Part shown: piece after piece, positions 1-64,000 of the stretch
How positions within the stretch are numbered: the stretch's first letter is position 1
Layout of the letters: each line of letters starts with the position of its first letter
Source of the DNA: Parafannyhessea umbonata
GTDB lineage: Bacteria; Actinomycetota; Coriobacteriia; Coriobacteriales; Atopobiaceae
NCBI RefSeq assembly: GCF_900105025.1
Contig: NZ_LT629759.1
Location: 2,170,001-2,234,000, forward strand
Direction: 5' to 3'
Length of the DNA: 64,000 nt
Translations under genes and position numbers: made by a program
Notes under the pieces: generated by a model
Databases searched by the model: none
What the model was told of the DNA's origin: nothing
The model's input: only the letters and a program-made list of their open reading frames with translations

Positions 1-1
1 T

Positions 2-1486
2 CAAGACAAAAATACAGGCAAGTATTACTACGGTGAGGGCAATGGCGATAGCCTGAATCAGAACTACTACTACGCGAAGCTGCAAGCTCAAGCGATAGTA
101 AAGAAGAAGGGCTGGGAGTTCTACTCTGTCGCGGCCTTTGGCAACGTCAACAACATGCAGAAGCTCGTTACGGATTCCGGGGAGCAGACGAAAGACCATT
201 TCTTCAAGGCCAGCGACAGCAGCTCTCTTAACGCCGCGTTCGAAAGCATTGTCAAGAGCATTACGACGACTGTTTCGTATACGGATGTCTCAATTCACGA
301 TTCCCTCTCCGATTCTGTGAAATATGTTCTTCCAAGCGGCGCAGAAGAGCCAACCTTTACCTATAAGAAGAATGAAAAGCCTTGGACTCCTGAGACCTCT
401 GATAAGTTAGCTAAGTTAGTAAACGGAGCTGTCGTCTGGAGCGTTGGCGACCTGGATCCAGACACAACTTATTCTGTCACGTTCAAGGTCCGGCTTACGC
501 AAGACGCTTACGACGCCGCCGCACCAAAGGATGGCGAAGAGGTGGTGTCCGATGTAAAGACGAACTCGGGTGACGCCTCAAAGGATTTTGTTGAATACAA
601 GATAAAAACTGACGTAGACGGCACGACAACGACGAGCGAGTCTCAACAATCGAAATACGATTCACCGACCGTAGCTGTTCCCAAATCCATCCTGCACGTC
701 TCGAAGACCTGGGAGACGAATGGTTGGGGCAACGTGAACCCGCCATCCAAACTGCAGGTTAAGGTCAAGCAGGATGGCGAGGACTACACGACCGTGACGC
801 TCGATGCGAGTAATAACTGGTCGACAGACGTTTTCGTTGCCGCAGGTCCCAAGGGCCATAAGTACACCGTGGAAGAAGTGAATGCGCCGGTGGATTGGGA
901 TGCCAAGCTACCCGATGGCGTGACCCTGAAGGGGCTGACTTCGCTGACACGCGACCAGGCAATAACTAACACCATCAAGACCGCGAAGCTGACCATCACG
1001 AAGTCGGTTACCGGCAACTTTGGCGACACCTCGAAGGACTTCAGCTTCACGCTCGCGGACGCTTTTGGAAACGCAATCACCAACGTCAAGGCGATTGACG
1101 GCACTTCGGACGGCGTGAGCCTTGGGAACAATGGCGACTTCACGCTGAAGAATGACGAGAAGCTTGTGGTCGAGCTTCCCTATGGGGCTTCGTACAAGGT
1201 GGTCGAGCACGACCCGAAGGGTACGAACGACACCGTTGACTACATCACCACGATCGATGTGGGTGAAAGTGGCGCAATCACTGACAATAACACGCGCACT
1301 GCCAGCTCGCCCGAAGGCGGCATCACGCAAGACACGACCATCAAGTACACCAACTCTCGCCACGTTACGCCGGACGTGGGCGTCGACCTTGGCAGCGGTG
1401 CTTCCTATGCAGCCGTTTGCGGCGGGGTTGGTATTGCCGGCGTGATTTGGATGGTCCTCAAGCGGCGGAACAGACTGGGAATCTAG
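2..1486 (+). CDS. Pilus tip adhesin with vWA domain (5' truncated)
   Basis: The open frame runs in from the window edge, so the N-terminus is missing. The first residues (YSVAAFGNVNNMQKLV, then AAFESIVKSI) look like the end of a von Willebrand A domain. A Cna-B-like domain follows (about 690-960, starting HVSKTWETNGWGNVNPPSKL), then a pilin-type domain (about 985-1360, LTITKSVTGNFGDTSKDFSF) that resembles part of the backbone pilin downstream. The C-terminus is a sorting signal: TPDVGVDLG, a hydrophobic segment and a KRR tail. The motif is not LPXTG; it resembles the VPTGV type used by class B pilus sortases. By analogy this is the surface tip protein of the pilus. It is the first visible gene of the operon. 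Ligand unknown. Confidence 0.8.
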   Translation, partial: QDKNTGKYYYGEGNGDSLNQNYYYAKLQAQAIVKKKGWEFYSVAAFGNVNNMQKLVTDSGEQTKDHFFKASDSSSLNAAFESIVKSITTTVSYTDVSIHDSLSDSVKYVLPSGAEEPTFTYKKNEKPWTPETSDKLAKLVNGAVVWSVGDLDPDTTYSVTFKVRLTQDAYDAAAPKDGEEVVSDVKTNSGDASKDFVEYKIKTDVDGTTTTSESQQSKYDSPTVAVPKSILHVSKTWETNGWGNVNPPSKLQVKVKQDGEDYTTVTLDASNNWSTDVFVAAGPKGHKYTVEEVNAPVDWDAKLPDGVTLKGLTSLTRDQAITNTIKTAKLTITKSVTGNFGDTSKDFSFTLADAFGNAITNVKAIDGTSDGVSLGNNGDFTLKNDEKLVVELPYGASYKVVEHDPKGTNDTVDYITTIDVGESGAITDNNTRTASSPEGGITQDTTIKYTNSRHVTPDVGVDLGSGASYAAVCGGVGIAGVIWMVLKRRNRLGI

Positions 1487-1497
1487 TGGTGCTTGGC

Positions 1498-1878
1498 ATG
1501 GGGAAACACTCGAGGTCCGATTCGCCCTACGTGCGGAAGGCCAGCGTGAATCCGGTTGTGCCCGTCGCGGGAGGTACCCAAAGACCCAAGGCGGGTCGCA
1601 ACCGCACCAAGGCTCCCACGGCAGCCGACTACGGTATGCCGGTACAGACCGAGAGGGCTCCCCAGCAGGAGCCCCTCAGCGAGGAGCAGGAAGAACTACT
1701 CGCATGGCTCAAGGCCATGAAGTTCAAGCGGGTGAGGTTTGGCGGCGTAAGCGAGGAGGACGTCTGGAAGAAGATATCTGAGCTCAACCGGCGATACGAT
1801 GCCTGCCTCAGGGCGGAGCGGGCACGTTATGACGCGCTGCTCGAGTCAAGGGGAATCAAGGGGTGGCCGCATGCCTAG
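1498..1878 (+). CDS. Small pilus-operon protein of unknown function
   Basis: A 126-residue charged protein with no signal peptide or membrane segment. The first 60 residues are basic and Pro-rich and probably disordered. The C-terminal half (LSEEQEELLAWLKAMKFKRV to the end) should be helical, possibly a coiled coil. It lies 11 bp after the adhesin and overlaps the SipA-like gene by 8 bp, so it is probably translationally coupled to it. An in-frame GTG at 1489 sits 8 bp after GGGA and is an alternative start. I do not recognise a characterised family; position suggests a cytoplasmic accessory role in pilus production. Confidence 0.65.
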   Translation: MGKHSRSDSPYVRKASVNPVVPVAGGTQRPKAGRNRTKAPTAADYGMPVQTERAPQQEPLSEEQEELLAWLKAMKFKRVRFGGVSEEDVWKKISELNRRYDACLRAERARYDALLESRGIKGWPHA

Positions 1879-2419
1879 GGTCACCGAGAAGGGCGGACTT
1901 GCGGAAGGAGTGATTAAGGCCCGCTGGGCGAAGGCCAGAGATCGCGAAGGTTGGCTTTCGCTCATAGGGAAGGTGACTGTTCTTCTCGCCGCGCTGTGGC
2001 TGCTCTTCTCGTTTGTGTTCTGCTTGCACAGGGTGCGTGGCAACGACATGTATCCGGCGATGCAGGACGGGGACCTGGTTCTGACGTGGAGGCTTCAGGG
2101 TTCGTACAACCAGAACGATGTGGTGGTGTACAGATCCCGGGGCAAGGAACTGGTCGGGAGGGTCCTGGCGAAGGAGGGAGACGTGGTCGACCTCACGGAC
2201 GATGGTCAGGTGACCGTGAACGGCACTCCGGAGTCCAACGAGATCTACCAGACGAAGGCAGAGAAGGCCGTCAAGTTTCCCTACTTGGTTCCGAAGGGAA
2301 AGATATTCGTCCTGGGAGACTTTAGGACCCAGGCTACAGATAGCAGGAAGCTCGGCGCGATTCCCACGAGCGACGTCGAGGGAGTGACGATCGGGTTGCT
2401 CAGGAGGCGTAAGTTCTGA
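1871..2419 (+). CDS. sipA: SipA-like signal peptidase homologue without Ser/Lys dyad
   Basis: A 182-residue protein with one N-terminal membrane segment (about 31-52) and the S26 signal peptidase fold outside. The box that normally holds the catalytic Ser reads RGNDMYPAMQDGD, giving Asp59 at that position. The box with the catalytic Lys (normally KRV.G.PGD) reads GRVLAKEGD, giving Gly96. The last box, LGDFRTQATDSR, is intact. Streptococcus pyogenes SipA, needed for pilus polymerisation in the FCT locus, carries the same Asp/Gly replacements. I infer a non-proteolytic assembly factor acting with the class B sortase. The ATG at 1871 overlaps the previous gene's end and follows AAGGGG; the longer upstream ATG lacks a good RBS. 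Confidence 0.85.
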   Translation: MPRVTEKGGLAEGVIKARWAKARDREGWLSLIGKVTVLLAALWLLFSFVFCLHRVRGNDMYPAMQDGDLVLTWRLQGSYNQNDVVVYRSRGKELVGRVLAKEGDVVDLTDDGQVTVNGTPESNEIYQTKAEKAVKFPYLVPKGKIFVLGDFRTQATDSRKLGAIPTSDVEGVTIGLLRRRKF

Positions 2420-2490
2420 GCCTCAGCAAGTTTGGTGAACGGCGATTTGCATCGCTTTCATATTTGGGAGACCGTTGGAAGGAGAACCAC

Positions 2491-3504
2491 ATGAACGCAA
2501 AGCTTACGAAGGGACTGGCTGCCGCAGCAATCTCTGCTGCCATGATGCTGGGTGCCGCTGCTCCGGCGCTGGCGGAGGATGCGCAAAACGCAACCGTGAA
2601 CGTGACCTATACGCAGGAGGGGGAGGGCACGCGTCCGAGTGAGACGCTCACCTACACCTCTGAGAACAAGAGCGTTGAGGGATCCTCCAAGTACAGCGGA
2701 ACCAACTTCCCCAAGCTCACAGTAACGGGGACGACGGTCGATAGCACGAAGAACGGTACCGTCACGATTAACCTTCCGACATATGATACCGTCGGCATTT
2801 ACAAGTATGAGCTTACGCCGAGCTATACGGTCAGCAACGATGCGGGTGTTTCATACGACAACCAGCACCTGTACGTGACCGTTACCGTGGAGCAGACTAA
2901 TAATGGTCTTGAGAGGACGGTGGCCGTCCACCGTGGTTCTGCGGATGGCGGTAAGACCGGCGATATTGCGCTTAAGTACTCCACTGGCAAGCTGACTGTC
3001 ACGAAGAAGATCACTGGTAACCTTGGTGACGTGCAGAAGAAGTTCGACTTCAAGGTTGAGCTTACTGGTCCCGACGGCAGGGCAATCAACGGTACGTACC
3101 ACTATACGGTACCCGGAAGTGCCGAGGCAAAGACCATTACTTTCACGAATGGCAAGGCGACCGTTACTGGGGCGTCCCTGGCGAATGATGAGTCGATCGT
3201 GATTACCGATCTTCCCGCGGGCGTTTCCTACGACGTGTCCGAGCTCAATGGCAAGGATGCTGTTGCAGAGGACGGAACTGGCAAAGCCGCTGATGGCTAT
3301 ACGCTGAAGAGCGTTGAGAAGCCTGACACTGAGACCATCGCAGCTAACGACAACGATACCGAGACGTATACGAACGACAAGAGCGACGATAACGTCGACA
3401 TGGGTGTCCTTCTGAACAATGCTCCCTACATCGCAATCATCGGCGGTGCGGCCGTTGTCGCGATTTACGTCGTGAACAAGCGTCGTCACAGCGATATGGA
3501 CTAG
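2491..3504 (+). CDS. FctA-like major (backbone) pilin
   Basis: A 337-residue precursor. The signal peptide runs to about residue 29 (AAPALA, then EDAQ). The first domain has the Spy0128/FctA pattern (GVSYDNQHLYVTVTVE), a family that forms internal Lys-Asn isopeptide bonds. The second (LTVTKKITGNLGDVQKKFDF) matches a domain in the tip adhesin. The sorting signal is NVDMGVLLNNAPYI, a hydrophobic stretch and NKRRHSDMD. It resembles the VPTGV signal of streptococcal backbone pilins with Pro-Thr replaced by Asp-Met. ATG 2491 follows GGAAGGAG. The gene lies between sipA and the sortase, as in FCT loci, so it is the likely shaft subunit. Which lysine is used for polymerisation cannot be told by eye. 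Confidence 0.85.
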   Translation: MNAKLTKGLAAAAISAAMMLGAAAPALAEDAQNATVNVTYTQEGEGTRPSETLTYTSENKSVEGSSKYSGTNFPKLTVTGTTVDSTKNGTVTINLPTYDTVGIYKYELTPSYTVSNDAGVSYDNQHLYVTVTVEQTNNGLERTVAVHRGSADGGKTGDIALKYSTGKLTVTKKITGNLGDVQKKFDFKVELTGPDGRAINGTYHYTVPGSAEAKTITFTNGKATVTGASLANDESIVITDLPAGVSYDVSELNGKDAVAEDGTGKAADGYTLKSVEKPDTETIAANDNDTETYTNDKSDDNVDMGVLLNNAPYIAIIGGAAVVAIYVVNKRRHSDMD

Positions 3505-3545
3505 TTGTCGCCACTGACGGCTAGACGCGTTTCGCAATAGGCTCA

Positions 3546-3578
3546 TAGGCTGCGGGCGGGTTGCCCGCCCGCAGCCTA
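3546..3578 (+). promoter_or_regulatory. Perfect 15-bp intra-operon hairpin
   Basis: Arms 3546-3560 and 3564-3578 are exactly complementary, GC-rich and separated by TTG. No T-run follows, so it is not a standard intrinsic terminator. It sits 41 bp after the backbone pilin stop and 24 bp before the sortase ATG. I infer an mRNA processing or stabilising element, or an attenuator that keeps sortase expression below pilin expression. Confidence 0.65.
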
Positions 3579-3602
3579 CTACCAGTAGAGGAGGTGCGGT
3601 AC

Positions 3603-4373
3603 ATGGGCGCATCAAAGCCACTTAGGGTTTGCAATAGGGTCTTTAACGTTGTGCTTGCCGCACTCCTGGTGGGAGCAACGCTTTTTGCGGGGTATTCCCT
3701 GTGGGACAACCAGCAGGTGTACGCAGAGGCGAAGGGCGTGAGGGACGACCTGCTGAACCTGAGGCCCAAGGAGGGCAAGGACAACAGGAAGGCCTTTGAG
3801 AAGCTGAGAAAGATCAACCCCGATGTGGTTGCATGGATAACCATGGATGGGACCAAGATCGACTACCCGATAGTCCAGGGCGAGGACGACGAGGAGTACG
3901 TCAACAAGGACGTGTACGGTGACTTTGCCCTGTCCGGATCGATCTTCCTGGATACGCAGTGCAACCCCTCGTTTACGGACGCGTACTCCCTTGTTTACGG
4001 GCACCACATGGAAAACCACCTCATGTTTGGCGACCTGGACCTCTATCACAACAAGAAGTTCTTCAAGAAGAGCACGACCGGCGTATTGATGACGCCGGAC
4101 AGCACGTACGGCTTGGAGGTGCTTGCCGTGATGACGGTGAACTCCTCTGACAGCACGATCTTCTCGCCCACATCGTGGGCCAAGGATTGCTCTGGCGTCT
4201 TGAGCTACGCGACGCAGAAGGCGGAGCACATCCACAGCGACGTGGCCGAGAAGATCGGGGCCGACACCTCGCAGGAGCGGATTGTGGCACTTGCCACCTG
4301 CTCCTCTGAGGGAACCGAGGCCCGGACGGTACTGCTGGCAAGGATCGTCCCCTACACGGGTGACGGCAAGTAG
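3603..4373 (+). CDS. srtB: Class B pilus sortase
   Basis: A 256-residue transpeptidase with an N-terminal membrane anchor (about 14-34) and an external catalytic domain. Catalytic residues are visible: His134 in VYGHHM, Cys233 in ALATCSSEG and Arg241 in EARTVLLAR. The N-terminal part (VVAWITMDGTKIDYPIVQ, then YVNKDVYG) is typical of class B. This subgroup polymerises FctA-type pilins with VPTGV-like signals, which fits the unusual signals of the two preceding surface proteins. ATG 3603 follows GAGGAGGTG. No other sortase gene is in the window; the wall-anchoring housekeeping enzyme must be elsewhere. Confidence 0.93.
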   Translation: MGASKPLRVCNRVFNVVLAALLVGATLFAGYSLWDNQQVYAEAKGVRDDLLNLRPKEGKDNRKAFEKLRKINPDVVAWITMDGTKIDYPIVQGEDDEEYVNKDVYGDFALSGSIFLDTQCNPSFTDAYSLVYGHHMENHLMFGDLDLYHNKKFFKKSTTGVLMTPDSTYGLEVLAVMTVNSSDSTIFSPTSWAKDCSGVLSYATQKAEHIHSDVAEKIGADTSQERIVALATCSSEGTEARTVLLARIVPYTGDGK

Positions 4374-4393
4374 ATGGCGAGTTAGGAAGAGAA

Positions 4394-5449
4394 ATGAAGA
4401 TCAAACACAGGCTCATAGCGGCTGCGCTCACGCCAGCGCTGCTCCTCCTGGCGGCCCTGTTCCCCTCGAACGCTCTGGCGATCGAGGGGGACGCGACTAC
4501 CGTAAAAGTACCCGTGACCGTGACCACGTCTGGCCAGGGCATCCCGGGCGAGACGTATACGGTGGAGATCGAGGCGGAGACCTACGGCGCCCCTATACCC
4601 AGCGCGTCCAAGATTGACGTAAAGGGCGAGGAGCTGAAGGCAGACACCTACAAGGGCGATCCTGCCGAGTTTTACCTGGACTTCTCCAAGGCTCGCGTGG
4701 GCATCTACAAGTATCGCATCTCTCAGGTTGCCCCGAAGAACACCACCGGCCGCGGTGAGTATGACGGCACTGTCTACTACATGACCGTGACGTACGAGCA
4801 TCCCAACGGAGACATGGGCAAGACCCTGGTGACTGCTGCGGTGCACGAGGGCACGCCCGAAGGCACGAAGGTTGCTGTGTGCAACTTTACGAACACGTAC
4901 GCGAACCTTCCCGCCGGTGAGATTGACCCGCCCGTCACCAAGAAGATTGCCGGTGACAAGCCTGCCAAGAAGTCGACGTTTGACTTTGTGCTGGAGTCCA
5001 TCGACGGCGCCCCGCTGCCTGAGGGAGCAAAGGACGGCAAGCTCACGACCAGCATCGAGGGCGAGGGCACCATCGAGTTTGGCAAGATCGACTACACCAA
5101 GGCCGGCACGTACGAGTACAGGTGCTATGAGATTGACAAGGGCGAGGATGGGTACACCTACGACAATACCGTCTATACCATGCGCGTAGCCGTGACCGAG
5201 GGCACCAAGAACTTCAAGGTCGAGCGTGCCATCGTGGACAAGAACGGCAAGGAGCACGACTCCCTGACGTTCGTGAACACCTACAAGGCGCCCGCGAAGC
5301 CCGCTACGGTTAAGAAGGGTGGCTCAGGCGTCGTGAAGACGGGAGACACCAACAACGTAGGCGCCGTTGTTGCGCTGGGCGTGATTGGTGCTGTGGCTGT
5401 TGCTGGCGCCGTGGTCATGAGGCGTGACAACAAGAAGGAAGAGAAGTAA
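4394..5449 (+). CDS. FctA/FctB-like minor pilin, probable wall-anchoring base
   Basis: A 351-residue precursor with a signal peptide ending near FPSNALA (residue 30). It has two FctA-type domains, recognised by YDGTVYYMTVTYEHPNGD and YDNTVYTMRVAVTEG. The sorting signal differs from the other two: VKTGDTNNV, a hydrophobic segment, then MRRDNKKEEK. That is closer to LPXTG-type signals used by housekeeping sortases. In streptococcal FCT loci the last pilin (FctB) is the base that SrtA attaches to the wall, and I infer the same role. It starts 20 bp after the sortase stop, behind AGGAAGAG, and is the last gene of the operon. Confidence 0.8.
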   Translation: MKIKHRLIAAALTPALLLLAALFPSNALAIEGDATTVKVPVTVTTSGQGIPGETYTVEIEAETYGAPIPSASKIDVKGEELKADTYKGDPAEFYLDFSKARVGIYKYRISQVAPKNTTGRGEYDGTVYYMTVTYEHPNGDMGKTLVTAAVHEGTPEGTKVAVCNFTNTYANLPAGEIDPPVTKKIAGDKPAKKSTFDFVLESIDGAPLPEGAKDGKLTTSIEGEGTIEFGKIDYTKAGTYEYRCYEIDKGEDGYTYDNTVYTMRVAVTEGTKNFKVERAIVDKNGKEHDSLTFVNTYKAPAKPATVKKGGSGVVKTGDTNNVGAVVALGVIGAVAVAGAVVMRRDNKKEEK

Positions 5450-5495
5450 GCAAGGCCTCATTCGCAACGCTGATGTTCTAACTCGCATCTAAAGG

Positions 5496-5526
5496 GCACC
5501 TCCGGAGACGCTCCGGGGGTGCTCTT
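5496..5526 (+). terminator. Terminator of the pilus operon
   Basis: Stem GCACCTCCGGAG / CTCCGGGGGTGC (5496-5507 and 5511-5522, one G-T pair) with a 3-nt loop, followed by TCTTGTG. It lies 46 bp after the last pilin. Confidence 0.75.
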
Positions 5527-5681
5527 GTGTTGAGGGGCCATAGGATGGCGGCCCGCCGTGGGTAGGATTGCTGTGAGCTTGAGCGCAGAACTATTTCGCG
5601 CGAAAGCCCTCATTTGGGGCACGGGCGGAAAATATCGCCATGGATATGGAACTCGAGCTCGTGGCTGGATACACTACAGAT

Positions 5682-5939
5682 ACCAGCGGTGCCCGTCGTT
5701 TCTTAACTGGGGTGCGGGCAACGCCAGGTGTTGCGAATCGAAAAGCACGGTTGCCGCCGGGTTTTTCTCATTTCCTAACGCTATCCGTTGCGATGTCTAT
5801 GCTCCCTTACCATCTCCCTCGCCTCCCTGGCTACGTCGAGGAACGTTCGGGCGATGCTCGCGACGATCGCGAGGGCTTTCAGGACGCCATTCAACAGATT
5901 TAGCCGTGGGTAACAACGTCCACACTGGGCACCGCTGGT
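5682..5939. mobile_element. Small inverted-repeat element, copy 1 (degenerate)
   Basis: A 258-bp segment bounded by ACCAGCGGTGCCC (5682-5694) and its exact reverse complement (5927-5939). Its interior is closely similar to copy 2 at 6106-6385, including the segment TATCCGTTG-GATGTCTATGC and a G/C-rich hairpin. On the minus strand it keeps the C-terminal part of the copy-2 small ORF (5781-5891, ending AREAREMVREHRHRNG), but there is no ATG or RBS. I see no transposase; this could be a MITE-like element or a duplicated regulatory/toxin module. Confidence 0.55.
5781..5891 (-). pseudogene. Degenerate copy of the 42-residue small ORF
   Basis: Reads NGVLKALAIVASIARTFLDV then AREAREMVREHRHRNG and stop. 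It parallels the intact small ORF at 6205-6333 but has lost the ATG and the AAGGAGGT leader. Confidence 0.5.
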
Positions 5940-6164
5940 TTGTAAGCCCGGTTGCCGCCGGGCACTTTCTTGACTCTTCTAAACCCCTGCTGCGAGAGAT
6001 GCCGTTCGCGCTGTGCTGAGCCGACCGGTCAGTCCGCCACGTGCCGAATTGCTCCGCAAAAACCGTATGGACAGCAAGGGGCATTGCTGGGTAGAATAAA
6101 GGTACACCAGCGGTGCCCGTCCTTTCTTAACTGGTACGCGGGCAACGCCAGGTGGTTCGAATCG

Positions 6165-6190
6165 AAAAGCCCGGTAGCCGCCGGGCTTTT
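6165..6190. terminator. Hairpin terminator inside element copy 2
   Basis: Perfect stem AAAAGCCCGG (6165-6174) / CCGGGCTTTT (6181-6190) with a 6-nt loop, and runs of T on both strands. It lies just downstream of the minus-strand small ORF, whose transcript it would end. Confidence 0.7.
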
Positions 6191-6204
6191 CTCATCTCCT
6201 AACG

Positions 6205-6333
6205 CTATCCGTTGTGATGTCTATGCTCCCTTACCATCTCCCTCACCTCCCTGACTACGTCGAGGGACGTTCGGGCGATGCTCGCAACGAGCGCGAGGGC
6301 TTTCAGGACTTTAAGGACAAGGTTCATGTCCAT
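6205..6333 (-). CDS. 42-residue amphipathic small protein
   Basis: ATG at 6333 follows AAGGAGGTAAGCCT, the best Shine-Dalgarno sequence in this region. The N-terminal half (MDMNLVLKVLKALALVASIA) is hydrophobic with spaced lysines; the C-terminal half is charged and ends REHRHHNG. Size, layout and the terminator just after the stop resemble small membrane-active or type I toxin peptides, but no family is recognised. An antisense RNA might start near the opposite end of the element. Translation rests on the RBS and on partial conservation in copy 1. Confidence 0.55.
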   Translation of the reverse strand: MDMNLVLKVLKALALVASIARTSLDVVREVREMVREHRHHNG

Positions 6334-6584
6334 AGGCTTACCTCCTTGTTGTGGGAGGCGCCGCCCGCATCCGGACACCGCTGGTGTGTGGGAGATTCTA
6401 GCATCCCCCGTCAAGCCCCGACCGAGGTATTTTGGGCGGTTTTGGCGCAATGGCCCGCGCGCCGCAATGTTAGTGAAAGCTTGGTACCACGGCGTGCGTT
6501 CGTGGCATGATGTAGGAAACAAGAATCGATGCGCGGACCCGAGACCGATGGTTTTGGGCCCGCTTGCGCTGTAAAGAGGTTCCC

Positions 6585-9500
6585 ATGCTTATAAACAGAG
6601 TCGCCCAGAAGCTGCTGGCCGCGCCGGAGCTTGCGCCCGTGCTGCACGAGCTGGACGCCGGCCACGACGCGACGCTTGGCGTGCCGCAGAGCGCGCGCTC
6701 GCTGCTGGTTGCGGCGCTGTGGGCGCGCGACCCCAGGCCGTGCCTGCTGGTGGTGTCTGGCGAGGAGGCCGCGGACCGCACGGCGCGCGCCCTGGCCGCG
6801 TGGCTGGGCATGGACGTGGTGTGCCGCTACCCGGACCGCCGCGACCTGCCGTGGGCGGACAAGCCGGCGGACGACGCCGTGGTGGGCGCCCGCTGCCGCG
6901 CCGTTGCGCGGCTTGCAGCGGGCGAGAAGTGCCTGGTGGTAGCCAGTGCGCGGGCGCTCTTGCGCCGCGTGCCGCCCGTGGGATCCGGCTACTTTGCATC
7001 GAGCACGTTTGCCGTGGGCGACGAGGTGGACTTTGCCGACGTGCCACGGCTGCTGGTGGGCATGGGCTACACGGACGCGGGCGACCTCTCGGACGTGACG
7101 GCGCCCGGCACGTTCTGCGTGCATGGCGACGCGGTGGACGTGTTTCCCGCGCAGGCAACCTCCCCGGTGCGGTTGGAGTTCTTTGGCGACGAGGTTGACC
7201 GCGTGCGCCGCATGGTGCCCTCGACCGGCCAGACCATAGGCGAGCTGGACTCCGTTACGGTGAGCCCATGCCGCGAGATCGCCCTCACGGACCAGACGGT
7301 GGCGCGTGCGTCGCGCGTGCTGTACAACCGCGCGCAGAACGACTCGCGTGTGGCCGCGGACCTGGAGATGCTGGAGGCCCGCGCCGCGGAGCCCACGCTC
7401 GACAGGTACCTGCCCGAGCTGTACGGGGGCAGCTCTTCTCCCATGGACCACATGAGCGCGGACGCGCTGGTGGTGCTCGCGGAGCCGCGCGCCCTGTTTG
7501 ACGACTGCATGCACGCGACGGACGACGTGGAATCCGCCGCGCGCAACGCCCACGCCAGCGTGCAGGGACTGTTTACGAACCCGCGCCAGATGGACTTTGG
7601 CAAGCAGCAGCGGCTGAGCTTCTCGTCCATGGCGCGGGTGGGCGGGCAGGCGGACGCGGAGCTGGACGTTCGCCAGCCGTCCATCGCCGGCAGCGACGCA
7701 AAGCTGCTTGGCCGCATGCGCCAGCTGGTGAACGACCGCGCGAGCATTTTGTTTGCCGTGCCGGACCGCGGTGCGCGCGAGGCGCTGGAGCTTACCTTTA
7801 CGGACGAGAAGATCCCGCTGGAGGAGTCGCTGGGGGCGGCGGCGCCCAACCGCGTGCCGGTGTGCGACCCCGCGGCCATGCGCGACGTGGAGCCGCTGCC
7901 ACGCGGCATCGTGACATTTGTGGACGCGCCGGTGCCGGCCGGCGTGGTGGTGCCCTCCGCCGGGCTGGCCGTGTTTAGCGTGGGCGACCTGACGGCCCGC
8001 ATGGCGCGCCACAAGCGCCGCGTGCGCAAGGTGGACCCCACGAGCGTGACGTTCCCGTTTAAGCCGGGTGACTACGTGGTGCACGCCACGCACGGCATCG
8101 CGCTGTTTAGCGCCATCGTGCGGCAGGAGGTGGCCGGGCGCGAGCGCGACTACTTTTTGCTGGAGTACGCCGGCAAGGACAAGCTGTTTGTGCCGCTGGA
8201 GCAGGTGGACCGCATCACGCGCTACGTGGGGCCGGACGGGTCGAGCCCGCGCCTGACGCGCCTGAACACGGCGGACTGGTCGCGCGCCACGGGCAAGGCC
8301 CGGCGCTCTGCCAAGAAGCTCGCGTTTGACCTGGTTGACCTGTACACCCGGCGCTCCACGGTGCAGGGGCACGCGTTTGCGCCGGACACGCCGGCGCAGG
8401 CGGACATGGAGGCGAGCTTTCCGTACGAGCTGACGCCGGACCAGTGCGCCGCGATAGAGGACATCAAGGCGGACATGGAATCGCCGAAGCCCATGGACCG
8501 GCTGCTCTGCGGCGACGTGGGCTTTGGCAAGACGGAGGTGGCGCTGCGCGCCGCCTTCAAGTGCTGCCAGGACGGCAGGCAGGTGATGGTGCTGTGCCCC
8601 ACCACGATCCTTGCACAGCAGCACTACGAGACGTTCTTCAAGCGCTTCTCGCCCTTTGACCTGGACGTGAGGGTGCTGAGCCGCTTTGTGACGCCCGCAC
8701 AGCAGCGCCAGGCGCTCGCCGGCTTTGCGGACGGCAAGGTGGACGTGCTCATTGGCACGCACCGCCTGCTGAGCGCGGACGTGAACCCGCACGACCTTGG
8801 CCTGGTGGTGATAGACGAGGAGCAGCGCTTTGGCGTGCAGCACAAGGAGCAGCTGAAGAACATGCGCGAGCAGGTGGACGTGCTGACGCTTTCTGCCACG
8901 CCCATCCCGCGCACCATGCAGATGGCCATGAGCGGCGTGCGCGACATGAGCCTGATCATGACGCCGCCGCCCGGGCGGCTTCCCGTGAAGGTGAAGGTGG
9001 GCGAGTGGGACCCGGACGTGGTCTCTGCCGCCATCCGCGCGGAGCTGGCGCGCGGCGGCCAGGTGTACTACGTGAGCAACCGCGTGACCACCATAGACGA
9101 CGCCGTGGACCGCGTGCGCGAGGCTGCGCCGGAGGCCCGCGTGGGCGTGGCGCACGGCAAGATGAGCGCGCAGCAGGTTGAGGACGTGATGCTGGAGTTT
9201 GACGAGCACGAGATTGACGTGCTGGTGGCCACGACCATCATCGAGAGCGGCATCGACAACTCGCACACGAACACGCTGATAATAGAGGACGCGCAGCGCC
9301 TGGGTCTGGCGCAGCTGTACCAGCTGAAGGGCCGCGTGGGACGCGGCAGGACGCAGGCGTACGCGTACTTCATGTTCCCGGGGGAGCTTCCGCTGACGCC
9401 GGAGGCGACGGACCGTCTGATGGCCATAAACGAGAACCAGGACCTGGGCAGCGGCATGCGCATTGCCATGCGCGACCTTGAGATTCGCGGTGCCGGCTCC

Positions 9501-10052
9501 CTGGTGGGCGCGGAGCAGCACGGCAACCTGAGCAGCGTGGGCTTTGACCTGTTTACGCAGATGCTGGGAGAGGCCGTGAGCGAGGCGAAGGGCGAGGCCA
9601 CGCCGGACGCGGCACCCGAGGTGAACATCAACCTGCCGGCCGACTTCTATCTTGCGGAGGAGTACCTGCCCGAGGTGGACAAGCGCGTGCTGGCGTACCG
9701 CCGCCTGGCGAGCGCGACGGAGCTCACGGATGTGGACCGCTTGCAGCAGGACCTGGAGAACAGCTATGGCGCCCTGCCGCTTGCTGGCCGCAACCTGCTG
9801 GACCGTGCGCGGATTCGCATACGCTGCCAGCGCCTGGGCGTGACCTCCGTCAGCCTGACGAGCGGCCGGATTGCGTACGTGGGCATACAGGTGCCGCGCG
9901 CCGTGGCGCTGAAGCTGAAGGAGCGCCGCGCGGTGATCTACCCCAAGACGCGCAAGATGAGCTACCCCTTCCACACCGGGCGCGAGGAGCTTTTGCCCGC
10001 CGCGTTGGGCGTGCTTGAGGAAGTTGGCGGCGATGACGAGGGCGAGGAGTAG
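6585..10052 (+). CDS. mfd: Transcription-repair coupling factor Mfd
   Basis: A 1155-residue SF2 translocase that removes RNA polymerase stalled at DNA damage and recruits UvrA. The N-terminal UvrB-like modules cover about 1-400. The CarD-like RNA polymerase interaction domain follows (PGDYVVHATHGIALFSAIVR). Motor motifs are intact: Walker A GDVGFGKTEV from residue 643, DEEQ at 744-747, SATPIPRTMQMA, and GRVGRG in motif VI. A TRCF C-terminal domain closes the protein. Length is normal. ATG 6585 follows AAAGAGG. mazG starts 3 bp after the stop, so the two are cotranscribed. Confidence 0.97.
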   Translation: MLINRVAQKLLAAPELAPVLHELDAGHDATLGVPQSARSLLVAALWARDPRPCLLVVSGEEAADRTARALAAWLGMDVVCRYPDRRDLPWADKPADDAVVGARCRAVARLAAGEKCLVVASARALLRRVPPVGSGYFASSTFAVGDEVDFADVPRLLVGMGYTDAGDLSDVTAPGTFCVHGDAVDVFPAQATSPVRLEFFGDEVDRVRRMVPSTGQTIGELDSVTVSPCREIALTDQTVARASRVLYNRAQNDSRVAADLEMLEARAAEPTLDRYLPELYGGSSSPMDHMSADALVVLAEPRALFDDCMHATDDVESAARNAHASVQGLFTNPRQMDFGKQQRLSFSSMARVGGQADAELDVRQPSIAGSDAKLLGRMRQLVNDRASILFAVPDRGAREALELTFTDEKIPLEESLGAAAPNRVPVCDPAAMRDVEPLPRGIVTFVDAPVPAGVVVPSAGLAVFSVGDLTARMARHKRRVRKVDPTSVTFPFKPGDYVVHATHGIALFSAIVRQEVAGRERDYFLLEYAGKDKLFVPLEQVDRITRYVGPDGSSPRLTRLNTADWSRATGKARRSAKKLAFDLVDLYTRRSTVQGHAFAPDTPAQADMEASFPYELTPDQCAAIEDIKADMESPKPMDRLLCGDVGFGKTEVALRAAFKCCQDGRQVMVLCPTTILAQQHYETFFKRFSPFDLDVRVLSRFVTPAQQRQALAGFADGKVDVLIGTHRLLSADVNPHDLGLVVIDEEQRFGVQHKEQLKNMREQVDVLTLSATPIPRTMQMAMSGVRDMSLIMTPPPGRLPVKVKVGEWDPDVVSAAIRAELARGGQVYYVSNRVTTIDDAVDRVREAAPEARVGVAHGKMSAQQVEDVMLEFDEHEIDVLVATTIIESGIDNSHTNTLIIEDAQRLGLAQLYQLKGRVGRGRTQAYAYFMFPGELPLTPEATDRLMAINENQDLGSGMRIAMRDLEIRGAGSLVGAEQHGNLSSVGFDLFTQMLGEAVSEAKGEATPDAAPEVNINLPADFYLAEEYLPEVDKRVLAYRRLASATELTDVDRLQQDLENSYGALPLAGRNLLDRARIRIRCQRLGVTSVSLTSGRIAYVGIQVPRAVALKLKERRAVIYPKTRKMSYPFHTGREELLPAALGVLEEVGGDDEGEE

Positions 10053-10055
10053 GCC

Positions 10056-11030
10056 ATGGAGAAAGGCGAGGCGCGGGGCAAGGACGACGTGGCTGGCGCG
10101 GGCGACGAGGTGTGGGGCGCGGCGGCTGCCGGCGCGGGTGTGGCTGCGGGCGAGTGCGACGCGGCGGCGCGGGCGGACGAGCAGAGCCGCGCGCGGGCGG
10201 ATGCGCCGGGGACGCACCCGGAGTTTGACCGGCTGGTGCGTACGGTGTGGCGCCTGCGCCAGCCGGACGGCTGCCCGTGGGACCGCGCGCAGACGCACGA
10301 GTCGCTGCGCCGCGACATGGTAGAGGAGGCGTACGAGGCCGCGGACGCCGCGCTGGAGGGCGGCGCGCACCTGGCGGAGGAGCTGGGCGACGTGCTGATG
10401 CAGGTGCTGTTGAACGCGCAGGTGGCGGCAGACGCCGGCGAATTCACGATCGACGACGTGTGTCGGCAGATAAACGCGAAGCTCGTGCGGCGCCACCCGC
10501 ACGTGTTTGGCGACGCAGTGGCCGCGGACGCCGGCGCGGTGGGTGCGATATGGGACGACGTGAAGCGCCGCGAGCGGGAGGGGCGCTCTGACGCGGACGC
10601 GCCCGAGGGGCTGCTGGACTCCGTGCCGCGGTCGCTGCCCGCTCTGCTGCAGTGCCAGAAGATATCCACGCGCGCGGCTCGCGCCGGCTTCGAGTGGGCG
10701 AGCGTGGACGACGTGTGGGACCAGGTGGCCTCCGAGCGGCGGGAGTTTGAGGACGAGGAGCGCGGGAGCGAGGAGGCGGCCGAGGAGTTTGGCGACGTGC
10801 TCTTCTCGCTTGTGAACGTAGCCCGCTGGGAGGGCATCGACGCGGAGGCGGCTCTGGACGCAAGCAACCGCAAGTTTAGGCGGCGGTGGTCCGCGATGGA
10901 GCGGATGGCGCGCGAGGAGGGCCTGGAGCTGGACGGCCTGGGCGCCGAGCGGCTGAACGAGCTGTGGCGTCGCGCGAAGTTGGAGGAGCGGGCGGGCGAC
11001 GGCGAGTCCGGCTCGGGTAGGGCCGAGTGA
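10056..11030 (+). CDS. mazG: Nucleoside triphosphate pyrophosphohydrolase MazG
   Basis: A 324-residue all-alpha NTP pyrophosphatase that hydrolyses NTPs to NMP and PPi. The first MazG domain shows the family pattern: DGCPWDRAQTHESLRRDMVE, with EE..E metal-binding residues and EELGDVLMQV. A second, more divergent repeat follows (EEAAEEFGDVLFSLVNVARW). The first 50 residues are an Ala/Gly/Asp-rich tail not typical of the family; a shorter start is possible but none has a better RBS than GAGGAG before 10056. Directly downstream of mfd. Confidence 0.93.
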   Translation: MEKGEARGKDDVAGAGDEVWGAAAAGAGVAAGECDAAARADEQSRARADAPGTHPEFDRLVRTVWRLRQPDGCPWDRAQTHESLRRDMVEEAYEAADAALEGGAHLAEELGDVLMQVLLNAQVAADAGEFTIDDVCRQINAKLVRRHPHVFGDAVAADAGAVGAIWDDVKRREREGRSDADAPEGLLDSVPRSLPALLQCQKISTRAARAGFEWASVDDVWDQVASERREFEDEERGSEEAAEEFGDVLFSLVNVARWEGIDAEAALDASNRKFRRRWSAMERMAREEGLELDGLGAERLNELWRRAKLEERAGDGESGSGRAE

Positions 11031-11126
11031 CGCGGGCGTGCGCCGGCGGCCTGGGCCGCGGGACGGCGTGCGCCGAGCCGTCTGCTGAGTTTGCGGGATT
11101 GTGAGGAGGGGTCGCGGCGGGCGCGG

Positions 11127-11148
11127 CCCCTCTGCTATAACTGAGGGG
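11127..11148 (+). promoter_or_regulatory. Possible promoter within an inverted repeat, upstream of ftsB
   Basis: CCCCTC (11127-11132) and GAGGGG (11143-11148) flank TGCTATAACT, which contains a -10-like TATAAC (11136-11141). This lies 50 bp before the ftsB ATG. It may instead be a weak terminator of the mfd-mazG transcript. Confidence 0.35.
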
Positions 11149-11197
11149 AGGCGCGCGAGCGCCGGCCGACCAACGAAGCTGAAACGAAGACGACGGC

Positions 11198-12343
11198 ATG
11201 AGCATGCAGAACCAGACCCCATTGGGCAACGTTGTTGCCCCGACCACACGTGGCGTCACCGGCCGAAGGAGACCCGTGCAGAAGGACGACGGCAACCCCA
11301 GCGGCGGCGAGCGCCGTCCCGAGAGCGGCGAGCTCTTGGCAGACAGCGGCAAGAAAGAGGCGCAGGCGCGAAGGCCGCGTCGCGGGACTCGCAGGACCGA
11401 CGGTCCGCTGGGCAAGCATGAGTCGAAGAACACGAAGAGGATGATTGCGGCGCAGGCGATCGACCCGGCGAAGGATATCGCCGCGTCGAGGGAACGCATG
11501 GCCCGGGAGGACGAGCGGGCGAAGCGCGCCGCGGACGCTCGGGTGGACGCGGGCGCTGGTGTGGCGGGCGCTGGTGCCGGTGCGGGCGCCGGTGCGGCGG
11601 GTGCCGGTGCGGGCGTCGGTGCGGACGCGAAGGCAGTGGTTGCCGTCGACCACGAGACGGCGCTCGCGAAGTCCGAGGCCGCATACGGCGTGCGCCAGAA
11701 CGCCGCGACCTACGATGACGTTCGCGAGGCAAAGGCGGCAAGGAGTGCGAAGCACGGCACTTCTCGCCAAGACGCGCGCAGGCGCGGGGGAGGCGCCCGT
11801 GCAGAGGGCGGCACCGAGCGCGCCGACGCCCGCGTGGCGCGGAACGGACGCGACGGCGAGGGGCGCGAGGAGCGGCCTTCCGCCGGCGAGCGCGTCGCGG
11901 CGGCCAGGGAGCGCGCGGCATCCGGCGCTCAGACGGCACGCGAGCGCGCGACGTCCGCGCGGGAGTGGGCGGCGGCGCACCGCCGGCTGTGGATCGTGCT
12001 TGCCGTGGTGGTTGCCGTGCTTGCCGCGGTGTACGGGCCGGCGCAGCGCTACTACGTCTCTGTGCGGACGACGCAGGACCTGCAGGTGAAGTACGCCGCG
12101 CTGAAGAGCCAGAACAAGGACCTTCAGAGCGACGTGGACACGCTGATGTCCAAGGAGGGCATCGAGGACCAGGCCCGGAAGAACGGCTACGTGTACCCCG
12201 GCGAAAAGGGCGTTGAGGTGAAGGGGCTGAAGGAGGACGGCAAGGACCCGTCGGCCGCCATCACGTACAAGGACGACCGCGCGTGGTACACGAAGGTTCT
12301 GGACGTGCTGTTTGGCTACGACAGGAAGACGGTGCTGAAATGA
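11198..12343 (+). CDS. FtsB/DivIC-like septum formation protein with long N-terminal extension
   Basis: A 381-residue divisome protein. The family core is at the C-terminus: one membrane segment (about 262-281, WIVLAVVVAVLAAVY), then a coiled coil (KYAALKSQNKDLQSDVDTLM) and the typical ending EDQARKNGYVYPGEKGV. FtsB/DivIC proteins are usually near 100-150 residues; here about 260 residues of Ala/Gly/Arg-rich, probably disordered sequence precede the membrane segment, including a Gly-Ala tract near 120-145. No strong RBS is seen at 11198, so the true start could lie further in. The stop overlaps the next ATG (ATGA). Confidence 0.8.
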   Translation: MSMQNQTPLGNVVAPTTRGVTGRRRPVQKDDGNPSGGERRPESGELLADSGKKEAQARRPRRGTRRTDGPLGKHESKNTKRMIAAQAIDPAKDIAASRERMAREDERAKRAADARVDAGAGVAGAGAGAGAGAAGAGAGVGADAKAVVAVDHETALAKSEAAYGVRQNAATYDDVREAKAARSAKHGTSRQDARRRGGGARAEGGTERADARVARNGRDGEGREERPSAGERVAAARERAASGAQTARERATSAREWAAAHRRLWIVLAVVVAVLAAVYGPAQRYYVSVRTTQDLQVKYAALKSQNKDLQSDVDTLMSKEGIEDQARKNGYVYPGEKGVEVKGLKEDGKDPSAAITYKDDRAWYTKVLDVLFGYDRKTVLK

Positions 12344-13329
12344 CGAGGGTCGCGTGCATCGACATCGGGACGGTGACGGCGAGGCTGGCCGTGGCGGACG
12401 TCGAGGGCGGCCGCGTGACGCGGATGCTGAAGCAGTCGACGATCTGCAACCTGGGCGAGGGCCTGACGCGGACCGGTCTGATTGCGGAGGCGGCCGCGGT
12501 GCGCGTGCTGGCATGCGTGGACTCGTACCTGGCGGCGGCCCGGCAGGCGCAGGCGCCGCGGATCTGCTGCACGCTGACCTCGGCCGCGCGCGACGCGGGG
12601 AACTCGGACGCGCTTCTGGCGGAGCTGGCGGCGCGCGGGCTGCATGCACAGGTGATTCCCGGCAAGGTCGAGGGATCGCTCACGTTTTTGGGCGTGGCGC
12701 AGGACTTTGCGGACCGCGAGATCCTGGTTGCCGACAACGGCGGCGGCTCGACCGAGATAGCCGTGGGCAGCATGGGCGCCGCGCGCGGGCTTGCGCTTGA
12801 CCGCGTACGGTCCGTGGACGTGGGGTGCCGGCGCATGACGGAGAAGTTCCTGAGTGCGGGCGACCCGCCGAGCGCGGACGACGTGGAGCGGGCCCGGCAG
12901 TGGGCGCGCGGCATGTTTGACGACGCGGTGGCCGCGGAGGGCGTGCGGGAGCTTGCTCCGGAGCTGATGGTGACGACGGGCGGCACGGTGACGAGCCTGG
13001 TTGCCGTGAAGCTGGGGCTGGAGCCGTACGACCCGCGCAGGGTTCACCTTGCCGAACTTGGCCGCGAGGACGTGGAGGATCTTCTCGCCCGGTTTGCCGG
13101 CGTGACGGAGGCGGAGCGCGCCGCGATGGCGGGGCTTCAGCCGAAGCGCGCGAGCGTGATTCTGGGCGGCACGATAGCGGTGGCCGCGCTGATGGAGTCG
13201 TGCGGGTTCGACCGGCTGACCGTGAGCGAGAGCGACTTGCTGTTTGGGCTTTCGATCTGCGCGGCCGCCGCGGCGGACGGCGGGGCGAGCCCGTTGGGCT
13301 GGGAGCCGGACCTGAGCGAGCTTCGGTAG
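12340..13329 (+). CDS. ppx: Exopolyphosphatase / GppA-family phosphatase
   Basis: A 329-residue ASKHA-fold enzyme of the Ppx/GppA family, which hydrolyses polyphosphate or pppGpp. Phosphate loops are visible: CIDIGTVTARLAV at the N-terminus, DNGGGSTEIAVG in the middle and TTGGTVTSL later. It has the short, roughly 330-residue architecture without the C-terminal HD domain. Translation probably couples to ftsB through the ATGA overlap. Which of the two substrates it prefers cannot be told from sequence. Confidence 0.88.
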   Translation: MTRVACIDIGTVTARLAVADVEGGRVTRMLKQSTICNLGEGLTRTGLIAEAAAVRVLACVDSYLAAARQAQAPRICCTLTSAARDAGNSDALLAELAARGLHAQVIPGKVEGSLTFLGVAQDFADREILVADNGGGSTEIAVGSMGAARGLALDRVRSVDVGCRRMTEKFLSAGDPPSADDVERARQWARGMFDDAVAAEGVRELAPELMVTTGGTVTSLVAVKLGLEPYDPRRVHLAELGREDVEDLLARFAGVTEAERAAMAGLQPKRASVILGGTIAVAALMESCGFDRLTVSESDLLFGLSICAAAAADGGASPLGWEPDLSELR

Positions 13330-13732
13330 GCGCGCGGCGGGGTCTAGGGCTTGCGAGCGCGCGCCTGAGGGTTTGGGCGCGCCGCCTGAGGCCGACTGGA
13401 AGCCTGACGGGGGGCGCGAACGTATAACACCTCAAAACAAGGTTTGCGTTCGCGCGACAAAACCGCAGGATTTTGAAATGTGTCGAAAAATTGTTCTACG
13501 TTCGCGCCCGGGGGCAAGCCTCAGGCGGCGGTCGCGGGGCGCCGCATAGGTGTGAAACGGCGGTCTAACGTAGAACTAAAATTTATAGTTCTACGCTAGG
13601 GCAGTGAAACCGCAGGATTGCCGGAGCCCGGAAATTATAGTTGTACGTTAGTGGCTGCGGTTGGCGGCTGCGGCGGGTCTTCGCGCGCGAGGGACGCGCG
13701 CGGCGGTGGGCTGTGGTAAGGTTTTTGGTCAC
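13330..13732. other. Intergenic region with AT-rich repeats
   Basis: No credible ORF. Within this GC-rich surround, 13411-13651 is a patch of short repeats (see the inverted repeat at 13565-13651). The decamer CCGCAGGATT occurs at 13463-13472 and 13610-13619. The tRNA-Leu promoter should lie near the end of the patch. Confidence 0.6.
13565..13651. repeat. Inverted and direct repeats of a 14-bp motif
   Basis: CTAACGTAGAACTA (13565-13578) and TAGTTCTACGCTAG (13586-13599) form an inverted repeat with one mismatch. A further direct copy, TAGTTGTACGTTAG, is at 13638-13651, and TTGTTCTACGTTCG at 13491-13504 is related. This could be an operator cluster or a small hairpin RNA; no adjacent gene obviously explains it. 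Confidence 0.6.
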
Positions 13733-13817
<85 letters not shown>

Positions 13818-13826
13818 GCACATGAG

Positions 13827-13865
13827 AGCGGCGGACGGGAGCGAGTGCTACCGTCCGCCGCTTTG
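13827..13865 (+). terminator. Terminator after tRNA-Leu
   Basis: Stem AGCGGCGGACGG (13827-13838) / CCGTCCGCCGCT (13851-13862) with a 12-nt loop, followed by TTTGCG. Confidence 0.8.
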
Positions 13866-13921
13866 CGTTGCGGGCTGCGTTGCGGGGTGAGGGGGCGCGG
13901 GCGGCGCCTGGCGGCGTGGCG

Positions 13922-14338
13922 CTACGCGAACATGCCGTATAGAAGGCCGACGAAGAAGCCGCCGTACTCGATCACGTAGAAGATGACCGTGAGGATGGCT
14001 ATGAGCGAGGCCGCGGCCTGCCCGCCTTGCTGGCGCGCGACGAGGGAGAGCACGATGTACAGCGCGTAGAGCGCCGCAATCGCGACGGCGAGGGCGCGGC
14101 GGGCGCGTGTGCGCTGCTCGGGCGTGCGGGGCGTGGCGTCATCCGGGCGGAGCTTGCGCATGAGGAAAAGTCCGAGCGAGAACAGCAGGATGGGCATGGC
14201 CACGAGGTCGAGGATCGTTGCGAACGCGAATACGTAGTGCGTCTGGGGGATGCCCTGCAGGAACGCGATGTAGATCACGGCGTACGCGGCAGCCGCTGCG
14301 ACGATTGCATAGGACGCGACCTTTTGCTTGGACGTCAT
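13922..14338 (-). CDS. Hypothetical four-helix membrane protein
   Basis: A 138-residue protein with about four hydrophobic segments: AAAAAYAVIYIAFLQGI, the FAFATILDLVAMPILLFSLG stretch, AIAALYALYIVLSLVA and the SLIAILTVIFYVIEYGGFF stretch. The charged loop between the second and third (RKLRPDDATPRTPEQRTRAR) should be cytoplasmic. ATG at 14338 follows AAAGGAGGG, which fixes the start; a longer frame exists without an RBS. It diverges from the GntR-transketolase gene, so the shared upstream region may serve both. No family recognised. Confidence 0.75.
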   Translation of the reverse strand: MTSKQKVASYAIVAAAAAYAVIYIAFLQGIPQTHYVFAFATILDLVAMPILLFSLGLFLMRKLRPDDATPRTPEQRTRARRALAVAIAALYALYIVLSLVARQQGGQAAASLIAILTVIFYVIEYGGFFVGLLYGMFA

Positions 14339-14693
14339 GGACCCTCCTTTGGTTGTTGCGAGTATGGGCGTTTTTGCTAGTACGAACGGCGTGTCTTGCA
14401 GCATGAATGGCGTATTGTCCGCGGCGCGACGGCGCTGCCGCCGAGTCGGCGGGCATGCTTGGAGTATACCCGTGGCAGCATGATGGAAATTTCAAAAAGG
14501 TATGCGCTCGCCGCGGACGCGAGCGTTAGGGCGGCGTAAAGTCATGCCTGTTCATAACATGTCCTGTACACAACTTGTCTGTATGCAAGTTGTTCAGTCG
14601 CGGGTCGCGCGTGGAAGGCGGCGCTGGGGCGCTTGATGGCGGTGCCGGCGGCGGCGTGCGACCATGTGCGACGGCATATGCAGAGGGGGCCTC
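14339..14693. other. Divergent promoter region
   Basis: Separates the membrane protein from the regulator-transketolase fusion. It contains the palindrome at 14570-14593; no gene is seen. Confidence 0.6.
14570..14593. promoter_or_regulatory. Candidate GntR/HutC operator
   Basis: Perfect inverted repeat ACAACTTG (14570-14577) / CAAGTTGT (14586-14593) around TCTGTATG. A related half-site pair, ATGTCCTGTA, lies just upstream at 14559-14568. GntR/HutC-family proteins bind short palindromes with GT-N-TA-N-AC cores; this is about 100 bp before the gene that encodes such a domain, so autoregulation is plausible. Confidence 0.55.
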
Positions 14694-16418
14694 ATGGCCG
14701 AGTACGACTTTGGCTTTCCCACCCCGGACGCGCCGGAAGCGGCGGGCGGGGCTTCGGGCGCGGAGCCCACGTTCCTCTCGGCGGATTCGCCCGATCCGCT
14801 GAACGTGCAGCTTTCCGAGATCATGCGCGGCAAGATCCGCAACCGCGAGTGGCGGCGGGGGCGCTACATTCCCTCGGAGGCGGATCTGATGGCGCGGTAC
14901 GGCGTGAGCCGCGGTACCGTGCGCAAGGCGATCGGGACGCTGGTGGCGGAGGGACTCCTGGTGAGCCGCAAGGGGAGCGGGACCGTGGTGGCGGACGGAG
15001 GAATCTCTCGGCCGGGAAACGCGCGGTCGTTTAGCTTTGCGGCGTCGCTTCGCGACGGCGGCGTGCGGTACACGACGCAGGTGCTTCAGAAGGACGTGCT
15101 GCCGGCTCCGGCAGAGGTGGCGGAGAGCCTTCAGGTGGAGCCCGGCGAGCCGGCGCTGTTTATGCGGCGCGTGCGATCGGTGGGCGGACGGCCCGTGGTG
15201 TGCCAGGAGAGCTGGTCGAACCTGGAGGCGTGCCCGGGGCTGGAGCAGGCGGACTTCACGACGGAGTCGCTGTTTGACGCGGTGGAGCGGTGCTCCGGGC
15301 GCAAGATCGCGCTTTCGCACATGCACTACTCGTCGTGCCGCGCGGGGGCCCAGCACGCCGCGTGCCTGGCGTGCGGCGCGTCTGACCCGGTGATGGTGCT
15401 TGAGCAGAACATCGAGCTTGCGGACAGCACGCCCATAGAGTGGAGCCTCACGTGGCTGGGGCCCAACCAGTCCATCGTGGGCGTGTCCATGCAGAGCGAC
15501 GGCTTTCCCGGCCCGCTTGAGCTGGACGGCATCCGCACGCGCCCGCGTGAGGGCGCCGCGGTGGAGGACGATGCCACGCGCGCACTGCGCCGCCGGCTTG
15601 ACCTGGACGCGCTTGCGGTGCGCCGTGGCGTGGTGGAGTGGGGCCGCCGCTACATGGGAAGCCCGCTGCACTTTGGCGGCGCGCTCTCCATGGCCGAGAT
15701 TGTGGCCGTGCTTCTGGACGAGGTCATGCATACCGGCCGGGACGGCACGCCGTGGGACGAGCGCGACCGGCTGATCGTGAGCAAGGCGCACGCGTCCGTG
15801 GCGCTGTATCCCATGATGCTGAAGCGCGGCCTCATAAGCCAGGATGACGTGGACCGCGGCCTGTTTGGGCCGGACGCGCGCATCTTCAAGCACCCGGAGC
15901 GCGACCCGCAGCGCGGGTTCGAGATCTCTGGCGGCAGCCTGGGCATGGGCTTGGGCTACGCCGCGGGCCTTGCGCTGTCGCTGCGCCGCAAGCGCCTGCC
16001 CGGGCGCGTGTTCTGCGTGGTGGGAGACGGCGAGTGCGACGAGGGATCGGTGTGGGAGTCCGCCGCGCTCATAGGCCACAAGCGGCTGGCCAACCTGACC
16101 GTGGTGGTGGACGCCAACGGCATGCAGCTGGACGGCCCCACGGCGCAGATACTTGACAACGGGCCCATCAACAGAAAGTTCACCGCGTTTGGCTTTGACG
16201 TGGTAGAGGTGGACGGACACGACGTGATCCAGCTGGCAGATGCCTTGCGCAACCCCGGCGACCGTCCGCGGGCCGTGGTGGCGCGCACGCGCAAGGGGCA
16301 CGGGCTCTCGTTTGCGGAGGGGCATGCGGAGTGGCACGACAAGGCCCTGACGGAGGAGCTGTACCAGCAGGCCATGCGCGAGCTGGACGCCCGGGAGGAG
16401 GCGATTCGCAATGAGTAG
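14694..16418 (+). CDS. GntR/UTRA regulator fused to transketolase N-terminal half
   Basis: A 574-residue two-part protein in one uninterrupted frame. Residues about 38-100 form a GntR winged helix (IPSEADLMARYGVSRGTVRK, then KGSGTVVADGG). About 120-270 is a HutC-type UTRA effector domain (QVEPGEPALFMRRVRSVGGR ... PIEWSLTWLGPN). After a linker of about 25 residues, about 300-574 is the thiamine-diphosphate-binding half of transketolase: HFGGALSMAEIV, then G444DGECDEG451 with its downstream VDANGMQLDG. The usual GHPG motif is altered to GSPLHFGG. ATG 14694 follows AGAGGGGG. The C-terminal half is encoded next, overlapping by 8 bp. A protein that is at once enzyme subunit and DNA-binding sensor would link pentose phosphate flux to transcription; that role is inferred. 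Confidence 0.85.
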   Translation: MAEYDFGFPTPDAPEAAGGASGAEPTFLSADSPDPLNVQLSEIMRGKIRNREWRRGRYIPSEADLMARYGVSRGTVRKAIGTLVAEGLLVSRKGSGTVVADGGISRPGNARSFSFAASLRDGGVRYTTQVLQKDVLPAPAEVAESLQVEPGEPALFMRRVRSVGGRPVVCQESWSNLEACPGLEQADFTTESLFDAVERCSGRKIALSHMHYSSCRAGAQHAACLACGASDPVMVLEQNIELADSTPIEWSLTWLGPNQSIVGVSMQSDGFPGPLELDGIRTRPREGAAVEDDATRALRRRLDLDALAVRRGVVEWGRRYMGSPLHFGGALSMAEIVAVLLDEVMHTGRDGTPWDERDRLIVSKAHASVALYPMMLKRGLISQDDVDRGLFGPDARIFKHPERDPQRGFEISGGSLGMGLGYAAGLALSLRRKRLPGRVFCVVGDGECDEGSVWESAALIGHKRLANLTVVVDANGMQLDGPTAQILDNGPINRKFTAFGFDVVEVDGHDVIQLADALRNPGDRPRAVVARTRKGHGLSFAEGHAEWHDKALTEELYQQAMRELDAREEAIRNE

Positions 16419-17466
16419 CGCGTGCGCGCGGGGCGAGAAGAACGCGGCCGCCACGGCCGCTTCCGCGGACGGGAGGGGCGCCCTTGCCGGAGCCGTCACC
16501 GCCGAGGAGTCCGCGCGCTTCTCGGCCATGAACCCGAAGCAGGTGTTTGGCGAGGTCATGGGCGAGCTTGCCGAGCGGGATGGCGGGCTTTCCGTCGTGG
16601 TTTCCGACTATGGGCGCCGCCTGAACCTGGACCACATGCGCGAGGTGCTGCCCGAGGGCTTTGTGCAGTGCGGCATCGCGGAGCAGAACCAGGTGGAGGT
16701 GGCGGCCGCGCTCGCGAACGAGGGGCTGACCACGTTTGCGCCGAGCTACGCCACGTTCATCACCGGTCGCGTGTACGACCAGGTCCGCGTGAACCTGGGG
16801 ATGATGCGCTCTCCGGTGGCGCTGGTGGGCGTGTCCGCCGGCTGCGAGAGCGGCATGCTGGGCGCGAGCCACATGGCGCTGGAGGACGTATCGCTCATGC
16901 GCGGCGTGCCGAATATGGAGGTGTTCTGCCCGGCGGACAACGCGGAGCTCGCGAGCGTGCTGCGGCTGCTTGCCGCCGCGCCGCGCCCGGCGTACGTGCG
17001 CACGAACACGCTGGACGGCGCCAACCTGCACCCGGACGGGACCACGGCCGCGGTCGGTCGGGCGCAGCGGATCTTCTCGCCCGAGGGCGCGCCCGAGGTG
17101 AGCCTGGTGGCCACGGGCACCATCTGCTCGCGCGCCGTGGAGGCGGCCAGGCTTCTTGCCGCGGACGGCGTGGCCGCGGAGGTGCTGGAGATGCTGACCG
17201 TGAAGCCGCTGGACGTGGCGGCCGTGGACGCGCTGGCCGCGGGCGGCCGCAGGCTGGTGGCGACGGTGGAGGAGCACAGCGTGGTGGGCGGCCTGGGCGC
17301 GGCCGTGGCGGAGCGCCTTTTGGAGCACGGCGGCGCGCCGGCTCTGCTGAGGCTGGGCATGCCGGACGCGTACCAGAACGCGGACTCTCAGGCGGCCCTG
17401 CTGGAGCGGGCGGGGCTGACGGCCGCGGGCATCGCGGCGCGCGTGCGGGAGCGCCTGCGCGGGTAA
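16411..17466 (+). CDS. Transketolase C-terminal subunit
   Basis: A 351-residue partner that supplies the pyrimidine-binding and C-terminal domains of transketolase. It has SDYGRRLNLDHMREVLPE, then FVQCGIAEQNQVEVAAALAN (with the Glu that activates ThDP), and ATFITGRVYDQVRVN. The first 40 residues are an Ala-rich lead absent from most homologues; the internal Met at SAMNPKQVFGE is an alternative start. ATG 16411 overlaps the preceding stop (ATGAGTAG), so the two halves are translated together. Together they would form the sedoheptulose/xylulose two-carbon transfer enzyme. Confidence 0.9.
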   Translation: MSSACARGEKNAAATAASADGRGALAGAVTAEESARFSAMNPKQVFGEVMGELAERDGGLSVVVSDYGRRLNLDHMREVLPEGFVQCGIAEQNQVEVAAALANEGLTTFAPSYATFITGRVYDQVRVNLGMMRSPVALVGVSAGCESGMLGASHMALEDVSLMRGVPNMEVFCPADNAELASVLRLLAAAPRPAYVRTNTLDGANLHPDGTTAAVGRAQRIFSPEGAPEVSLVATGTICSRAVEAARLLAADGVAAEVLEMLTVKPLDVAAVDALAAGGRRLVATVEEHSVVGGLGAAVAERLLEHGGAPALLRLGMPDAYQNADSQAALLERAGLTAAGIAARVRERLRG

Positions 17467-17535
17467 GGGAGTGCGGCGTGTGCCGACGGGCCCGATGCGC
17501 GCGATGGTGCCTGTTTACGCGAGCCGGTCGAATCC

Positions 17536-17802
17536 TCAGAGACGCTCGAGGAGTCGCCTGCAGTTTGCGCTTATCTCACGCGCGAGCGCTGGACCAACTT
17601 GCTCGACTCCCGTCAGGTGTGCATCACCCGCCTCGTCCAATACCGACTGGAGGGCTGCTGGGATCTGTGTTGCCATGCGCTCTGCAGACGATGTGATCCA
17701 CTCGAGCGTTACGCCGGCGCTCACGAGGTTCACGTCATGTGACAGCTGCTCGAGGTGACTGCTGTCAAGCATGCCGAATCGGTTCTCGCCTCCGATGGAC
17801 AT
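17536..17802 (-). pseudogene. HipA-like toxin remnant (C-terminal fragment)
   Basis: An 88-residue frame beginning MSIGGENRFGMLDSSHLEQL. That pattern occurs late in HipA kinases (the SIGG...F segment and the helical tail after it). Full HipA proteins are about 400 residues; the whole kinase core is absent. The frame starts 6 bp after hipB, where full-length hipA would begin. The likeliest explanation is an in-frame loss of most of hipA, leaving the antitoxin. Family assignment of this short tail is tentative. Confidence 0.5.
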
Positions 17803-17808
17803 GGCCGC

Positions 17809-18114
17809 TCATGGCGCGATTCCCCACCTGTCTGCGTCGAGGTTCTCTGTCGCAATCATCTTAATCAGGCGATTTACCTCGGCGTCCTCGCTGGGGTTCG
17901 CTTCCGAGACGCGTACGTCGAGGTATGCGCCCATTGCCGAGATGAGCGCGATGAACCTGTCCAGGCTCAGGTTGTTGAGCTCGCCCTTCTCGACCGCATA
18001 GACCGTTCGCAGCGGTATGCCCGAGGCGTCTGAGAGTTCCTTGCGGCTGAGCTTGCGCGACTCCCTGAGAGACTTGACGAGGGCGCCCGCCTCGACGGAA
18101 GAGGTTATCTGCAT
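17809..18114 (-). CDS. hipB: HipB-like XRE-family antitoxin/repressor
   Basis: A 101-residue protein with a helix-turn-helix (LVKSLRESRKLSRKELSDAS then GIPLRTVYAVEKGELNNLSL). The C-terminal part (VNRLIKMIATENLDADRWGI) is HipB-like. ATG 18114 follows GGGAGG; the longer upstream frame runs through the operators and is unlikely. It is followed at 6 bp by a truncated hipA, so the toxin is gone or non-functional. It probably represses its own promoter through the three repeats just upstream. Confidence 0.75.
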   Translation of the reverse strand: MQITSSVEAGALVKSLRESRKLSRKELSDASGIPLRTVYAVEKGELNNLSLDRFIALISAMGAYLDVRVSEANPSEDAEVNRLIKMIATENLDADRWGIAP

Positions 18115-18133
18115 GTCGGCCTCCCTTCGCACA

Positions 18134-18205
18134 TTGCAACATACTGCAATAATGGTAAGAGTTGCAGTGTGTTGCAAGTATAGCAAGAAGTGCAGCGTGC
18201 TGCGA
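18134..18205. promoter_or_regulatory. Three HipB operator-like palindromes at 28-bp spacing
   Basis: TTGCAACATACTGCAA (18134-18149), TTGCAGTGTGTTGCAA (18162-18177) and the degenerate GTGCAGCGTGCTGCGA (18190-18205) begin exactly 28 bp apart, just upstream of hipB. Consensus TTGCA-N6-TGCAA. Regularly spaced palindromes suit cooperative binding of the HipB-like dimer. Confidence 0.75.
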
Positions 18206-18208
18206 CAC

Positions 18209-18240
18209 AAAAGGGCCCGCCGGCGCGTGCCGACGGGCCC
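18209..18240 (-). terminator. Terminator of tRNA-Glu
   Basis: Read on the minus strand: GGGCCCGTCGGC (18240-18229), a short loop, GCCGGCGGGCCC and TTTT (18212-18209). The same stem core recurs in the terminator at 45312-45349. Confidence 0.8.
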
Positions 18241-18251
18241 GATGCGTGCGA

Positions 18252-18327
18252 TGGTGCCCCCAACGAGACTCGAACTCGTGTTACCGCCTTGAAAGGGCGG
18301 TGTCCTAGGCCACTAGACGATGGGGAC
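18252..18327 (-). tRNA. tRNA-Glu (anticodon UUC)
   Basis: Minus strand: acceptor GTCCCCA / TGGGGGC with discriminator A and encoded CCA. Anticodon stem CCGCC/GGCGG holds CTTTCAA, giving TTC. T-arm ACGAG-TTCGAGT-CTCGT is normal. Confidence 0.97.
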
Positions 18328-18369
18328 GCAAGCAAGCAGTATACCAGACTGGCGCCGCGTGCGGGGCGG

Positions 18370-19341
18370 CTACCACTCCAGCCCCGCATTATCTGCGAAC
18401 GCGCGCGCGGACTGCACCATGCCGGGCTGGTCTTGCACCCACGTCACCAGGTCCGGCACGTCCACCACGATGGGGTCGGCCTCGTGCACGGCAAGCGTGA
18501 CCTCCTCGAAGCTGTACGGCGTGGCCGCGGGGCGGTCTGGCAGGTAGGTGTCCACCATCACAGGGCGCAGCAGCGCGTACACGCCGCCCTCGCACAGGGT
18601 GTCCAGCCCCTTGAGCGCGCGCCGCGCGGCGCCCATGCGGCCGAGCTTGTAGAACAGGATGAGCCGCGCGAGCTGCGTCCAGCTGTCGCCGCGCCGCCCG
18701 AACGACGCCTCCAGCGCATCGAGCGCCGCCTCGTCCTCGAGCCGCGCGAGCGCGAGCGCGCTGGTGTGGCGCGCGCCCAGCGGATCTAAGGGGGAGGCGC
18801 CCGTCACCTGGCGCGCCACGGAGTCCGCCATGCGGTAGCGCGCGGAGTCCAGGCACGTGCGCGCGATGGCCGCCTTCACGCGCAGCCGCCCGCGCGCGAA
18901 CACGTCCGACCACGCGTCCGCCCCGGCCTCCTGCGCCACGGGACCCAGCCGCCGGGTGGCGTCGTCGTCTATCGCAAGCAGCGCGTTCAGCAGCAGGTCC
19001 GGATCCGGGTCCTGCGCCAGCGCAAGCAGCAGCTGCGCCTCCGTGCAGTTCGGGTCCAGCGCCAGGGCGCGCACGCACTCGTCGCCCAGGCGCTCCATCC
19101 GCTTCGCGCGCTGCGAGAAGAACTCGCCATCGTCCAGGAGGTCGTCACCCTCGCGCGCCTCGTCCAGCGCCGCGACGGCGCGCGCCACCACGGCGAACGC
19201 CTCGTCCGAGCCGTCCTCCATGAAGCGCTCTGGGTCCTCGCGCACGGCAAGCAGCAGCTCGGCATAGCCGCTGTCAGAAAGCCCCAGCTTGGCGCGGCGC
19301 TTTGCCGCGAGCCTCAGCACCAGCTCCTCGCGTCCGTCCAT
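18370..19341 (-). CDS. Tetratricopeptide-like helical protein, paralogue of the gene upstream
   Basis: A 323-residue soluble protein made of helical pairs rich in Ala and Leu, reminiscent of TPR repeats (ALALDPNCTEAQLLLALAQD). Its C-terminal end (GGVYALLRPV ... ATPYSFEEVTLAVHEADPIV) parallels the end of the neighbouring protein (DGVFCRLAVPPYSEDELIVA), so the two arose by duplication. The start overlaps the upstream stop (TGATG), indicating coupling. No catalytic motif, signal peptide or membrane segment. Function unknown; a protein-interaction scaffold is likely from the fold. Confidence 0.75.
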   Translation of the reverse strand: MDGREELVLRLAAKRRAKLGLSDSGYAELLLAVREDPERFMEDGSDEAFAVVARAVAALDEAREGDDLLDDGEFFSQRAKRMERLGDECVRALALDPNCTEAQLLLALAQDPDPDLLLNALLAIDDDATRRLGPVAQEAGADAWSDVFARGRLRVKAAIARTCLDSARYRMADSVARQVTGASPLDPLGARHTSALALARLEDEAALDALEASFGRRGDSWTQLARLILFYKLGRMGAARRALKGLDTLCEGGVYALLRPVMVDTYLPDRPAATPYSFEEVTLAVHEADPIVVDVPDLVTWVQDQPGMVQSARAFADNAGLEW

Positions 19342-20381
19342 CACCTGTCGCCCCCGTCCGCGCGAAGCTCCGCCACGTCGCGCGGGTCCAGCCGCTGCGC
19401 CTGCGCCGCGACCCACGAACCCAGCGCGCCGCGCCCGTGGCTGTCGCGACCCTCCTGAAACAGCACCGTGGCCTCGGACGCCGCGACGATGAGCTCGTCC
19501 TCGCTGTACGGCGGCACGGCCAGGCGGCAGAACACGCCGTCCGGCAGCTCGCGCTGGCTGGCGAGCGTCGCGGCGGCGTGCGGGTACGCGGCCAGCAGCG
19601 CGCGCAGCTGGCGCAGGGCGTCGTCCATGTCGTGGCGGCTGTGCGCCAGCGACATGCGCGCGATGAGCTGCCATGCGTCCGGGCCCTCGTGCCGGCGCGG
19701 CACGCCCAGGGTCGCGGAGCGCTGCGCAAGGGCGTCCAGTCCGGCCGCGTCCTCGAGCTTGGCGTAGGCCAGCGCGGCCGAGAAGCGCACGTCCGCGGCG
19801 TCGTTGGGGTCTGCCTCAAGCGCGCGGCGGCAGATGTCCAGGCACTGCCGGTTGCGGCCGCAGATGAGGGCCTTGTCCGCCATGGTCGCGAGCCAGCGCA
19901 GGTACGGTCGCATCGCGAGGTCTGCCTCCAGAAGCGAGCGGTCGCCGTCGTCCTTGGCAAGGGCCGCGTCCCGGGCGGCCGTGCACGAGCGGCGCACGTC
20001 CTTCTCGCCCTGCTCAAGGTACTGGTAGAACGCGTCAAAGCCGGCGATCGTGGCCGCGTGCTGCATGCGTGCGGCGTCGTGGCAGCCGGGATCGAGCGCC
20101 AGGGCCTCGTCCAGCAGCGTGTGGCCGCGCTGGATGAGCTCGGCCGCGCGGGCGTCGGACTCCGCAAACGGCAGCTGGTAGTCGATCACCATGGCGGCGC
20201 GGGCCACCAGGTGAAACGCTCGGTCTGCGTCCGTCTGCGGCAGCGAGTCGCGGTCTTGCGAGAAGCGCCGCCCAAACGATGCGAACGCCTGCGTGGCACC
20301 CGCGGCGACGCCGCCGTCGAGCGAGCGCGCGAAGCGCAGGCCCAGGCGCTGGTAGTCCTCGCGGTTTGGATCAAACGACAC
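19341..20381 (-). CDS. Tetratricopeptide-like helical protein
   Basis: A 346-residue soluble protein with TPR-like helical repeats (LLDEALALDPGCHDAARMQH and CLDICRRALEADPNDAADVR). It is the first gene of a two-gene unit with its paralogue, which it overlaps by 1 bp. Its ATG follows GGAGGGAGGCGCACCGTGTCG-like sequence only loosely, so the start is less certain. No enzymatic motif recognised. Confidence 0.75.
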   Translation of the reverse strand: MSFDPNREDYQRLGLRFARSLDGGVAAGATQAFASFGRRFSQDRDSLPQTDADRAFHLVARAAMVIDYQLPFAESDARAAELIQRGHTLLDEALALDPGCHDAARMQHAATIAGFDAFYQYLEQGEKDVRRSCTAARDAALAKDDGDRSLLEADLAMRPYLRWLATMADKALICGRNRQCLDICRRALEADPNDAADVRFSAALAYAKLEDAAGLDALAQRSATLGVPRRHEGPDAWQLIARMSLAHSRHDMDDALRQLRALLAAYPHAAATLASQRELPDGVFCRLAVPPYSEDELIVAASEATVLFQEGRDSHGRGALGSWVAAQAQRLDPRDVAELRADGGDR

Positions 20382-20501
20382 GGTGCGCCTCCCTCCTGCG
20401 CGCGGCCGACGCGGGTGCGCGGCCGCCGTTGCCGTGGGCCCCTGCGCGGGCCCCTACCTGTGGTTGCGTTAGTCAATCCTAGCGAAGTTTCGCCGCGCGT
20501 G

Positions 20502-21377
20502 CTACGCCTTCGCGCGGAACTCCGTGGGCGTCATGCCGTAGCGCCGCCGGAACCTGCGGTTGAAGTACGAGAAGTTGTCGAACCCGCACGACTGCGCGAT
20601 GGCGCCCACCGGGTCGGACGTCTTCTCCAGGTAGTACGAGGCGGCCGTCAGGCGGCACTCCGTCACGTACTGGCCGTACGTCATTCCCATGTCCTTCTTG
20701 AACACCCGCATGAAGTGCGCCTTGCTGTAGCCGGCCAGCCGCGCGGCGTCCTCCACGCTCGGCGGCGCTACGTAGTTTGCGTTTACCTCGCGCAGCACCG
20801 TGCGCAGGCGCTCCGCCGCGGGCTCCGCACGATCCGGCGCATCTGCGCTGCGGAAGGCGTACAGTGCGTCTAGCAGCAGAAACAGCCTGCTCTTCACCAC
20901 CATGGAATACCCGGGCTGCCTCACGGCGCACGCGGCGTCCGCCCCGTCCAGCGCCCAGCGCACGCGCTCGTAGAACTCCGTTCCCTCCGGCACGGGCCGC
21001 GCAAAGCGCAGCGTGCCCTCGCGCAGGGGTTCCAGCACGTTGGCGCGGCACCAGTCGTTGGGCTCATGGCTGTCCAGGATGTCCAGCGAGAAGATGATGT
21101 TCTCGTACTCCATGCGCGAGCCCTCGTCCCCGTCGATGGCGTGGATCTCTCCCGGCAGGATGGGCACGATGGAGCCGGCGTGCACGTGGTGCCGCACGAA
21201 GTTGGTGCTCACGGTGCCGCTGCCGCGCTTGACGTACACGATCTCCATCTGGTCGTGCCAGTGCGGCCTCACGCGGGCGAAGTCCTGCGGGATGGTGCAG
21301 AGGTACGTGTTGTACGCAAACCCCGGCGCCTCGTGCACGCCGGTCTCGCGGTACTGCTCGTATCTGGCAAAGTCCAT
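20502..21377 (-). CDS. AraC-family transcriptional regulator
   Basis: A 291-residue protein. The N-terminal half is a cupin sensor domain (PHWHDQMEIVYVKRGSGTVS, then VPILPGEIHAIDGD). The C-terminal half has two helix-turn-helix motifs (SVEDAARLAGYSKAHFMRVF and PVGAIAQSCGFDNFSYFNRR), ending in the signature RRYGMTPTEFR. It diverges from glycogen phosphorylase, with paired palindromes and direct repeats between them, so it may control glgP in response to a sugar. A GTG at 21419 would add 14 residues; ATG 21377 has the better-placed GGGGTG. Confidence 0.88.
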   Translation of the reverse strand: MDFARYEQYRETGVHEAPGFAYNTYLCTIPQDFARVRPHWHDQMEIVYVKRGSGTVSTNFVRHHVHAGSIVPILPGEIHAIDGDEGSRMEYENIIFSLDILDSHEPNDWCRANVLEPLREGTLRFARPVPEGTEFYERVRWALDGADAACAVRQPGYSMVVKSRLFLLLDALYAFRSADAPDRAEPAAERLRTVLREVNANYVAPPSVEDAARLAGYSKAHFMRVFKKDMGMTYGQYVTECRLTAASYYLEKTSDPVGAIAQSCGFDNFSYFNRRFRRRYGMTPTEFRAKA

Positions 21378-21454
21378 CGGCCGGACACCCCCGTTCTTCT
21401 CGCCCTGCGCACGCGCCACGTCCGCGGCGTTGGCGCCCCGCAGAGCCGTACGCT

Positions 21455-21537
21455 CTGGAAACGGTTGCGTGCTGGAAACACGTCAGTCGTTTCATGTCAT
21501 GATGCTAGTTTAGTACTAATAGAAGGCATCATGATGC
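21455..21537. promoter_or_regulatory. Operator-like repeats between the AraC gene and glgP
   Basis: Direct repeat CTGGAAAC at 21455-21462 and 21472-21479 (17-bp period, as AraC-type sites often have). Inverted repeat TCATGATGC (21497-21505) / GCATCATGA (21526-21534) around the palindrome TAGTACTA (21511-21518). GCATCATGATGC (21526-21537) is itself a perfect palindrome. Confidence 0.55.
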
Positions 21538-21605
21538 AAGAATTTGCCAGCCGTCTGCAACTATAGTGCTTGTTAACGTCAGCAATGACCTGAAAGGAAC
21601 CCATC

Positions 21606-23873
21606 ATGACCGAGTTTAGCCTCGCCTCCTATGCCAACAAGCCGCTTGCGGAGTGCACGGAGCTCGAGCTTTTTAACGCGCTGCTGAGCCTCACGAAGGA
21701 CGCGGCGGCCGAGAAGGGCTACAACCAGGGCAAGAAGCGCCTGTACTACATCTCCGCGGAGTTCCTGATCGGCAAGCTCCTGAGCAACAACCTCATAAAC
21801 CTGGGGCTGTACGACCAGGTGCGCGCGGAGCTCGCCGAGGCCGGTCGCGACCTGGCCGAGCTTGAGGAGTTCGAGAACGAGCCGTCGCTGGGCAACGGAG
21901 GCCTGGGCCGCCTGGCCGCGTGCTTCTTGGACTCCTGCGCCACGCTGGGGCTGCCCGCGTCCGGCGTGGGCCTTGCGTACCACTGCGGCCTCTTTAGGCA
22001 GAGCTTCGACAAGAACAAGCAGTACGAGTCGCCGGACTATTGGCTCAGGTGGGGCCAAGAGAGCTGGATGCGCCGCACGCCCAAGCACTACACCGTGAAC
22101 TTTGGCGACCTTTCCGTCACCTCTACCATGTACCAGATAGACGTGACGGGCTACCACAGCCAGTGCGACACGCTCAACCTCTTTGACGTGGACACCGTGG
22201 ACGAGCGCGTCATCAAGAATCGCATCAACTTCGACAAGTCGCAGGTCGCGAAGAACCTGACGCTCTTCTTGTACCCGGACGATTCCGACGAGGCCGGCCG
22301 CATCCTGCGCGTGTACCAGGAGTACTTCATGGTGAGCAACGCGGCGCAGCTCATGCTGGACGAGTGCGTGGAGCGCGGCAGCAACCTGCACGACCTCGCG
22401 GACTACGCCGCCGTGCAGATTAACGACACGCACCCCACCATGGTGATCCCGGAGCTCATCAGGCTCTTGGGCGAGCGCGGCATCGGCTTTGACGAGGCCG
22501 TCCAGATCGTGCGCGACACCTGCGCCTACACCAACCACACCATCCTGGCCGAGGCGTTGGAGTGCTGGCCGCTGGGCTTCATCGAGCGCGTGGCGCCGCA
22601 GCTGGTGCCCATCATCCAGCAGCTGGACGCGTTCGTGCGCGGGCAGTACGAGGACGACTTTGTCCAGGTGATCGACCAGTGGCAGAACGTCCACATGGCG
22701 AACATCGACATCCACTTCAGCCACTCCGTCAACGGCGTCGCCGCGCTGCACACCAAGATCCTGGAGGATTCCGAGCTTGCGCCGTTCTACAAGATCTACC
22801 CGGAGAAGTTCAACAACAAGACGAACGGCATCACGTTCCGCCGCTGGATGGTGGAGTGCAACCCCGGCCTGAACAAGCTGGTCTCCGGCAAGATCGGAGA
22901 GGGCTGGAAGACGGACGCAGAGCAGCTTGAGCAGCTGCTGCCCCTGGCAGACGACCCGGCGTTCTTGGCGCAGCTCGACCAGGTGAAGCGCACCAACAAG
23001 CAGACGTTTGCCGCGTGGCTTGCCGCGCACCAGGGCACCGTGGTCGATCCCGACTCCGTGTTCGACGTGCAGTCCAAGCGTCTGCATGAGTACAAGCGCC
23101 AGCAGCTCAACCTGCTGTGGGCCATCCGCAAGTACCAGCGCCTGCAAATGCTCGAGGCCGACGAGCTGCCCAAGCACAAGGTCACGGTCATCTTCGGCGC
23201 GAAGGCCGCCCCGGCATACACCATCGCCAAGGACATCATTCATGCAATTATCTGCCTGGGCAAGGTCATCGAGGCAGACCCGGTGGCCAGCAAGTACCTG
23301 CAGGTGGTCATGATCGAGAACTACAACGTCACCGCGGCGCAGCACCTGATTCCGGCGGCCGACATCTCCGAGCAGATCAGCCTTGCCTCCAAGGAGGCCT
23401 CTGGCACCAGCAACATGAAGTTCATGCTGAACGGCGCCATCACGCTGGGCACCATGGACGGCGCGAACGTCGAGATCGCGGAGCTCGTGGGCGAGGACAA
23501 CATATACACGTTTGGCGACTCCTCCGACGAGGTGATTGCCCGCTACAAGCGCGGCGACTACAACCCCAGGAGCTACTACGAGAAGGACGAGGAGCTCGCG
23601 GCCGCCGTGGACTTCCTCACGTCGGACGCCATGCTCGCCCAGGGCGACGCCACCAACCTGAACCGCCTGCACGACGAGCTCCTGAACAAGGACTGGTTCA
23701 TGACGTTCCCGGACTTCGCGGACTACTGCGCCACGAAGGCCCAGGTCCTGAAGGATTACGAGGACCGCGAGGCCTGGCAGCGCAAGGCCCTGGTGAACAT
23801 CTCGAAGGCCGGGTACTTCTCGTCCGACCGCACCATCGCGCAGTACGAGAAGGACATCTGGCACCTGCGCTAA
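21606..23873 (+). CDS. glgP: Glycogen/maltodextrin phosphorylase
   Basis: A 755-residue GT35 enzyme that releases glucose 1-phosphate from alpha-1,4-glucans. Family landmarks: GNGGLGRLAACFLDSCATLG near the N-terminus, INDTHPTMVIPELIRLL, the VQSKRLHEYKRQQLNLL stretch, and the PLP site EASGTSNMK (Lys605) followed by LNGAITLGTMDGANVEI. Slightly shorter than the usual 800 residues but complete. ATG 21606 follows AAAGGAA. An AraC regulator is divergent. It probably feeds glycogen or imported maltodextrins into glycolysis. Confidence 0.97.
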   Translation: MTEFSLASYANKPLAECTELELFNALLSLTKDAAAEKGYNQGKKRLYYISAEFLIGKLLSNNLINLGLYDQVRAELAEAGRDLAELEEFENEPSLGNGGLGRLAACFLDSCATLGLPASGVGLAYHCGLFRQSFDKNKQYESPDYWLRWGQESWMRRTPKHYTVNFGDLSVTSTMYQIDVTGYHSQCDTLNLFDVDTVDERVIKNRINFDKSQVAKNLTLFLYPDDSDEAGRILRVYQEYFMVSNAAQLMLDECVERGSNLHDLADYAAVQINDTHPTMVIPELIRLLGERGIGFDEAVQIVRDTCAYTNHTILAEALECWPLGFIERVAPQLVPIIQQLDAFVRGQYEDDFVQVIDQWQNVHMANIDIHFSHSVNGVAALHTKILEDSELAPFYKIYPEKFNNKTNGITFRRWMVECNPGLNKLVSGKIGEGWKTDAEQLEQLLPLADDPAFLAQLDQVKRTNKQTFAAWLAAHQGTVVDPDSVFDVQSKRLHEYKRQQLNLLWAIRKYQRLQMLEADELPKHKVTVIFGAKAAPAYTIAKDIIHAIICLGKVIEADPVASKYLQVVMIENYNVTAAQHLIPAADISEQISLASKEASGTSNMKFMLNGAITLGTMDGANVEIAELVGEDNIYTFGDSSDEVIARYKRGDYNPRSYYEKDEELAAAVDFLTSDAMLAQGDATNLNRLHDELLNKDWFMTFPDFADYCATKAQVLKDYEDREAWQRKALVNISKAGYFSSDRTIAQYEKDIWHLR

Positions 23874-23939
23874 GAGCCTGACCTCCCTATTGCCGGTGTC
23901 GCCTCCCCCTTTCGGCGGCGCCGGTCCCCCATATGCATG

Positions 23940-23978
23940 GCCGAGGGCCGCGCCTCCATCCCGGGCGCGGCCCTCGGC
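23940..23978. terminator. Bidirectional terminator between glgP and the HAD gene
   Basis: GCCGAGGGCCGCGCC (23940-23954) pairs with GGGCGCGGCCCTCGGC (23963-23978) around an 8-nt loop, followed by GTTTGG. It lies between convergent genes. Confidence 0.75.
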
Positions 23979-24043
23979 GTTTGGGGGAGGGGAAGGCGGC
24001 CCGGGCTGCGCCGCCCGCGCCGTCCGCGCCCGCGCCCGGTGCC

Positions 24044-24982
24044 CTACGACTGCCGCTTGACCGCCAGGATCGTGCGCATGGCCTGGCAGAACCCGTCCGT
24101 CGAGTCCAAGGCAGAGACGAACGCGTTGCCGCGGCCGGCGAGCGCGGCCTGGCTCTTGGGGTTGCCCACGCCGTTGCGCATCAGCAGAAACGTGCCGGCG
24201 TGCGGCGCCATCGCGCAGTCGGCGGGAGAGTCGCCGCAGCATATGACCTCGGCTGGGTCCCACCCCATGAGCTCGATGTAGCGCGCGGCCGCGCTGCCCT
24301 TGTCCAGCCCGCGCGGCGTGATGTGGTACGTATGCACGTCCTCCAGCGTCCCGTCCGACCGGCGCGGCAGGACGGTGTCGCCGGTGACGCGGCTCACGAA
24401 GCCGTTATCCGCCAGGTACAGCGGAAGCCCCGTCTCGTCCAGCATTGCCTGGGCCTCGTCCTCCAGCACGGCGCCGCGCAGCCCCACCGTCACCTCGCGG
24501 TACTCGAAGCCAATGTTGTTGTCATGATACGTCTCTAGGCAGTCGTACCAGCGGTCGAGCATCCTTCGCACCACGCCCGTCCGCACGATCAGGTCGTGCG
24601 GCGTCTGTCCGCAGCCGGGGTCGTACGGCATGTCGGCCGTGAAGTAGCGCCAGTCGCTCGTGGCGCCCTCGTGCAGGCACAGGATGCCGCCCATCTCGCC
24701 GATCCAGCCGTCCAGCCCCAGCATGTGCGCGTCCTCGCGCACCATCGCGCGGTTGCGCCCGGTGCACGGGATGACGCTCACGCCGGCGCGCCGCAGGTCA
24801 ACCAGGGTCTGGGCGAGCTCCACGGAAGGGGTCCCGTCCGTCGCCGCCAACGCCTGCCCGTGGCTCACCATGGTGTTGTCCGTGTCGGTGATTACGTATT
24901 TTATGCGCGAGAAACGCTGGGCCATGTCCTCGGGAACGCGTGCTGGGTCAGTGGGGAACGTGGGTAGCGACAGTCCGGGCAT
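24044..24982 (-). CDS. HAD-superfamily (Cof-type) phosphatase
   Basis: A 312-residue protein. HAD motif I is KYVITDTDNTMVSHG, with Asp-x-Asp; motif II is VIPCTGRNR; the late motifs are LDKGSAAARYIELMGWD and VICCGDSPADCAMAPHAG. The large cap between motifs II and III is of the Cof/IIB type used on sugar phosphates and similar metabolites. Motif I has T-D-N-T where most have D-G-T. ATG 24982 follows AGAGGAG; a longer start at 25021 is less likely. It lies 93 bp after murE in the same direction. Substrate unknown. Confidence 0.85.
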   Translation of the reverse strand: MPGLSLPTFPTDPARVPEDMAQRFSRIKYVITDTDNTMVSHGQALAATDGTPSVELAQTLVDLRRAGVSVIPCTGRNRAMVREDAHMLGLDGWIGEMGGILCLHEGATSDWRYFTADMPYDPGCGQTPHDLIVRTGVVRRMLDRWYDCLETYHDNNIGFEYREVTVGLRGAVLEDEAQAMLDETGLPLYLADNGFVSRVTGDTVLPRRSDGTLEDVHTYHITPRGLDKGSAAARYIELMGWDPAEVICCGDSPADCAMAPHAGTFLLMRNGVGNPKSQAALAGRGNAFVSALDSTDGFCQAMRTILAVKRQS

Positions 24983-25075
24983 GTTGCTCCTCTCGGCCGG
25001 CGCCACCGCGTCGGCACGCAAGCCTACCTAAGGAAGGCGGCGCCTCGCCACCGTGGGCAAGGCGCCGCGCACAAG

Positions 25076-26644
25076 CTACTTGTTGCCGGCCGAGTCGCTG
25101 GCTCTTCTCGCCAGCGTGCGCTCCACCGCGCGGCGGAAGATCTCGCCGTCGGTTTCGCACGGCACAAAGCGGTCGCCTTCGTGCTGACGGGTCTCGTCGC
25201 CCTTGGCCAGAAGGCACACCACGGCCCCGCGCTCGGACGCAAATGCCAGCTCCACGGCGCGCTCGATGGCGGCCGGCCGGTCCAGGATCACCTCGTGCGC
25301 CTGGCCGGCGGGGGTGGCGTCGCTCATCTGCCGGCAGATATCTGCAACGGAGTCGTGCGCGGGGTCCTCCTCGGTGTAGATGAGGTAGTCCGCCCACTTG
25401 GAGGCCTCCTGCGGAAGCTCCTGCCGGCGCTCGTAGGCCTTGCCGCCGGGGGCACCAAACACGGCAATCACCTTGCGGCCCGCAAACTCCTTAACGATGG
25501 AAGCAAAGAACCGCTGGTAGCTCAGCTTGTTGTGGGCGTAGTCCACAATGGCCGTGACCTTGGGGTCCTCCGTCAGCAGCAGCTCCATGCGCCCGGGCAC
25601 GCGCACGTGCGAAAGCCCCGCCACAACCTGCTCGCGGCCGATGCCCAGCACCTCGCACATGGCGATGGCGGCGCACGCGTTGTCCACGTTAAAGAGGCCG
25701 GGCATGCTCACGGTCACGTCGCCCTCCCAGCTGGGGGTGTGGCACGCAAACGTGACCTGTCCCTCTCCGGAGCGCACGTTTGAGGCCCACACGTCCGCGC
25801 CGGCCTCGCGCGCGGCGTCCGTGCAGCCAAACGTCACCACGCGCTCGCAATGGCGGGCATGCTCAAGCACCGCGTCGAGCTCGTCGGTGTCAAGGTTCAC
25901 CACCGCAGTGCGCGCCTGGTCAAAAATGCGCAGCTTGCTACCAAAGTAATCTGCAAAGTCGGGGTGCTCCACGGGGCTAATGTGATCGCGCCCAATGTTG
26001 AGGAAGCACGCGACGTCCAGGCCCAGGTCCACCACGCGGTCGTACTTGAGCGCCTGGCTCGAGACCTCCATCACCAGGTGCGGCAGGCCTGCGTCCGCGG
26101 CGTTGCGCACGTGGCGCCACAGGTCGGGGGATTCCGGCGTAGTGTTCACGCTCTCGAAGTGCTCCACGCCGTCGAACGTCTCGATCGAGCCCAGGATCGC
26201 CGCCCGCGGCTTGCTGCTGCCGGCGTCCAGGATCTGCTTCAGCATGTAGCTCACGGTCGACTTGCCCTTGGTGCCCGTGATGCCCACCACGTCGATGCTG
26301 CGGTCCGGGTGGCCCCACGCCGCGGCGGAGGCCACGGCCATGGCGCGGCGCAGGTCGCTCGCCACAAGCTGCACCGCGGCGGGCGCCACGGCGGCGAGCT
26401 CGTCCGCGCGGGCGTCATCGCACAGGTAGGCGACGCAGCCAGACTCGAGGGCGGAGGCAAGGTACGCCGGCTTGAACGCGGCCCCCTTGCACACGAAGAG
26501 GTGGTTGGGTGCTGCGAAGCGCGAGTCGCAGTCCGCGCCGGTGACGCGGGTCTGGGCCGTGGCGTCATCCATGTTGGAGACGCGTTCAAGCAGGCCCTGG
26601 GTGCTCAGAAGCTGAGCTATGCGCGCAAGAGTCATGGTATCCAT
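25076..26644 (-). CDS. murE: UDP-MurNAc-tripeptide synthetase (MurE family)
   Basis: A 522-residue Mur ligase that adds the third residue of the peptidoglycan stem peptide using ATP. The P-loop GITGTKGKST is at 121-130. The central domain has NTTPESPDLW and EVSSQALKYDRV, and the C-terminal domain has IVDYAHNKLSYQRFF. The meso-diaminopimelate ligases carry DNPR in the C-terminal domain; here the matching place reads EEDPAHDS, without the Arg. This points to lysine or another diamino acid as substrate. The RBS at 26644 is weak and the second ATG four codons in is an alternative. Confidence 0.9.
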   Translation of the reverse strand: MDTMTLARIAQLLSTQGLLERVSNMDDATAQTRVTGADCDSRFAAPNHLFVCKGAAFKPAYLASALESGCVAYLCDDARADELAAVAPAAVQLVASDLRRAMAVASAAAWGHPDRSIDVVGITGTKGKSTVSYMLKQILDAGSSKPRAAILGSIETFDGVEHFESVNTTPESPDLWRHVRNAADAGLPHLVMEVSSQALKYDRVVDLGLDVACFLNIGRDHISPVEHPDFADYFGSKLRIFDQARTAVVNLDTDELDAVLEHARHCERVVTFGCTDAAREAGADVWASNVRSGEGQVTFACHTPSWEGDVTVSMPGLFNVDNACAAIAMCEVLGIGREQVVAGLSHVRVPGRMELLLTEDPKVTAIVDYAHNKLSYQRFFASIVKEFAGRKVIAVFGAPGGKAYERRQELPQEASKWADYLIYTEEDPAHDSVADICRQMSDATPAGQAHEVILDRPAAIERAVELAFASERGAVVCLLAKGDETRQHEGDRFVPCETDGEIFRRAVERTLARRASDSAGNK

Positions 26645-26717
26645 GTGGGAAAGTATACGGCAGCTTGCGCCCGAGCCGCCCGCGCGTCCGCACGTGTGAT
26701 AAACTCACCACGCATCC

Positions 26718-26793
26718 GGACGGCTGGCGCAGCGGCTAGCGCAGGTGCCTTACAAGCACAAGATCGGGGGTTCGAATCCCTCGCCGTCCACCA
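26718..26793 (+). tRNA. tRNA-Val (anticodon UAC)
   Basis: Acceptor GGACGGC / GCCGTCC, discriminator A and encoded CCA. Anticodon loop CTTACAA gives TAC. T-arm GGGGG-TTCGAAT-CCCTC is normal. The outermost anticodon-stem pair is mismatched. Confidence 0.95.
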
Positions 26794-26804
26794 TTGTCAC
26801 TCCG

Positions 26805-26834
26805 GCCGGGCCCGCACGCGGGTCCGGCTTTTTT
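26805..26834 (+). terminator. Terminator after tRNA-Val
   Basis: GCCGGGCCCG (26805-26814) pairs with CGGGTCCGGC (26819-26828), followed by TTTTTT. Confidence 0.9.
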
Positions 26835-26880
26835 GTTGCGCGGAGCGCCGGCCCCCGCGTGCCGCGCCGACCGCAAGCCT

Positions 26881-27148
26881 CACTATCAGGCAGAACTCAC
26901 TCCTGTCAGATAGTGGCGCCCTCCGTACCCTCACTTTCTGACAGCTTCCTCATCTGTCAGAAAGTGGCGGCTTCCAGCTGGCTTTTCGCTCGTTTTCCAC
27001 CCCTGAAGCGCTCACTTTCCGTCAAATCTCGCTTCTGTCAGAAAGTGAGCCCGCCCCACGCCTCACTACCTGACAGCTTCCGCACCTGTCAGATAGTGAT
27101 GCTCCTGGCTCCTCACCTTCCGACAGAACTCACTCCTGTCAGATAGTG
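26881..27148. repeat. Array of five 35-bp imperfect palindromes
   Basis: Copies at 26881-26915, 26932-26966, 27013-27047, 27064-27098 and 27114-27148 are each exactly 35 bp. Each has the form CACTWTCTGACAG, nine variable bases, CTGTCAGAWAGTG. Start-to-start distances are 51, 81, 51 and 50 bp. Arms vary in a partly compensating way (TATC/GATA versus TTTC/GAAA), which suggests the stem is what is conserved. They fill the space between the tRNA-Val terminator and rph, with no ORF. They do not look like CRISPR: spacers are short and uneven. Confidence 0.8.
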
Positions 27149-27236
27149 ATGCCCTCCTGCCCGCGCGGCACCGCCGCCGCACCCTTCGCCCGCGTGGTAG
27201 GCTTCTGCTGAAGAACCCCAGCAACAGGAGGAAACG

Positions 27237-28010
27237 ATGGACCAGCACAACAACCCCGCCGCAGGCACTCCCACCGCCGACGCCCCCGCGCCCGAGCGCA
27301 GCTACGGCCGCGCCGCCAACCAGATGCGCCCCGTGAAGCTCACGCGAGACGTGATGATGAACGCGGACGGCTCGTGCCTGGCGGAGTTCGGCAACACGCG
27401 CGTCATGTGCACCGCCACGGTGGAGGAGGGCGTGCCCGCGTGGCGCAAGGGCTCGCGCGCCGGCTGGGTCACCGCGGAGTATGCCATGCTCCCGGCGTCC
27501 ACGTCCACGCGCACGCGCCGCGAGTACAAGGGCCGCAAGGGCCGCTCGATGGAGATCGAGCGCCTCGTTGGCAGAAGTCTGCGCGCCGTGTGCGACATGC
27601 ACCGCCTCGGCGAGCTCACCGTCACGTGCGACTGCGACGTGATTCAGGCAGACGGCGGCACGCGCACCGCGTCGATCACCGGCGCGTGGGTGGCGCTGCA
27701 CGACGCGCTCCAAAAGTGGGTCGACGCCGGCAAGATCAAGCGCCTGCCGCTCACCGGCCAGGTCGCGGCCATCAGCATGGGCAAGGTCGCCGACCGCCTC
27801 CTGCTCGACCTCGACTACCCCGAGGACAGCCATGCGCAGGTCGACCTCAACCTCGTGTGCACGGGCGACGGCGGCATCGTGGAGGTGCAGGGCACCGGCG
27901 AGCGCTCCACCATCAGCCGAGAAGAGCTCGACGCCTTGCTCGACATGGGTCAGGCGGGCATCCAAGAGCTCATCCGCCTCCAGAACCAGGTCACGGGCTT
28001 CTCTGACTAG
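27237..28010 (+). CDS. rph: Ribonuclease PH
   Basis: A 257-residue phosphorolytic 3'-5' exoribonuclease that trims tRNA 3' ends. Landmarks: NQMRPVKLTRDVMMNADGSC, the GRKGRSMEIERLVGRSLRAV motif, and CDVIQADGGTRTASITGAWV. The C-terminus has VDLNLVCTGDGGIVEVQGTG. The first 20 residues are a Pro/Ala-rich extension. ATG 27237 follows AGGAGGAAACG. rdgB follows in the same direction after about 100 bp. Confidence 0.97.
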   Translation: MDQHNNPAAGTPTADAPAPERSYGRAANQMRPVKLTRDVMMNADGSCLAEFGNTRVMCTATVEEGVPAWRKGSRAGWVTAEYAMLPASTSTRTRREYKGRKGRSMEIERLVGRSLRAVCDMHRLGELTVTCDCDVIQADGGTRTASITGAWVALHDALQKWVDAGKIKRLPLTGQVAAISMGKVADRLLLDLDYPEDSHAQVDLNLVCTGDGGIVEVQGTGERSTISREELDALLDMGQAGIQELIRLQNQVTGFSD

Positions 28011-28111
28011 CCGCCCCGCGCGCGCCCGCGCTCAGCCGTGCCGCGCCACGCGTCCCGTCTGCCCCGCCCCATGCGCTACCATCGACGCATCCAACAAAAG
28101 GAGAGAAACCC

Positions 28112-28744
28112 ATGGCACTCGACATCAGCACGCTCGACCCCGCAAAGACCGTCGTCGTCGCGACGGGCAACCCCCACAAGGTGACGGAGATCGAGGCGAT
28201 CCTCGCCCAGAGCCTGCCCGGCGTGCGCTTCGTCGCCCTCGGCGAGCTCGGCAACTTCCCCGATCCGGTGGAGGACGGCGACACCTTCGCGCAGAACGCC
28301 TACATCAAGGCGGCGGCCGCGCTTGACAACACAGGCCTCGCCATGGCGGTCGCGGACGATTCCGGCCTCTGCGTGGACGCCCTCGACGGCGCCCCCGGGA
28401 TCTTCTCGGCGCGCTGGGCCGGCGAGCACGGAAACGACGCCGCCAACAACCAGAAGCTCATGCGCCTGATGGAGGGCGTCCCGCGCGAGCGCCGCACCGC
28501 GCGCTTCCACTCCAGCGTCGTGCTGGTGGAGCGCGACGAGGACGGCGAGGGCGTCACGCACGGCGAGGGCGACTGCGAGGGCTTTGTGGGCACGGAGCCG
28601 CGCGGCGACGGCGGCTTTGGCTACGACCCGCTGTTTTTGCCCAACGACACCCCGGGCAAGACCATGGCAGAGCTTTCCGCGGACGAGAAGAACGCGATCA
28701 GCCATCGCTTCCACGCCCTGCAGGACCTCGCGCAGAAGCTGTAG
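28112..28744 (+). CDS. rdgB: RdgB/HAM1 non-canonical purine NTP pyrophosphatase
   Basis: A 210-residue house-cleaning enzyme hydrolysing ITP, dITP and XTP. The N-terminal motif is VVATGNPHKVTEIEAIL; central motifs are DTFAQNAYIKAAA and ADDSGLCVDALDGAPGIFSA; the end has GFGYDPLFLPND. An insertion of charged residues near DEDGEGVTHGEGD is longer than usual. ATG 28112 follows AAAAGGAGAG. The rph-rdgB pair is common in actinobacteria. Confidence 0.96.
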   Translation: MALDISTLDPAKTVVVATGNPHKVTEIEAILAQSLPGVRFVALGELGNFPDPVEDGDTFAQNAYIKAAAALDNTGLAMAVADDSGLCVDALDGAPGIFSARWAGEHGNDAANNQKLMRLMEGVPRERRTARFHSSVVLVERDEDGEGVTHGEGDCEGFVGTEPRGDGGFGYDPLFLPNDTPGKTMAELSADEKNAISHRFHALQDLAQKL

Positions 28745-28758
28745 CGCACCCCCGCGCG

Positions 28759-29850
28759 CTACAGCCCGAGCACCGTCGCCTCGTGGCTGTAGTGGTTCAG
28801 CACCTCGCAGCCGTCCTCGGTCACGATCACCAGGTCCTCAATGCGCACGCCCACCTCGCCGGGAATATAGATGCCAGGCTCGATGCTAAAGCACTGCCCA
28901 ACGCGCACCGGCTCGTCGTGGGTCGAGCTCACGTCGCCCGGCTCGTGGTCCTCAAGGCCGATCTGGTGACCCAGGCGGTGCGTGAAGTACGGGCCAAAGC
29001 CGGCGTCCTCAATAATGTGGCGCGCGGTCAGGTCTATCTGCGCAAACGTTACGCCCGGACGCACGATGGCCTCTGCGGCCTCGTTCGCGCGGCGCACGGT
29101 CTCGTACACCTCAAGCTGACGCGCCGTGGGCTCGGCCGTAAAGAACGTGCGCGTCATGTCCGAGCAGTACGCGTCCTGCTTGCAGCCCACGTCAAACAGA
29201 ACCATGTCTCCCTTGTGGAACACGGTGCCGTCCGGCTCGTGGTGGGGGTCCGCCGCGTTCGCGCCAAAGCTCACGATGGGAGAAAAGCTGTGTCCCTGGG
29301 CCCCCAGCCTGCGGTACTCGCCCAAAAGGCCCGACGCGATCTGGTGCTCCGTCACGCCCTCGCGCACCTGCGCCGCAAGCCAGTCCATGGCGCGGTCGTT
29401 CGTCAGGCTCGCCTGGCGCATCAGCTCCTGCTCGCGCGCGTCCTTCACGGAGCGTGTCGCGTCCACGGCCCACGAGCCCAGCCTAAAGGCGCTCGCCGCG
29501 CGCGCGTCCATCAGCGGCAGCAGCCAGTTGGCCACGAGCTTCTTGTCCACGCCCAAGGGCGACGACCCGTCAAGCTCCGCCGCCACCAGAGGCACGGGGT
29601 CCTCCGTGTCGTCAAACGTCACCAGCTTCTGCGCCGCACCCGTCGCATCCGGAAACAGCCTGTTGCAAAACATCACCGTGCGCGGCCGCCGCTCGCCGTC
29701 GCGCGCCACCAAAAGGCCCAGGAACCGCTCGTACGGCTCCGTGTAATAGCCCGTCAGATACCAAATGGACATGGGGTCGCACACCAGCATCTGCTCCAGC
29801 CCCTGGCTTTCGAGGTTCTGAAGCACCCTTTCGATCCTGCTTTCGCTCAT
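28759..29850 (-). CDS. pepQ: M24-family Xaa-Pro aminopeptidase/dipeptidase
   Basis: A 363-residue two-domain peptidase. The creatinase-like N-domain (about 1-130) precedes the pita-bread catalytic domain. Metal ligands are visible: Asp in LFDVGCKQDAYCSDMTRTF (two Asp), His in THRLGHQIGLEDHEPGD, and Glu in FSIEPGIYIPGEVGVRIEDL (two Glu). It cleaves peptide bonds next to proline. ATG 29850 follows AAGGAGCTGAA. Convergent with rdgB. Dipeptidase versus aminopeptidase specificity is not resolved here. Confidence 0.92.
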   Translation of the reverse strand: MSESRIERVLQNLESQGLEQMLVCDPMSIWYLTGYYTEPYERFLGLLVARDGERRPRTVMFCNRLFPDATGAAQKLVTFDDTEDPVPLVAAELDGSSPLGVDKKLVANWLLPLMDARAASAFRLGSWAVDATRSVKDAREQELMRQASLTNDRAMDWLAAQVREGVTEHQIASGLLGEYRRLGAQGHSFSPIVSFGANAADPHHEPDGTVFHKGDMVLFDVGCKQDAYCSDMTRTFFTAEPTARQLEVYETVRRANEAAEAIVRPGVTFAQIDLTARHIIEDAGFGPYFTHRLGHQIGLEDHEPGDVSSTHDEPVRVGQCFSIEPGIYIPGEVGVRIEDLVIVTEDGCEVLNHYSHEATVLGL

Positions 29851-29971
29851 TTCAGCTCCTTAAGCCGCGTTTTCCGTGGATATGGTACCAGCGCCATATA
29901 CTAGAAAGTTGCATGACACTGGGCCGGAGGGCTGTCATGCGCCGCCGGCCGCGTTTTGGAGGTACAGATAG

Positions 29972-30271
29972 ATGGAAGTTGAGGTTCCACCCGCCAATAG
30001 GGTAGACCAAATCCGAGAAGAGCTTGTTGCTCTTAGGGGAAGACATCTGCGGGTCCGGGCCAACATGGGCCGCTCTCGCGTTGTCGAGCGCACCGGCACC
30101 CTCGTGGGCGCCTACCCCACGCTGTTCGTGGTCGAGGTCGAGGAGCGTCGCGGCCGCAAGGCCCGCCAGTCCTACCAGTACGTGGACGTGCTCACCGGCG
30201 CGGTCGAGATCTACGATCCCGACACGGGCGAGCGCCTGTTCGACTTTGGCTTCGAGGATCAGCAGCTGTAG
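29972..30271 (+). CDS. veg: Veg family protein
   Basis: A 99-residue member of the Veg (DUF1021) family, with RVDQIREELVALRGRHLRVR and SYQYVDVLTGAVEIYDP. Bacillus subtilis Veg stimulates biofilm gene expression; its molecular role is not settled. As in Bacillus, it lies just upstream of ispE. ATG 29972 follows GGAGGTACAGATAG. Confidence 0.9.
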   Translation: MEVEVPPANRVDQIREELVALRGRHLRVRANMGRSRVVERTGTLVGAYPTLFVVEVEERRGRKARQSYQYVDVLTGAVEIYDPDTGERLFDFGFEDQQL

Positions 30272-30308
30272 CGTCGTCAGCTTCGGCGCCGGGGAATAGG
30301 GTGGTCGC

Positions 30309-31247
30309 ATGTCGCACGTCACGATCGACGCTCCCGTCAAGGTCAACCTGCACCTGGGCATCCACCCCGGGCGGGATTCGCGCGGCTACCACCGCGCGGA
30401 TTCCGTCATGGTCGCGCTTGGCGTGGGAGACACCGTCACGGTGAGCGCGCTTCCCGAGCCCCCCGTGCGGCCCGCGCCCGCCTCGCGTGCCGAGTCGCCC
30501 GCGGCCGATGCGTCCGGCGTCCTTCTCGCCATGAGCGAGGACGTGGGCGTCCCGCCCCAGAAGAACACCGCCTGGCAGGCCGCCGCGCGCCTGCGCAGGG
30601 CGTTTGGCATCGCCACGCCGGTGCGCGTGGAGGTGCGCAAGGCCGTGCCGCCGCAGAGCGGCCTTGGAGGCTCGTCCAGCGACGCCGCCTCCGTGATCCT
30701 GGCGCTGTGCCGGCTGTTTTCCCTGGACGAGAAGGACCCGCGCATCGTGGACGTCGCGCGTTCCGTGGGTGCGGACGTGCCGTTCTTCCTGAATCTGGCG
30801 CCGTCGTACCTGACGGGCGCCGGCGATGTGCTTGCGCAGACGTTTCCCGTGCTCGAGGGGCTGCCCGTGGTGCTGGTTCGGCCGAGTCGGGGCGTGTCCA
30901 CCGTCGCGGCGTATCGCGAGTTCGACGCGGACCCCGTTGTGCCCGCATCGCCTGCGCCCATGTTGGCGGCGCTGCGCGATGGTGACGCCATGGCCGTGGC
31001 GGCTGCGCTGTACAACAACCTGGAGGGCGCGGCTACGCGCCTTGTTCCAGAAATCTTGCGCGTAAAGTCGTGGCTGCAGCGCCGTCCCGGTGTGGTGGCG
31101 GCGCAGGTAACAGGGTCTGGTAGCTGTGTGTTTGCCATCTGCGAGACGCATGCGGCCGCCCGCGCAATCGCTGTGCGCGCACAAGATGAGGAAGATTGGT
31201 GGTCTTCCGCAACATTTACGGTTGGAAAACGCGCGCATTTCTGTTAG
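30309..31247 (+). CDS. ispE: 4-diphosphocytidyl-2-C-methyl-D-erythritol kinase
   Basis: A 312-residue GHMP kinase of the MEP isoprenoid pathway. The N-terminus has APVKVNLHLGIHPGRDSRGY, the ATP loop is VPPQSGLGGSSSDAASVI, and the C-terminal GHMP motif is QVTGSGSCVFAIC. ATG 30309 lies 37 bp after veg, behind AGGGTGG. An insertion of about 25 residues (PEPPVRPAPASRAESPAADA) interrupts the N-terminal domain. The tRNA-Pro gene starts 14 bp after its stop. Confidence 0.94.
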   Translation: MSHVTIDAPVKVNLHLGIHPGRDSRGYHRADSVMVALGVGDTVTVSALPEPPVRPAPASRAESPAADASGVLLAMSEDVGVPPQKNTAWQAAARLRRAFGIATPVRVEVRKAVPPQSGLGGSSSDAASVILALCRLFSLDEKDPRIVDVARSVGADVPFFLNLAPSYLTGAGDVLAQTFPVLEGLPVVLVRPSRGVSTVAAYREFDADPVVPASPAPMLAALRDGDAMAVAAALYNNLEGAATRLVPEILRVKSWLQRRPGVVAAQVTGSGSCVFAICETHAAARAIAVRAQDEEDWWSSATFTVGKRAHFC

Positions 31248-31261
31248 AGTATCAACGCTAA

Positions 31262-31338
<77 letters not shown>

Positions 31339-31347
31339 CGAATGTCA

Positions 31348-31383
31348 AACGGCCAGAGGCTTCGGTCTCTGGCTGTTTTTTTG
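31348..31383 (+). terminator. Terminator after tRNA-Pro
   Basis: AACGGCCAGAG (31349-31359) pairs with CTCTGGCTGTT (31367-31377) around a GCTTCGGT loop, followed by TTTTTT. Confidence 0.88.
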
Positions 31384-31634
31384 TGCCACGTTTGCCTCCG
31401 CGCTTTGAGTTTGTCAAGCCCGGCGTCGAGAACGGTATCGAATGCCGCGTGCGCGGCTTTTTGTTGGACAAAGTTTCCAATGGTTTGGACGAGTTCACAA
31501 AGGGGCTAAGTGACAGTGCTCCCACGAAAGAGATTGAGATACTCGCTATAGCTGCAGCGCAGAGAAGTGCGTTCTTCTCCGCTAGATTCACTTTCCAATG
31601 AGTAGTGTTCATAAAACTAAGGGGGGACTTTTCA
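31384..31634. other. Leader region of the PTS operon
   Basis: About 250 bp between the tRNA-Pro terminator and the PTS gene, more AT-rich than the surround. Contains the palindrome at 31464-31480; no gene is seen. A promoter is expected but I cannot place it with confidence. Confidence 0.45.
31464..31480. promoter_or_regulatory. Candidate RpiR-type operator upstream of the PTS genes
   Basis: The 17-bp imperfect palindrome TTGGACAAAGTTTCCAA, with TTGGA/TCCAA ends and an AAAGTTT core, lies 155 bp before the PTS start. Palindromes of this size are typical RpiR sites, and two RpiR genes are in the islet. Confidence 0.4.
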
Positions 31635-33206
31635 ATGAGTATTGATGCTCAGGGTGCCCTGAAGCGCTTCTCCGGCGCAGTTATCAGGCCCGTCTTGTTC
31701 CTTGCCGTCGCCGGCATTTTGCTTGCTCTTTCCGTCATTCTCAAGATGGCGGTTATGCCTGCGCCCGTTGTCATGCTTGGCACCATGCTCTACACCTGCG
31801 TCAACTCCGGAGTAGTTGGGAACCTTGGCCTTCTGTTCTGTATTGGTCTGACCTGCGGATTTGCTAACAAGAAGAAGGGCGATGCCGCGGTTATTGCAGC
31901 GGCCACCTTCCTTGTGTTCCTGTATGCCAACAACACTTGGCTGACTGCGAACAACATGCTTATCCACGCCGACAGTCTCTACGGCACTGGTCAGGGCATG
32001 GTCCTCGGTGTGCAGGTCGTTGACACCGGCGTCTTCATGGGCATCATCCTTGGCTGCCTGAATGGCTGGATCTTCAACAAGCTCTGCGACGTTAAGTTCC
32101 CTCAGGTTGTTTCCGCCTATGACGGCACCAAGTTCGTGTTCTTCGTCACCATCATGGTGGCTGGCGTACTCGGCGTAGCCATGTGCTACATCTGGCCTGT
32201 CGTCAACTCCTGGATTTCCGCTCTCCAGGGCTTCATGCGCGCCGCAGGATACGGCGGAGTCTTCGTCTACGCATTCCTGAACAAGCTCCTGATTCCGACC
32301 GGCATGCATCACCTGCTCTGGATGCCCTTCATGTACTCCTCGGTCGGCGGCACCCTCAACGTCGGTGGGCAGACTGTTGCGGGATCCTACAACATCTTCA
32401 TGGCCGAGCTCGGTGACGTCGCTCACATCTCCGCCATGGACGAGTCCATCCGTTTCTCCATGCTTGGCTTCGGCAAGTGGTTCGGTACCATCGGCTCCGT
32501 CCTCGCTTTCATCAGCGTCGCGAAGCCGGAGCACCGTGCTCAGGTCCGCTCCATGCTCATCCCCGCGGCACTGGTCGCCATACTTGCCGGTGTCACCGAG
32601 CCTTTCGACTTCATGTATCTCTGGGCGTCACCTATCCTCTACGTCGTCAACTCCGCTCTCGATGGCATCTTCCAGTGCATTCTTTATGCCTTTGGATGGC
32701 GCGCACTGCTCACTGGCCTGATCGAGACCATCCCCGGACTCATCGCGCTTCCGGCACGCCTCTCTCACTGGTATGTCGTCATTCCCGTCGGTATCGTGGC
32801 AACCTTTGTCTGGTTCGTGGTCTTCCGCTTCCTTATCCTCAAGCTGAACCTTGATACGCCTGGTCGCGAGCTGCTCGAGGGCGAGAGCGAGGACGAGTCC
32901 GAGGCCGGCGCGGTGCGCATCGCGGCTGCCGAATCCAAGGCCACGGGTACCGATGCCGTCGCAGATGATGCTATCGAGTCCGTAATCGAAGGCCTTGGCG
33001 GTCCCGAAAACATCAAGAAGGTCATGAACTGCTTCACGCGGCTTCGCGTCGACGTGTACGACATGAGCAAGATTGACGACGAGAAGATCAACAAGCTCAA
33101 GAACACCGGCATCATCAAGGGCAAGAGCAACGTCCAGATCGCCGTCGGCATGAGGGTCGAAGAGATTTGCGAGGAAGTGAACAAGGTCCTCGGTCGAGAG
33201 GACTAG
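31635..33206 (+). CDS. PTS IICB permease, glucose/maltose family (alpha-glucoside)
   Basis: A 523-residue membrane permease that imports and phosphorylates its sugar. Residues about 10-410 form the ten-helix IIC domain, with KLLIPTGMHHLLWMPFMYS and VTEPFDFMYLW, the latter holding the GITEP-like sugar site. An acidic linker (about 415-440) leads to the IIB domain, where Cys466 in VMNCFTRLRVDVYD takes the phosphate. IIA is absent here but encoded at the end of the islet. The neighbouring GH4 enzyme points to maltose or a related alpha-glucoside, as for GlvC or MalX-type permeases. ATG 31635 follows AAGGGGGGAC. Confidence 0.92.
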   Translation: MSIDAQGALKRFSGAVIRPVLFLAVAGILLALSVILKMAVMPAPVVMLGTMLYTCVNSGVVGNLGLLFCIGLTCGFANKKKGDAAVIAAATFLVFLYANNTWLTANNMLIHADSLYGTGQGMVLGVQVVDTGVFMGIILGCLNGWIFNKLCDVKFPQVVSAYDGTKFVFFVTIMVAGVLGVAMCYIWPVVNSWISALQGFMRAAGYGGVFVYAFLNKLLIPTGMHHLLWMPFMYSSVGGTLNVGGQTVAGSYNIFMAELGDVAHISAMDESIRFSMLGFGKWFGTIGSVLAFISVAKPEHRAQVRSMLIPAALVAILAGVTEPFDFMYLWASPILYVVNSALDGIFQCILYAFGWRALLTGLIETIPGLIALPARLSHWYVVIPVGIVATFVWFVVFRFLILKLNLDTPGRELLEGESEDESEAGAVRIAAAESKATGTDAVADDAIESVIEGLGGPENIKKVMNCFTRLRVDVYDMSKIDDEKINKLKNTGIIKGKSNVQIAVGMRVEEICEEVNKVLGRED

Positions 33207-33269
33207 CCCACACTCACCATCCCATTTGGATGTCCAGGTTTTGAGAGATTCATTAAGGAGCTGTTTTAC

Positions 33270-34619
33270 ATGGCAGAGAAGAAGAGGTTTGTTGTTGCGA
33301 TTGCTGGCGGTGCCTCGCGCTACACCCCAGGCATTCTGAAGATGCTTGTGTCCGAGAAGGACAGGTTCCCCCTGAGCAAGGTTGTCCTCTACGACAACGA
33401 GGACGTACGCCAGAAGCGTATGGGTAAGTATGCGCGCGTTCTCATGAGCGAGTACTACCCCGAGTGTGAGGTTGTCGACACGCTCGATCCCGAGGAGGCC
33501 TTCACCGGCATCGACTTCTGCTTCATGCAGATTCGCGCCGGCCGTCAGGAGATGCGTCGCTCGGATGAGCATATCGCTCTCAAGCACGGGTGCATCGGTC
33601 AGGAAACGTGCGGGGCCGGCGGCTTCGCATATGGCATGCGTTCCATTCCCGCCGTCGTCGAGATCATCAAGAACGTAAAGAAATACAGCCCGGACGCATT
33701 TGTCCTGAATTACTCGAACCCCGCGGCTATCGTCGCCGAGGCTACCAAGCGCATCTTCCCGAACGACAAGCACGTCATAAACATTTGCGACATGCCCGTC
33801 GGAATCATGAATCAATATGCCGATGAGTTGGGAGTCCCACGTAACTCCATTGAGGCGCGCTACTTCGGCCTCAACCACTTCGGGTGGTTCACTGCGGTCC
33901 TTGACAAGGAGACTGGGCACGACTACCTTCCGGAGCTGAAGAAGATTTTCTCCAAGCCGCTCCCCGACGACCACTTCACCGACATGGATCCAAGCTGGCG
34001 TGAGACGTTCGTCTTCATGCGCAAGATGGTTTCCGAGTGCGCCGACTACTTGCCGAACACCTATCTGCAGTACTACCTGTATCCCAAGCACATGCTCGCT
34101 GGCGAGGACCCCGAGTGGACCCGTGCCGACCAGGTTATGGCGGGGCACGAGAAGCAGGTATACGAGATGGTCGATGAGGTCTGCGAGACCGGCAAGATCA
34201 TGGGCACGAAGTACGGCTTCACCGAGGAGGACCTCAAGGACGACGATCACGCGACCTATATCGTCGACCTCGCATGCGCCCTTGCCTTCAACACGCACGA
34301 GCGCTTCCTGATGATGGTCCCCAACGAGGGTATTATTCCAAATCTTACCCAGGGCATGATGGTCGAGGTTCCGTGCATGGTTGGGTCTAACGGTCCCGAG
34401 CCTCTGAACGTTGGCGAGATCCCCGCATTCCAAAAGGGCCTTCTCGAGAATCAGTATGCCTACGAGAAGCTGACGGTGGATGCCAACCTCAACGGATCCT
34501 ATATCGACGCATGGCACGCTTTGACCCTGAACCGTCTTGTGAACGACACCGACACGGCGAAGGCGCTTCTCGACGACCTCATCGAGGCCAACAAGGAATA
34601 CTGGCCCGAGCTTAAGTAG
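33270..34619 (+). CDS. malH: 6-phospho-alpha-glucosidase (GH4)
   Basis: A 449-residue NAD- and metal-dependent glycosidase that splits the phosphorylated disaccharides delivered by the PTS. The Rossmann start is VVAIAGGASRYTPGILKML. The alpha-glucosidase subgroup motif CDMP is at 173-176, and His203 lies in LNHFGWF. CDMP supports 6-phospho-alpha-glucosidase rather than beta-glucosidase or galactosidase. Length matches GlvA/MalH. ATG 33270 follows TAAGGAGCTG, 63 bp after the permease gene. Confidence 0.94.
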   Translation: MAEKKRFVVAIAGGASRYTPGILKMLVSEKDRFPLSKVVLYDNEDVRQKRMGKYARVLMSEYYPECEVVDTLDPEEAFTGIDFCFMQIRAGRQEMRRSDEHIALKHGCIGQETCGAGGFAYGMRSIPAVVEIIKNVKKYSPDAFVLNYSNPAAIVAEATKRIFPNDKHVINICDMPVGIMNQYADELGVPRNSIEARYFGLNHFGWFTAVLDKETGHDYLPELKKIFSKPLPDDHFTDMDPSWRETFVFMRKMVSECADYLPNTYLQYYLYPKHMLAGEDPEWTRADQVMAGHEKQVYEMVDEVCETGKIMGTKYGFTEEDLKDDDHATYIVDLACALAFNTHERFLMMVPNEGIIPNLTQGMMVEVPCMVGSNGPEPLNVGEIPAFQKGLLENQYAYEKLTVDANLNGSYIDAWHALTLNRLVNDTDTAKALLDDLIEANKEYWPELK

Positions 34620-34686
34620 CAAGTTGGCAGCCATGGTTGGCGAGAAGAGCCGACCAAATCTACCGAGCAAGTTTTCGGACTAAGCC

Positions 34687-34727
34687 GGAGGGACGAGCAC
34701 GCGACGCACTCGCACGCTCGTCCCTCC
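34687..34727 (+). terminator. Strong hairpin after the GH4 gene
   Basis: GGAGGGACGAGC (34687-34698) pairs perfectly with GCTCGTCCCTCC (34716-34727) around a 17-nt loop. No T-run follows, so it may attenuate or stabilise mRNA rather than end transcription. It lies 67 bp after the GH4 stop. Confidence 0.55.
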
Positions 34728-34750
34728 ACGGTAAATTGGAGTTGACGGGC

Positions 34751-34984
34751 ATGACTTCTGCAGTTACAGACTTGGTACGCGAGCTTCAAGTAATGTCTGG
34801 CAAGGAAAAGGTCTTGGCGATAGTGTTGTTCCTGCTGGGCGGCTTCTATCCCTTGGCGGGATTTGTGGCGTTTGGCATTGGCAAGTGGAAGAAGGCTGCG
34901 CGACCGGTCTACGTGCTTCCGTGTGCGGGCGCCATTCTCTCCCTGGCATTGTTTGTGATTCAGTTCTGTACCGCCGTTGCTTAG
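34751..34984 (+). CDS. Small two-helix membrane protein
   Basis: A 77-residue protein with two hydrophobic segments (VLAIVLFLLGGFYPLAGFVA and VLPCAGAILSLALFVIQFC) joined by a basic loop (GKWKKAARP). ATG 34751 follows TTGGAG. It lies between the GH4 gene and the first RpiR gene. No family recognised; its placement suggests an accessory of the sugar system, but this is only context. Confidence 0.65.
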   Translation: MTSAVTDLVRELQVMSGKEKVLAIVLFLLGGFYPLAGFVAFGIGKWKKAARPVYVLPCAGAILSLALFVIQFCTAVA

Positions 34985-35052
34985 TAGGCGCTTGAACCGC
35001 GGGCGCGTGGTGGTGAGAACGCGGATGATGTTGAGATAGTTGGAGCCTGGAA

Positions 35053-35817
35053 ATGAGCAACGAGACTCTTAGAAAGCGCGGCCACGTCGAAAGCGGGCAT
35101 GTGCAGACGTTCACTAGGCTCGAGGAGTACATCATTCGTGAGCTGGCGCACCACATCTCCCAGAACGAGGAGGTGTCGCTGACATTCCTGGCCGAGGAGT
35201 GCCATGTGTCGAAGAGCACCGTAATCAAGGCGGTCAAGAAGTTGGGGTATCAGGGGTTTGACGACCTCGTTCACAACATCCGGTTCAATGCCCAGACAAG
35301 CAGCGGCGTCCTGTTGCCCGGAAAGCTCGTCGAGGGCGACTGCGAGGAGATCGTTTGCAAGCTGGCCGATCGACTGAGGCTTTGTGAAGGCAGAAGAAAC
35401 TTCATCTTTACGGGTGACCGCAGGACAAGCGACGTCGTGGCCAGATATATGAGCCGGAAACTTGCCATGTTTGACCTGTTCGCGACGATGTCCACCGATT
35501 ACGCCATGGCCCGCAGGGAGGTGCTTGAGTGCGGTACGGCATTCTTCATCCTGCACCGCGAGCTTCCTCGCAGGGCAGCCCACGAACAGGATGCGGGGTA
35601 TGGGATGGGGATGCTGCGGTCTGCACGAGACGCGGGCTTCGATATAGTCGCATTCTCTGACGATCCGGACAGAAGGGCGGCGCAGGAGGCAGATCTGTTG
35701 GTGCGGATATCCCCAAACGAGGACGAGGATGTCGATCTCTTTGTCCCCAAGACGCTCATGGTGTTTGAGCAGGCGTTGACTCACTATGCTCAACGGAGGT
35801 CAGCGAATGGGGAGTGA
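35053..35817 (+). CDS. RpiR/MurR-family regulator 1
   Basis: A 254-residue regulator. The N-terminal RpiR helix-turn-helix reads LTFLAEECHVSKSTVIKAVK then KLGYQGFDDL. The C-terminal half is a divergent SIS domain (IFTGDRRTSDVVARYMSRKL and later VAFSDDPDRRAAQEADLLV) that would bind a phosphosugar. ATG 35053 follows GGAG. Its end overlaps the next regulator by 11 bp. It probably controls the islet's PTS genes according to phosphorylated substrate. Confidence 0.88.
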   Translation: MSNETLRKRGHVESGHVQTFTRLEEYIIRELAHHISQNEEVSLTFLAEECHVSKSTVIKAVKKLGYQGFDDLVHNIRFNAQTSSGVLLPGKLVEGDCEEIVCKLADRLRLCEGRRNFIFTGDRRTSDVVARYMSRKLAMFDLFATMSTDYAMARREVLECGTAFFILHRELPRRAAHEQDAGYGMGMLRSARDAGFDIVAFSDDPDRRAAQEADLLVRISPNEDEDVDLFVPKTLMVFEQALTHYAQRRSANGE

Positions 35818-36472
35818 AGAGAGACAGATAGCCGTCTACAAGGTCGTGCGCGAAGCAGCTATGAAGCACAAACGCGTTACGGTGAGCGAGGTGTCTGAAA
35901 GGACCGGCATCGCGCGGTCGACTGTCGCAAATGTCGCAAAGTCACTTGGGTACGAGGGGTGGAGCGACTTCGTTACCAAGCTCGTCCACTACTATGCAGA
36001 GGACAGGGCCGAGGGCGGAGCCTTGGGCGAGTGCGTCTCTGTTACCACATCGATTCTTCGCAGGAACAGGGGTCATCTGGTTCTCGTGGACGCGGTCGGG
36101 GACGCGGCGGTATGCGTGGACTATCTGCTTGCAAGATTCTCGGAATGCGGCTATTGGGCTGTACCGTTCTATCCCGGAATCGCGGAGCACGACCGTGGCG
36201 AGCATGACATTGCGGCACTCATCGTAATAAACGAAAGTGGCATGGCTCTGCTTCCCTCGTGCATTGAGGCGCTAGAGGCGGGGTGTCCGGTCATATCGAT
36301 TACGGCGAGCCACGACACGCCGATTTCGAAGCTTTCGTCCGTGAACGTGGTCATTAAGAATAACAAGTCGAATACGAGGGACTACAAGCCAAACTACTTT
36401 ACGGCTGGAGCGCTTGTGTTTCTCGAAAAGGTCATGTCCGCCCTGGAGAGGGCAGAGGGTCGCAGGGCATAA
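35807..36472 (+). CDS. RpiR/MurR-family regulator 2
   Basis: A 221-residue regulator with the same layout: VTVSEVSERTGIARSTVANV, then AKSLGYEGWSDFV, followed by a shortened SIS-like domain (LVLVDAVGDAAVCVDYLLAR; VISITASHDTPISKLSSVNV). ATG 35807 follows ACGGAGGTCAGCG, inside the end of regulator 1, so the two are coupled and may act as a heterodimer. Two adjacent RpiR genes in one catabolic islet are uncommon. Confidence 0.85.
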   Translation: MGSEERQIAVYKVVREAAMKHKRVTVSEVSERTGIARSTVANVAKSLGYEGWSDFVTKLVHYYAEDRAEGGALGECVSVTTSILRRNRGHLVLVDAVGDAAVCVDYLLARFSECGYWAVPFYPGIAEHDRGEHDIAALIVINESGMALLPSCIEALEAGCPVISITASHDTPISKLSSVNVVIKNNKSNTRDYKPNYFTAGALVFLEKVMSALERAEGRRA

Positions 36473-36562
36473 GGCGTGGCGTAGTGCCTGTCCGCTTGGA
36501 GGCTGCCTACCCATGGACGAGGACCAAGAAGACGTACTCGCACTAACAGAAAGGAAGAAAGC

Positions 36563-37078
36563 ATGGGGCTTTTTGACAGGATGAAGAGGGGTAAGAAGGG
36601 CGTTGACGAGAGGGGCGAGGCGCTTGTGGTGAAGGCCCCGGCCTCGGGCACCGTCGTGCGCATGGAAGATCTGCCCGACCCCGTCTTTGCCGGAGGCATG
36701 ATGGGCCGCGCGGTGGGCATCCGTCCGGAATGCGGTGAGGTCTTTGCGCCTGTCGACGGCACCATTCTGGCGGCAATGCCCCATGCGTTTGGACTGGCCT
36801 GCGAAGACGGCGTTGAGGTCATAGTCCACGTGGGCGTAGACACGGTAGAGATGAAGGGCGACGGTTTCGATGTCAAGGTGAAGAAGGGGCAGACCGTAAA
36901 GGCAGGCTCCGCCCTGGTAGCCTTCGATCGGGACAAAGTGGCGAAGGCGGGATACGACGACACCGTCATCATGGCAGTCTCCAACTCGGGCGACCTGGAG
37001 GAACAGGGTCGCAGGGTGAAGGTTGCAGAAGCCGAGAATGTTGAAGTGGGTGACACCCTAATCACGGTTGCGCGCTGA
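36563..37078 (+). CDS. crr: PTS IIA component, glucose family
   Basis: A 171-residue IIA-Glc-type phosphocarrier. Active-site His residues are His74 (AAMPHAFGL) and the phosphorylated His89 (VEVIVHVGVDTVEMKGDGF). It passes phosphate from HPr to the IIB domain encoded 3.4 kb upstream. The first 17 residues are basic, unlike most relatives. ATG 36563 follows AAAGGAAGAAAGC. The stop lies 4 bp before the duplicated tRNA-Pro end, whose terminator therefore also ends this operon. Confidence 0.94.
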   Translation: MGLFDRMKRGKKGVDERGEALVVKAPASGTVVRMEDLPDPVFAGGMMGRAVGIRPECGEVFAPVDGTILAAMPHAFGLACEDGVEVIVHVGVDTVEMKGDGFDVKVKKGQTVKAGSALVAFDRDKVAKAGYDDTVIMAVSNSGDLEEQGRRVKVAEAENVEVGDTLITVAR

Positions 37079-37082
37079 CTGC

Positions 37083-37142
37083 GGTTCAAATCCAGTCAAC
37101 CCGACCACGAATGTCAAACGGCCAGAGGCTTCGGTCTCTGGC
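37083..37142 (+). repeat. Duplicate of the tRNA-Pro 3' end (attachment-site copy)
   Basis: Identical over 60 bp to 31314-31373: T-arm, acceptor strand, CCA and the terminator stem. It is followed by CGTTTTTG, so it works as an intrinsic terminator for the crr transcript. The 5' part of the tRNA is absent, so it is not a second tRNA gene. Confidence 0.85.
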
Positions 37143-37255
37143 CGTTTTTGTGTGCCGCGGTTTATCGCTCCACTTAAGGTGACGACGCGGCTCATATTGA
37201 GGGCTAGGTAGTGCTGTAGAATATCTGGAACTATATTTTCGGACGACGGGGTCTC

Positions 37256-38722
37256 ATGGGTACCGATGTTGATATTGCGCTGCTTGTGAAGGAGCTATGC
37301 CATCACGACGCCGAGACAGAATGGATTGAGTTCAAGACGAACAACTCGGATGCTGAGATGATTGGCCAAAGGATAAGTGCGCTAGCTAATTCTGCTTGCA
37401 GGCTGGGTATACCTACGGCGTATATGGTTTGGGGCGTCGATGATAAAACACATGACGTCATTGGTAGCTCCTTCCGATATCGGCTTGAAAAGCGGGGCAA
37501 TGAGGAGCTTGAAAACTGGCTCCATCATCAGTTGACAGACAACGCGTCATTCGAGTTTGCAGAGGACGTAGTGTGCGAAAAGCATGTGACAGTTCTTATG
37601 GTGCGGGCGGCCTTTTACCATACCGTTGACTTCGAACGAGTTCCTTACATTCGGGTGGGAAGCTACACCAAGAAGTTGCGGGAGTATCCTGCCATAGAAT
37701 CAGAGGTTTGGAGTCGAATTACAAAATCGGACTTCGAGAGCATTGTGGCCAAGGGAGGTCTGACTCTTCCTGATGCACTGTCTTTGCTTGACTTTCCAAA
37801 GTACTTCGATTTGCTTGGGGCGCCGATGCCGCAGTCACGAGACGAAGTTGCGCACTACCTCTGCGATGATGAAATAATTCTGCGTCAGGATGATGGGCGC
37901 TATGCTGTGACGAACCTTGGCGCAATTCTGTTGGCCAAGAACCTCAAAGACTTTCCTACGGTTGCGAGGAAGGCATTAAGGCTCGTTCAGTATAAGGGGC
38001 GAGGTCGGAGCGAGATACTCAGAAGCAAAGACTACGAAGGCGGTTATGCTGTTGAGTTCGAGTCGGCAGTCGAAATGATAATGGCGCTTACACCCTCAAA
38101 AGAGGACATTATTGGTGCAGTGAGGGTCCAAACAACCGCCTATCCTGAAAGGGCAATTCGTGAGATTCTCGCTAATGCGCTCATTCATCAGGACCTTACG
38201 GTAACTGGTAGCGGGCCCGTCGTAGAGGTGTTTTCCGATCGCGTAGACTTCACCAACCCAGGGACGTCGCTTGTGGATCTTATGCGGTTGGTTGACAACC
38301 CTCCGAAATCACGAAACCAGAAGCTTGCGAGCCTGATGAGACGGTTTCGTTTTTGCGAAGAACTCGGAACCGGTTGGGACAGAATCATCTCTTCGTGCGA
38401 GGCGCTGTATCTCCCGGCGCCCAAGGCTGTTGAATATGAGGGGGCGGGCGGCAGCGTGAGAATTTCCCTGCTCGCTTACGTGCCCTATCGTTCGATGAGC
38501 CTACGGGATCGCGTTATGGCTTGCTACTGGCACGCTTGCATTTGCTTCACGAACGGCGAGGCTATGACCAACAAATCGCTTCGCTGTCGTTTCGGAGAGG
38601 GAGGCCCCAGCTCCTCGACCGTCTCGAAGCTGCTGGCGACGGCGGTCGGAGATGGCTTAATAAAGCCGGTCGACCCTGAAACCGCTCCGCGATATATGCG
38701 TTATGTTCCCGCTTGGGCGTAA
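37256..38722 (+). CDS. AlbA_2 (Schlafen-like) domain protein with ATPase domain
   Basis: A 488-residue protein. The N-terminal AlbA_2 domain shows ETEWIEFKTNNSDAEMIGQR and an LGIPTAYMVWGVDD segment. A GHKL-type ATP-binding region follows (YPERAIREILANALIHQDLT, then VEVFSDRVDFTNPG and ELGTGWDRI). The C-terminus looks like a winged helix. Such proteins act as regulators or, in some cases, in phage defence; the function here is open. GC is lower than in the neighbours and it sits right after the tRNA-Pro islet, which suggests acquisition. Confidence 0.8.
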   Translation: MGTDVDIALLVKELCHHDAETEWIEFKTNNSDAEMIGQRISALANSACRLGIPTAYMVWGVDDKTHDVIGSSFRYRLEKRGNEELENWLHHQLTDNASFEFAEDVVCEKHVTVLMVRAAFYHTVDFERVPYIRVGSYTKKLREYPAIESEVWSRITKSDFESIVAKGGLTLPDALSLLDFPKYFDLLGAPMPQSRDEVAHYLCDDEIILRQDDGRYAVTNLGAILLAKNLKDFPTVARKALRLVQYKGRGRSEILRSKDYEGGYAVEFESAVEMIMALTPSKEDIIGAVRVQTTAYPERAIREILANALIHQDLTVTGSGPVVEVFSDRVDFTNPGTSLVDLMRLVDNPPKSRNQKLASLMRRFRFCEELGTGWDRIISSCEALYLPAPKAVEYEGAGGSVRISLLAYVPYRSMSLRDRVMACYWHACICFTNGEAMTNKSLRCRFGEGGPSSSTVSKLLATAVGDGLIKPVDPETAPRYMRYVPAWA

Positions 38723-39092
38723 GACTAACTTTCCCGTAACTTTCCTAGGGAGTTTGTCGCTTTATAAATCCGCAGGTAGAAGGACTATCTTTAGACGTCC
38801 GATTCTTCTCGTAACTTTCTTGGCTACGAGCGGACATATGCTTGGCAACGGCCATGAATTCTCAATCCTAACTTTCCTTAATTTTCTCAAACGAAATGCA
38901 TGAACCAGAAAAAACATATCAGTGGAACTAATACATCTAATATGCAGAAACATGGGTGATGCGCACTTTCTTTTTCAATCTGGGCTAGGAGAGCATGGAC
39001 CGAAAGGCGTGCGGCGATCACACAAGGTATGCCTTTGCTCCGTTTATGGAAAGTGCGTCAAGCCGAGGCAATTGCTTGGCTCTCGAACGAAA
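38723..39092. other. AT-richer intergenic stretch
   Basis: No credible gene. The word AACTTTC occurs four times in 38728-38876 (three of them as AACTTTCC), spaced irregularly; this may be degraded coding repeats from the end of the AlbA_2 gene, since such proteins often end in short repeats. Confidence 0.45.
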
Positions 39093-39753
39093 TCACACCT
39101 TAGGCAGCAAGTAGTGCGAGGTTCGATTGCCTTTTTGCCAGCGCGCGGCGTACGCGGCCACGGCGGCGGGCATGCCGCCGACAACCTGGTAAAGGCGAAA
39201 CGGGCCGCAGCGCCTCCTGGTGGGCGGGGTACGGCTCGAGGCTGAGGGCGTGGGAGCGTATCGCGTCTGCCATCTGCTCTTCTCCCACGGCCCAGAGGAA
39301 CTCCTCAAAGGTCATGGGATGCATGGTCTCTTGTCGGACCCCGCTGGGAAACGGGAGGTGGCGCCTTCTGGTGGCGACGCCCAGTTGGCTTCCCGTGCCG
39401 CAGATGCGCCAGCCGGAGCCCGAGAAGAACCGGAGCGAGTTGAGCGCGTGCTCGCACAGCTGGACCTCGTCGAACAGGACGAACGCGGTCTCCTTGGACA
39501 GTCTGACGCGCTTGTAGTCTGCCACGCGGGACATTATTGCGTCGACGTCGCTTGTGGGGCCGCCGAACAGGGGCGCGATCAGGTCGAGGTCGGTCTGGAA
39601 GTCGAGCTTGACGAACCCGTCGCCGGCAAGGCGGCGTCCGACCTCCTCTGCGGCGTACGTCTTGCCGGTGCGCCTTGCACCTCTGATGAGGAGCGGCCTA
39701 GGATCTTGACTCTGCCACCAGCCTTCGATTGTTTGCTCGAACCCTCTGCGCAT
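39093..39753 (-). pseudogene. Frameshifted, truncated AAA ATPase (AAA_14 type)
   Basis: Starts at ATG 39753 with RRGFEQTIEGWWQ and a P-loop LLIRGARRTGKTYAAEEVG, then Walker B AFVLFDEVQLCEHALNSLRF and SGSQLGVATRRR. About residue 184 the frame goes wrong (RPVSPLPGCRRHA); in the next frame the expected FRLYQVVGGMPAAVAAY appears, so one base was gained or two lost near 39200. That frame stops at 39093, well short of the DUF4143 domain such ATPases carry. Non-functional. Confidence 0.75.
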
Positions 39754-39768
39754 GGCGACTCCAAAATC

Positions 39769-39827
39769 GTGTACTTGAGATACACGAAATTTCGCAAAAT
39801 CATGTACTCCGAGTACACGAAATTTGC
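39769..39827. promoter_or_regulatory. Tandem palindromic leader of the ATPase remnant
   Basis: GTGTACTTGAGATACAC (39769-39785) and GTACTCCGAGTACAC (39804-39818) are each followed by GAAATTTSS, giving two direct units 33 bp apart, each with an internal palindrome. They lie just upstream of the ATPase ATG on the minus strand. The palindrome at 42934-42969 has similar composition next to another ATPase fragment. Confidence 0.6.
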
Positions 39828-39889
39828 CGCGACAGGATATTGCCGCGGCAAGACATGCGCAAGCTTGTAGTTGAGGCGCCTTGGCCGTG

Positions 39890-40285
39890 CTAGTTGCCGC
39901 CGCAGCCACAGTCGCACGGGGCGTCGCGTTTGCACGCATCGGCACAGCCGTCCGCGCACGGGCCGTTGGAGACGGAGGCGCCGTCACCCGCGCTGTCCGC
40001 GGCGTCCGCAAGCAGGCCAAAGGCCGTGGACACCTCGCGCGCGATTGCGGCGTCCACGGAGTAGTGGCACCAGCGGCTGTCCTTGCGGCATCGCACGAGG
40101 CCGCTGTCGCACAGGACCTTCATGTGGTGCGACAGCGTGGGTTGGCTGATGTCCAGACCGTCCAGCAGGTTGCAGGCGCACACCTCTCCGTCGCGCTCGA
40201 GCGTGCGCACGATCGCGAGGCGCCGCGCGTCCGCGAGCGCCTTGAAGATCGTCCTCAGCTGGTCGTCTGTCATGTGGCTTCCCAT
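39890..40285 (-). CDS. arsR: ArsR/SmtB-family metal(loid)-sensing repressor
   Basis: A 131-residue winged-helix repressor. The DNA-binding helix reads LDISQPTLSHHMKVLCDSGL. Cys36 and Cys38 in EVCACNLLD match the As(III)-sensing CxC of ArsR. The tail is unusually Cys-rich (GPCADGCADACKRDAPCDCG) and may add a metal site. ATG 40285 and 40273 are both possible, with GGAAGG near the first. It lies downstream of arsC in the same direction with a gap of about 90 bp. Confidence 0.9.
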   Translation of the reverse strand: MGSHMTDDQLRTIFKALADARRLAIVRTLERDGEVCACNLLDGLDISQPTLSHHMKVLCDSGLVRCRKDSRWCHYSVDAAIAREVSTAFGLLADAADSAGDGASVSNGPCADGCADACKRDAPCDCGCGGN

Positions 40286-40373
40286 CCGTCCTTCCGTTGT
40301 GCCCCCGTGCGGCGTCGTGCCCAAGGCCGGCGTCGCGCCCAAGCGGCGTTGCACCCCGCGGGGGCGGCGCAAT

Positions 40374-40823
40374 CTAGGCGCGCGCGATCTTCTCGCCCAG
40401 CTCGCGCAGGTGCCAGACGATGGCGTCGGCGCAGTCCTGGTAGGCGCGAGGCGAGCCGCCCATGGGGTCCTGCAGCCCCCAGTCCTCTCGGTGCGCGCAC
40501 GGCAGGTTGGGGCAAGACACGCCACAGCCCATGGTAACAAGCCAGTCCACGCGCGGCAGCTGGGAAAGCGGCTTGGGGTGCAGGCCGCTCGTGCCGACGC
40601 CACGGCGCGCGAGCTCCGCGAGGGCGCCCTCGTCCACGTGGCTGGCGGGTTCCGTTCCCGCGGAAAAGATCTTTGTGCCACGGGGCAGCAGCCGCCTCGC
40701 GAGCGCCTCTGCCATCTGGCTGCGGCACGCGTTGTGCGTGCACACGAAGGCGACGGTGGGGCCGTTCGCGGCGCCGTCCGGCGCGGGGCCCGTGGCGAGG
40801 TCGATCGCTTTGGCAGGGCGCAT
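40374..40823 (-). CDS. arsC: Arsenate reductase (thioredoxin-coupled, LMW-PTP fold)
   Basis: A 149-residue enzyme that reduces arsenate to arsenite. The catalytic loop is VCTHNACRSQMAEA, with Cys28 in a CX5R pattern. The redox cysteines are Cys100, Cys104 and Cys109 in MGCGVSCPNLPC, and REDWGLQDP carries the general-acid Asp. ATG 40823 follows GGGAGAAG. No arsB/acr3 efflux gene is in the window, so arsenite export must be elsewhere. Confidence 0.92.
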   Translation of the reverse strand: MRPAKAIDLATGPAPDGAANGPTVAFVCTHNACRSQMAEALARRLLPRGTKIFSAGTEPASHVDEGALAELARRGVGTSGLHPKPLSQLPRVDWLVTMGCGVSCPNLPCAHREDWGLQDPMGGSPRAYQDCADAIVWHLRELGEKIARA

Positions 40824-41442
40824 GGTTCTTCTCCCTAGGTAGAGGTGACAATCAATGCGCACATTCTAGCAGCGTATTGGTAGCGCTCGGCGGACGCGGG
40901 CAAGAAGGTCGCGCCGCCTTTGTTGCGGACATTGCCTGCGGCATGTGAGTCGCGCCCGACGCCGCCAGGCGGGGCGCGACGAACGGGGTGCGTTCGCGAC
41001 GAACGGGGTGCGTTCGCGACGAACGGGGTGCGTTCGCGACGAACGGGGTGCGTTCGCGACGAACGGGGTGCGTTCGCGACGAACGGGGTGCGTTCGCGAC
41101 GAACGGGGTGCGTTCGCGACGAACGGGGTGCGTTCGCGACGAACGGGGTGCGTTCGCGACGAACGGGGGTGCGTTCGCGACGAACGGGGTGCGTTCGCGA
41201 CGAACGGGGTGCGTTCGCGACGAACGGGGTGCGCTCGCGACGAACGACGCTGCATAGCCTGCCAACGTTAACGGATGGGCACGCTTCGCGTGCGGCGCGG
41301 CGCGTCAACTAAGATGGTGCCATGTGCCGCGGGGAAGGCCGCGGCGGCAGGCCCACGTCCTGCGCCTGCGTCCCGCCAGAGGCGGCGCGCGCGGTAGCCG
41401 GGTGCCACGGCGGGCCGTCAACTACCTGGGGAGGATCTTCTG
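40824..41442. other. Intergenic region with tandem repeat
   Basis: Between arsC and the dehydrogenase. 40977-41246 is a 20-bp tandem array; the remaining sequence has no gene. Open frames through the array on both strands are products of the repeat. Confidence 0.6.
40977..41246. repeat. Thirteen-copy 20-bp tandem repeat
   Basis: Unit CGACGAACGGGGTGCGTTCG. Units 1-9 are identical; unit 10 (41157-41177) has an extra G; unit 13 (41218-41237) has GCGCTCG; a partial unit follows. At each junction CGTTCG-CGA-CGAACG is a perfect small palindrome. The near-identity suggests recent expansion, so copy number probably varies between strains. Confidence 0.97.
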
Positions 41443-42429
41443 ATGAGGCTTTTTGCCTATGCGCTGCGCGAATACGACGAGCTTGGTTACATGAAGGAAG
41501 CTGCAAGCCAGCTTGGCTTCGAGTTCGACTGGACGAGCGAGTATCCCACGCTTGAAAACGCCCACCTTGCCGCGGGGCACGACGCGCTCTGCATCATCAC
41601 CAACCCCATGCCGGCGGAGCTGCTCGACGCGTTCTGGGCGCAGGGCGTGCGCTACCTCTCCACGCGCACCATAGGCTACGAGCACATCGACGTGGCCCAC
41701 GCGCGCAAGCTGGGCATGCGCGTCTCCAACGCGCCGTATCCGCCCGAGGGCGTGGCCAACTACGCCATCATGCTGCTGCTCATGGCGCAGCGCAAGGTCA
41801 AGCTGCTGGCACGCCACTCGATCGCGCAGGACTTTGGCCTGCACGGCAAGCTGGGCAAGGATATCTCCACCTCCACGGTGGGCGTCATCGGCACGGGGCG
41901 CATTGGCTCCACCGTGGTGCGCCACCTTTCCGGCTTTGGTTGCAAGATTCTTGCGTACGACCCGTACCCCAACAAGGAGGTCGCAAAGTACGCAACCTAC
42001 GTGGACCTGGACACGCTGCTTGCGCAGGCAGACGCAATAGCCCTGCACGCGCCCGGTCTGGCCGAGAACTACCACATGCTCGACTCGGCGGCGTTTGCCA
42101 AGATGAAGGACGGCGTGGTGCTGGTAAACGCCGCACGTGGCATGCTGGTGGACACGGAGGCGCTGGTTGCGGCCGTCGAGTCCGGCAAGGTGGGCGCGGC
42201 CGCGCTCGACACCATAGAGAACGAGGCCGACCTCTATTACCGCGACCTCAGCCGGGACGTCCTGCCCAACCGAGACCGCAGCGTGCTGATGGCGTTCCCC
42301 AACGTGATCGTGTCCCCGCACATGGCGTTCTACACCGCGGAGGACGTCCGCGCGATGATCTTCAACTCCGCCTCCGCGCTGCTGGCGTTCAGCCGCGGGG
42401 AGGACACGCCCTTCGAGGTCCGCGCGTAG
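41443..42429 (+). CDS. D-isomer-specific 2-hydroxyacid dehydrogenase (D-lactate type)
   Basis: A 328-residue NAD-dependent enzyme. The nucleotide-binding motif is VGVIGTGRIGSTVVRHL. The catalytic Arg lies in LVNAARGMLVD, the Glu in ENEADLYY and the His in VSPHMAFYT. Sequence style is that of D-lactate, D-hydroxyisocaproate or VanH-type reductases. ATG 41443 follows GGGGAGGATC. No cluster gene fixes the substrate; fermentative D-lactate formation is the simplest reading. Confidence 0.9.
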   Translation: MRLFAYALREYDELGYMKEAASQLGFEFDWTSEYPTLENAHLAAGHDALCIITNPMPAELLDAFWAQGVRYLSTRTIGYEHIDVAHARKLGMRVSNAPYPPEGVANYAIMLLLMAQRKVKLLARHSIAQDFGLHGKLGKDISTSTVGVIGTGRIGSTVVRHLSGFGCKILAYDPYPNKEVAKYATYVDLDTLLAQADAIALHAPGLAENYHMLDSAAFAKMKDGVVLVNAARGMLVDTEALVAAVESGKVGAAALDTIENEADLYYRDLSRDVLPNRDRSVLMAFPNVIVSPHMAFYTAEDVRAMIFNSASALLAFSRGEDTPFEVRA

Positions 42430-42756
42430 GGACGCACGTAGGTGCCCACAGGGTCGTACGCCATCGACCGTATAGCTTACGGCGTGGCCCGGGGCGACAT
42501 GGCTCCCGAATCCATCGGGAGTATCCTTTGGCTCCATGCCCCATGACGGTAATCCGGCGTGAGGCATTTGGCATGTACCGTCAGTTTGAGATAGCTCGTG
42601 ACCTCTGGGGGCCGACGTAGCGAGATGGGCGCTACGCCTGGAAGCCGTACGAGCCGAGGGGAATCTTGCTGACGCCGTCTGCTGTACCCAGGACCCGGAG
42701 CGGGTGATGAGGACGCGTACGACGCCGCGACTATGATGGCGTTCCCGTACGAAGTC

Positions 42757-42879
42757 ATGGTAGAGGAAGGGGACGAGGTCGCGGAGGAAATTGTCCAAGG
42801 TGCAGGCTCCTGAGGAGCTGCCGCCCACGACGGTGCGCTTTGCCTGCGGGTGCCGGGAGAGGAACTGCGCCATGTCGCT
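42757..42879 (-). pseudogene. C-terminal remnant of a DUF4143-type ATPase
   Basis: Minus-strand reading SDMAQFLSRHPQAKRTVVGG, then SSSGACTLDNFLRDLVPFLY. Proteins of the AAA_14/DUF4143 group commonly end with such a segment (RHP..KRIVVGG...LDDFL...PLFY). The P-loop part is missing. A palindrome lies about 50 bp upstream on the same strand, as though promoter and 3' end were joined by a deletion. Confidence 0.45.
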
Positions 42880-42933
42880 CTGACGAGACCCACCGCTACC
42901 TTTGGTGCCGTTCGGACGCGACACCAAGTTGTA

Positions 42934-42969
42934 CTCAACATACTGAGTAAATTTACTCAGTATGTTGAG
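42934..42969. promoter_or_regulatory. Perfect 36-bp palindrome
   Basis: Arms 42934-42951 and 42952-42969 are exact reverse complements meeting at AAATTT (arm CTCAACATACTGAGTAAA). It can be an operator or form a cruciform. It stands in the position of a leader for the ATPase remnant at 42757-42879. Confidence 0.8.
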
Positions 42970-43027
42970 AAGTGCAGGTAGATGGCGAAAAAGACAAGGC
43001 AAAAAGGCTGCGGCGTTGGTGCCGGAG

Positions 43028-43804
43028 CTAGTAGGAGACCTGGCAGCGGATGCCGGCGGCGCGGACGCGGTCCGCGATGGCGTCCATGGTCTCGCGGCTG
43101 GCCTTGCGGAGGTCTGGCGCGGGGGTGTCGCGCGCGATGGTGTAGATGGTGGCGTACTGCGGCGCGATGCGCTTGATGTCTTCCAGCCACTCCGTCACCT
43201 GGTCGTACGAGGTGTTGGAGACGTCGTGGCCCTCGAACGTGCCCTCGAGGAAGATGGTCTGGACGATGACGTGGCCGTCGTAGGCGGCGTAGGCCTGGAC
43301 CTGGTGCTCCACGGAATAGGGGACGTTTGGCCGGTCAATCGCGCGCGCGAGGGCGTCCGCGTGGGCGTCGAGCTTGAGTATGTTGTCGTCCACCTTGAGC
43401 AGGGCGTCGCGGACGGCGGGCCTGTCCGCGAACGTGCCGTTTGAGAGCACGGCGATCTTGGCCTGTGGGGCGAGCTCGTTGCGCAGCGCGATCGCGGCGT
43501 CGACTGCCTTGGGGAAGATGGGGCTTGCCGTGGGCTCGCCGTTGCCGGCGAAGGTGATGACGTCTGGCAAGTCATCGTCTGCGGCCATGAGCTCGAGCGA
43601 GGCGCGCAGCCCCGAGGCGACGTCCTCGAGCGTGGCATAGCCGTCGCGCGTGCGCCGCTGGGAGTTGAAGCCGTTTTCGCAGTAGATGCAGTCGAACGTG
43701 CAGATCTTGCCCGTCGAGGGCATGAGGTTCACGCCGAGGGAGACCCCGAGGCGCCTGCTGCGGACCGGCCCGAAGACGGGACTGTCATTGAGGAACGTGG
43801 CCAT
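43028..43804 (-). CDS. Radical SAM protein
   Basis: A 258-residue protein. Cys35, Cys39 and Cys42 in CTFDCIYCENG form the 4Fe-4S/SAM site; TFAGNGEPTASP is the glycine-rich SAM motif. The short length, with no extra cluster domain, fits COG0731-like Fe-S oxidoreductases. Substrate unknown. ATG 43804 follows GGAGGGCGAG. Divergent from the alcohol dehydrogenase. Confidence 0.85.
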   Translation of the reverse strand: MATFLNDSPVFGPVRSRRLGVSLGVNLMPSTGKICTFDCIYCENGFNSQRRTRDGYATLEDVASGLRASLELMAADDDLPDVITFAGNGEPTASPIFPKAVDAAIALRNELAPQAKIAVLSNGTFADRPAVRDALLKVDDNILKLDAHADALARAIDRPNVPYSVEHQVQAYAAYDGHVIVQTIFLEGTFEGHDVSNTSYDQVTEWLEDIKRIAPQYATIYTIARDTPAPDLRKASRETMDAIADRVRAAGIRCQVSY

Positions 43805-43844
43805 GTTCTTCTCGCCCTCCCTGCGCGCGGAGTGCCGCGTGGCG

Positions 43845-43953
43845 AGTTGTCCACTGATTGATGGACAACTATTTTCAATAAAGTTTGCCCATTGGATGGG
43901 TTCAATTCATTTTAATGCTTCATTCGGCAATATTTAGGACATTATTGCCGAAT
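43845..43953. promoter_or_regulatory. Two perfect inverted repeats upstream of the alcohol dehydrogenase
   Basis: AGTTGTCCA (43845-43853) / TGGACAACT (43862-43870), spacer 8; and ATTCGGCAATA (43922-43932) / TATTGCCGAAT (43943-43953), spacer 10. Both lie in the AT-rich divergent region between the radical SAM and dehydrogenase genes and look like operators. Neither matches the Rex consensus I would expect for a redox-controlled dehydrogenase. Confidence 0.7.
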
Positions 43954-44049
43954 AGTTACCGACGAGGGCGGTGGAATGTGATATGCCTACGTGTGTACGG
44001 AAACCAGCCCGTCGCATGAGGTGTCGGGCGCAAGCGTAGGGAGCTTACT

Positions 44050-45276
44050 ATGGGCCGTTTTACCAACCCGCGTGATCTGTACTTTGGCGAGGGGTCTCGC
44101 CACGAGGTCAAGAACCTGAAGGGCAAGAAGGCCGTCATCGTGTCCGGCGGACACAGCATGCGTCGCGGCGGATTCCTTCAGGACATCCAGAAGGACCTGG
44201 AGGACGCCGGCTTCGAGGTGAAGCTGTTTGAGGGCGTCGAGTCCGACCCGTCCGTCGAGACCGTCATGAAGGGCGCCGCCTTCATGCAGGAGTTTGGCCC
44301 CGACTGGATCATCGCCATCGGCGGCGGCTCGCCGATTGACGCCGCGAAGGCCATGTGGATCAAGTACGAGTACCCCGAGTGCACCTTCGAGGACATGTGC
44401 AAGGTCTTTGGCATCCCCGAGCTGCGCCACAAGGCCCACTTCTGCGCGATCAGCTCTACCTCTGGCACCGCTACCGAGGTGACCGCGTTCAGCATCATCA
44501 CGGACTACCACAAGGGCATCAAGTACCCGATCGCAGACTTCGAGATCACGCCTGACGTGGCCATCGTCGACCCCGAGCTGACCTACAGCATGCCTGCCAA
44601 GCTGTGTGCGCACACCGGCATGGACGCGCTGACCCACTGCCTCGAGGCGTACGTCTCGACCGCGGCCTCGATGTTCACCGATGCCGACGCCCTGCACGGC
44701 ATCCGCGAGATTCACCACTGGCTGCCGATTTCCTACACCGGCGACAAGGAGGCCCGTCAGCACATGCACGAGGCGCAGTGCCTTGCCGGCATCGCGTTCT
44801 CTTCTGGCCTGCTGGGCATCGTGCACTCCATGGCGCACAAGACCGGTGCCGCCTTCGAGAACGGCCACATCATCCACGGCTGCGCGAACGCCATGTACCT
44901 GGGCAAGGCCATCCAGTGGAATTCCAAGGACTCCCGCGCCAAGGAGCGCTACGCGTACGTTGCCAAGGAGATCCTGCACCTGCCGGGCGAGACCGACGAC
45001 CAGCTTGTTGACTCCCTGGTCCAGGAGATCCGCAACATGAACGACAAGCTGAACATTCCGCAGGGCATCAAGAACTACGCGAACGGCGGCGTGAAGGCCG
45101 ACGCCACGGGCGAGCCCGTGATGGTCTCCGAGGCCGAGTTCAAGGAGAAGCTGCCGACGATCGCCGCGAACGCCGCGCTGGACGCCTGCACGCCCGAGAA
45201 CCCGCGCGAGACGAAGCCCGAGGACTTCGAGAAGATCCTGACCTGCTGCTACTACGACGAGCCCGTGAACTTCTAG
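44050..45276 (+). CDS. Iron-containing alcohol dehydrogenase
   Basis: A 408-residue group III alcohol dehydrogenase, the type used in fermentation to reduce aldehydes. The nucleotide motif is AIGGGSPIDAAKAMW. Metal ligands lie at Asp192 and His196 (HTGMDALTHCLEAY) and in VHSMAHKTGAAFENGHIIHG. Sequence style is close to NAD(P)H butanol or 1,3-propanediol dehydrogenases. ATG 44050 follows AGGGAG. Its codon use is strongly biased to C-ending codons, which suggests high expression. Confidence 0.93.
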   Translation: MGRFTNPRDLYFGEGSRHEVKNLKGKKAVIVSGGHSMRRGGFLQDIQKDLEDAGFEVKLFEGVESDPSVETVMKGAAFMQEFGPDWIIAIGGGSPIDAAKAMWIKYEYPECTFEDMCKVFGIPELRHKAHFCAISSTSGTATEVTAFSIITDYHKGIKYPIADFEITPDVAIVDPELTYSMPAKLCAHTGMDALTHCLEAYVSTAASMFTDADALHGIREIHHWLPISYTGDKEARQHMHEAQCLAGIAFSSGLLGIVHSMAHKTGAAFENGHIIHGCANAMYLGKAIQWNSKDSRAKERYAYVAKEILHLPGETDDQLVDSLVQEIRNMNDKLNIPQGIKNYANGGVKADATGEPVMVSEAEFKEKLPTIAANAALDACTPENPRETKPEDFEKILTCCYYDEPVNF

Positions 45277-45311
45277 CGAGTCGCGCGGCCGCATAGGCCG
45301 AGGTTGAACGA

Positions 45312-45349
45312 AAGGGGAGCCCGCCGGCGAGTGCCGACGGGCTCCCCTT
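45312..45349. terminator. Bidirectional terminator after the dehydrogenase
   Basis: AAGGGGAGCCCG (45312-45323) pairs with CGGGCTCCCCTT (45338-45349). The loop region (CCGGCGAGTGCCGA) forms a further stem and is shared, with one change, with the tRNA-Glu terminator at 18209-18240. Confidence 0.85.
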
Positions 45350-45376
45350 CTGCGTGCGGGTGGCGCGGGGTAGGCG

Positions 45377-45790
45377 CTACGCCTGGGCGAGGAGGTCCGC
45401 CGCCTTGGCGCTGCCGGCCTCGAGCGCGCCGAGCGCGCGGTACATCCACTCCGTGCGGGCGGGGTCGAGCGACGCGGCCTCCGCGGAGGTGGCGAGGTCG
45501 ACGACCTTCTGGGCGAGCTGGGACTGCTCGGCGGAGAGCGCGTCGACGTCTGCGGCCTGGTGGGCGGTGACGCCACGGTGCTCGCTGACGTGCTGGACAA
45601 AGCCGAGGACGTCCTGGGCGGTGCCGGCCGCCGCGGCATCGTCGCCGTCTGCATAGGTGCGGATGGCGTCGACGATGACCTGAGCGGGCGTGCCGCAGGG
45701 GACGAAGCCGGGGACGGCGTCCATGGCCTCGGTGATGGTGGCGCCGAGGGCGACGACGGCGCCGGCGAGCTGCTTCTTGGAATCGGACAT
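45377..45790 (-). CDS. Hypothetical helical protein
   Basis: A 137-residue Ala-rich acidic protein, mostly helical by composition (AGAVVALGATITEAMDAVPG; SEHRGVTAHQAADVDALSAE). No signal peptide, membrane segment or catalytic motif. ATG 45790 follows AAGGAGAACCCCC, a clear RBS. Single gene, convergent with the alcohol dehydrogenase. No family recognised. Confidence 0.75.
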   Translation of the reverse strand: MSDSKKQLAGAVVALGATITEAMDAVPGFVPCGTPAQVIVDAIRTYADGDDAAAAGTAQDVLGFVQHVSEHRGVTAHQAADVDALSAEQSQLAQKVVDLATSAEAASLDPARTEWMYRALGALEAGSAKAADLLAQA

Positions 45791-46062
45791 GGGGGTTCTC
45801 CTTCTGCGCGGGGGTTCACGTTGACCGTACTAGGATATGACACCTCGACGCGCACATTGGCGTTGCCACGAGATAAACGCTACATTTTCTATAACAATTT
45901 GGACGACGGGGGCGCGTTCTTCTCGCCCGGTAGTTGTGCCGTGGGGATTGTGCCGAGGGGATACGCGGCGGAATCGTGCGGTATCGTGGTGGGGGTGAGA
46001 GACGAGCAGTGGCCGGCGCTGCGGTTGCCGGGCTGCGTGGAGCCGAGGGGAAGTCCTGTCGG

Positions 46063-47496
46063 GTGGAGAAGACGCACGAGGCCGGGGAGCCGGAGCAAGC
46101 CGGCGCGACGGGAGGTCTGAGCGGCACGGCCGCGCGGAAGTATCGCCAGATGACGGAGAGTCCCATTCCGAGGCTGGTTCTTTCGCTTGCCTGGCCTTCC
46201 ATCGTGTCGAACCTGGTGACCACGGTCTACAACCTGGCGGACACGTTCTTCATTGGGCAGATATCTACCTCGGCGGAGGGCGCGATCGGCGTGGCGTTTG
46301 TGGTGATGACGCTGATCCAGGCCGTCGGGTTCTACTTTGGGCAGGGGACGGGCAACGCGATGTCGCGCTACCTTGGGATGCGCAACCAGCGCATGGCGGA
46401 CACGATGGCGTCCGTGGGCGTGACCGCGTCCTTTGGGTGCGGCGTGGCGATCGCCGTGCTGGGGCACGTGTTCTTGGCTCCGCTGTGCGTGCTGGCGGGG
46501 TCGACGCCCACGATTCTGCCGTACTCCCGGACGTACATCGGCCTGATTCTGGTTGGCGCGCCGTGGATGTGCGCTGCGCTGACGCTTAACCAGCAGCTGC
46601 GCTTTGAGGGCGAATCCGCGTACGCAATGGTGGCGTTTGTCTCTGGCGCGGTGCTGAACTTTGGGCTGGCGCCGCTTCTGATATTTGTGGCGGGCCTGGG
46701 GATCGCCGGCGCGGGCCTGGCGACGATCATCTGCCAGTTCTTGAGCTTCTGTCTGCTTCTGGCCGGCATGCAGAGGAGCCACGTGGCACACCTATCGCTT
46801 GGGGCGCTGGCGTGGGGGCGCGACCTTGCGCGCGAGGTGAACAACGGCGGCCTGCCGTCCCTGGCCCGGCAGCTGGTGGGCGGCTTCGCGATTACGGTGC
46901 TGAACAACGCCGCGCGCCCGTTTGGAGACGCGGCCATTGCGGCCATCGCCATAGTGCAGCGCATCGTGAGCTTTGGCAACTACATCCAGATCGGCATTGG
47001 GCAGGGGTTCCAGCCCGTGTGCGGCTACAACTACGGCGCGGGGCGCTACGAGCGCGTGCGCGAGGGGATGCGCTTTGCGCACCGCGTGGCGTTTGGGATC
47101 GTCGCTATGGTGTGCACGCTGACGTTCGCGTTTGCGCCTGAGATCGTGACCGTGTTCAGAAACGACCCCGAGGTCATAAAGATCGCAACCGTGACGCTGA
47201 GGTTCCAGAGCGTGACGCTTGCGCTGACCGGCGTGGCGATGATCACGAACTTTGCCCTGCAGACGACGGGCCGCATGTGGCGGGCCACGTTTTTGGGGTT
47301 GTGCAGGCTGGGACTTGCGCTTGCGCCTTCCGTCGCGATCATGTCGCGCCTGTTTGGGCTTGCGGGCGTGGAGGCCGCGCAGTCCGTGGCAGACGTCATC
47401 ACGGTGAGCGTCGCCATCCCGATGACGATCGGGCTTGGCCGCGAGCTGCGCGATCGCGAGGCCAAGGCCGAGAAGGACGGCGCTGCCCGGGCGTAA
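46063..47496 (+). CDS. MATE-family efflux transporter
   Basis: A 477-residue, twelve-helix cation-coupled exporter. It begins with the family pattern MTESPIPRLVLSLAWPSIVS and NLADTFFIGQISTSAEGAIG; the internal repeat starts near GGLPSLARQLVGGFAITVLN, with GIGQGFQPVCGYNYGAGRYE typical of the second half. The start is uncertain: GTG 46063 lies some 12 bp after GAGGGG, while ATG 46150 gives the shortest likely form. Substrate (drug or metabolite) unknown. Confidence 0.88.
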   Translation: MEKTHEAGEPEQAGATGGLSGTAARKYRQMTESPIPRLVLSLAWPSIVSNLVTTVYNLADTFFIGQISTSAEGAIGVAFVVMTLIQAVGFYFGQGTGNAMSRYLGMRNQRMADTMASVGVTASFGCGVAIAVLGHVFLAPLCVLAGSTPTILPYSRTYIGLILVGAPWMCAALTLNQQLRFEGESAYAMVAFVSGAVLNFGLAPLLIFVAGLGIAGAGLATIICQFLSFCLLLAGMQRSHVAHLSLGALAWGRDLAREVNNGGLPSLARQLVGGFAITVLNNAARPFGDAAIAAIAIVQRIVSFGNYIQIGIGQGFQPVCGYNYGAGRYERVREGMRFAHRVAFGIVAMVCTLTFAFAPEIVTVFRNDPEVIKIATVTLRFQSVTLALTGVAMITNFALQTTGRMWRATFLGLCRLGLALAPSVAIMSRLFGLAGVEAAQSVADVITVSVAIPMTIGLGRELRDREAKAEKDGAARA

Positions 47497-47547
47497 GGGG
47501 CGGCCGGTGGCGAGGGGACGCGCTCTTCTCGCCGGCGGGCGCGGATG

Positions 47548-48378
47548 CTACCAGATGGCGAGGGGCTCGTCCTGGCTGGCGACGCAGATGGTGAGCAGGC
47601 CGTCGGGCGTGCGGGCCTCCGGCGCGCCGTCTGAGTCGCGCCGGACCGTGGCACCCATGGCCTGCGCGAGCGTGCGGACGCACGTGGCGGGGCGGTTGTT
47701 CTTCTGCGAGAGGTGGAGGGCCACGACGGTCTCCGTGTCCTGGGTCACGAGCAGCGGCAGGGCGTCCGCGGCCTGGTCGTTGGAGAGGTGGCCGGCGTCG
47801 CCGCCGACGCGCGCCCGCAGCCACGCGGGGTACGGGCCGTGGGCGAGCATCTGGACGTCGTGGTTGCTCTCGAGCCCGAGGATGCGGACGCCACGCAGCT
47901 GGCCGAGGGCCTCTGCCGTGAGGTAGCCGGTGTCCGTGCACCAGCCGATGGAATCCTCTATCTGGCCGTCTGCGTCGAGCACGGAGAAGCGCAGGCCAAA
48001 CGGGTCGGCCACGTCGTGCGAGGTGGGAAACGTCGTGACGACCATGCCGGCGAGCCGCAGCGTCTCGCTGTGCGTGACGAGCGTGAACGGGAGGCTGACC
48101 AGGGGCTTTGCGCCGCCGGCGGTGCCGGCCGTTGCGAGGAGCTCGCCGTCGAAGTGGTTGCTGAGCACCGGGAGGCCGCGCGTGTGGTCGGAGTGCTCGT
48201 GCGTGACGAGGACGTGCGTGACGCGGTCGAGGTCGCAGCCGCAGGCGTCCGCGCGGCGCATGAGCTCGCGGCGCGAGATGCCGCAGTCGACAAGGACGCT
48301 GCCTTGCGGGCCCTCGACCACGGCGGCGTTTCCCTTGGATCCGCTGGCCAGTACGTACAGGTGCATCTTGGGCGTCAT
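47548..48378 (-). CDS. Metallo-beta-lactamase-fold hydrolase (WalJ/YycJ-like)
   Basis: A 276-residue MBL-fold protein. The metal motif THEHSDHTRG (His60, His62, Asp64, His65) follows YVLASGSKGNAAVVEGPQG, a start typical of YycJ/WalJ-type nucleases. Later ligands lie in FPTSHDVADPFG and LGLESNHDVQML. WalJ acts as a 5' exonuclease linked to cell division or mismatch repair in firmicutes; that role is only inferred here. ATG 48378 follows GGGAG. Confidence 0.88.
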   Translation of the reverse strand: MTPKMHLYVLASGSKGNAAVVEGPQGSVLVDCGISRRELMRRADACGCDLDRVTHVLVTHEHSDHTRGLPVLSNHFDGELLATAGTAGGAKPLVSLPFTLVTHSETLRLAGMVVTTFPTSHDVADPFGLRFSVLDADGQIEDSIGWCTDTGYLTAEALGQLRGVRILGLESNHDVQMLAHGPYPAWLRARVGGDAGHLSNDQAADALPLLVTQDTETVVALHLSQKNNRPATCVRTLAQAMGATVRRDSDGAPEARTPDGLLTICVASQDEPLAIW

Positions 48379-48619
48379 GTTGCTCCCGGGGGTGGCGGCC
48401 GCGGGGTGCGGCCGAGGTTGCTTTCGAGCTAGGCATTGTAGTGCATGGTGGTGTGCGGCGCGTGGCGGCGTGGCGCCCTGCGTGTCGCGTGGGTTTCCGC
48501 GGCGCCGCGTCCGCCCGCGTCGGCGTATCCTACACTTACTTGCTACTGACATTCGCGCCGCCGACCCTCGGTGGGTCGCGGCGCCGCGCCGCGGGGCGCT
48601 CGTCCGGACGGAGGCATCG

Positions 48620-50140
48620 TTGCCAAGCGTGAGCAGAAGGTTCGCACGTACCGACCAGCGGTTCCTAAGGCCGTCGTCCAAGCGCGACGACAGCCTGCGC
48701 GCGCCGGTCGTGCTCATGGTCTCGGGCGGGGCGGACTCCACGGCGCTGCTGCTGCTTGCGGCGACGTCGGAGCTCGACATCGACGACGGCCGCGGCACGG
48801 CGCGCATCGCGCGCGAGCGCCTGCACGTGCTGCACGTCAACCACGGGCTGCGCGGGCTCGACGCGCAGGAGGACGAGGAGTTCGTGCGCGAGCTCTCCGC
48901 GCGCTTCGGCATCCCGTGCACCGTGCGGCGCGTGGACGTGGCCGGGCTCGCGAGCGAGGAGGGGCTAGGCCAGCAGGCGGGCTCCAACGTGGAGAACGTC
49001 GGCCGCGAGGTGCGCTACCGCGAGGCGACGGAGCTCGCCAACCGCCTGTGCCGCGAGGTCGACGTGCCGCGATCCGCCGCGCGGATCCTCACGGCCCACA
49101 CGGCCGACGACCGCGCGGAGACCTTCCTCATGAACGCGATCCGCGGCAGTGGGCCCTCGGGCCTCTCGTCCATACCGCGGCGGCGCAACCGCATCGTGCG
49201 GCCGCTGCTGGACCGCACGCACGAGGAGCTGTGCGACCTCCTCCGCATGCGCGGCATCGTGTGGCGCGAGGACCGCACGAACGCGGACACCCGCTACCTG
49301 CGTGCCTTCGTGCGCCACGAGGTCATGCCGCTCCTGCGCGAGCGCAACCCGCGCCTGACGTCGGGCATGTCCGCCTCGTGCGACATCCTCTCGGACGAGG
49401 ACGCTTACATGAACCAGGTCGCGTCGCGCACGTACCGCGAGCTCATGCGCCGCAGCTCGCCCACCATGGTCGCGCTCGACGGCGCGCGCCTGGCCGCGTG
49501 CGAGGTCGCCATCGCGCGGCGCGTCGTGCGAAAGGCCATGCTCGCCGTCTGTCCGGACGCCCGGCTCGAGGCGCGCCACATCAACCGCGTGCTGTCGCTC
49601 GTCGCGGCGGGAAGCGGGTCGGCGTCCACGCCCATGGGCTGCGATGCCCGCATGGAGTACGGCCTCTTGTTCGTGCGCGCGCAGGGCGAGAAGAGCGGCC
49701 CCCTCGCCCTGTGGCTCGACGTGCCCGGAAGCGTGTCGCTGCCCGACGGGCGGCGGCTTTCCGCCCGTCTCGCGCAGGTGCCGGCGGGGTCCTCGCCGGA
49801 GGCCGTCGCTCGGGCCCACGCCGTGGAGTGGGACGGCCAGTCCGTCCTTCTCGACGCGGAGGCCTGCGGGCTCGACCTCGCGCAGGGCGGGCGCCTGTGG
49901 GTGGACGCGGCCGCGCCCGGCGACGTCATGTGCCCGCTCGGCATGCACGGCCAGAGCAAGAAGCTCTCGGACCTCCTGAACGAGGCCAAGGTCCCGGCGG
50001 CGGACCGCCCGCAGGTGCCCGTGGTGCGCACGTCTCCCACGGGGGCGGTGGTGTGGGTCGCGGGGATACGGCCGGACGAGCGAGTTCGAACGCTTCCGCG
50101 CACAAGGCTGCTGCTAGAATTGGGCATTGGTAGGGACTGA
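48620..50140 (+). CDS. tilS: tRNA(Ile)-lysidine synthase
   Basis: A 506-residue N-type ATP pyrophosphatase that makes lysidine at C34 of tRNA-Ile(CAU). The PP-loop is SGGADS at 35-40; HVNHGLRG and [20 protein letters not shown] are hallmarks. A long C-terminal region matches the larger TilS form. TTG 48620 follows GGAGGCATCG; a GTG three codons on is an alternative. The order tilS-hpt-ftsH downstream is widely conserved and supports the call. Confidence 0.95.
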
Positions 50141-50227
50141 CCGCACAGGAGGCATGGTCGGCCCGCAAGGCCGGCGCATGCAGGGGCAGCCGTCGCGCGC
50201 CCCGCACACAAGCGAAAGGGGAACGCA

Positions 50228-50779
50228 ATGGCAGAGCTGCATCCGGACATCGAGAGCGTCATCCTGAGCGAGGACGACATCAAGCAGATCGTGGGCCGTC
50301 TGGGCCAGGAGGTCAGTCGCGACTACGAGGGCAAGAACCCGCTGGTAGTCGCCGTGCTCCGCGGCGCGTTCGTCTTCACGGCGGACCTGCTGCGCCAGAT
50401 CACCGTGCCGTGCGCCGTCGACTTCATGGCCGTGTCCAGCTACGGCGCGGGCGTGAAGAGCTCGGGCGTCGTGAAGATCCTGAAGGACCTCGACACAGAG
50501 ATCCAGGGCCGCGACATCCTGATCGCGGAGGACATCCTCGACTCTGGCCTCACGCTCAGCTACCTGGTCGACCTGCTCCGCGGCCGCGGCGCCAAGTCCA
50601 TCAAGATCTGCGCGTTCGCCGTGAAGGACATCCCCGGTCACACGGCGGCCATCACGCCCGACTACGTGGGCGCGCACGTCCCGAACGAGTTCATCGTGGG
50701 CTATGGCCTCGACTACGCCGAGCGCTATCGCAACCTGCCCTACGTGGGCATCCTGAAGCCCGAGGTCTACAGCAAGTAG
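50228..50779 (+). CDS. hpt: Hypoxanthine(-guanine) phosphoribosyltransferase
   Basis: A 183-residue purine-salvage enzyme. The PRPP-binding motif is [17 protein letters not shown] (101-107 core), with [18 protein letters not shown] near the N-terminus and the usual MAVSSYG loop. ATG 50228 follows GAAAGGGGAACGC. It sits between tilS and ftsH. Confidence 0.96.
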
Positions 50780-50815
50780 GCCAAAAGCAAGCAACGCAAC
50801 GCAAGGAGTCACTTA

Positions 50816-52880
<2,065 letters not shown>

Positions 52881-52881
<1 letters not shown>

Positions 52882-54062
52882 TGGCCATCAACCAGAAGAG
52901 CTACGACTACGGCGCGGCGAAGTCCTCCATCCGCGAGATCGCGGCGTACGGCGCGGCGCGCAAGGCCCAGATCGGCGCGCAGAACGTGTTCGACTTCAGC
53001 CTGGGCAACCCGTCCGTCCCCGCGCCGGACGCGGTGCGCGCCTCCATCGTCAGGAACGCGGCGCTCCCGGCGTCGCAGCTGCACGGCTACACGCCGGCCG
53101 CCGGCCTGCCCGCGGCGCGCCAGGCGGTCGCGGACTCGCTCAACCGCAGGTTCCAGACATCGTACGAGCCGGGCGACCTGTACCTTACCTGTGGCGCGGC
53201 CGCGGCCATCAGCATCACGCTGCACGCGATCGTGAACCCCGGCGACGAGGTCATCGTGATAGCGCCGTACTTCCCGGAGTACCGCGTCTGGATCGAGACC
53301 GCGGGTGCCACGTGCGTGGAGGTCATGGCGGACGCCACCACGTTCCAGGTTGACACGGCCGCGGTGGACGCGGCGATCACGCCCAACACCAAGGCCGTCA
53401 TCATCGACTCGCCCAACAACCCCGTGGGCGCCGTCTACACCAGACGTACGCTCCTCTCGCTCGCGTCGGTCCTCTCCGGCCGCAGCGATGAGCTGGGACA
53501 TCCCATCTACCTGGTGTCCGACGAGCCGTACCGCGAGATCACCTACGGCGCGGAGGTTCCGTGGGTGCCCGCGATCTATGACCGCACCATCGTGTGCTAC
53601 TCGTACTCCAAGTCGCTCAGCCTGCCGGGCGAGCGCATCGGCTGGACGCTGGTGCCGAACACCAACCCCGACCACGACGAGCTGGTGCTTGCCGTCGCGG
53701 GCGCGGGCCGCAAGCTCGGCTTCGTGTGCGCGCCGGCGCTGTTCCAGCGCGTGCTGATAGACTGCGTCGACGAGCCCACCAACGTGGAGGCGTACGCGCG
53801 CAACCGCGAGGCGCTCGCAGGCGGCCTGCGCAGGCTCGGCTACACCTGCATCGAGCCGGAGGGTGCGTTCTACCTGTGGGTCAAGTCGCTGGAGCCCGAC
53901 GCGGAGGCGTTCTTCAGGCGCGCCCGCGACCTGGAGCTCCTGCCCGTGCCGTCAAACAGCTTCGGCTGCGAGGGCTGGGTGCGCCTGGGCTACTGCGTCT
54001 CGTACGAGACCATCGTGGGCTCCATGCCCGCGTGGCAGAAGCTCGCCGAGTCGTACCGCTAG
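52881..54062 (+). CDS. Class I/II PLP aminotransferase
   Basis: A 393-residue fold-type I aminotransferase. Motifs: FDFSLGNPSVPAPDAVRASI, the IIDSPNNPVGAVYT stretch, PLP-binding Lys244 in YSYSKSLSLPGERIGW, and the C-terminal Arg region near GCEGWVRLGYCVS. It resembles aspartate/aromatic aminotransferases; the amino acid is not resolved. The ATG overlaps the ftsH stop by 1 bp (TAATG), so it belongs to the same transcript. Confidence 0.92.
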
Positions 54063-54073
54063 GGGCGACGTCG

Positions 54074-54544
54074 ATGCTGCGCAACAACCGCACGCACGCC
54101 CGCACCTGCGGCGACTGCCGCTTCATGACGGAGCGCATGGGCGTCCTGCGCACACACTGCGAGTGCCTGGAGCCCAGCCAGTCGGGCCGTCGCGTGGGCG
54201 AGAAGGACGCGGCCTGCCCGTTGTTTGCGGGCCACATGGTGAAGCCCGGCCCCAGCCTGGCGGAGCTTCTGGGCGCGGACACCCGCCGTGCCGTGGGCGA
54301 GCTCACGTCCGAGAAGCCCGCGCGTACGGGGCGCCGCGGGACGGGGACCACCGGCGCCGCCGCCGCGGCCGGCGCCCCGGCCAACGCGGATGCCGCGCCC
54401 GCCACCGCGGACGAGGCGGACCTCGCCGCGCTCGAGGCGCGCGCCCAGGCCGCGGAGGCACGCGCGCAGGCGCTCGAGGCAAAGGCCGCACTCGCGGAGG
54501 CCCGCGCACGAGCCAGCCGCGGCGGGCGGGCATCCGGCCGCTAG
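54074..54544 (+). CDS. Hypothetical protein with Cys cluster and coiled-coil tail
   Basis: A 156-residue protein. The first 60 residues hold CGDCRFMT, CECLEPS and ACPLF, a likely zinc-binding knuckle. The middle is Ala/Gly-rich and disordered, and the last 55 residues (ALEARAQAAEARAQALEAKA) are a heptad-like coiled coil. ATG 54074 lies 12 bp after the aminotransferase. No family recognised. Confidence 0.7.
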   Translation: MLRNNRTHARTCGDCRFMTERMGVLRTHCECLEPSQSGRRVGEKDAACPLFAGHMVKPGPSLAELLGADTRRAVGELTSEKPARTGRRGTGTTGAAAAAGAPANADAAPATADEADLAALEARAQAAEARAQALEAKAALAEARARASRGGRASGR

Positions 54545-54571
54545 GGGAGTCCGGCCGCCAGGGAGGAAGAC

Positions 54572-55387
54572 ATGCTGCACATAGCCTGCGACGTCCACAC
54601 GCACACGATCTTCTCGCGCCACGCGTACTCCACCATAGAGGAGAACGTGCGTGCCGCGGCGGAGATGCGCGTCGAGCTCCTGGGCTCGACGGACCACTTC
54701 AGCGCGATGGTCCACCCCGCGATCGACGGGGAGTACGACCTGCGTGATTTCCAGCACTTCCTGAACGTGCACAGCTGGCCGCGCATCTGGAACGGCGTGC
54801 GGCTGCTGCATGGGGTCGAGGCGGACATCGTGGATGTGGACGGCCACCTGTTTGGGCACGACATCGTGTGCGGGCGCGACATCACGGGTCGCGCGCTGCG
54901 CCGTCCCATCAACCTGAAGGAGCGCGTGCTCGACGAGTGCGACTACGTGATCGCGAGCGTGCACGACAGGTCGTGGGCGGAGGGCGCGAGCCTGGCCCAG
55001 ACCACGGAGTGCTACGTGCGCGCGCTCGAGGACCCCAAGGTGCTGATCCTAGGGCACACGGGACGCTCCGGCATGCCGTACGACCTGGGCGAGGTGCTTA
55101 CCGTCGCGAAGGAGCGCGGCAAGCTGATAGAGATAAACGAGGCCACGTTTGGCGACCACCCCTCCGCGCGGCAGAGCTGCCGCCGGATCGCGGAGCGCTG
55201 CGCGGAGATGGGCGTCATGATCTCCACCGGCACGGACGCGCACATATCGTACGGAATAGGCCGCTTCGACCACGTCCGCTCCATGCTGGAGGAGATCCGC
55301 TTCCCGCAGAAGCTCGTGGCCACGCGCGACGCCCAGACGTTCCTGGACGTGCTGGGGCGCGCCATCGGCCGGCCGGACGGGCTGTAG
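54572..55387 (+). CDS. PHP-domain phosphoesterase (YcdX-like)
   Basis: A 271-residue PHP-superfamily metal hydrolase. Metal ligands: CDVHTHTIFS (His9, His11), STDHFS, GVEADIVDVDG, IASVHDRSW, LGHTGRSG and STGTDAHISYGIG. The layout is that of YcdX-type phosphatases. The substrate is unknown. ATG 54572 follows AGGGAGGAAGAC. Confidence 0.88.
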   Translation: MLHIACDVHTHTIFSRHAYSTIEENVRAAAEMRVELLGSTDHFSAMVHPAIDGEYDLRDFQHFLNVHSWPRIWNGVRLLHGVEADIVDVDGHLFGHDIVCGRDITGRALRRPINLKERVLDECDYVIASVHDRSWAEGASLAQTTECYVRALEDPKVLILGHTGRSGMPYDLGEVLTVAKERGKLIEINEATFGDHPSARQSCRRIAERCAEMGVMISTGTDAHISYGIGRFDHVRSMLEEIRFPQKLVATRDAQTFLDVLGRAIGRPDGL

Positions 55388-55414
55388 CGGGCCGCGCCTC
55401 GGCCGGCGCCGGGC

Positions 55415-56230
55415 CTACGCCCTGATCGTCAGCTCCACGGGGCAGTGGTCGGACCCGTACACGTCGTCCAGAATGCGCGCGCCCGTCACGCGGTCAAATG
55501 CGCGGTCGCTCACCAGGAAGTAGTCGATGCGCCATCCGGCGTTGCGCTCGCGTGCGCGCATGCGGTAGCTCCACCAGCTGTACGCACCCTCGAGCGTGGG
55601 GTTCAGCGTGCGGAACGTGTCCGTGAAGCCCGCGTCCAGGAGCTTGCCAAAGCTTGCGCGCTCCTCGTCCGAGAAGCCCGCGTTCTCGTGGTTGGTCGCC
55701 GGGTTCTTAAGGTCGATCTCCTCGTGTGCCACGTTGAAGTCGCCGCACGTCACGACGGGTTTCTGCCTGTCGAGCCCCTGCAGGAACTCGCGGAAGCGCT
55801 CGTCCCACACCATGCGCTCGTCCAGGCGCGCGAGGCCCTGCTTCGAGTTGGGCGTGTACACGTCCACAAACCAGAAGCCCTCGAACTCCAGCGCGCACAC
55901 GCGGCCCTCGTCGTCGGCCACGGGGCTGCCGATCTGGCGAATCACCTTAAGCGGCTCCGCGCGGCTGAACACGGCGGTGCCGGAGTACCCCTTGCGCTCC
56001 GCTGAGCTCCACACCTGCGTGTAGCCGGGCAGGTCGAGCTCGAGCTGCCCCTCCTGCATCTTCGTCTCCTGCAGCGCGAACACGTCCGCGTCCAGCGCGT
56101 CGAACACCTGCATGAAGCCGGGCTCCTTCTTCATGACGGCGCGCAGCCCGTTCACGTTCCACGAGACGAGCCTCAGCTCGCGCTCGCCGGCCGCCTTTGG
56201 GGCGCTGGCGGTCTCGTTGGTGTCAGCCAT
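55415..56230 (-). CDS. xth: Exodeoxyribonuclease III / AP endonuclease
   Basis: A 271-residue base-excision repair nuclease of the EEP superfamily. Motifs: LVSWNVNGLRAV, FALQETKMQ (Glu), VTCGDFNVAHEEIDLKNP (Asp, Asn) and YGSDHCPVELTI (Asp-His). It cuts at abasic sites and degrades from 3' ends. ATG 56230 follows AAGGAGAGAC. It converges with the PHP gene. Confidence 0.95.
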   Translation of the reverse strand: MADTNETASAPKAAGERELRLVSWNVNGLRAVMKKEPGFMQVFDALDADVFALQETKMQEGQLELDLPGYTQVWSSAERKGYSGTAVFSRAEPLKVIRQIGSPVADDEGRVCALEFEGFWFVDVYTPNSKQGLARLDERMVWDERFREFLQGLDRQKPVVTCGDFNVAHEEIDLKNPATNHENAGFSDEERASFGKLLDAGFTDTFRTLNPTLEGAYSWWSYRMRARERNAGWRIDYFLVSDRAFDRVTGARILDDVYGSDHCPVELTIRA

Positions 56231-56307
56231 GTCTCTCCTTCGTGGGCGCACCGCGCCCGTCGGGTCCGTTGGGTTTCTCGTCTTGCGTTAGCGCTGCGGT
56301 ACTCGCC

Positions 56308-57234
56308 CTAGCGCTCGTCCTGCGGCGCCTTCCAGTTGGGGTCGCCAAACAGGAACTCCTTGTACCGGGGCATGTCGCGCCTCGCCTGCGCCTCGCCCAG
56401 GGCGTATGCGGTCTTGAGCGCCACCGGGTCGAGCGTCGTGCTCTTCACGGGCATCATGTCCGGGCGGATCACCAGGCAGCGGCCCTCGCGCTCCATCTGC
56501 GCAATGCGGTCCAGCTCCGCGTTGTAGCGCTCGGAGCGAGTGAGAAGGGCCTCCCTCACGTATGGGTGCTCGCTCCCAAACCGGAGGGTCGCGTCCTTCT
56601 CGCCCCTCGAGGGCGGCTCCTTGCGATATCCCGCCGGGCGCGTCGCCACCAGCAGGAAGCGGGTGTAGCCGGCGCGCTCCGCCATGAACAGCGGGATGCC
56701 CGCGCCTTCGCCCAGGCCTCCGTCCAGGTACGTGACGCCACCTATGGGCTGGGGCTTCATCAGGACGGGGAGCGAGGAGCTCGCGCGGACGCACGCCATG
56801 AGGTCCTGCCACGTGGGCATGTCCTCGCGCGTGAACACGCGCGTCCTGCCCGTGTCGCGCTCGAAGGCGGAGACCGCCACGCGCGCCGGGTTCGCCTGGA
56901 ACGTGTCCCAGTCAAACGGAAGGCTGCCGTCCTCCACGCAGCCCTCGTACAGGTAGTCCGCGTTGAAGTAGCGCGTGCCGCGCAGGATGGAGCCAACGCC
57001 CGCCGCCGGTGCGCCCGACCCCTCGAACCCCATGAACGCGTTTCTCACGCGCCGCGCGTCGCGGCTGAGGTAATCGACCGCGTGGCTGGAGCCCGCAGAG
57101 ATCCCGCATACAAAGTCGAAGTATATGCCCTCGGCCAGCAGGGCGTTTGCAAAGGCCGCGGTGTACGCCGCGCGATAGCCGCCGCCTTCGAACACCAGGG
57201 CCGTCTTGTGCACGTTGTTTGTGAGTGGTGCCAT
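56308..57234 (-). CDS. Patatin-like phospholipase
   Basis: A 308-residue acyl hydrolase with a Ser-Asp dyad. The oxyanion loop is FEGGGYRAAYTA, the nucleophile Ser46 lies in GISAGSS, and Asp171 in YLDGGLGEGAGIP. The family is the YjjU/RssA-like bacterial patatin group. No signal peptide, so it is probably cytoplasmic. The RBS at 57234 is weak. Confidence 0.9.
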   Translation of the reverse strand: MAPLTNNVHKTALVFEGGGYRAAYTAAFANALLAEGIYFDFVCGISAGSSHAVDYLSRDARRVRNAFMGFEGSGAPAAGVGSILRGTRYFNADYLYEGCVEDGSLPFDWDTFQANPARVAVSAFERDTGRTRVFTREDMPTWQDLMACVRASSSLPVLMKPQPIGGVTYLDGGLGEGAGIPLFMAERAGYTRFLLVATRPAGYRKEPPSRGEKDATLRFGSEHPYVREALLTRSERYNAELDRIAQMEREGRCLVIRPDMMPVKSTTLDPVALKTAYALGEAQARRDMPRYKEFLFGDPNWKAPQDER

Positions 57235-57354
57235 GTCGCCGCCTTACGTCGGGTGCCAATGCCTCAACCTTACCCGTTTGCCGCCCGCGCCCGCACCAGA
57301 ACCGACCCCGGCGCACCAAAGTGCTACGGTAGGCACAGTCACGAGGAGGCAGAC

Positions 57355-58098
57355 ATGGGCAAGACGATCACGGACCCAAGGCTCGCCGCGCAGGAGCTGA
57401 GGAAGCTCACGGACGCGTCGGCGCACACGGTGTTCTTTGGCGGGGCAGGCGTTTCCACCGCAAGCGGGATCCCGGACTTCCGAAGCGAGAACGGCCTGTA
57501 CAACCAGCACTTCTCGTCCAAGTACTCCCCGGAGGAGCTTTTGAGCCACCACCTGTGGAAGCAGGACCCGGATGCGTTCTACGACTTCTATCGCAAGATG
57601 ATGTGCGCGCCGGACGCCAGGCCTAACCAGGCGCACGTAAAGCTTGCGCAGCTGGAGCGCGAGGGCAGGCTCGACGCCATCGTGACCCAGAACATCGACG
57701 GCCTGCACCAGGCCGCGGGCTCCAAGAACGTGATCGAGCTCCACGGCTCGACCCACCGCAACCACTGCGTGGACTGCGGCGCCGCGTACGACCAGGAGTG
57801 GATGCTTTCCACCACCGGCGTGCCGCGCTGCACGCGCTGCGGCGGCATCGTGAAGCCGGACGTGGTGCTGTACGAGGAGTCCCTGGACGAGAAGGACATA
57901 GAGGCCGCGGTCATGGCCATAAGCCACGCCGACCTCCTCATCATTGGCGGCACGTCGCTTGTGGTGTACCCGGCGGCCGGGCTGGTGCAGTACTTCAGGG
58001 GCTCGCACCTTGCCATCGTGAACCTGGAGCCCATCGCGCAGGATTGCGCGGCAGACGTGGTTTGTGCCTGCGACATAGCAAAGGCGTTCGATTGGTAG
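57355..58098 (+). CDS. cobB: Sir2-family NAD-dependent deacylase
   Basis: A 247-residue sirtuin. NAD motif GAGVSTASGIPDFRS (from residue 30), TQNIDGLHQAAGS, catalytic His in IELHGSTHRNHC, and zinc cysteines in HCVDCGAAY and PRCTRCGG. It removes acyl groups from protein lysines. Similar in form to Thermotoga-type sirtuins. ATG 57355 follows GAGGAGGCAGAC. It diverges from the patatin gene. Confidence 0.95.
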   Translation: MGKTITDPRLAAQELRKLTDASAHTVFFGGAGVSTASGIPDFRSENGLYNQHFSSKYSPEELLSHHLWKQDPDAFYDFYRKMMCAPDARPNQAHVKLAQLEREGRLDAIVTQNIDGLHQAAGSKNVIELHGSTHRNHCVDCGAAYDQEWMLSTTGVPRCTRCGGIVKPDVVLYEESLDEKDIEAAVMAISHADLLIIGGTSLVVYPAAGLVQYFRGSHLAIVNLEPIAQDCAADVVCACDIAKAFDW

Positions 58099-58188
58099 GC
58101 CGCAAGCGGTTACAATCTTTGGGAACACTCCGGGGCGTGCGCGCGTGCGCGGCGCCCCTTGACCTTGACCCGTTTGGAAGGTGTACCC

Positions 58189-59622
58189 ATGCTTCGTGAG
58201 GACTACTCCACCTGGCGCTGCGGCCAGCACGTGCTGTCGCTGGCACGCCCGCGCGTCATGGGCATCCTCAACGTCACGCCGGACTCGTTCAGCGACGGGG
58301 GAGAGAACACAGACCCCGCGGCCGCCGTGGAGCGCGCGCTGCAGATGCTGGACGAGGGCGCGGACATCATCGACGTGGGCGGCGAGTCAACGCGCCCGGG
58401 TGCCAAGCCGGTGACGCCGGAGGAGGAGGCGCACAGGATCGTGCCCGTGATTCGTGGGATCCTCTCCAAGGCCCCCACGGCCATCATATCCGTGGACACG
58501 CGCCACGCCGCCGTGGCAAAAATCTGCGTGCGGCTGGGCGTCTCCATCCTGAACGACGTGACCGGCTTTACGGACCCGGCCATGGTCCAGGTGGCCGCGG
58601 AGAGCGACTGCGGCTGCATCGTGATGCACTGGAACAAGCTGGGCGGGCCGGTCACGCGGCGCATGGTGCAGCTTGACTCCGAGCGCCCCGCGCGCGTGCG
58701 CCGTACCGTGCCCACGAGCACCAGGCGCTTCACGCTGCCGGAGGCCGCCCCCGTCATGAGGGAGATCATGGGCTTTCTGGGCGACCAGGCGCGCGTGCTC
58801 ATGCGTGCCGGCGTCAGCCACGACCGCATCTGCATAGACCCGGGCCCCGGCTTCGACAAGACGTACGACCAGGACGTGGTGATCCAGCGTGCCACGCGCA
58901 AGCTCGTCTCGATGGGCTATCCCGTGCTGAACGCCGTCTCGCGCAAGCGCTTCGTGGGCGCGGTGTCTGGCGTCAAGGACGCGCGGGACCGCGACTTTGC
59001 CACGACGGGCATCGCGCTCGCGGCCGTGGAAAGCGGCGCGCGCGTGCTGCGCGTGCACGACGTCGCCGGTGTCTGCCAGGCGCTGGACACGTACTGGGCC
59101 GTCACGAAGGCGGACCCGCGGCAGGGCTTCGTCTCTATTGGCTCGAACGTGGGCGACCGGCTCGAGAACCTGTCCCGCGCCGTGCGCCTGATAAACGAGA
59201 TTCCCATGACGTGCGTCGTCCAGGCGAGCCACGCGTACGAGACGCAGCCCGCCTACGGCATCGAGACGAGCGTGGTGAACGCGGTGGTCGAGATCAGGAC
59301 CGAGCTTGCGCCCATCGTGCTGATAGATCGCCTGCTTGACATAGAGACGCAGCTGAAGCGCATGCGCGACCCGCGCCTTGCCGGCCATGGCCCGCGCACC
59401 ATAGACTGCGACCTGTGCTTTGTGGAGGACGAGGAGCACGCCGGCCCCAAGCTGACGCTGCCCCACCCGCACCTGGGCGAGCGCGACTACGTGCTGGTCC
59501 CCATGGAGGACCTCATGCACGACCCCGTGCGCTACCTCATGCACGCCGGCGTGCCGGTGTACGCGCCGGAGGACCGCGTGGGGCACGTGGTGGCCGAGGT
59601 GGGTGAGCTGGATTGGCAGTAG
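58189..59622 (+). CDS. folP-folK: Dihydropteroate synthase fused to HPPK
   Basis: A 477-residue folate enzyme. Residues about 20-300 are dihydropteroate synthase: VMGILNVTPDSFSDGGENTD, then DIIDVGGESTRPGA and DPGPGFDKT. From about residue 314 comes 6-hydroxymethyl-7,8-dihydropterin pyrophosphokinase: FVSIGSNVGDRLENLSRAV, then GPRTIDCDL. The two catalyse successive steps, but HPPK acts first; the order of domains is the reverse of the better-known HPPK-DHPS fusions. An insert near 160-190 (RRMVQLDSERPARVRR) lengthens the DHPS part. ATG 58189 follows GGAAGGTG. Confidence 0.93.
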   Translation: MLREDYSTWRCGQHVLSLARPRVMGILNVTPDSFSDGGENTDPAAAVERALQMLDEGADIIDVGGESTRPGAKPVTPEEEAHRIVPVIRGILSKAPTAIISVDTRHAAVAKICVRLGVSILNDVTGFTDPAMVQVAAESDCGCIVMHWNKLGGPVTRRMVQLDSERPARVRRTVPTSTRRFTLPEAAPVMREIMGFLGDQARVLMRAGVSHDRICIDPGPGFDKTYDQDVVIQRATRKLVSMGYPVLNAVSRKRFVGAVSGVKDARDRDFATTGIALAAVESGARVLRVHDVAGVCQALDTYWAVTKADPRQGFVSIGSNVGDRLENLSRAVRLINEIPMTCVVQASHAYETQPAYGIETSVVNAVVEIRTELAPIVLIDRLLDIETQLKRMRDPRLAGHGPRTIDCDLCFVEDEEHAGPKLTLPHPHLGERDYVLVPMEDLMHDPVRYLMHAGVPVYAPEDRVGHVVAEVGELDWQ

Positions 59623-60206
59623 CGACTCCCGACGGCGCCGACGGCCACGAGCGCGCCGCGGAGCGCGTGCTTGCCAGCACGACGGTGCGCCCGGACGTGC
59701 CGATGCAGATGTACACCTGCCTGCCGCAGGTGCTGGCCCTGGGCCTCGCGCGGGCGCTTGCCGCCGCGGGCCTTCCCGGCGCGCGCGTGGCCTGGCCAAA
59801 CGCCGTGGCCGTGGACGGGGAGCCGGTGCTTCGCGTGGACGTGCGCGCCGGCTACGACGAGGGTATGTTCGGCAGCTGCGACGTGGTGCTTCTTGCGGGG
59901 GACGACCGCGCCTTGCCCAGGGGAGAAGAGCTTGCCCGCGCCCTTGAGCAGGCGTCCGCCCAGTGGGAGGACCGCCTGCGCCGCGCCTGCGTGGTCGCAG
60001 GCCCCTTGGCGCCGCTCTTGGACGACTACTTCGAGACGATGGACGCCGCGAACGAGCGCGTGGAGGTGGTGTACCCCAACGGCCGCGTCGCCGCGCGCGG
60101 CGTGCTGGCCGGGCTCGACGTGTGGGGTCGCGCCAGCGTGCGCACGGACTCCGGCCGCGAGTTGAGCATCTCGCCGGAGCAGGCGTCCATCCGCCGCGAG
60201 CCCTAG
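59613..60206 (+). CDS. Biotin-protein-ligase-like protein, probably inactive
   Basis: A 197-residue protein. The segment LALGLARALAAAGLPGARVA then WPNAVAVDG parallels the BirA region around KWPND.LVDG, and the C-terminus (ARGVLAGLDVWGRASVRTDS then GRELSISPEQASIR) parallels the BPL C-terminal domain. But the GRGRRGR biotin loop is absent, and the catalytic Lys and Asp of KWPND are Ala. TTG 59613 overlaps the folK stop and follows GAGGTG. It faces coaX, a gene often found near birA. Probably a degenerate or repurposed ligase. Confidence 0.6.
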   Translation: MAVATPDGADGHERAAERVLASTTVRPDVPMQMYTCLPQVLALGLARALAAAGLPGARVAWPNAVAVDGEPVLRVDVRAGYDEGMFGSCDVVLLAGDDRALPRGEELARALEQASAQWEDRLRRACVVAGPLAPLLDDYFETMDAANERVEVVYPNGRVAARGVLAGLDVWGRASVRTDSGRELSISPEQASIRREP

Positions 60207-61015
60207 CCGTTGATGTCGCGCTGCCTGCGGGCGGCGCGCTTCTCGTTTCTGTGGCGCCAGATCAGGTAGATGCCGCGAACGGTGAGGTTGGGGTCGACGG
60301 TGTCGAACACGTCCGTCGCGCCAGAGACGATGCTTGCGAGGCCGCCCGTGCCCACGACGGTGGTGCCTGGCTCGGCGAGCTCGGCCTTGATGCGCGCGAC
60401 GAGGCCCTCCACCTGCGCCGCCGCGCCGATCACGATGCCGGACTGCACCGCGGTCTCCGTCGTGGTGCCAAGCGCGTGAGGCGGCACCACCAGGGGCACG
60501 CTCGACAAGCGCGCCGCGTGGCTGAAGAGCGACTGCGCGGAGGAGAGCACGCCCGGCATGATGGCCCCGCCGCGAAACGCGCCGGCGGCGTCCACCACGT
60601 CGATGTTGGTGGCGGTGCCGAAGTCCACCACGATCACGGGCGAGCCGTAGCGCTCGCGCGCGGCGACGGCGTTTGCGATGCGGTCCGAGCCCACCTGGTG
60701 CGGGTCTGGCATGTCGATGCGGATGCCGCAGTCGCGCGTGGCGTCTACCAGCAGCACGTCCTCCGCCATGAGGAGGTTGGACATCATGTACTGCCACTCC
60801 TGCGTGAGGATGGGCACGACGCTCGCGATGGCGACGTCCGTCACGCTCTGCAGCGTGAGGCCGAACATGAGGAAGTAGCCGTACAGGCGCTCGTGCAGCT
60901 CGTCGGCGGTGTCGGTGTGGTCCGTCGCCATGCGCCACTGGCGCCGGAGGGTGCCGTCGGTGTCGAACAGGCCGAGCGTCGTCTGGGTGTTGCCTACGTC
61001 CACGGTAAGGAGCAT
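60203..61015 (-). CDS. coaX: Type III pantothenate kinase
   Basis: A 270-residue ASKHA kinase for the first step of CoA synthesis. Motifs: LLTVDVGNTQTTLGLFD at the start, DPHQVGSDRIANAVAARERY, VVDFGTATNIDVVDAAGAFR and VGTGGLASI. ATG 61015 follows GGAGGCACCCC; the longer upstream frame has no RBS. It converges with the BPL-like gene, overlapping it by 4 bp at the 3' ends. Confidence 0.95.
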   Translation of the reverse strand: MLLTVDVGNTQTTLGLFDTDGTLRRQWRMATDHTDTADELHERLYGYFLMFGLTLQSVTDVAIASVVPILTQEWQYMMSNLLMAEDVLLVDATRDCGIRIDMPDPHQVGSDRIANAVAARERYGSPVIVVDFGTATNIDVVDAAGAFRGGAIMPGVLSSAQSLFSHAARLSSVPLVVPPHALGTTTETAVQSGIVIGAAAQVEGLVARIKAELAEPGTTVVGTGGLASIVSGATDVFDTVDPNLTVRGIYLIWRHRNEKRAARRQRDING

Positions 61016-61127
61016 GGGGTGCCTCCGGGTCTTGTCGCACGGGTTTCTAGCGCCTAGTCTACAGGGTGCGAAGGCGCCGTGGCGACGAAAGCGCCATTTC
61101 TTCTCCACAACACGCCTATGGGGAATC

Positions 61128-61198
61128 TGATACACTCCTATAGCTTGACGCCCTGATTGGAACCAGGGCTACCATCCTCGCCTGGTCGGAAACCAGGC
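61128..61198 (+). promoter_or_regulatory. Promoter and two-hairpin leader of rpmE
   Basis: An extended -10 (TGATACACT, 61128-61136) precedes a leader with two similar stem-loops: GCCCTG/CAGGGC (61150-61169) and GCCTGGT/ACCAGGC (61180-61198), each followed by CTACCA, 30 bp apart. The second ends 19 bp before the ATG. A repeated ACCAGGSCTACCA motif in the leader suggests a protein-binding site, perhaps for autoregulation of L31. Confidence 0.55.
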
Positions 61199-61217
61199 CT
61201 ACCAAAGGAGTCCCAGT

Positions 61218-61667
61218 ATGAAGCAAGGCATCCATCCTAACTACGTGGAGTGCACCGTCCGCTGCACCTGCGGCAACACCTGGGTCACCCGCTCCACCAA
61301 GAGCGAGATGACCATCGACCTCTGCGACAAGTGCCACCCGTTCTACACCGGCCAGCAGAAGCTCGTCGACACCGGCGGACGCGTCCAGCGCTTTGCCAAC
61401 AAGTTCGGTGGCGCCGCCGCCGCCCAGCTCAAGGCCGCCGAGGCCGCGAAGGCCGCCAAGGCCGCGAAGGCCGCCGAGCTCGCCGCTGCCAAGAAGGCCG
61501 CCAAGGAGGCCAAGGCCGCCGAGAAGGCCAAGCGTGCCGCCGAGTACGCGAAGAAGGCCGAGGCCGAGGCTGCCAAGCAGGCTGCCAAGGCTGCCGCCGA
61601 GGCCGAGACCGCTGCCGAGACCGTCGAGGCCGCGGCTGCCGACGCCGAGGCTCCTGCCGCGGAGTAG
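61218..61667 (+). CDS. rpmE: Ribosomal protein L31 with long Ala/Lys/Glu-rich tail
   Basis: A 149-residue protein. Residues 1-68 are a standard zinc-type L31: [20 protein letters not shown] and [21 protein letters not shown]31 normally ends here (66-70 residues). The remaining 80 residues are almost only Ala, Lys and Glu ([20 protein letters not shown]), forming a probable long charged helix like histone H1 or AlgP tails. The codons GCC and AAG are used repeatedly. ATG 61218 follows AAAGGAG. Confidence 0.93.
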
Positions 61668-61835
61668 GCTCCGGCTTGATAGCGGCGCGCCGGGTCGTTG
61701 GCGTGCCGCAGCGCATGAGCATGAGGGGAGGTCGACTTTGGTCGGCCTCCCCTTTTGCGTGCGGGTGCGGGCGCGGGTACAATGCCGGTGCAGGCCCGCC
61801 GCCCGCGGCAACCGTCACGCAAGAGAGGTGCAGCC

Positions 61836-63257
61836 ATGGCCGAAGAAGCCTCAACCATACGCACGGACGTCCTCATCGTGGGCGCAGGCCCCGCCGGAAT
61901 CTTCACGGCGCTTGGCCTGCTGCGACGGGGCGACCGCCGGTCCATCACCATGGTGGAGAAGGGCCTGCCCATCGAGCGGCGCCGTTGCCCGCGAGAGGCA
62001 ACCGGCCACTGCGCGGGATGCGCCCCCTGCCGGATCACCACGGGCTTCTCGGGAGCCGGCGCGTTCAGCGACGGGAAGCTCTCGCTCTCGCCCGAGGTGG
62101 GCGGCGACCTTCCGCAGCTCGTGGGGACGGACGTCGTGGCGGATGGCATCTCGCGCGTGGACGACATCTACCTGGGGCTGGGCGCAGACCCGCACGTGGA
62201 GGGCGTCGGGCATCCCAAGAGCGTCGCGGACATCCGCCGCCGCGCCATCAAGGCCGGCCTCAAGCTGGTCGACTGCCCCATCCGCCACCTGGGGACGGAA
62301 AAGGCGCAGCAGATCTACGCGCGCGTGGAGCGCGAGCTGCTGGACGCGGGCGTGAGGGTCCTGTTTGAGCACGAGTGCCTCGAGGTGCTGGTGCAGGGCG
62401 AGAAGTGCCTGGGCGCCGTCGTGGCGCCCACCGGCCGGCCGCAGGCCCAGACAAAGATCCTGGCCGCCGAGACCGTAGTCGCCACCGGCCGGCGCGGCGC
62501 GCTCTGGTTTGACGAGATGTGCGCGGAGCACGGCATCAGCCACGCCCCCGGCCCCGTTGACCTGGGCGTTCGCGTTGAGGTTCGCAACGAGGTGATGGAG
62601 GACGTCAACAACGTCCTGTACGAGTCCAAGCTCGTGGGCTACCCGGCGCCGTTTCGCAACAAGGTGCGCACGTTCTGCCAGAACCCCGGCGGCTTCGTGA
62701 GCCAGGAGAACTACGACGGAGGCCTCGCCGTGGTGAACGGCCACTCGTACAAGGAGCGCAAGAGCCCCAACACCAACCTGGCCGTGCTGGTATCGTTCAA
62801 CTTCCGCCAGCCGTTCCACGAGCCCATCGCCTACGCCCAGCACGTCGGGCGCCTCATGAACATGCTCGGCGCCGGCCACATCCTGGTGCAGCGCTTTGGC
62901 GACGTGCTGGAAGGCAAGCGCACGTGGCCCAAGGAGCTCAGCCGCTCCAACGTGGTGCCCACGCTCGCGGACGCGGAGGCCGGCGACATCACGGCCGCGA
63001 TGCCGTACCGCGCCATGACAGAGATCGTGGCGTTCATGCAGGCCGTCGACCTGGTGGTCCCCGGCTTTGCCGCGGACGAGACCCTGCTGTACGCGCCGGA
63101 GCTCAAGTTCTACAGCAACCGCGTGGTGATGGATAAGCACCTGGACACCAACGTCGCCGGCCTGCACTGCCTGGGCGACTCGTCCGGCTGGACGCGCGGC
63201 CTCATGATGTCCAGCGTGATGGGCCTGCTCATGGGAGAAGAGCTCTCGTCCCGCTAG
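61836..63257 (+). CDS. FAD-dependent oxidoreductase (COG2509 type)
   Basis: A 473-residue flavoprotein. The dinucleotide site is DVLIVGAGPAGIFTALGLL. A conserved cysteine set follows (Cys51, Cys59, Cys62, Cys65 in RRCPREATGHCAGCAPCR), then TGFSGAGAFSDGKLSL. The C-terminal FAD contact is GLHCLGDSSGWTRGLMMSS. Members of this group are uncharacterised dehydrogenases, possibly with an iron-sulfur or redox cysteine site. ATG 61836 follows AGAGAGGTG. Confidence 0.88.
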   Translation: MAEEASTIRTDVLIVGAGPAGIFTALGLLRRGDRRSITMVEKGLPIERRRCPREATGHCAGCAPCRITTGFSGAGAFSDGKLSLSPEVGGDLPQLVGTDVVADGISRVDDIYLGLGADPHVEGVGHPKSVADIRRRAIKAGLKLVDCPIRHLGTEKAQQIYARVERELLDAGVRVLFEHECLEVLVQGEKCLGAVVAPTGRPQAQTKILAAETVVATGRRGALWFDEMCAEHGISHAPGPVDLGVRVEVRNEVMEDVNNVLYESKLVGYPAPFRNKVRTFCQNPGGFVSQENYDGGLAVVNGHSYKERKSPNTNLAVLVSFNFRQPFHEPIAYAQHVGRLMNMLGAGHILVQRFGDVLEGKRTWPKELSRSNVVPTLADAEAGDITAAMPYRAMTEIVAFMQAVDLVVPGFAADETLLYAPELKFYSNRVVMDKHLDTNVAGLHCLGDSSGWTRGLMMSSVMGLLMGEELSSR

Positions 63258-63337
63258 GGTCGCCGCCGGGGTCGCGCGCCCTTCTCGCCCGTGGCGCCGG
63301 GCCGTGCGACCTGCTGGCGCGCCGGCTGCCGGGGCGC

Positions 63338-64000
63338 CTACTGGCGCTGGAGCGTGAACGTGTCCGTGTACGTGGCCGTCGCGTCGTACGGTATGAGCAG
63401 GAACGACTCCTTCGACGTGTGGCTGCACGTGACGCGCGCGACGGCGCGGTCCGCATTGTCGGCAGACCCAAAGCCCACGACCACAGAGATCGTGCCGCGC
63501 GCGTCCTCGGGCGTCGTGAGCTCGAACGCGTACGTGCTGCGCGTGGGGTCGTCCACCGGGTCAAGGCGCTCGCCCTCAAACGTGACGCCGCTTATGGCCT
63601 CGTCGCCGTCGCTCGCGTCCGCGTCCTGCTGCGGCGCGGCGTGGTAGTGCGCGACGCAGCCCAGCGTGCCAGTTACGCGGCGCGAGCCGTTGGACAGCGC
63701 GTCGATCGTGATGGAAAGCGTCTGCCCCTGCGCGCCAAAGCACCTGGCGCCGGAGGCATCCTGGCTCTGGAACGTGCCCGTCCACGTGCCCACCACGGGC
63801 GAGAGGCTCGTGCGCCGCGCGCCCTTGCTTGCGCTTGCCTTGCGAAGCTCCCACGAGCCGCTTGCGGCCGCAAAGGAGAAGTGCGCGTCCACGTTGCATT
63901 CCAGCGCTTGGTAGCCGCGTCGCCGCACCAGGCGAATGCGGACGTCCTGCTGCTGACGCTTGCGGTCAAAGGTTGACTTCTTTATGGTGACGTCCGCGTC
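63338..64000 (-). CDS. Hypothetical protein, 5' end outside the window
   Basis: The frame is open from the window edge (DADVTIKKSTFDRKRQQQDV) to a stop at 63338, 220 codons visible. It looks like a beta-rich domain (VVGTWTGTFQSQDASGARCF; YAFELTTPEDARGTISVVVG) with cysteines at ARCFG, LGCVAH and VTCSHT, perhaps a secreted or substrate-binding module. The N-terminus, which would show a signal or kinase domain, is missing. Not recognised. Confidence 0.65.
   Translation of the reverse strand, partial: DADVTIKKSTFDRKRQQQDVRIRLVRRRGYQALECNVDAHFSFAAASGSWELRKASASKGARRTSLSPVVGTWTGTFQSQDASGARCFGAQGQTLSITIDALSNGSRRVTGTLGCVAHYHAAPQQDADASDGDEAISGVTFEGERLDPVDDPTRSTYAFELTTPEDARGTISVVVGFGSADNADRAVARVTCSHTSKESFLLIPYDATATYTDTFTLQRQ

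What the first reader, a model, noticed from the sequence alone, without database searches (positions are those of the whole stretch)
1..5449. Streptococcal FCT-type pilus assembly locus in an actinobacterium
The gene order adhesin, small protein, SipA-like protein, FctA-like pilin, class B sortase, second pilin matches streptococcal FCT islands. Actinobacterial pili described so far mainly use class C sortases and LPXTG signals. All three subunits here have non-LPXTG signals: TPDVGVDLG, NVDMGVLL and VKTGD.
Basis: partly seen in the sequence, partly recalled or inferred. Interest (0 to 1): 0.7.

Follow-up and report, generated by a model that had tools for sequence, protein, structure and literature searches.

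The report
Class B sortase pilus, altered sorting signals
A gut-type actinobacterium (class Coriobacteriia) carries a complete gene set for a covalently linked surface hair of the kind known from streptococci; the kind is common in gut bacteria, but here the 'cut here' tags on its building blocks have drifted from Pro-Thr-Gly to Asp-(Thr/Val/Met)-Gly together with the enzyme that reads them.

Summary
Window 1-5449 encodes a vWA tip protein (its start lies about 875 bases upstream of the window), a small basic protein, a SipA-like signal peptidase homologue without its catalytic residues, a Spy0128/T-antigen-type major pilin, a class B sortase with an intact Cys-His-Arg set, and a base pilin with two FctA domains. 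The class B and SipA assignments are well supported.

The locus is not exotic. The same block occurs in about 40 of 400 Coriobacteriia genomes and in Lachnospiraceae, Oscillospiraceae, Erysipelotrichaceae, Enterococcus and others. The nearest sortases outside the family are clostridial, not streptococcal.

The new part is the sorting signals. In most such pilins the residue before the Thr-Gly cleavage site is Pro. The window's sortase belongs to a clade spanning Clostridia and the window's family in which it is usually Asp/Glu (14 of 21 in this and a neighbouring clade, 0 of 80 elsewhere). The linked SipA proteins form the matching clade. Within it the cleavage-site Thr is sometimes Val or, in this genome's major pilin, Met.

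Polymerisation is unproven, and the Met could be a strain mutation or a sequencing error. Verdict: a new variant of the known class B sortase/SipA pilus.

The parts
1..1486 (+). tip adhesin/pilin, C-terminal 494 of 786 aa (whole gene G000:C1:2169126-2171486); DUF7604, Cna_B, DUF7601 in the window, vWA domain mostly upstream
   Evidence: C-terminal sorting signal and membrane anchor
1367..1393 (+). tip sorting signal T-P-D-V-G-V-D-L-G (Asp at P2, Val at P1)
   Evidence: the same PDVG in congener L038, PDVA and PDVG in L040
1498..1878 (+). small basic, probably cytoplasmic protein, no Pfam match; conserved between tip and sipA in several family-f1 loci
   Evidence: start codon inferred
1871..2419 (+). 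SipA-like signal peptidase homologue; Asp (2045-2047) and Gly (2156-2158) at the catalytic Ser and Lys positions
2491..3504 (+). major (backbone) pilin; D1 FctA/Spy0128-like, D2 DUF7601 with candidate isopeptide Lys/Glu/Asn; candidate acceptor Lys155 (codon 2953-2955)
3391..3414 (+). backbone sorting signal N-V-D-M-G-V-L-L (Asp at P2, Met at P1)
3547..3577 (+). GC-rich inverted repeat (RNA hairpin, 14-15 pairs, 3-base loop) between backbone pilin and sortase, no T run after it
   Evidence: kept in L038 (with a two-sided pair change) and L039
3603..4373 (+). class B sortase (256 aa), catalytic His134, Cys233, Arg241
4394..5449 (+). base pilin with two FctA domains; isopeptide Lys/Glu/Asn pattern in the second
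5330..5347 (+). base sorting signal V-V-K-T-G-D

Best explanation
An operon for a covalently linked, class B sortase/SipA-dependent pilus. Proposed working: the three pilins are exported by N-terminal signal peptides and held in the membrane by their C-terminal anchors. The sortase, assisted by the non-catalytic SipA-like protein, cuts the tip signal at PDV|G and the backbone signal at VDM|G. It joins the freed carboxyl to a lysine (probably Lys155) of the next backbone subunit, so a shaft of backbone subunits grows under the vWA tip. The base pilin, with a different signal (VVKTGD), ends growth and is fixed to the wall, probably by the second class-B-like sortase of the genome. The sortase belongs to a clade that has shifted from Pro to acidic residues at P2 and tolerates Val/Met/Asn at P1. 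Shown: gene content, homology, active-site residues, gene order, clade, signal statistics. Inferred: cleavage position, acceptor lysine, polymer formation, role of SipA, which sortase anchors the base, adhesion.
For: Class B sortase with catalytic residues. SipA homologue with the same Asp/Gly replacement as S. pyogenes SipA (PMC4049620, where SipA deletion abolishes polymerisation). Backbone similar to GAS T antigens in sequence and in predicted fold. vWA tip, FctA base. Same block in other loci: a SipA match beside the sortase in 33 of 40 further coriobacterial stretches and 66 of 80 genome-contig loci, with many of the rest cut by contig ends. Both substrates of the one sortase, tip and backbone, carry Asp at P2 while the base does not follow. 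Acidic P2 tracks the sortase tree: 14 of 21 in this and the neighbouring clade, 0 of 80 outside; 5 changes against 13.3 in shuffles, 0 of 500 as low. SipA of the same loci forms one clade. Experimental precedents: S. pyogenes FCT-2/3/4 (PMC7900414) and C. perfringens VR-10B (PMC8088525).
Against: No experiment shows a pilus in any coriobacterium with this block. Met at P1 is unique among 95 parsed backbone signals (Thr in 90) and differs from the congeners' Thr, so it may harm cleavage. Of five held-out clade sortases, the loci had at P2 Asp, Asp (with a second pilin that has Asn), Glu, Ala and Pro, so the acidic preference is a tendency. Two Asp cases lie in the neighbouring clade, joined only with support 83. 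The predicted backbone model is of moderate confidence (pLDDT 68.8).
Confidence: 0.8

Rival explanations
1. The locus is a decayed or strain-crippled pilus: Thr to Met at the cleavage site of the major pilin (one base, ACG to ATG) stops efficient polymerisation in this strain, or is a sequencing error.
For: Met is seen once among 95 backbone signals in the main set and the two congeners have Thr. One genome per species was available, so strain variation and error cannot be told apart.
Against: All six genes are open and intact. Val at P1 is conserved in the tip of two genera. Val occurs in clade backbones L149 and L173 and Met in another clade's backbone, L205. So non-Thr P1 recurs.
Confidence: 0.2
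2. The sortase only anchors the proteins one by one to the wall; no polymer is made.
For: Some class B sortases (S. aureus, B. anthracis, C. difficile) act on single proteins (PMC11987632); no pilus has been seen here.
Against: Major pilin of GAS backbone type with a near-invariant lysine at the place of the GAS acceptor; linked SipA; block order as in proven pili.
Confidence: 0.1
3. The block was recently acquired from streptococci.
For: Gene order and best solved-structure matches are streptococcal, though solved structures are biased to pathogens.
Against: The sortase tree places the window with family f1 and clostridial sortases; 65-90% identity to family members against 38% to Spy0129.
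Confidence: 0.02

Closest known systems
Streptococcus pyogenes FCT-2/FCT-3/FCT-4 pilus (Cpa, SipA/LepA, FctA, class B SrtC1/SrtC2, FctB)
   Same: Gene order, class B sortase, SipA with Asp/Gly instead of Ser/Lys, two-domain backbone of the same fold, FctB-like base, lysine before the end of D1
   Different: vWA tip instead of the Cpa architecture; Asp-Met/Val-Gly signals instead of Pro-Thr-Gly; D1 isopeptide residues apparently lost in the window's backbone; extra small gene; LytTR-type gene upstream; the sortase is not in the streptococcal lineage
Streptococcus oralis/pneumoniae pilus islet 2 (PitA, PitB)
   Same: vWA tip (PitA, 7w6b) and related pilin domains
   Different: Backbone of the window is closer to GAS T antigens; sorting signals
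Clostridium perfringens VR-10B pilus (CnaA, FimA, FimB, signal peptidase, class B sortase)
   Same: Same gene kit and class B sortase, pilus shown by microscopy (PMC8088525), so the kind is not limited to streptococci
   Different: Collagen-binding CnaA tip; sequences not compared here
Actinobacterial class C (SpaA-type) pili
   Same: Sortase-linked pilins; the genome has two class C sortase loci of its own
   Different: Class B sortase, SipA present, no LPXTG, no YPKN pilin motif in the backbone

Membership tests
class B sortase/SipA pilus (FCT-2/3/4, VR-10B kind) | pilus sortase of class B with Cys-His-Arg | tested here: met
   TIGR03064 above cut-off, class B PDB hits, invariant His134/Cys233/Arg241
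class B sortase/SipA pilus (FCT-2/3/4, VR-10B kind) | linked signal-peptidase homologue (SipA/LepA) | tested here: met
   4n31 match 4e-25; Asp/Gly at catalytic sites
class B sortase/SipA pilus (FCT-2/3/4, VR-10B kind) | Spy0128/T-antigen-type backbone pilin | tested here: met
   sequence E 3e-23, predicted fold best matches T18.1, T3.2, Spy0128
class B sortase/SipA pilus (FCT-2/3/4, VR-10B kind) | tip and base pilins in the order tip, SipA, backbone, sortase, base | tested here: met
   same order in related loci
class B sortase/SipA pilus (FCT-2/3/4, VR-10B kind) | covalent polymer on the cell | not testable with these tools
   needs immunoblot, electron microscopy or mass spectrometry
streptococcal FCT region in the strict sense | (V)P-T-G type sorting signals of tip and backbone | tested here: not met
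   TPDVG and NVDMG
streptococcal FCT region in the strict sense | sortase in the streptococcal lineage | tested here: not met
   groups with Clostridia and family f1; few streptococcal rows in the tree
streptococcal FCT region in the strict sense | RofA/Nra/MsmR regulators in the region (feature from general knowledge) | tested here: not met
   upstream neighbours are a LytTR gene and glycogen-metabolism-like genes; downstream a gene that reads like mfd
class C sortase (SpaA-type) pilus | class C sortase | tested here: not met
   no NF033745 hit for the window sortase, while L004 and L005 hit it
class C sortase (SpaA-type) pilus | LPXTG signals and YPKN pilin motif | tested here: not met
   sequence of P0001 and P0004

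The most novel reading that the evidence does not exclude
A distinct clade of class B pilus sortases, shared by gut Clostridia and the window's family of Coriobacteriia and co-inherited with its own SipA branch, reads an acidic residue before the cleavage site and no longer needs Thr there, so that it builds pili by cutting after Val or Met.
Probability: 0.35. Interest if true: 0.6.

Novelty: new variant of a known kind. Interest (0 to 1): 0.45.

Why it matters
It would extend class B sortase pili, described mainly from streptococci and one Clostridium, to a large set of gut bacteria including Coriobacteriia. The natural series Pro-Thr-Gly, Asp-Thr-Gly, Asp-Val-Gly, Asp-Met-Gly, with matching sortase and SipA branches, offers a direct way to ask how a pilus sortase reads its substrate and whether SipA takes part, which is an open question (PMC7900414). 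Sortases that accept other cleavage sites are also useful for protein ligation.

Tried and rejected
Streptococcal origin: rejected by the sortase trees. Class C sortase: rejected. 'Every member of the clade has Asp at P2', suggested by the first set, failed on held-out genomes (Asp, Asp/Asn, Glu, Ala, Pro) and was weakened to a preference. 'Met at P1 is unique': outside the main set L205 has Pro-Pro-Met-Gly. Sortase residue behind the acidic preference: Ser182 (Tyr in most others) lies in the beta6/beta7 region by my reading against S. aureus SrtB, but L044/L048 have Asp signals with Tyr, so no claim is made. Intrinsic terminator between pilin and sortase: the hairpin has no T run. Rfam: no match. 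No paper on class B pili in Coriobacteriia was found in the open library; subscription papers are not covered.

Full report
1. Observation. The window lies at 2170001-2234000 of a single 2.35 Mb contig. No species name was available. Six genes run in one direction: tip (cut by the window edge; 786 aa in full), small protein, SipA-like protein, backbone pilin, sortase, base pilin. The small gene and sipA overlap by 8 bases; backbone, sortase and base genes have good ribosome sites.

2. What the parts are. The sortase passes the curated class B cut-off and its closest solved relatives are class B, including the S. pyogenes pilus sortase Spy0129. The SipA-like protein matches S. pyogenes SipA and carries Asp and Gly where signal peptidases have Ser and Lys; all 35 coriobacterial SipA-like proteins compared lack the catalytic Lys. 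The backbone matches GAS T antigens by sequence and by predicted fold (model confidence moderate). Its second domain keeps a candidate Lys/Glu/Asn isopeptide set; the first domain appears to have lost it, relative to clostridial relatives (reading of the alignment). A near-invariant lysine (Lys155) sits 6-7 residues before the end of the first domain, within one position of GAS Lys161 in the alignment (Lys161 from PMC7900414, its place in the chain by my reading). The base has two FctA domains. The tip has a vWA domain plus DUF7604, Cna_B and DUF7601 domains.

3. Spread. In 400 Coriobacteriia genomes, 40 have a sortase hit at E 2e-36 or better (my count). 40 stretches fetched around such hits show the same block; SipA is found in 33 of them, several of the rest being cut by contig ends. 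A genome-wide scan with a mixed alignment gave 80 loci in Lachnospiraceae, Oscillospiraceae, Erysipelotrichaceae, Enterococcus, Anaerococcus, Streptococcus, Propionibacteriaceae and others, 66 with SipA beside the sortase. One genome (G097) has two such blocks in tandem.

4. Sorting signals. Among 95 backbone signals parsed by position (Gly seven residues before a conserved Pro), the residue before the cleavage-site residue is Pro in 61 and Asp in 10; the cleavage-site residue is Thr in 90 and Met only in the window. The Asp cases are all the parsed members of the window's clade plus L044 and L048. L039 and L149, read by hand, have Asp as well, L149 with Val at P1. To test this, the clade's sortase profile was searched in 391 clostridial genomes, 140 of the window's family and 394 of another order. 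Five new strong matches had Asp, Asp (with a second pilin that has Asn), Glu, Ala and Pro; weaker matches had Pro, one with Met at P1. On a tree of 117 sortases the window sits in a 15-row clade (SH-aLRT 97) with acidic P2 in 12; with the neighbouring 6-row clade 14 of 21, against 0 of 80 elsewhere; 5 changes against 13.3 in shuffles. Some state labels in that call were entered by hand; for L199, with two pilins, the Asn one next to the sortase was used. SipA proteins of the same loci form one clade (support 94). Tip signals of the clade carry Asp too, in 10 of 11 read, while base signals do not follow. This pattern is what a shift in sortase (and perhaps SipA) preference would leave; related loci share ancestry, so it is few independent events.

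5. Other sortases. The genome has four: two class C (with LPLTG and VPKTG neighbours), this one, and a second class-B-like one between purE- and purM-like genes, just under the class B cut-off. With no class A or E enzyme found by the family search, the last is the likely housekeeping sortase and the likely anchor of the base; C. difficile, with SrtB as its single sortase, is a precedent (PMC4155245, title only). This is inference.

6. Hairpin. A 31-base GC-rich inverted repeat lies between backbone and sortase genes (3547-3577; z -2.8 for the spacer). Both congeners keep it, one with a C-G to T-A change on both sides. It has no T run; a role in holding down sortase and base expression relative to the backbone is a guess.

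7. Known or new. The kind is known: S. pyogenes FCT-2/3/4 (PMC7900414), C. perfringens VR-10B (PMC8088525). It is a member of that kind by every defining feature tested; its signals depart from Pro-Thr-Gly, which is not constant in the kind. It is not a streptococcal FCT region. New here, as far as the open literature searched shows, are its breadth in Coriobacteriia and gut Clostridia, and the sortase clade with acidic P2 and loosened P1.

Noticed in passing
G000:C1:2032912-2033670 (L007:1399-2409, - strand): Second class-B-like sortase encoded between purE- and purM-like genes; related matches in most Coriobacteriia genomes searched; probably the housekeeping sortase of a genome without class A or E enzymes.
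   Followed up: partly
L004:985-2121 and L005:1207-2283: Two class C sortases in the same genome beside pilin-like proteins with LPLTG and VPKTG signals, so the genome may carry three pilus loci.
   Followed up: partly
window 3547-3577: 31-base GC-rich inverted repeat between backbone pilin and sortase genes, kept in two congeners with one compensatory pair change and without a T run.
   Followed up: partly
window 1498-1878: Small basic protein family with a conserved GVxExxVW core and a C-terminal RY/HYxxLL end, between tip and sipA in family-f1 loci; no Pfam match.
   Followed up: partly
L003:9974-10825 (- strand, upstream of the window): LytTR-type regulator gene divergent from the pilus operon; conservation beside other loci not checked.
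   Followed up: no
window 5682-5885 and 6106-6309: 204-base direct repeat, 92% identical, in the spacer between the pilus operon and the next gene.
   Followed up: no
L042:6815-7960, L043:8073-9218, L077:8123-9259: Coriobacterial backbone pilins with V-P-T-D instead of V-P-T-G: Gly after the cleavage site replaced by Asp.
   Followed up: no
L054, L058, L061, L073, L076 sortases: Several class B pilus sortases of Coriobacteriia have a C-terminal hydrophobic segment, a trait usual for class C sortases.
   Followed up: no
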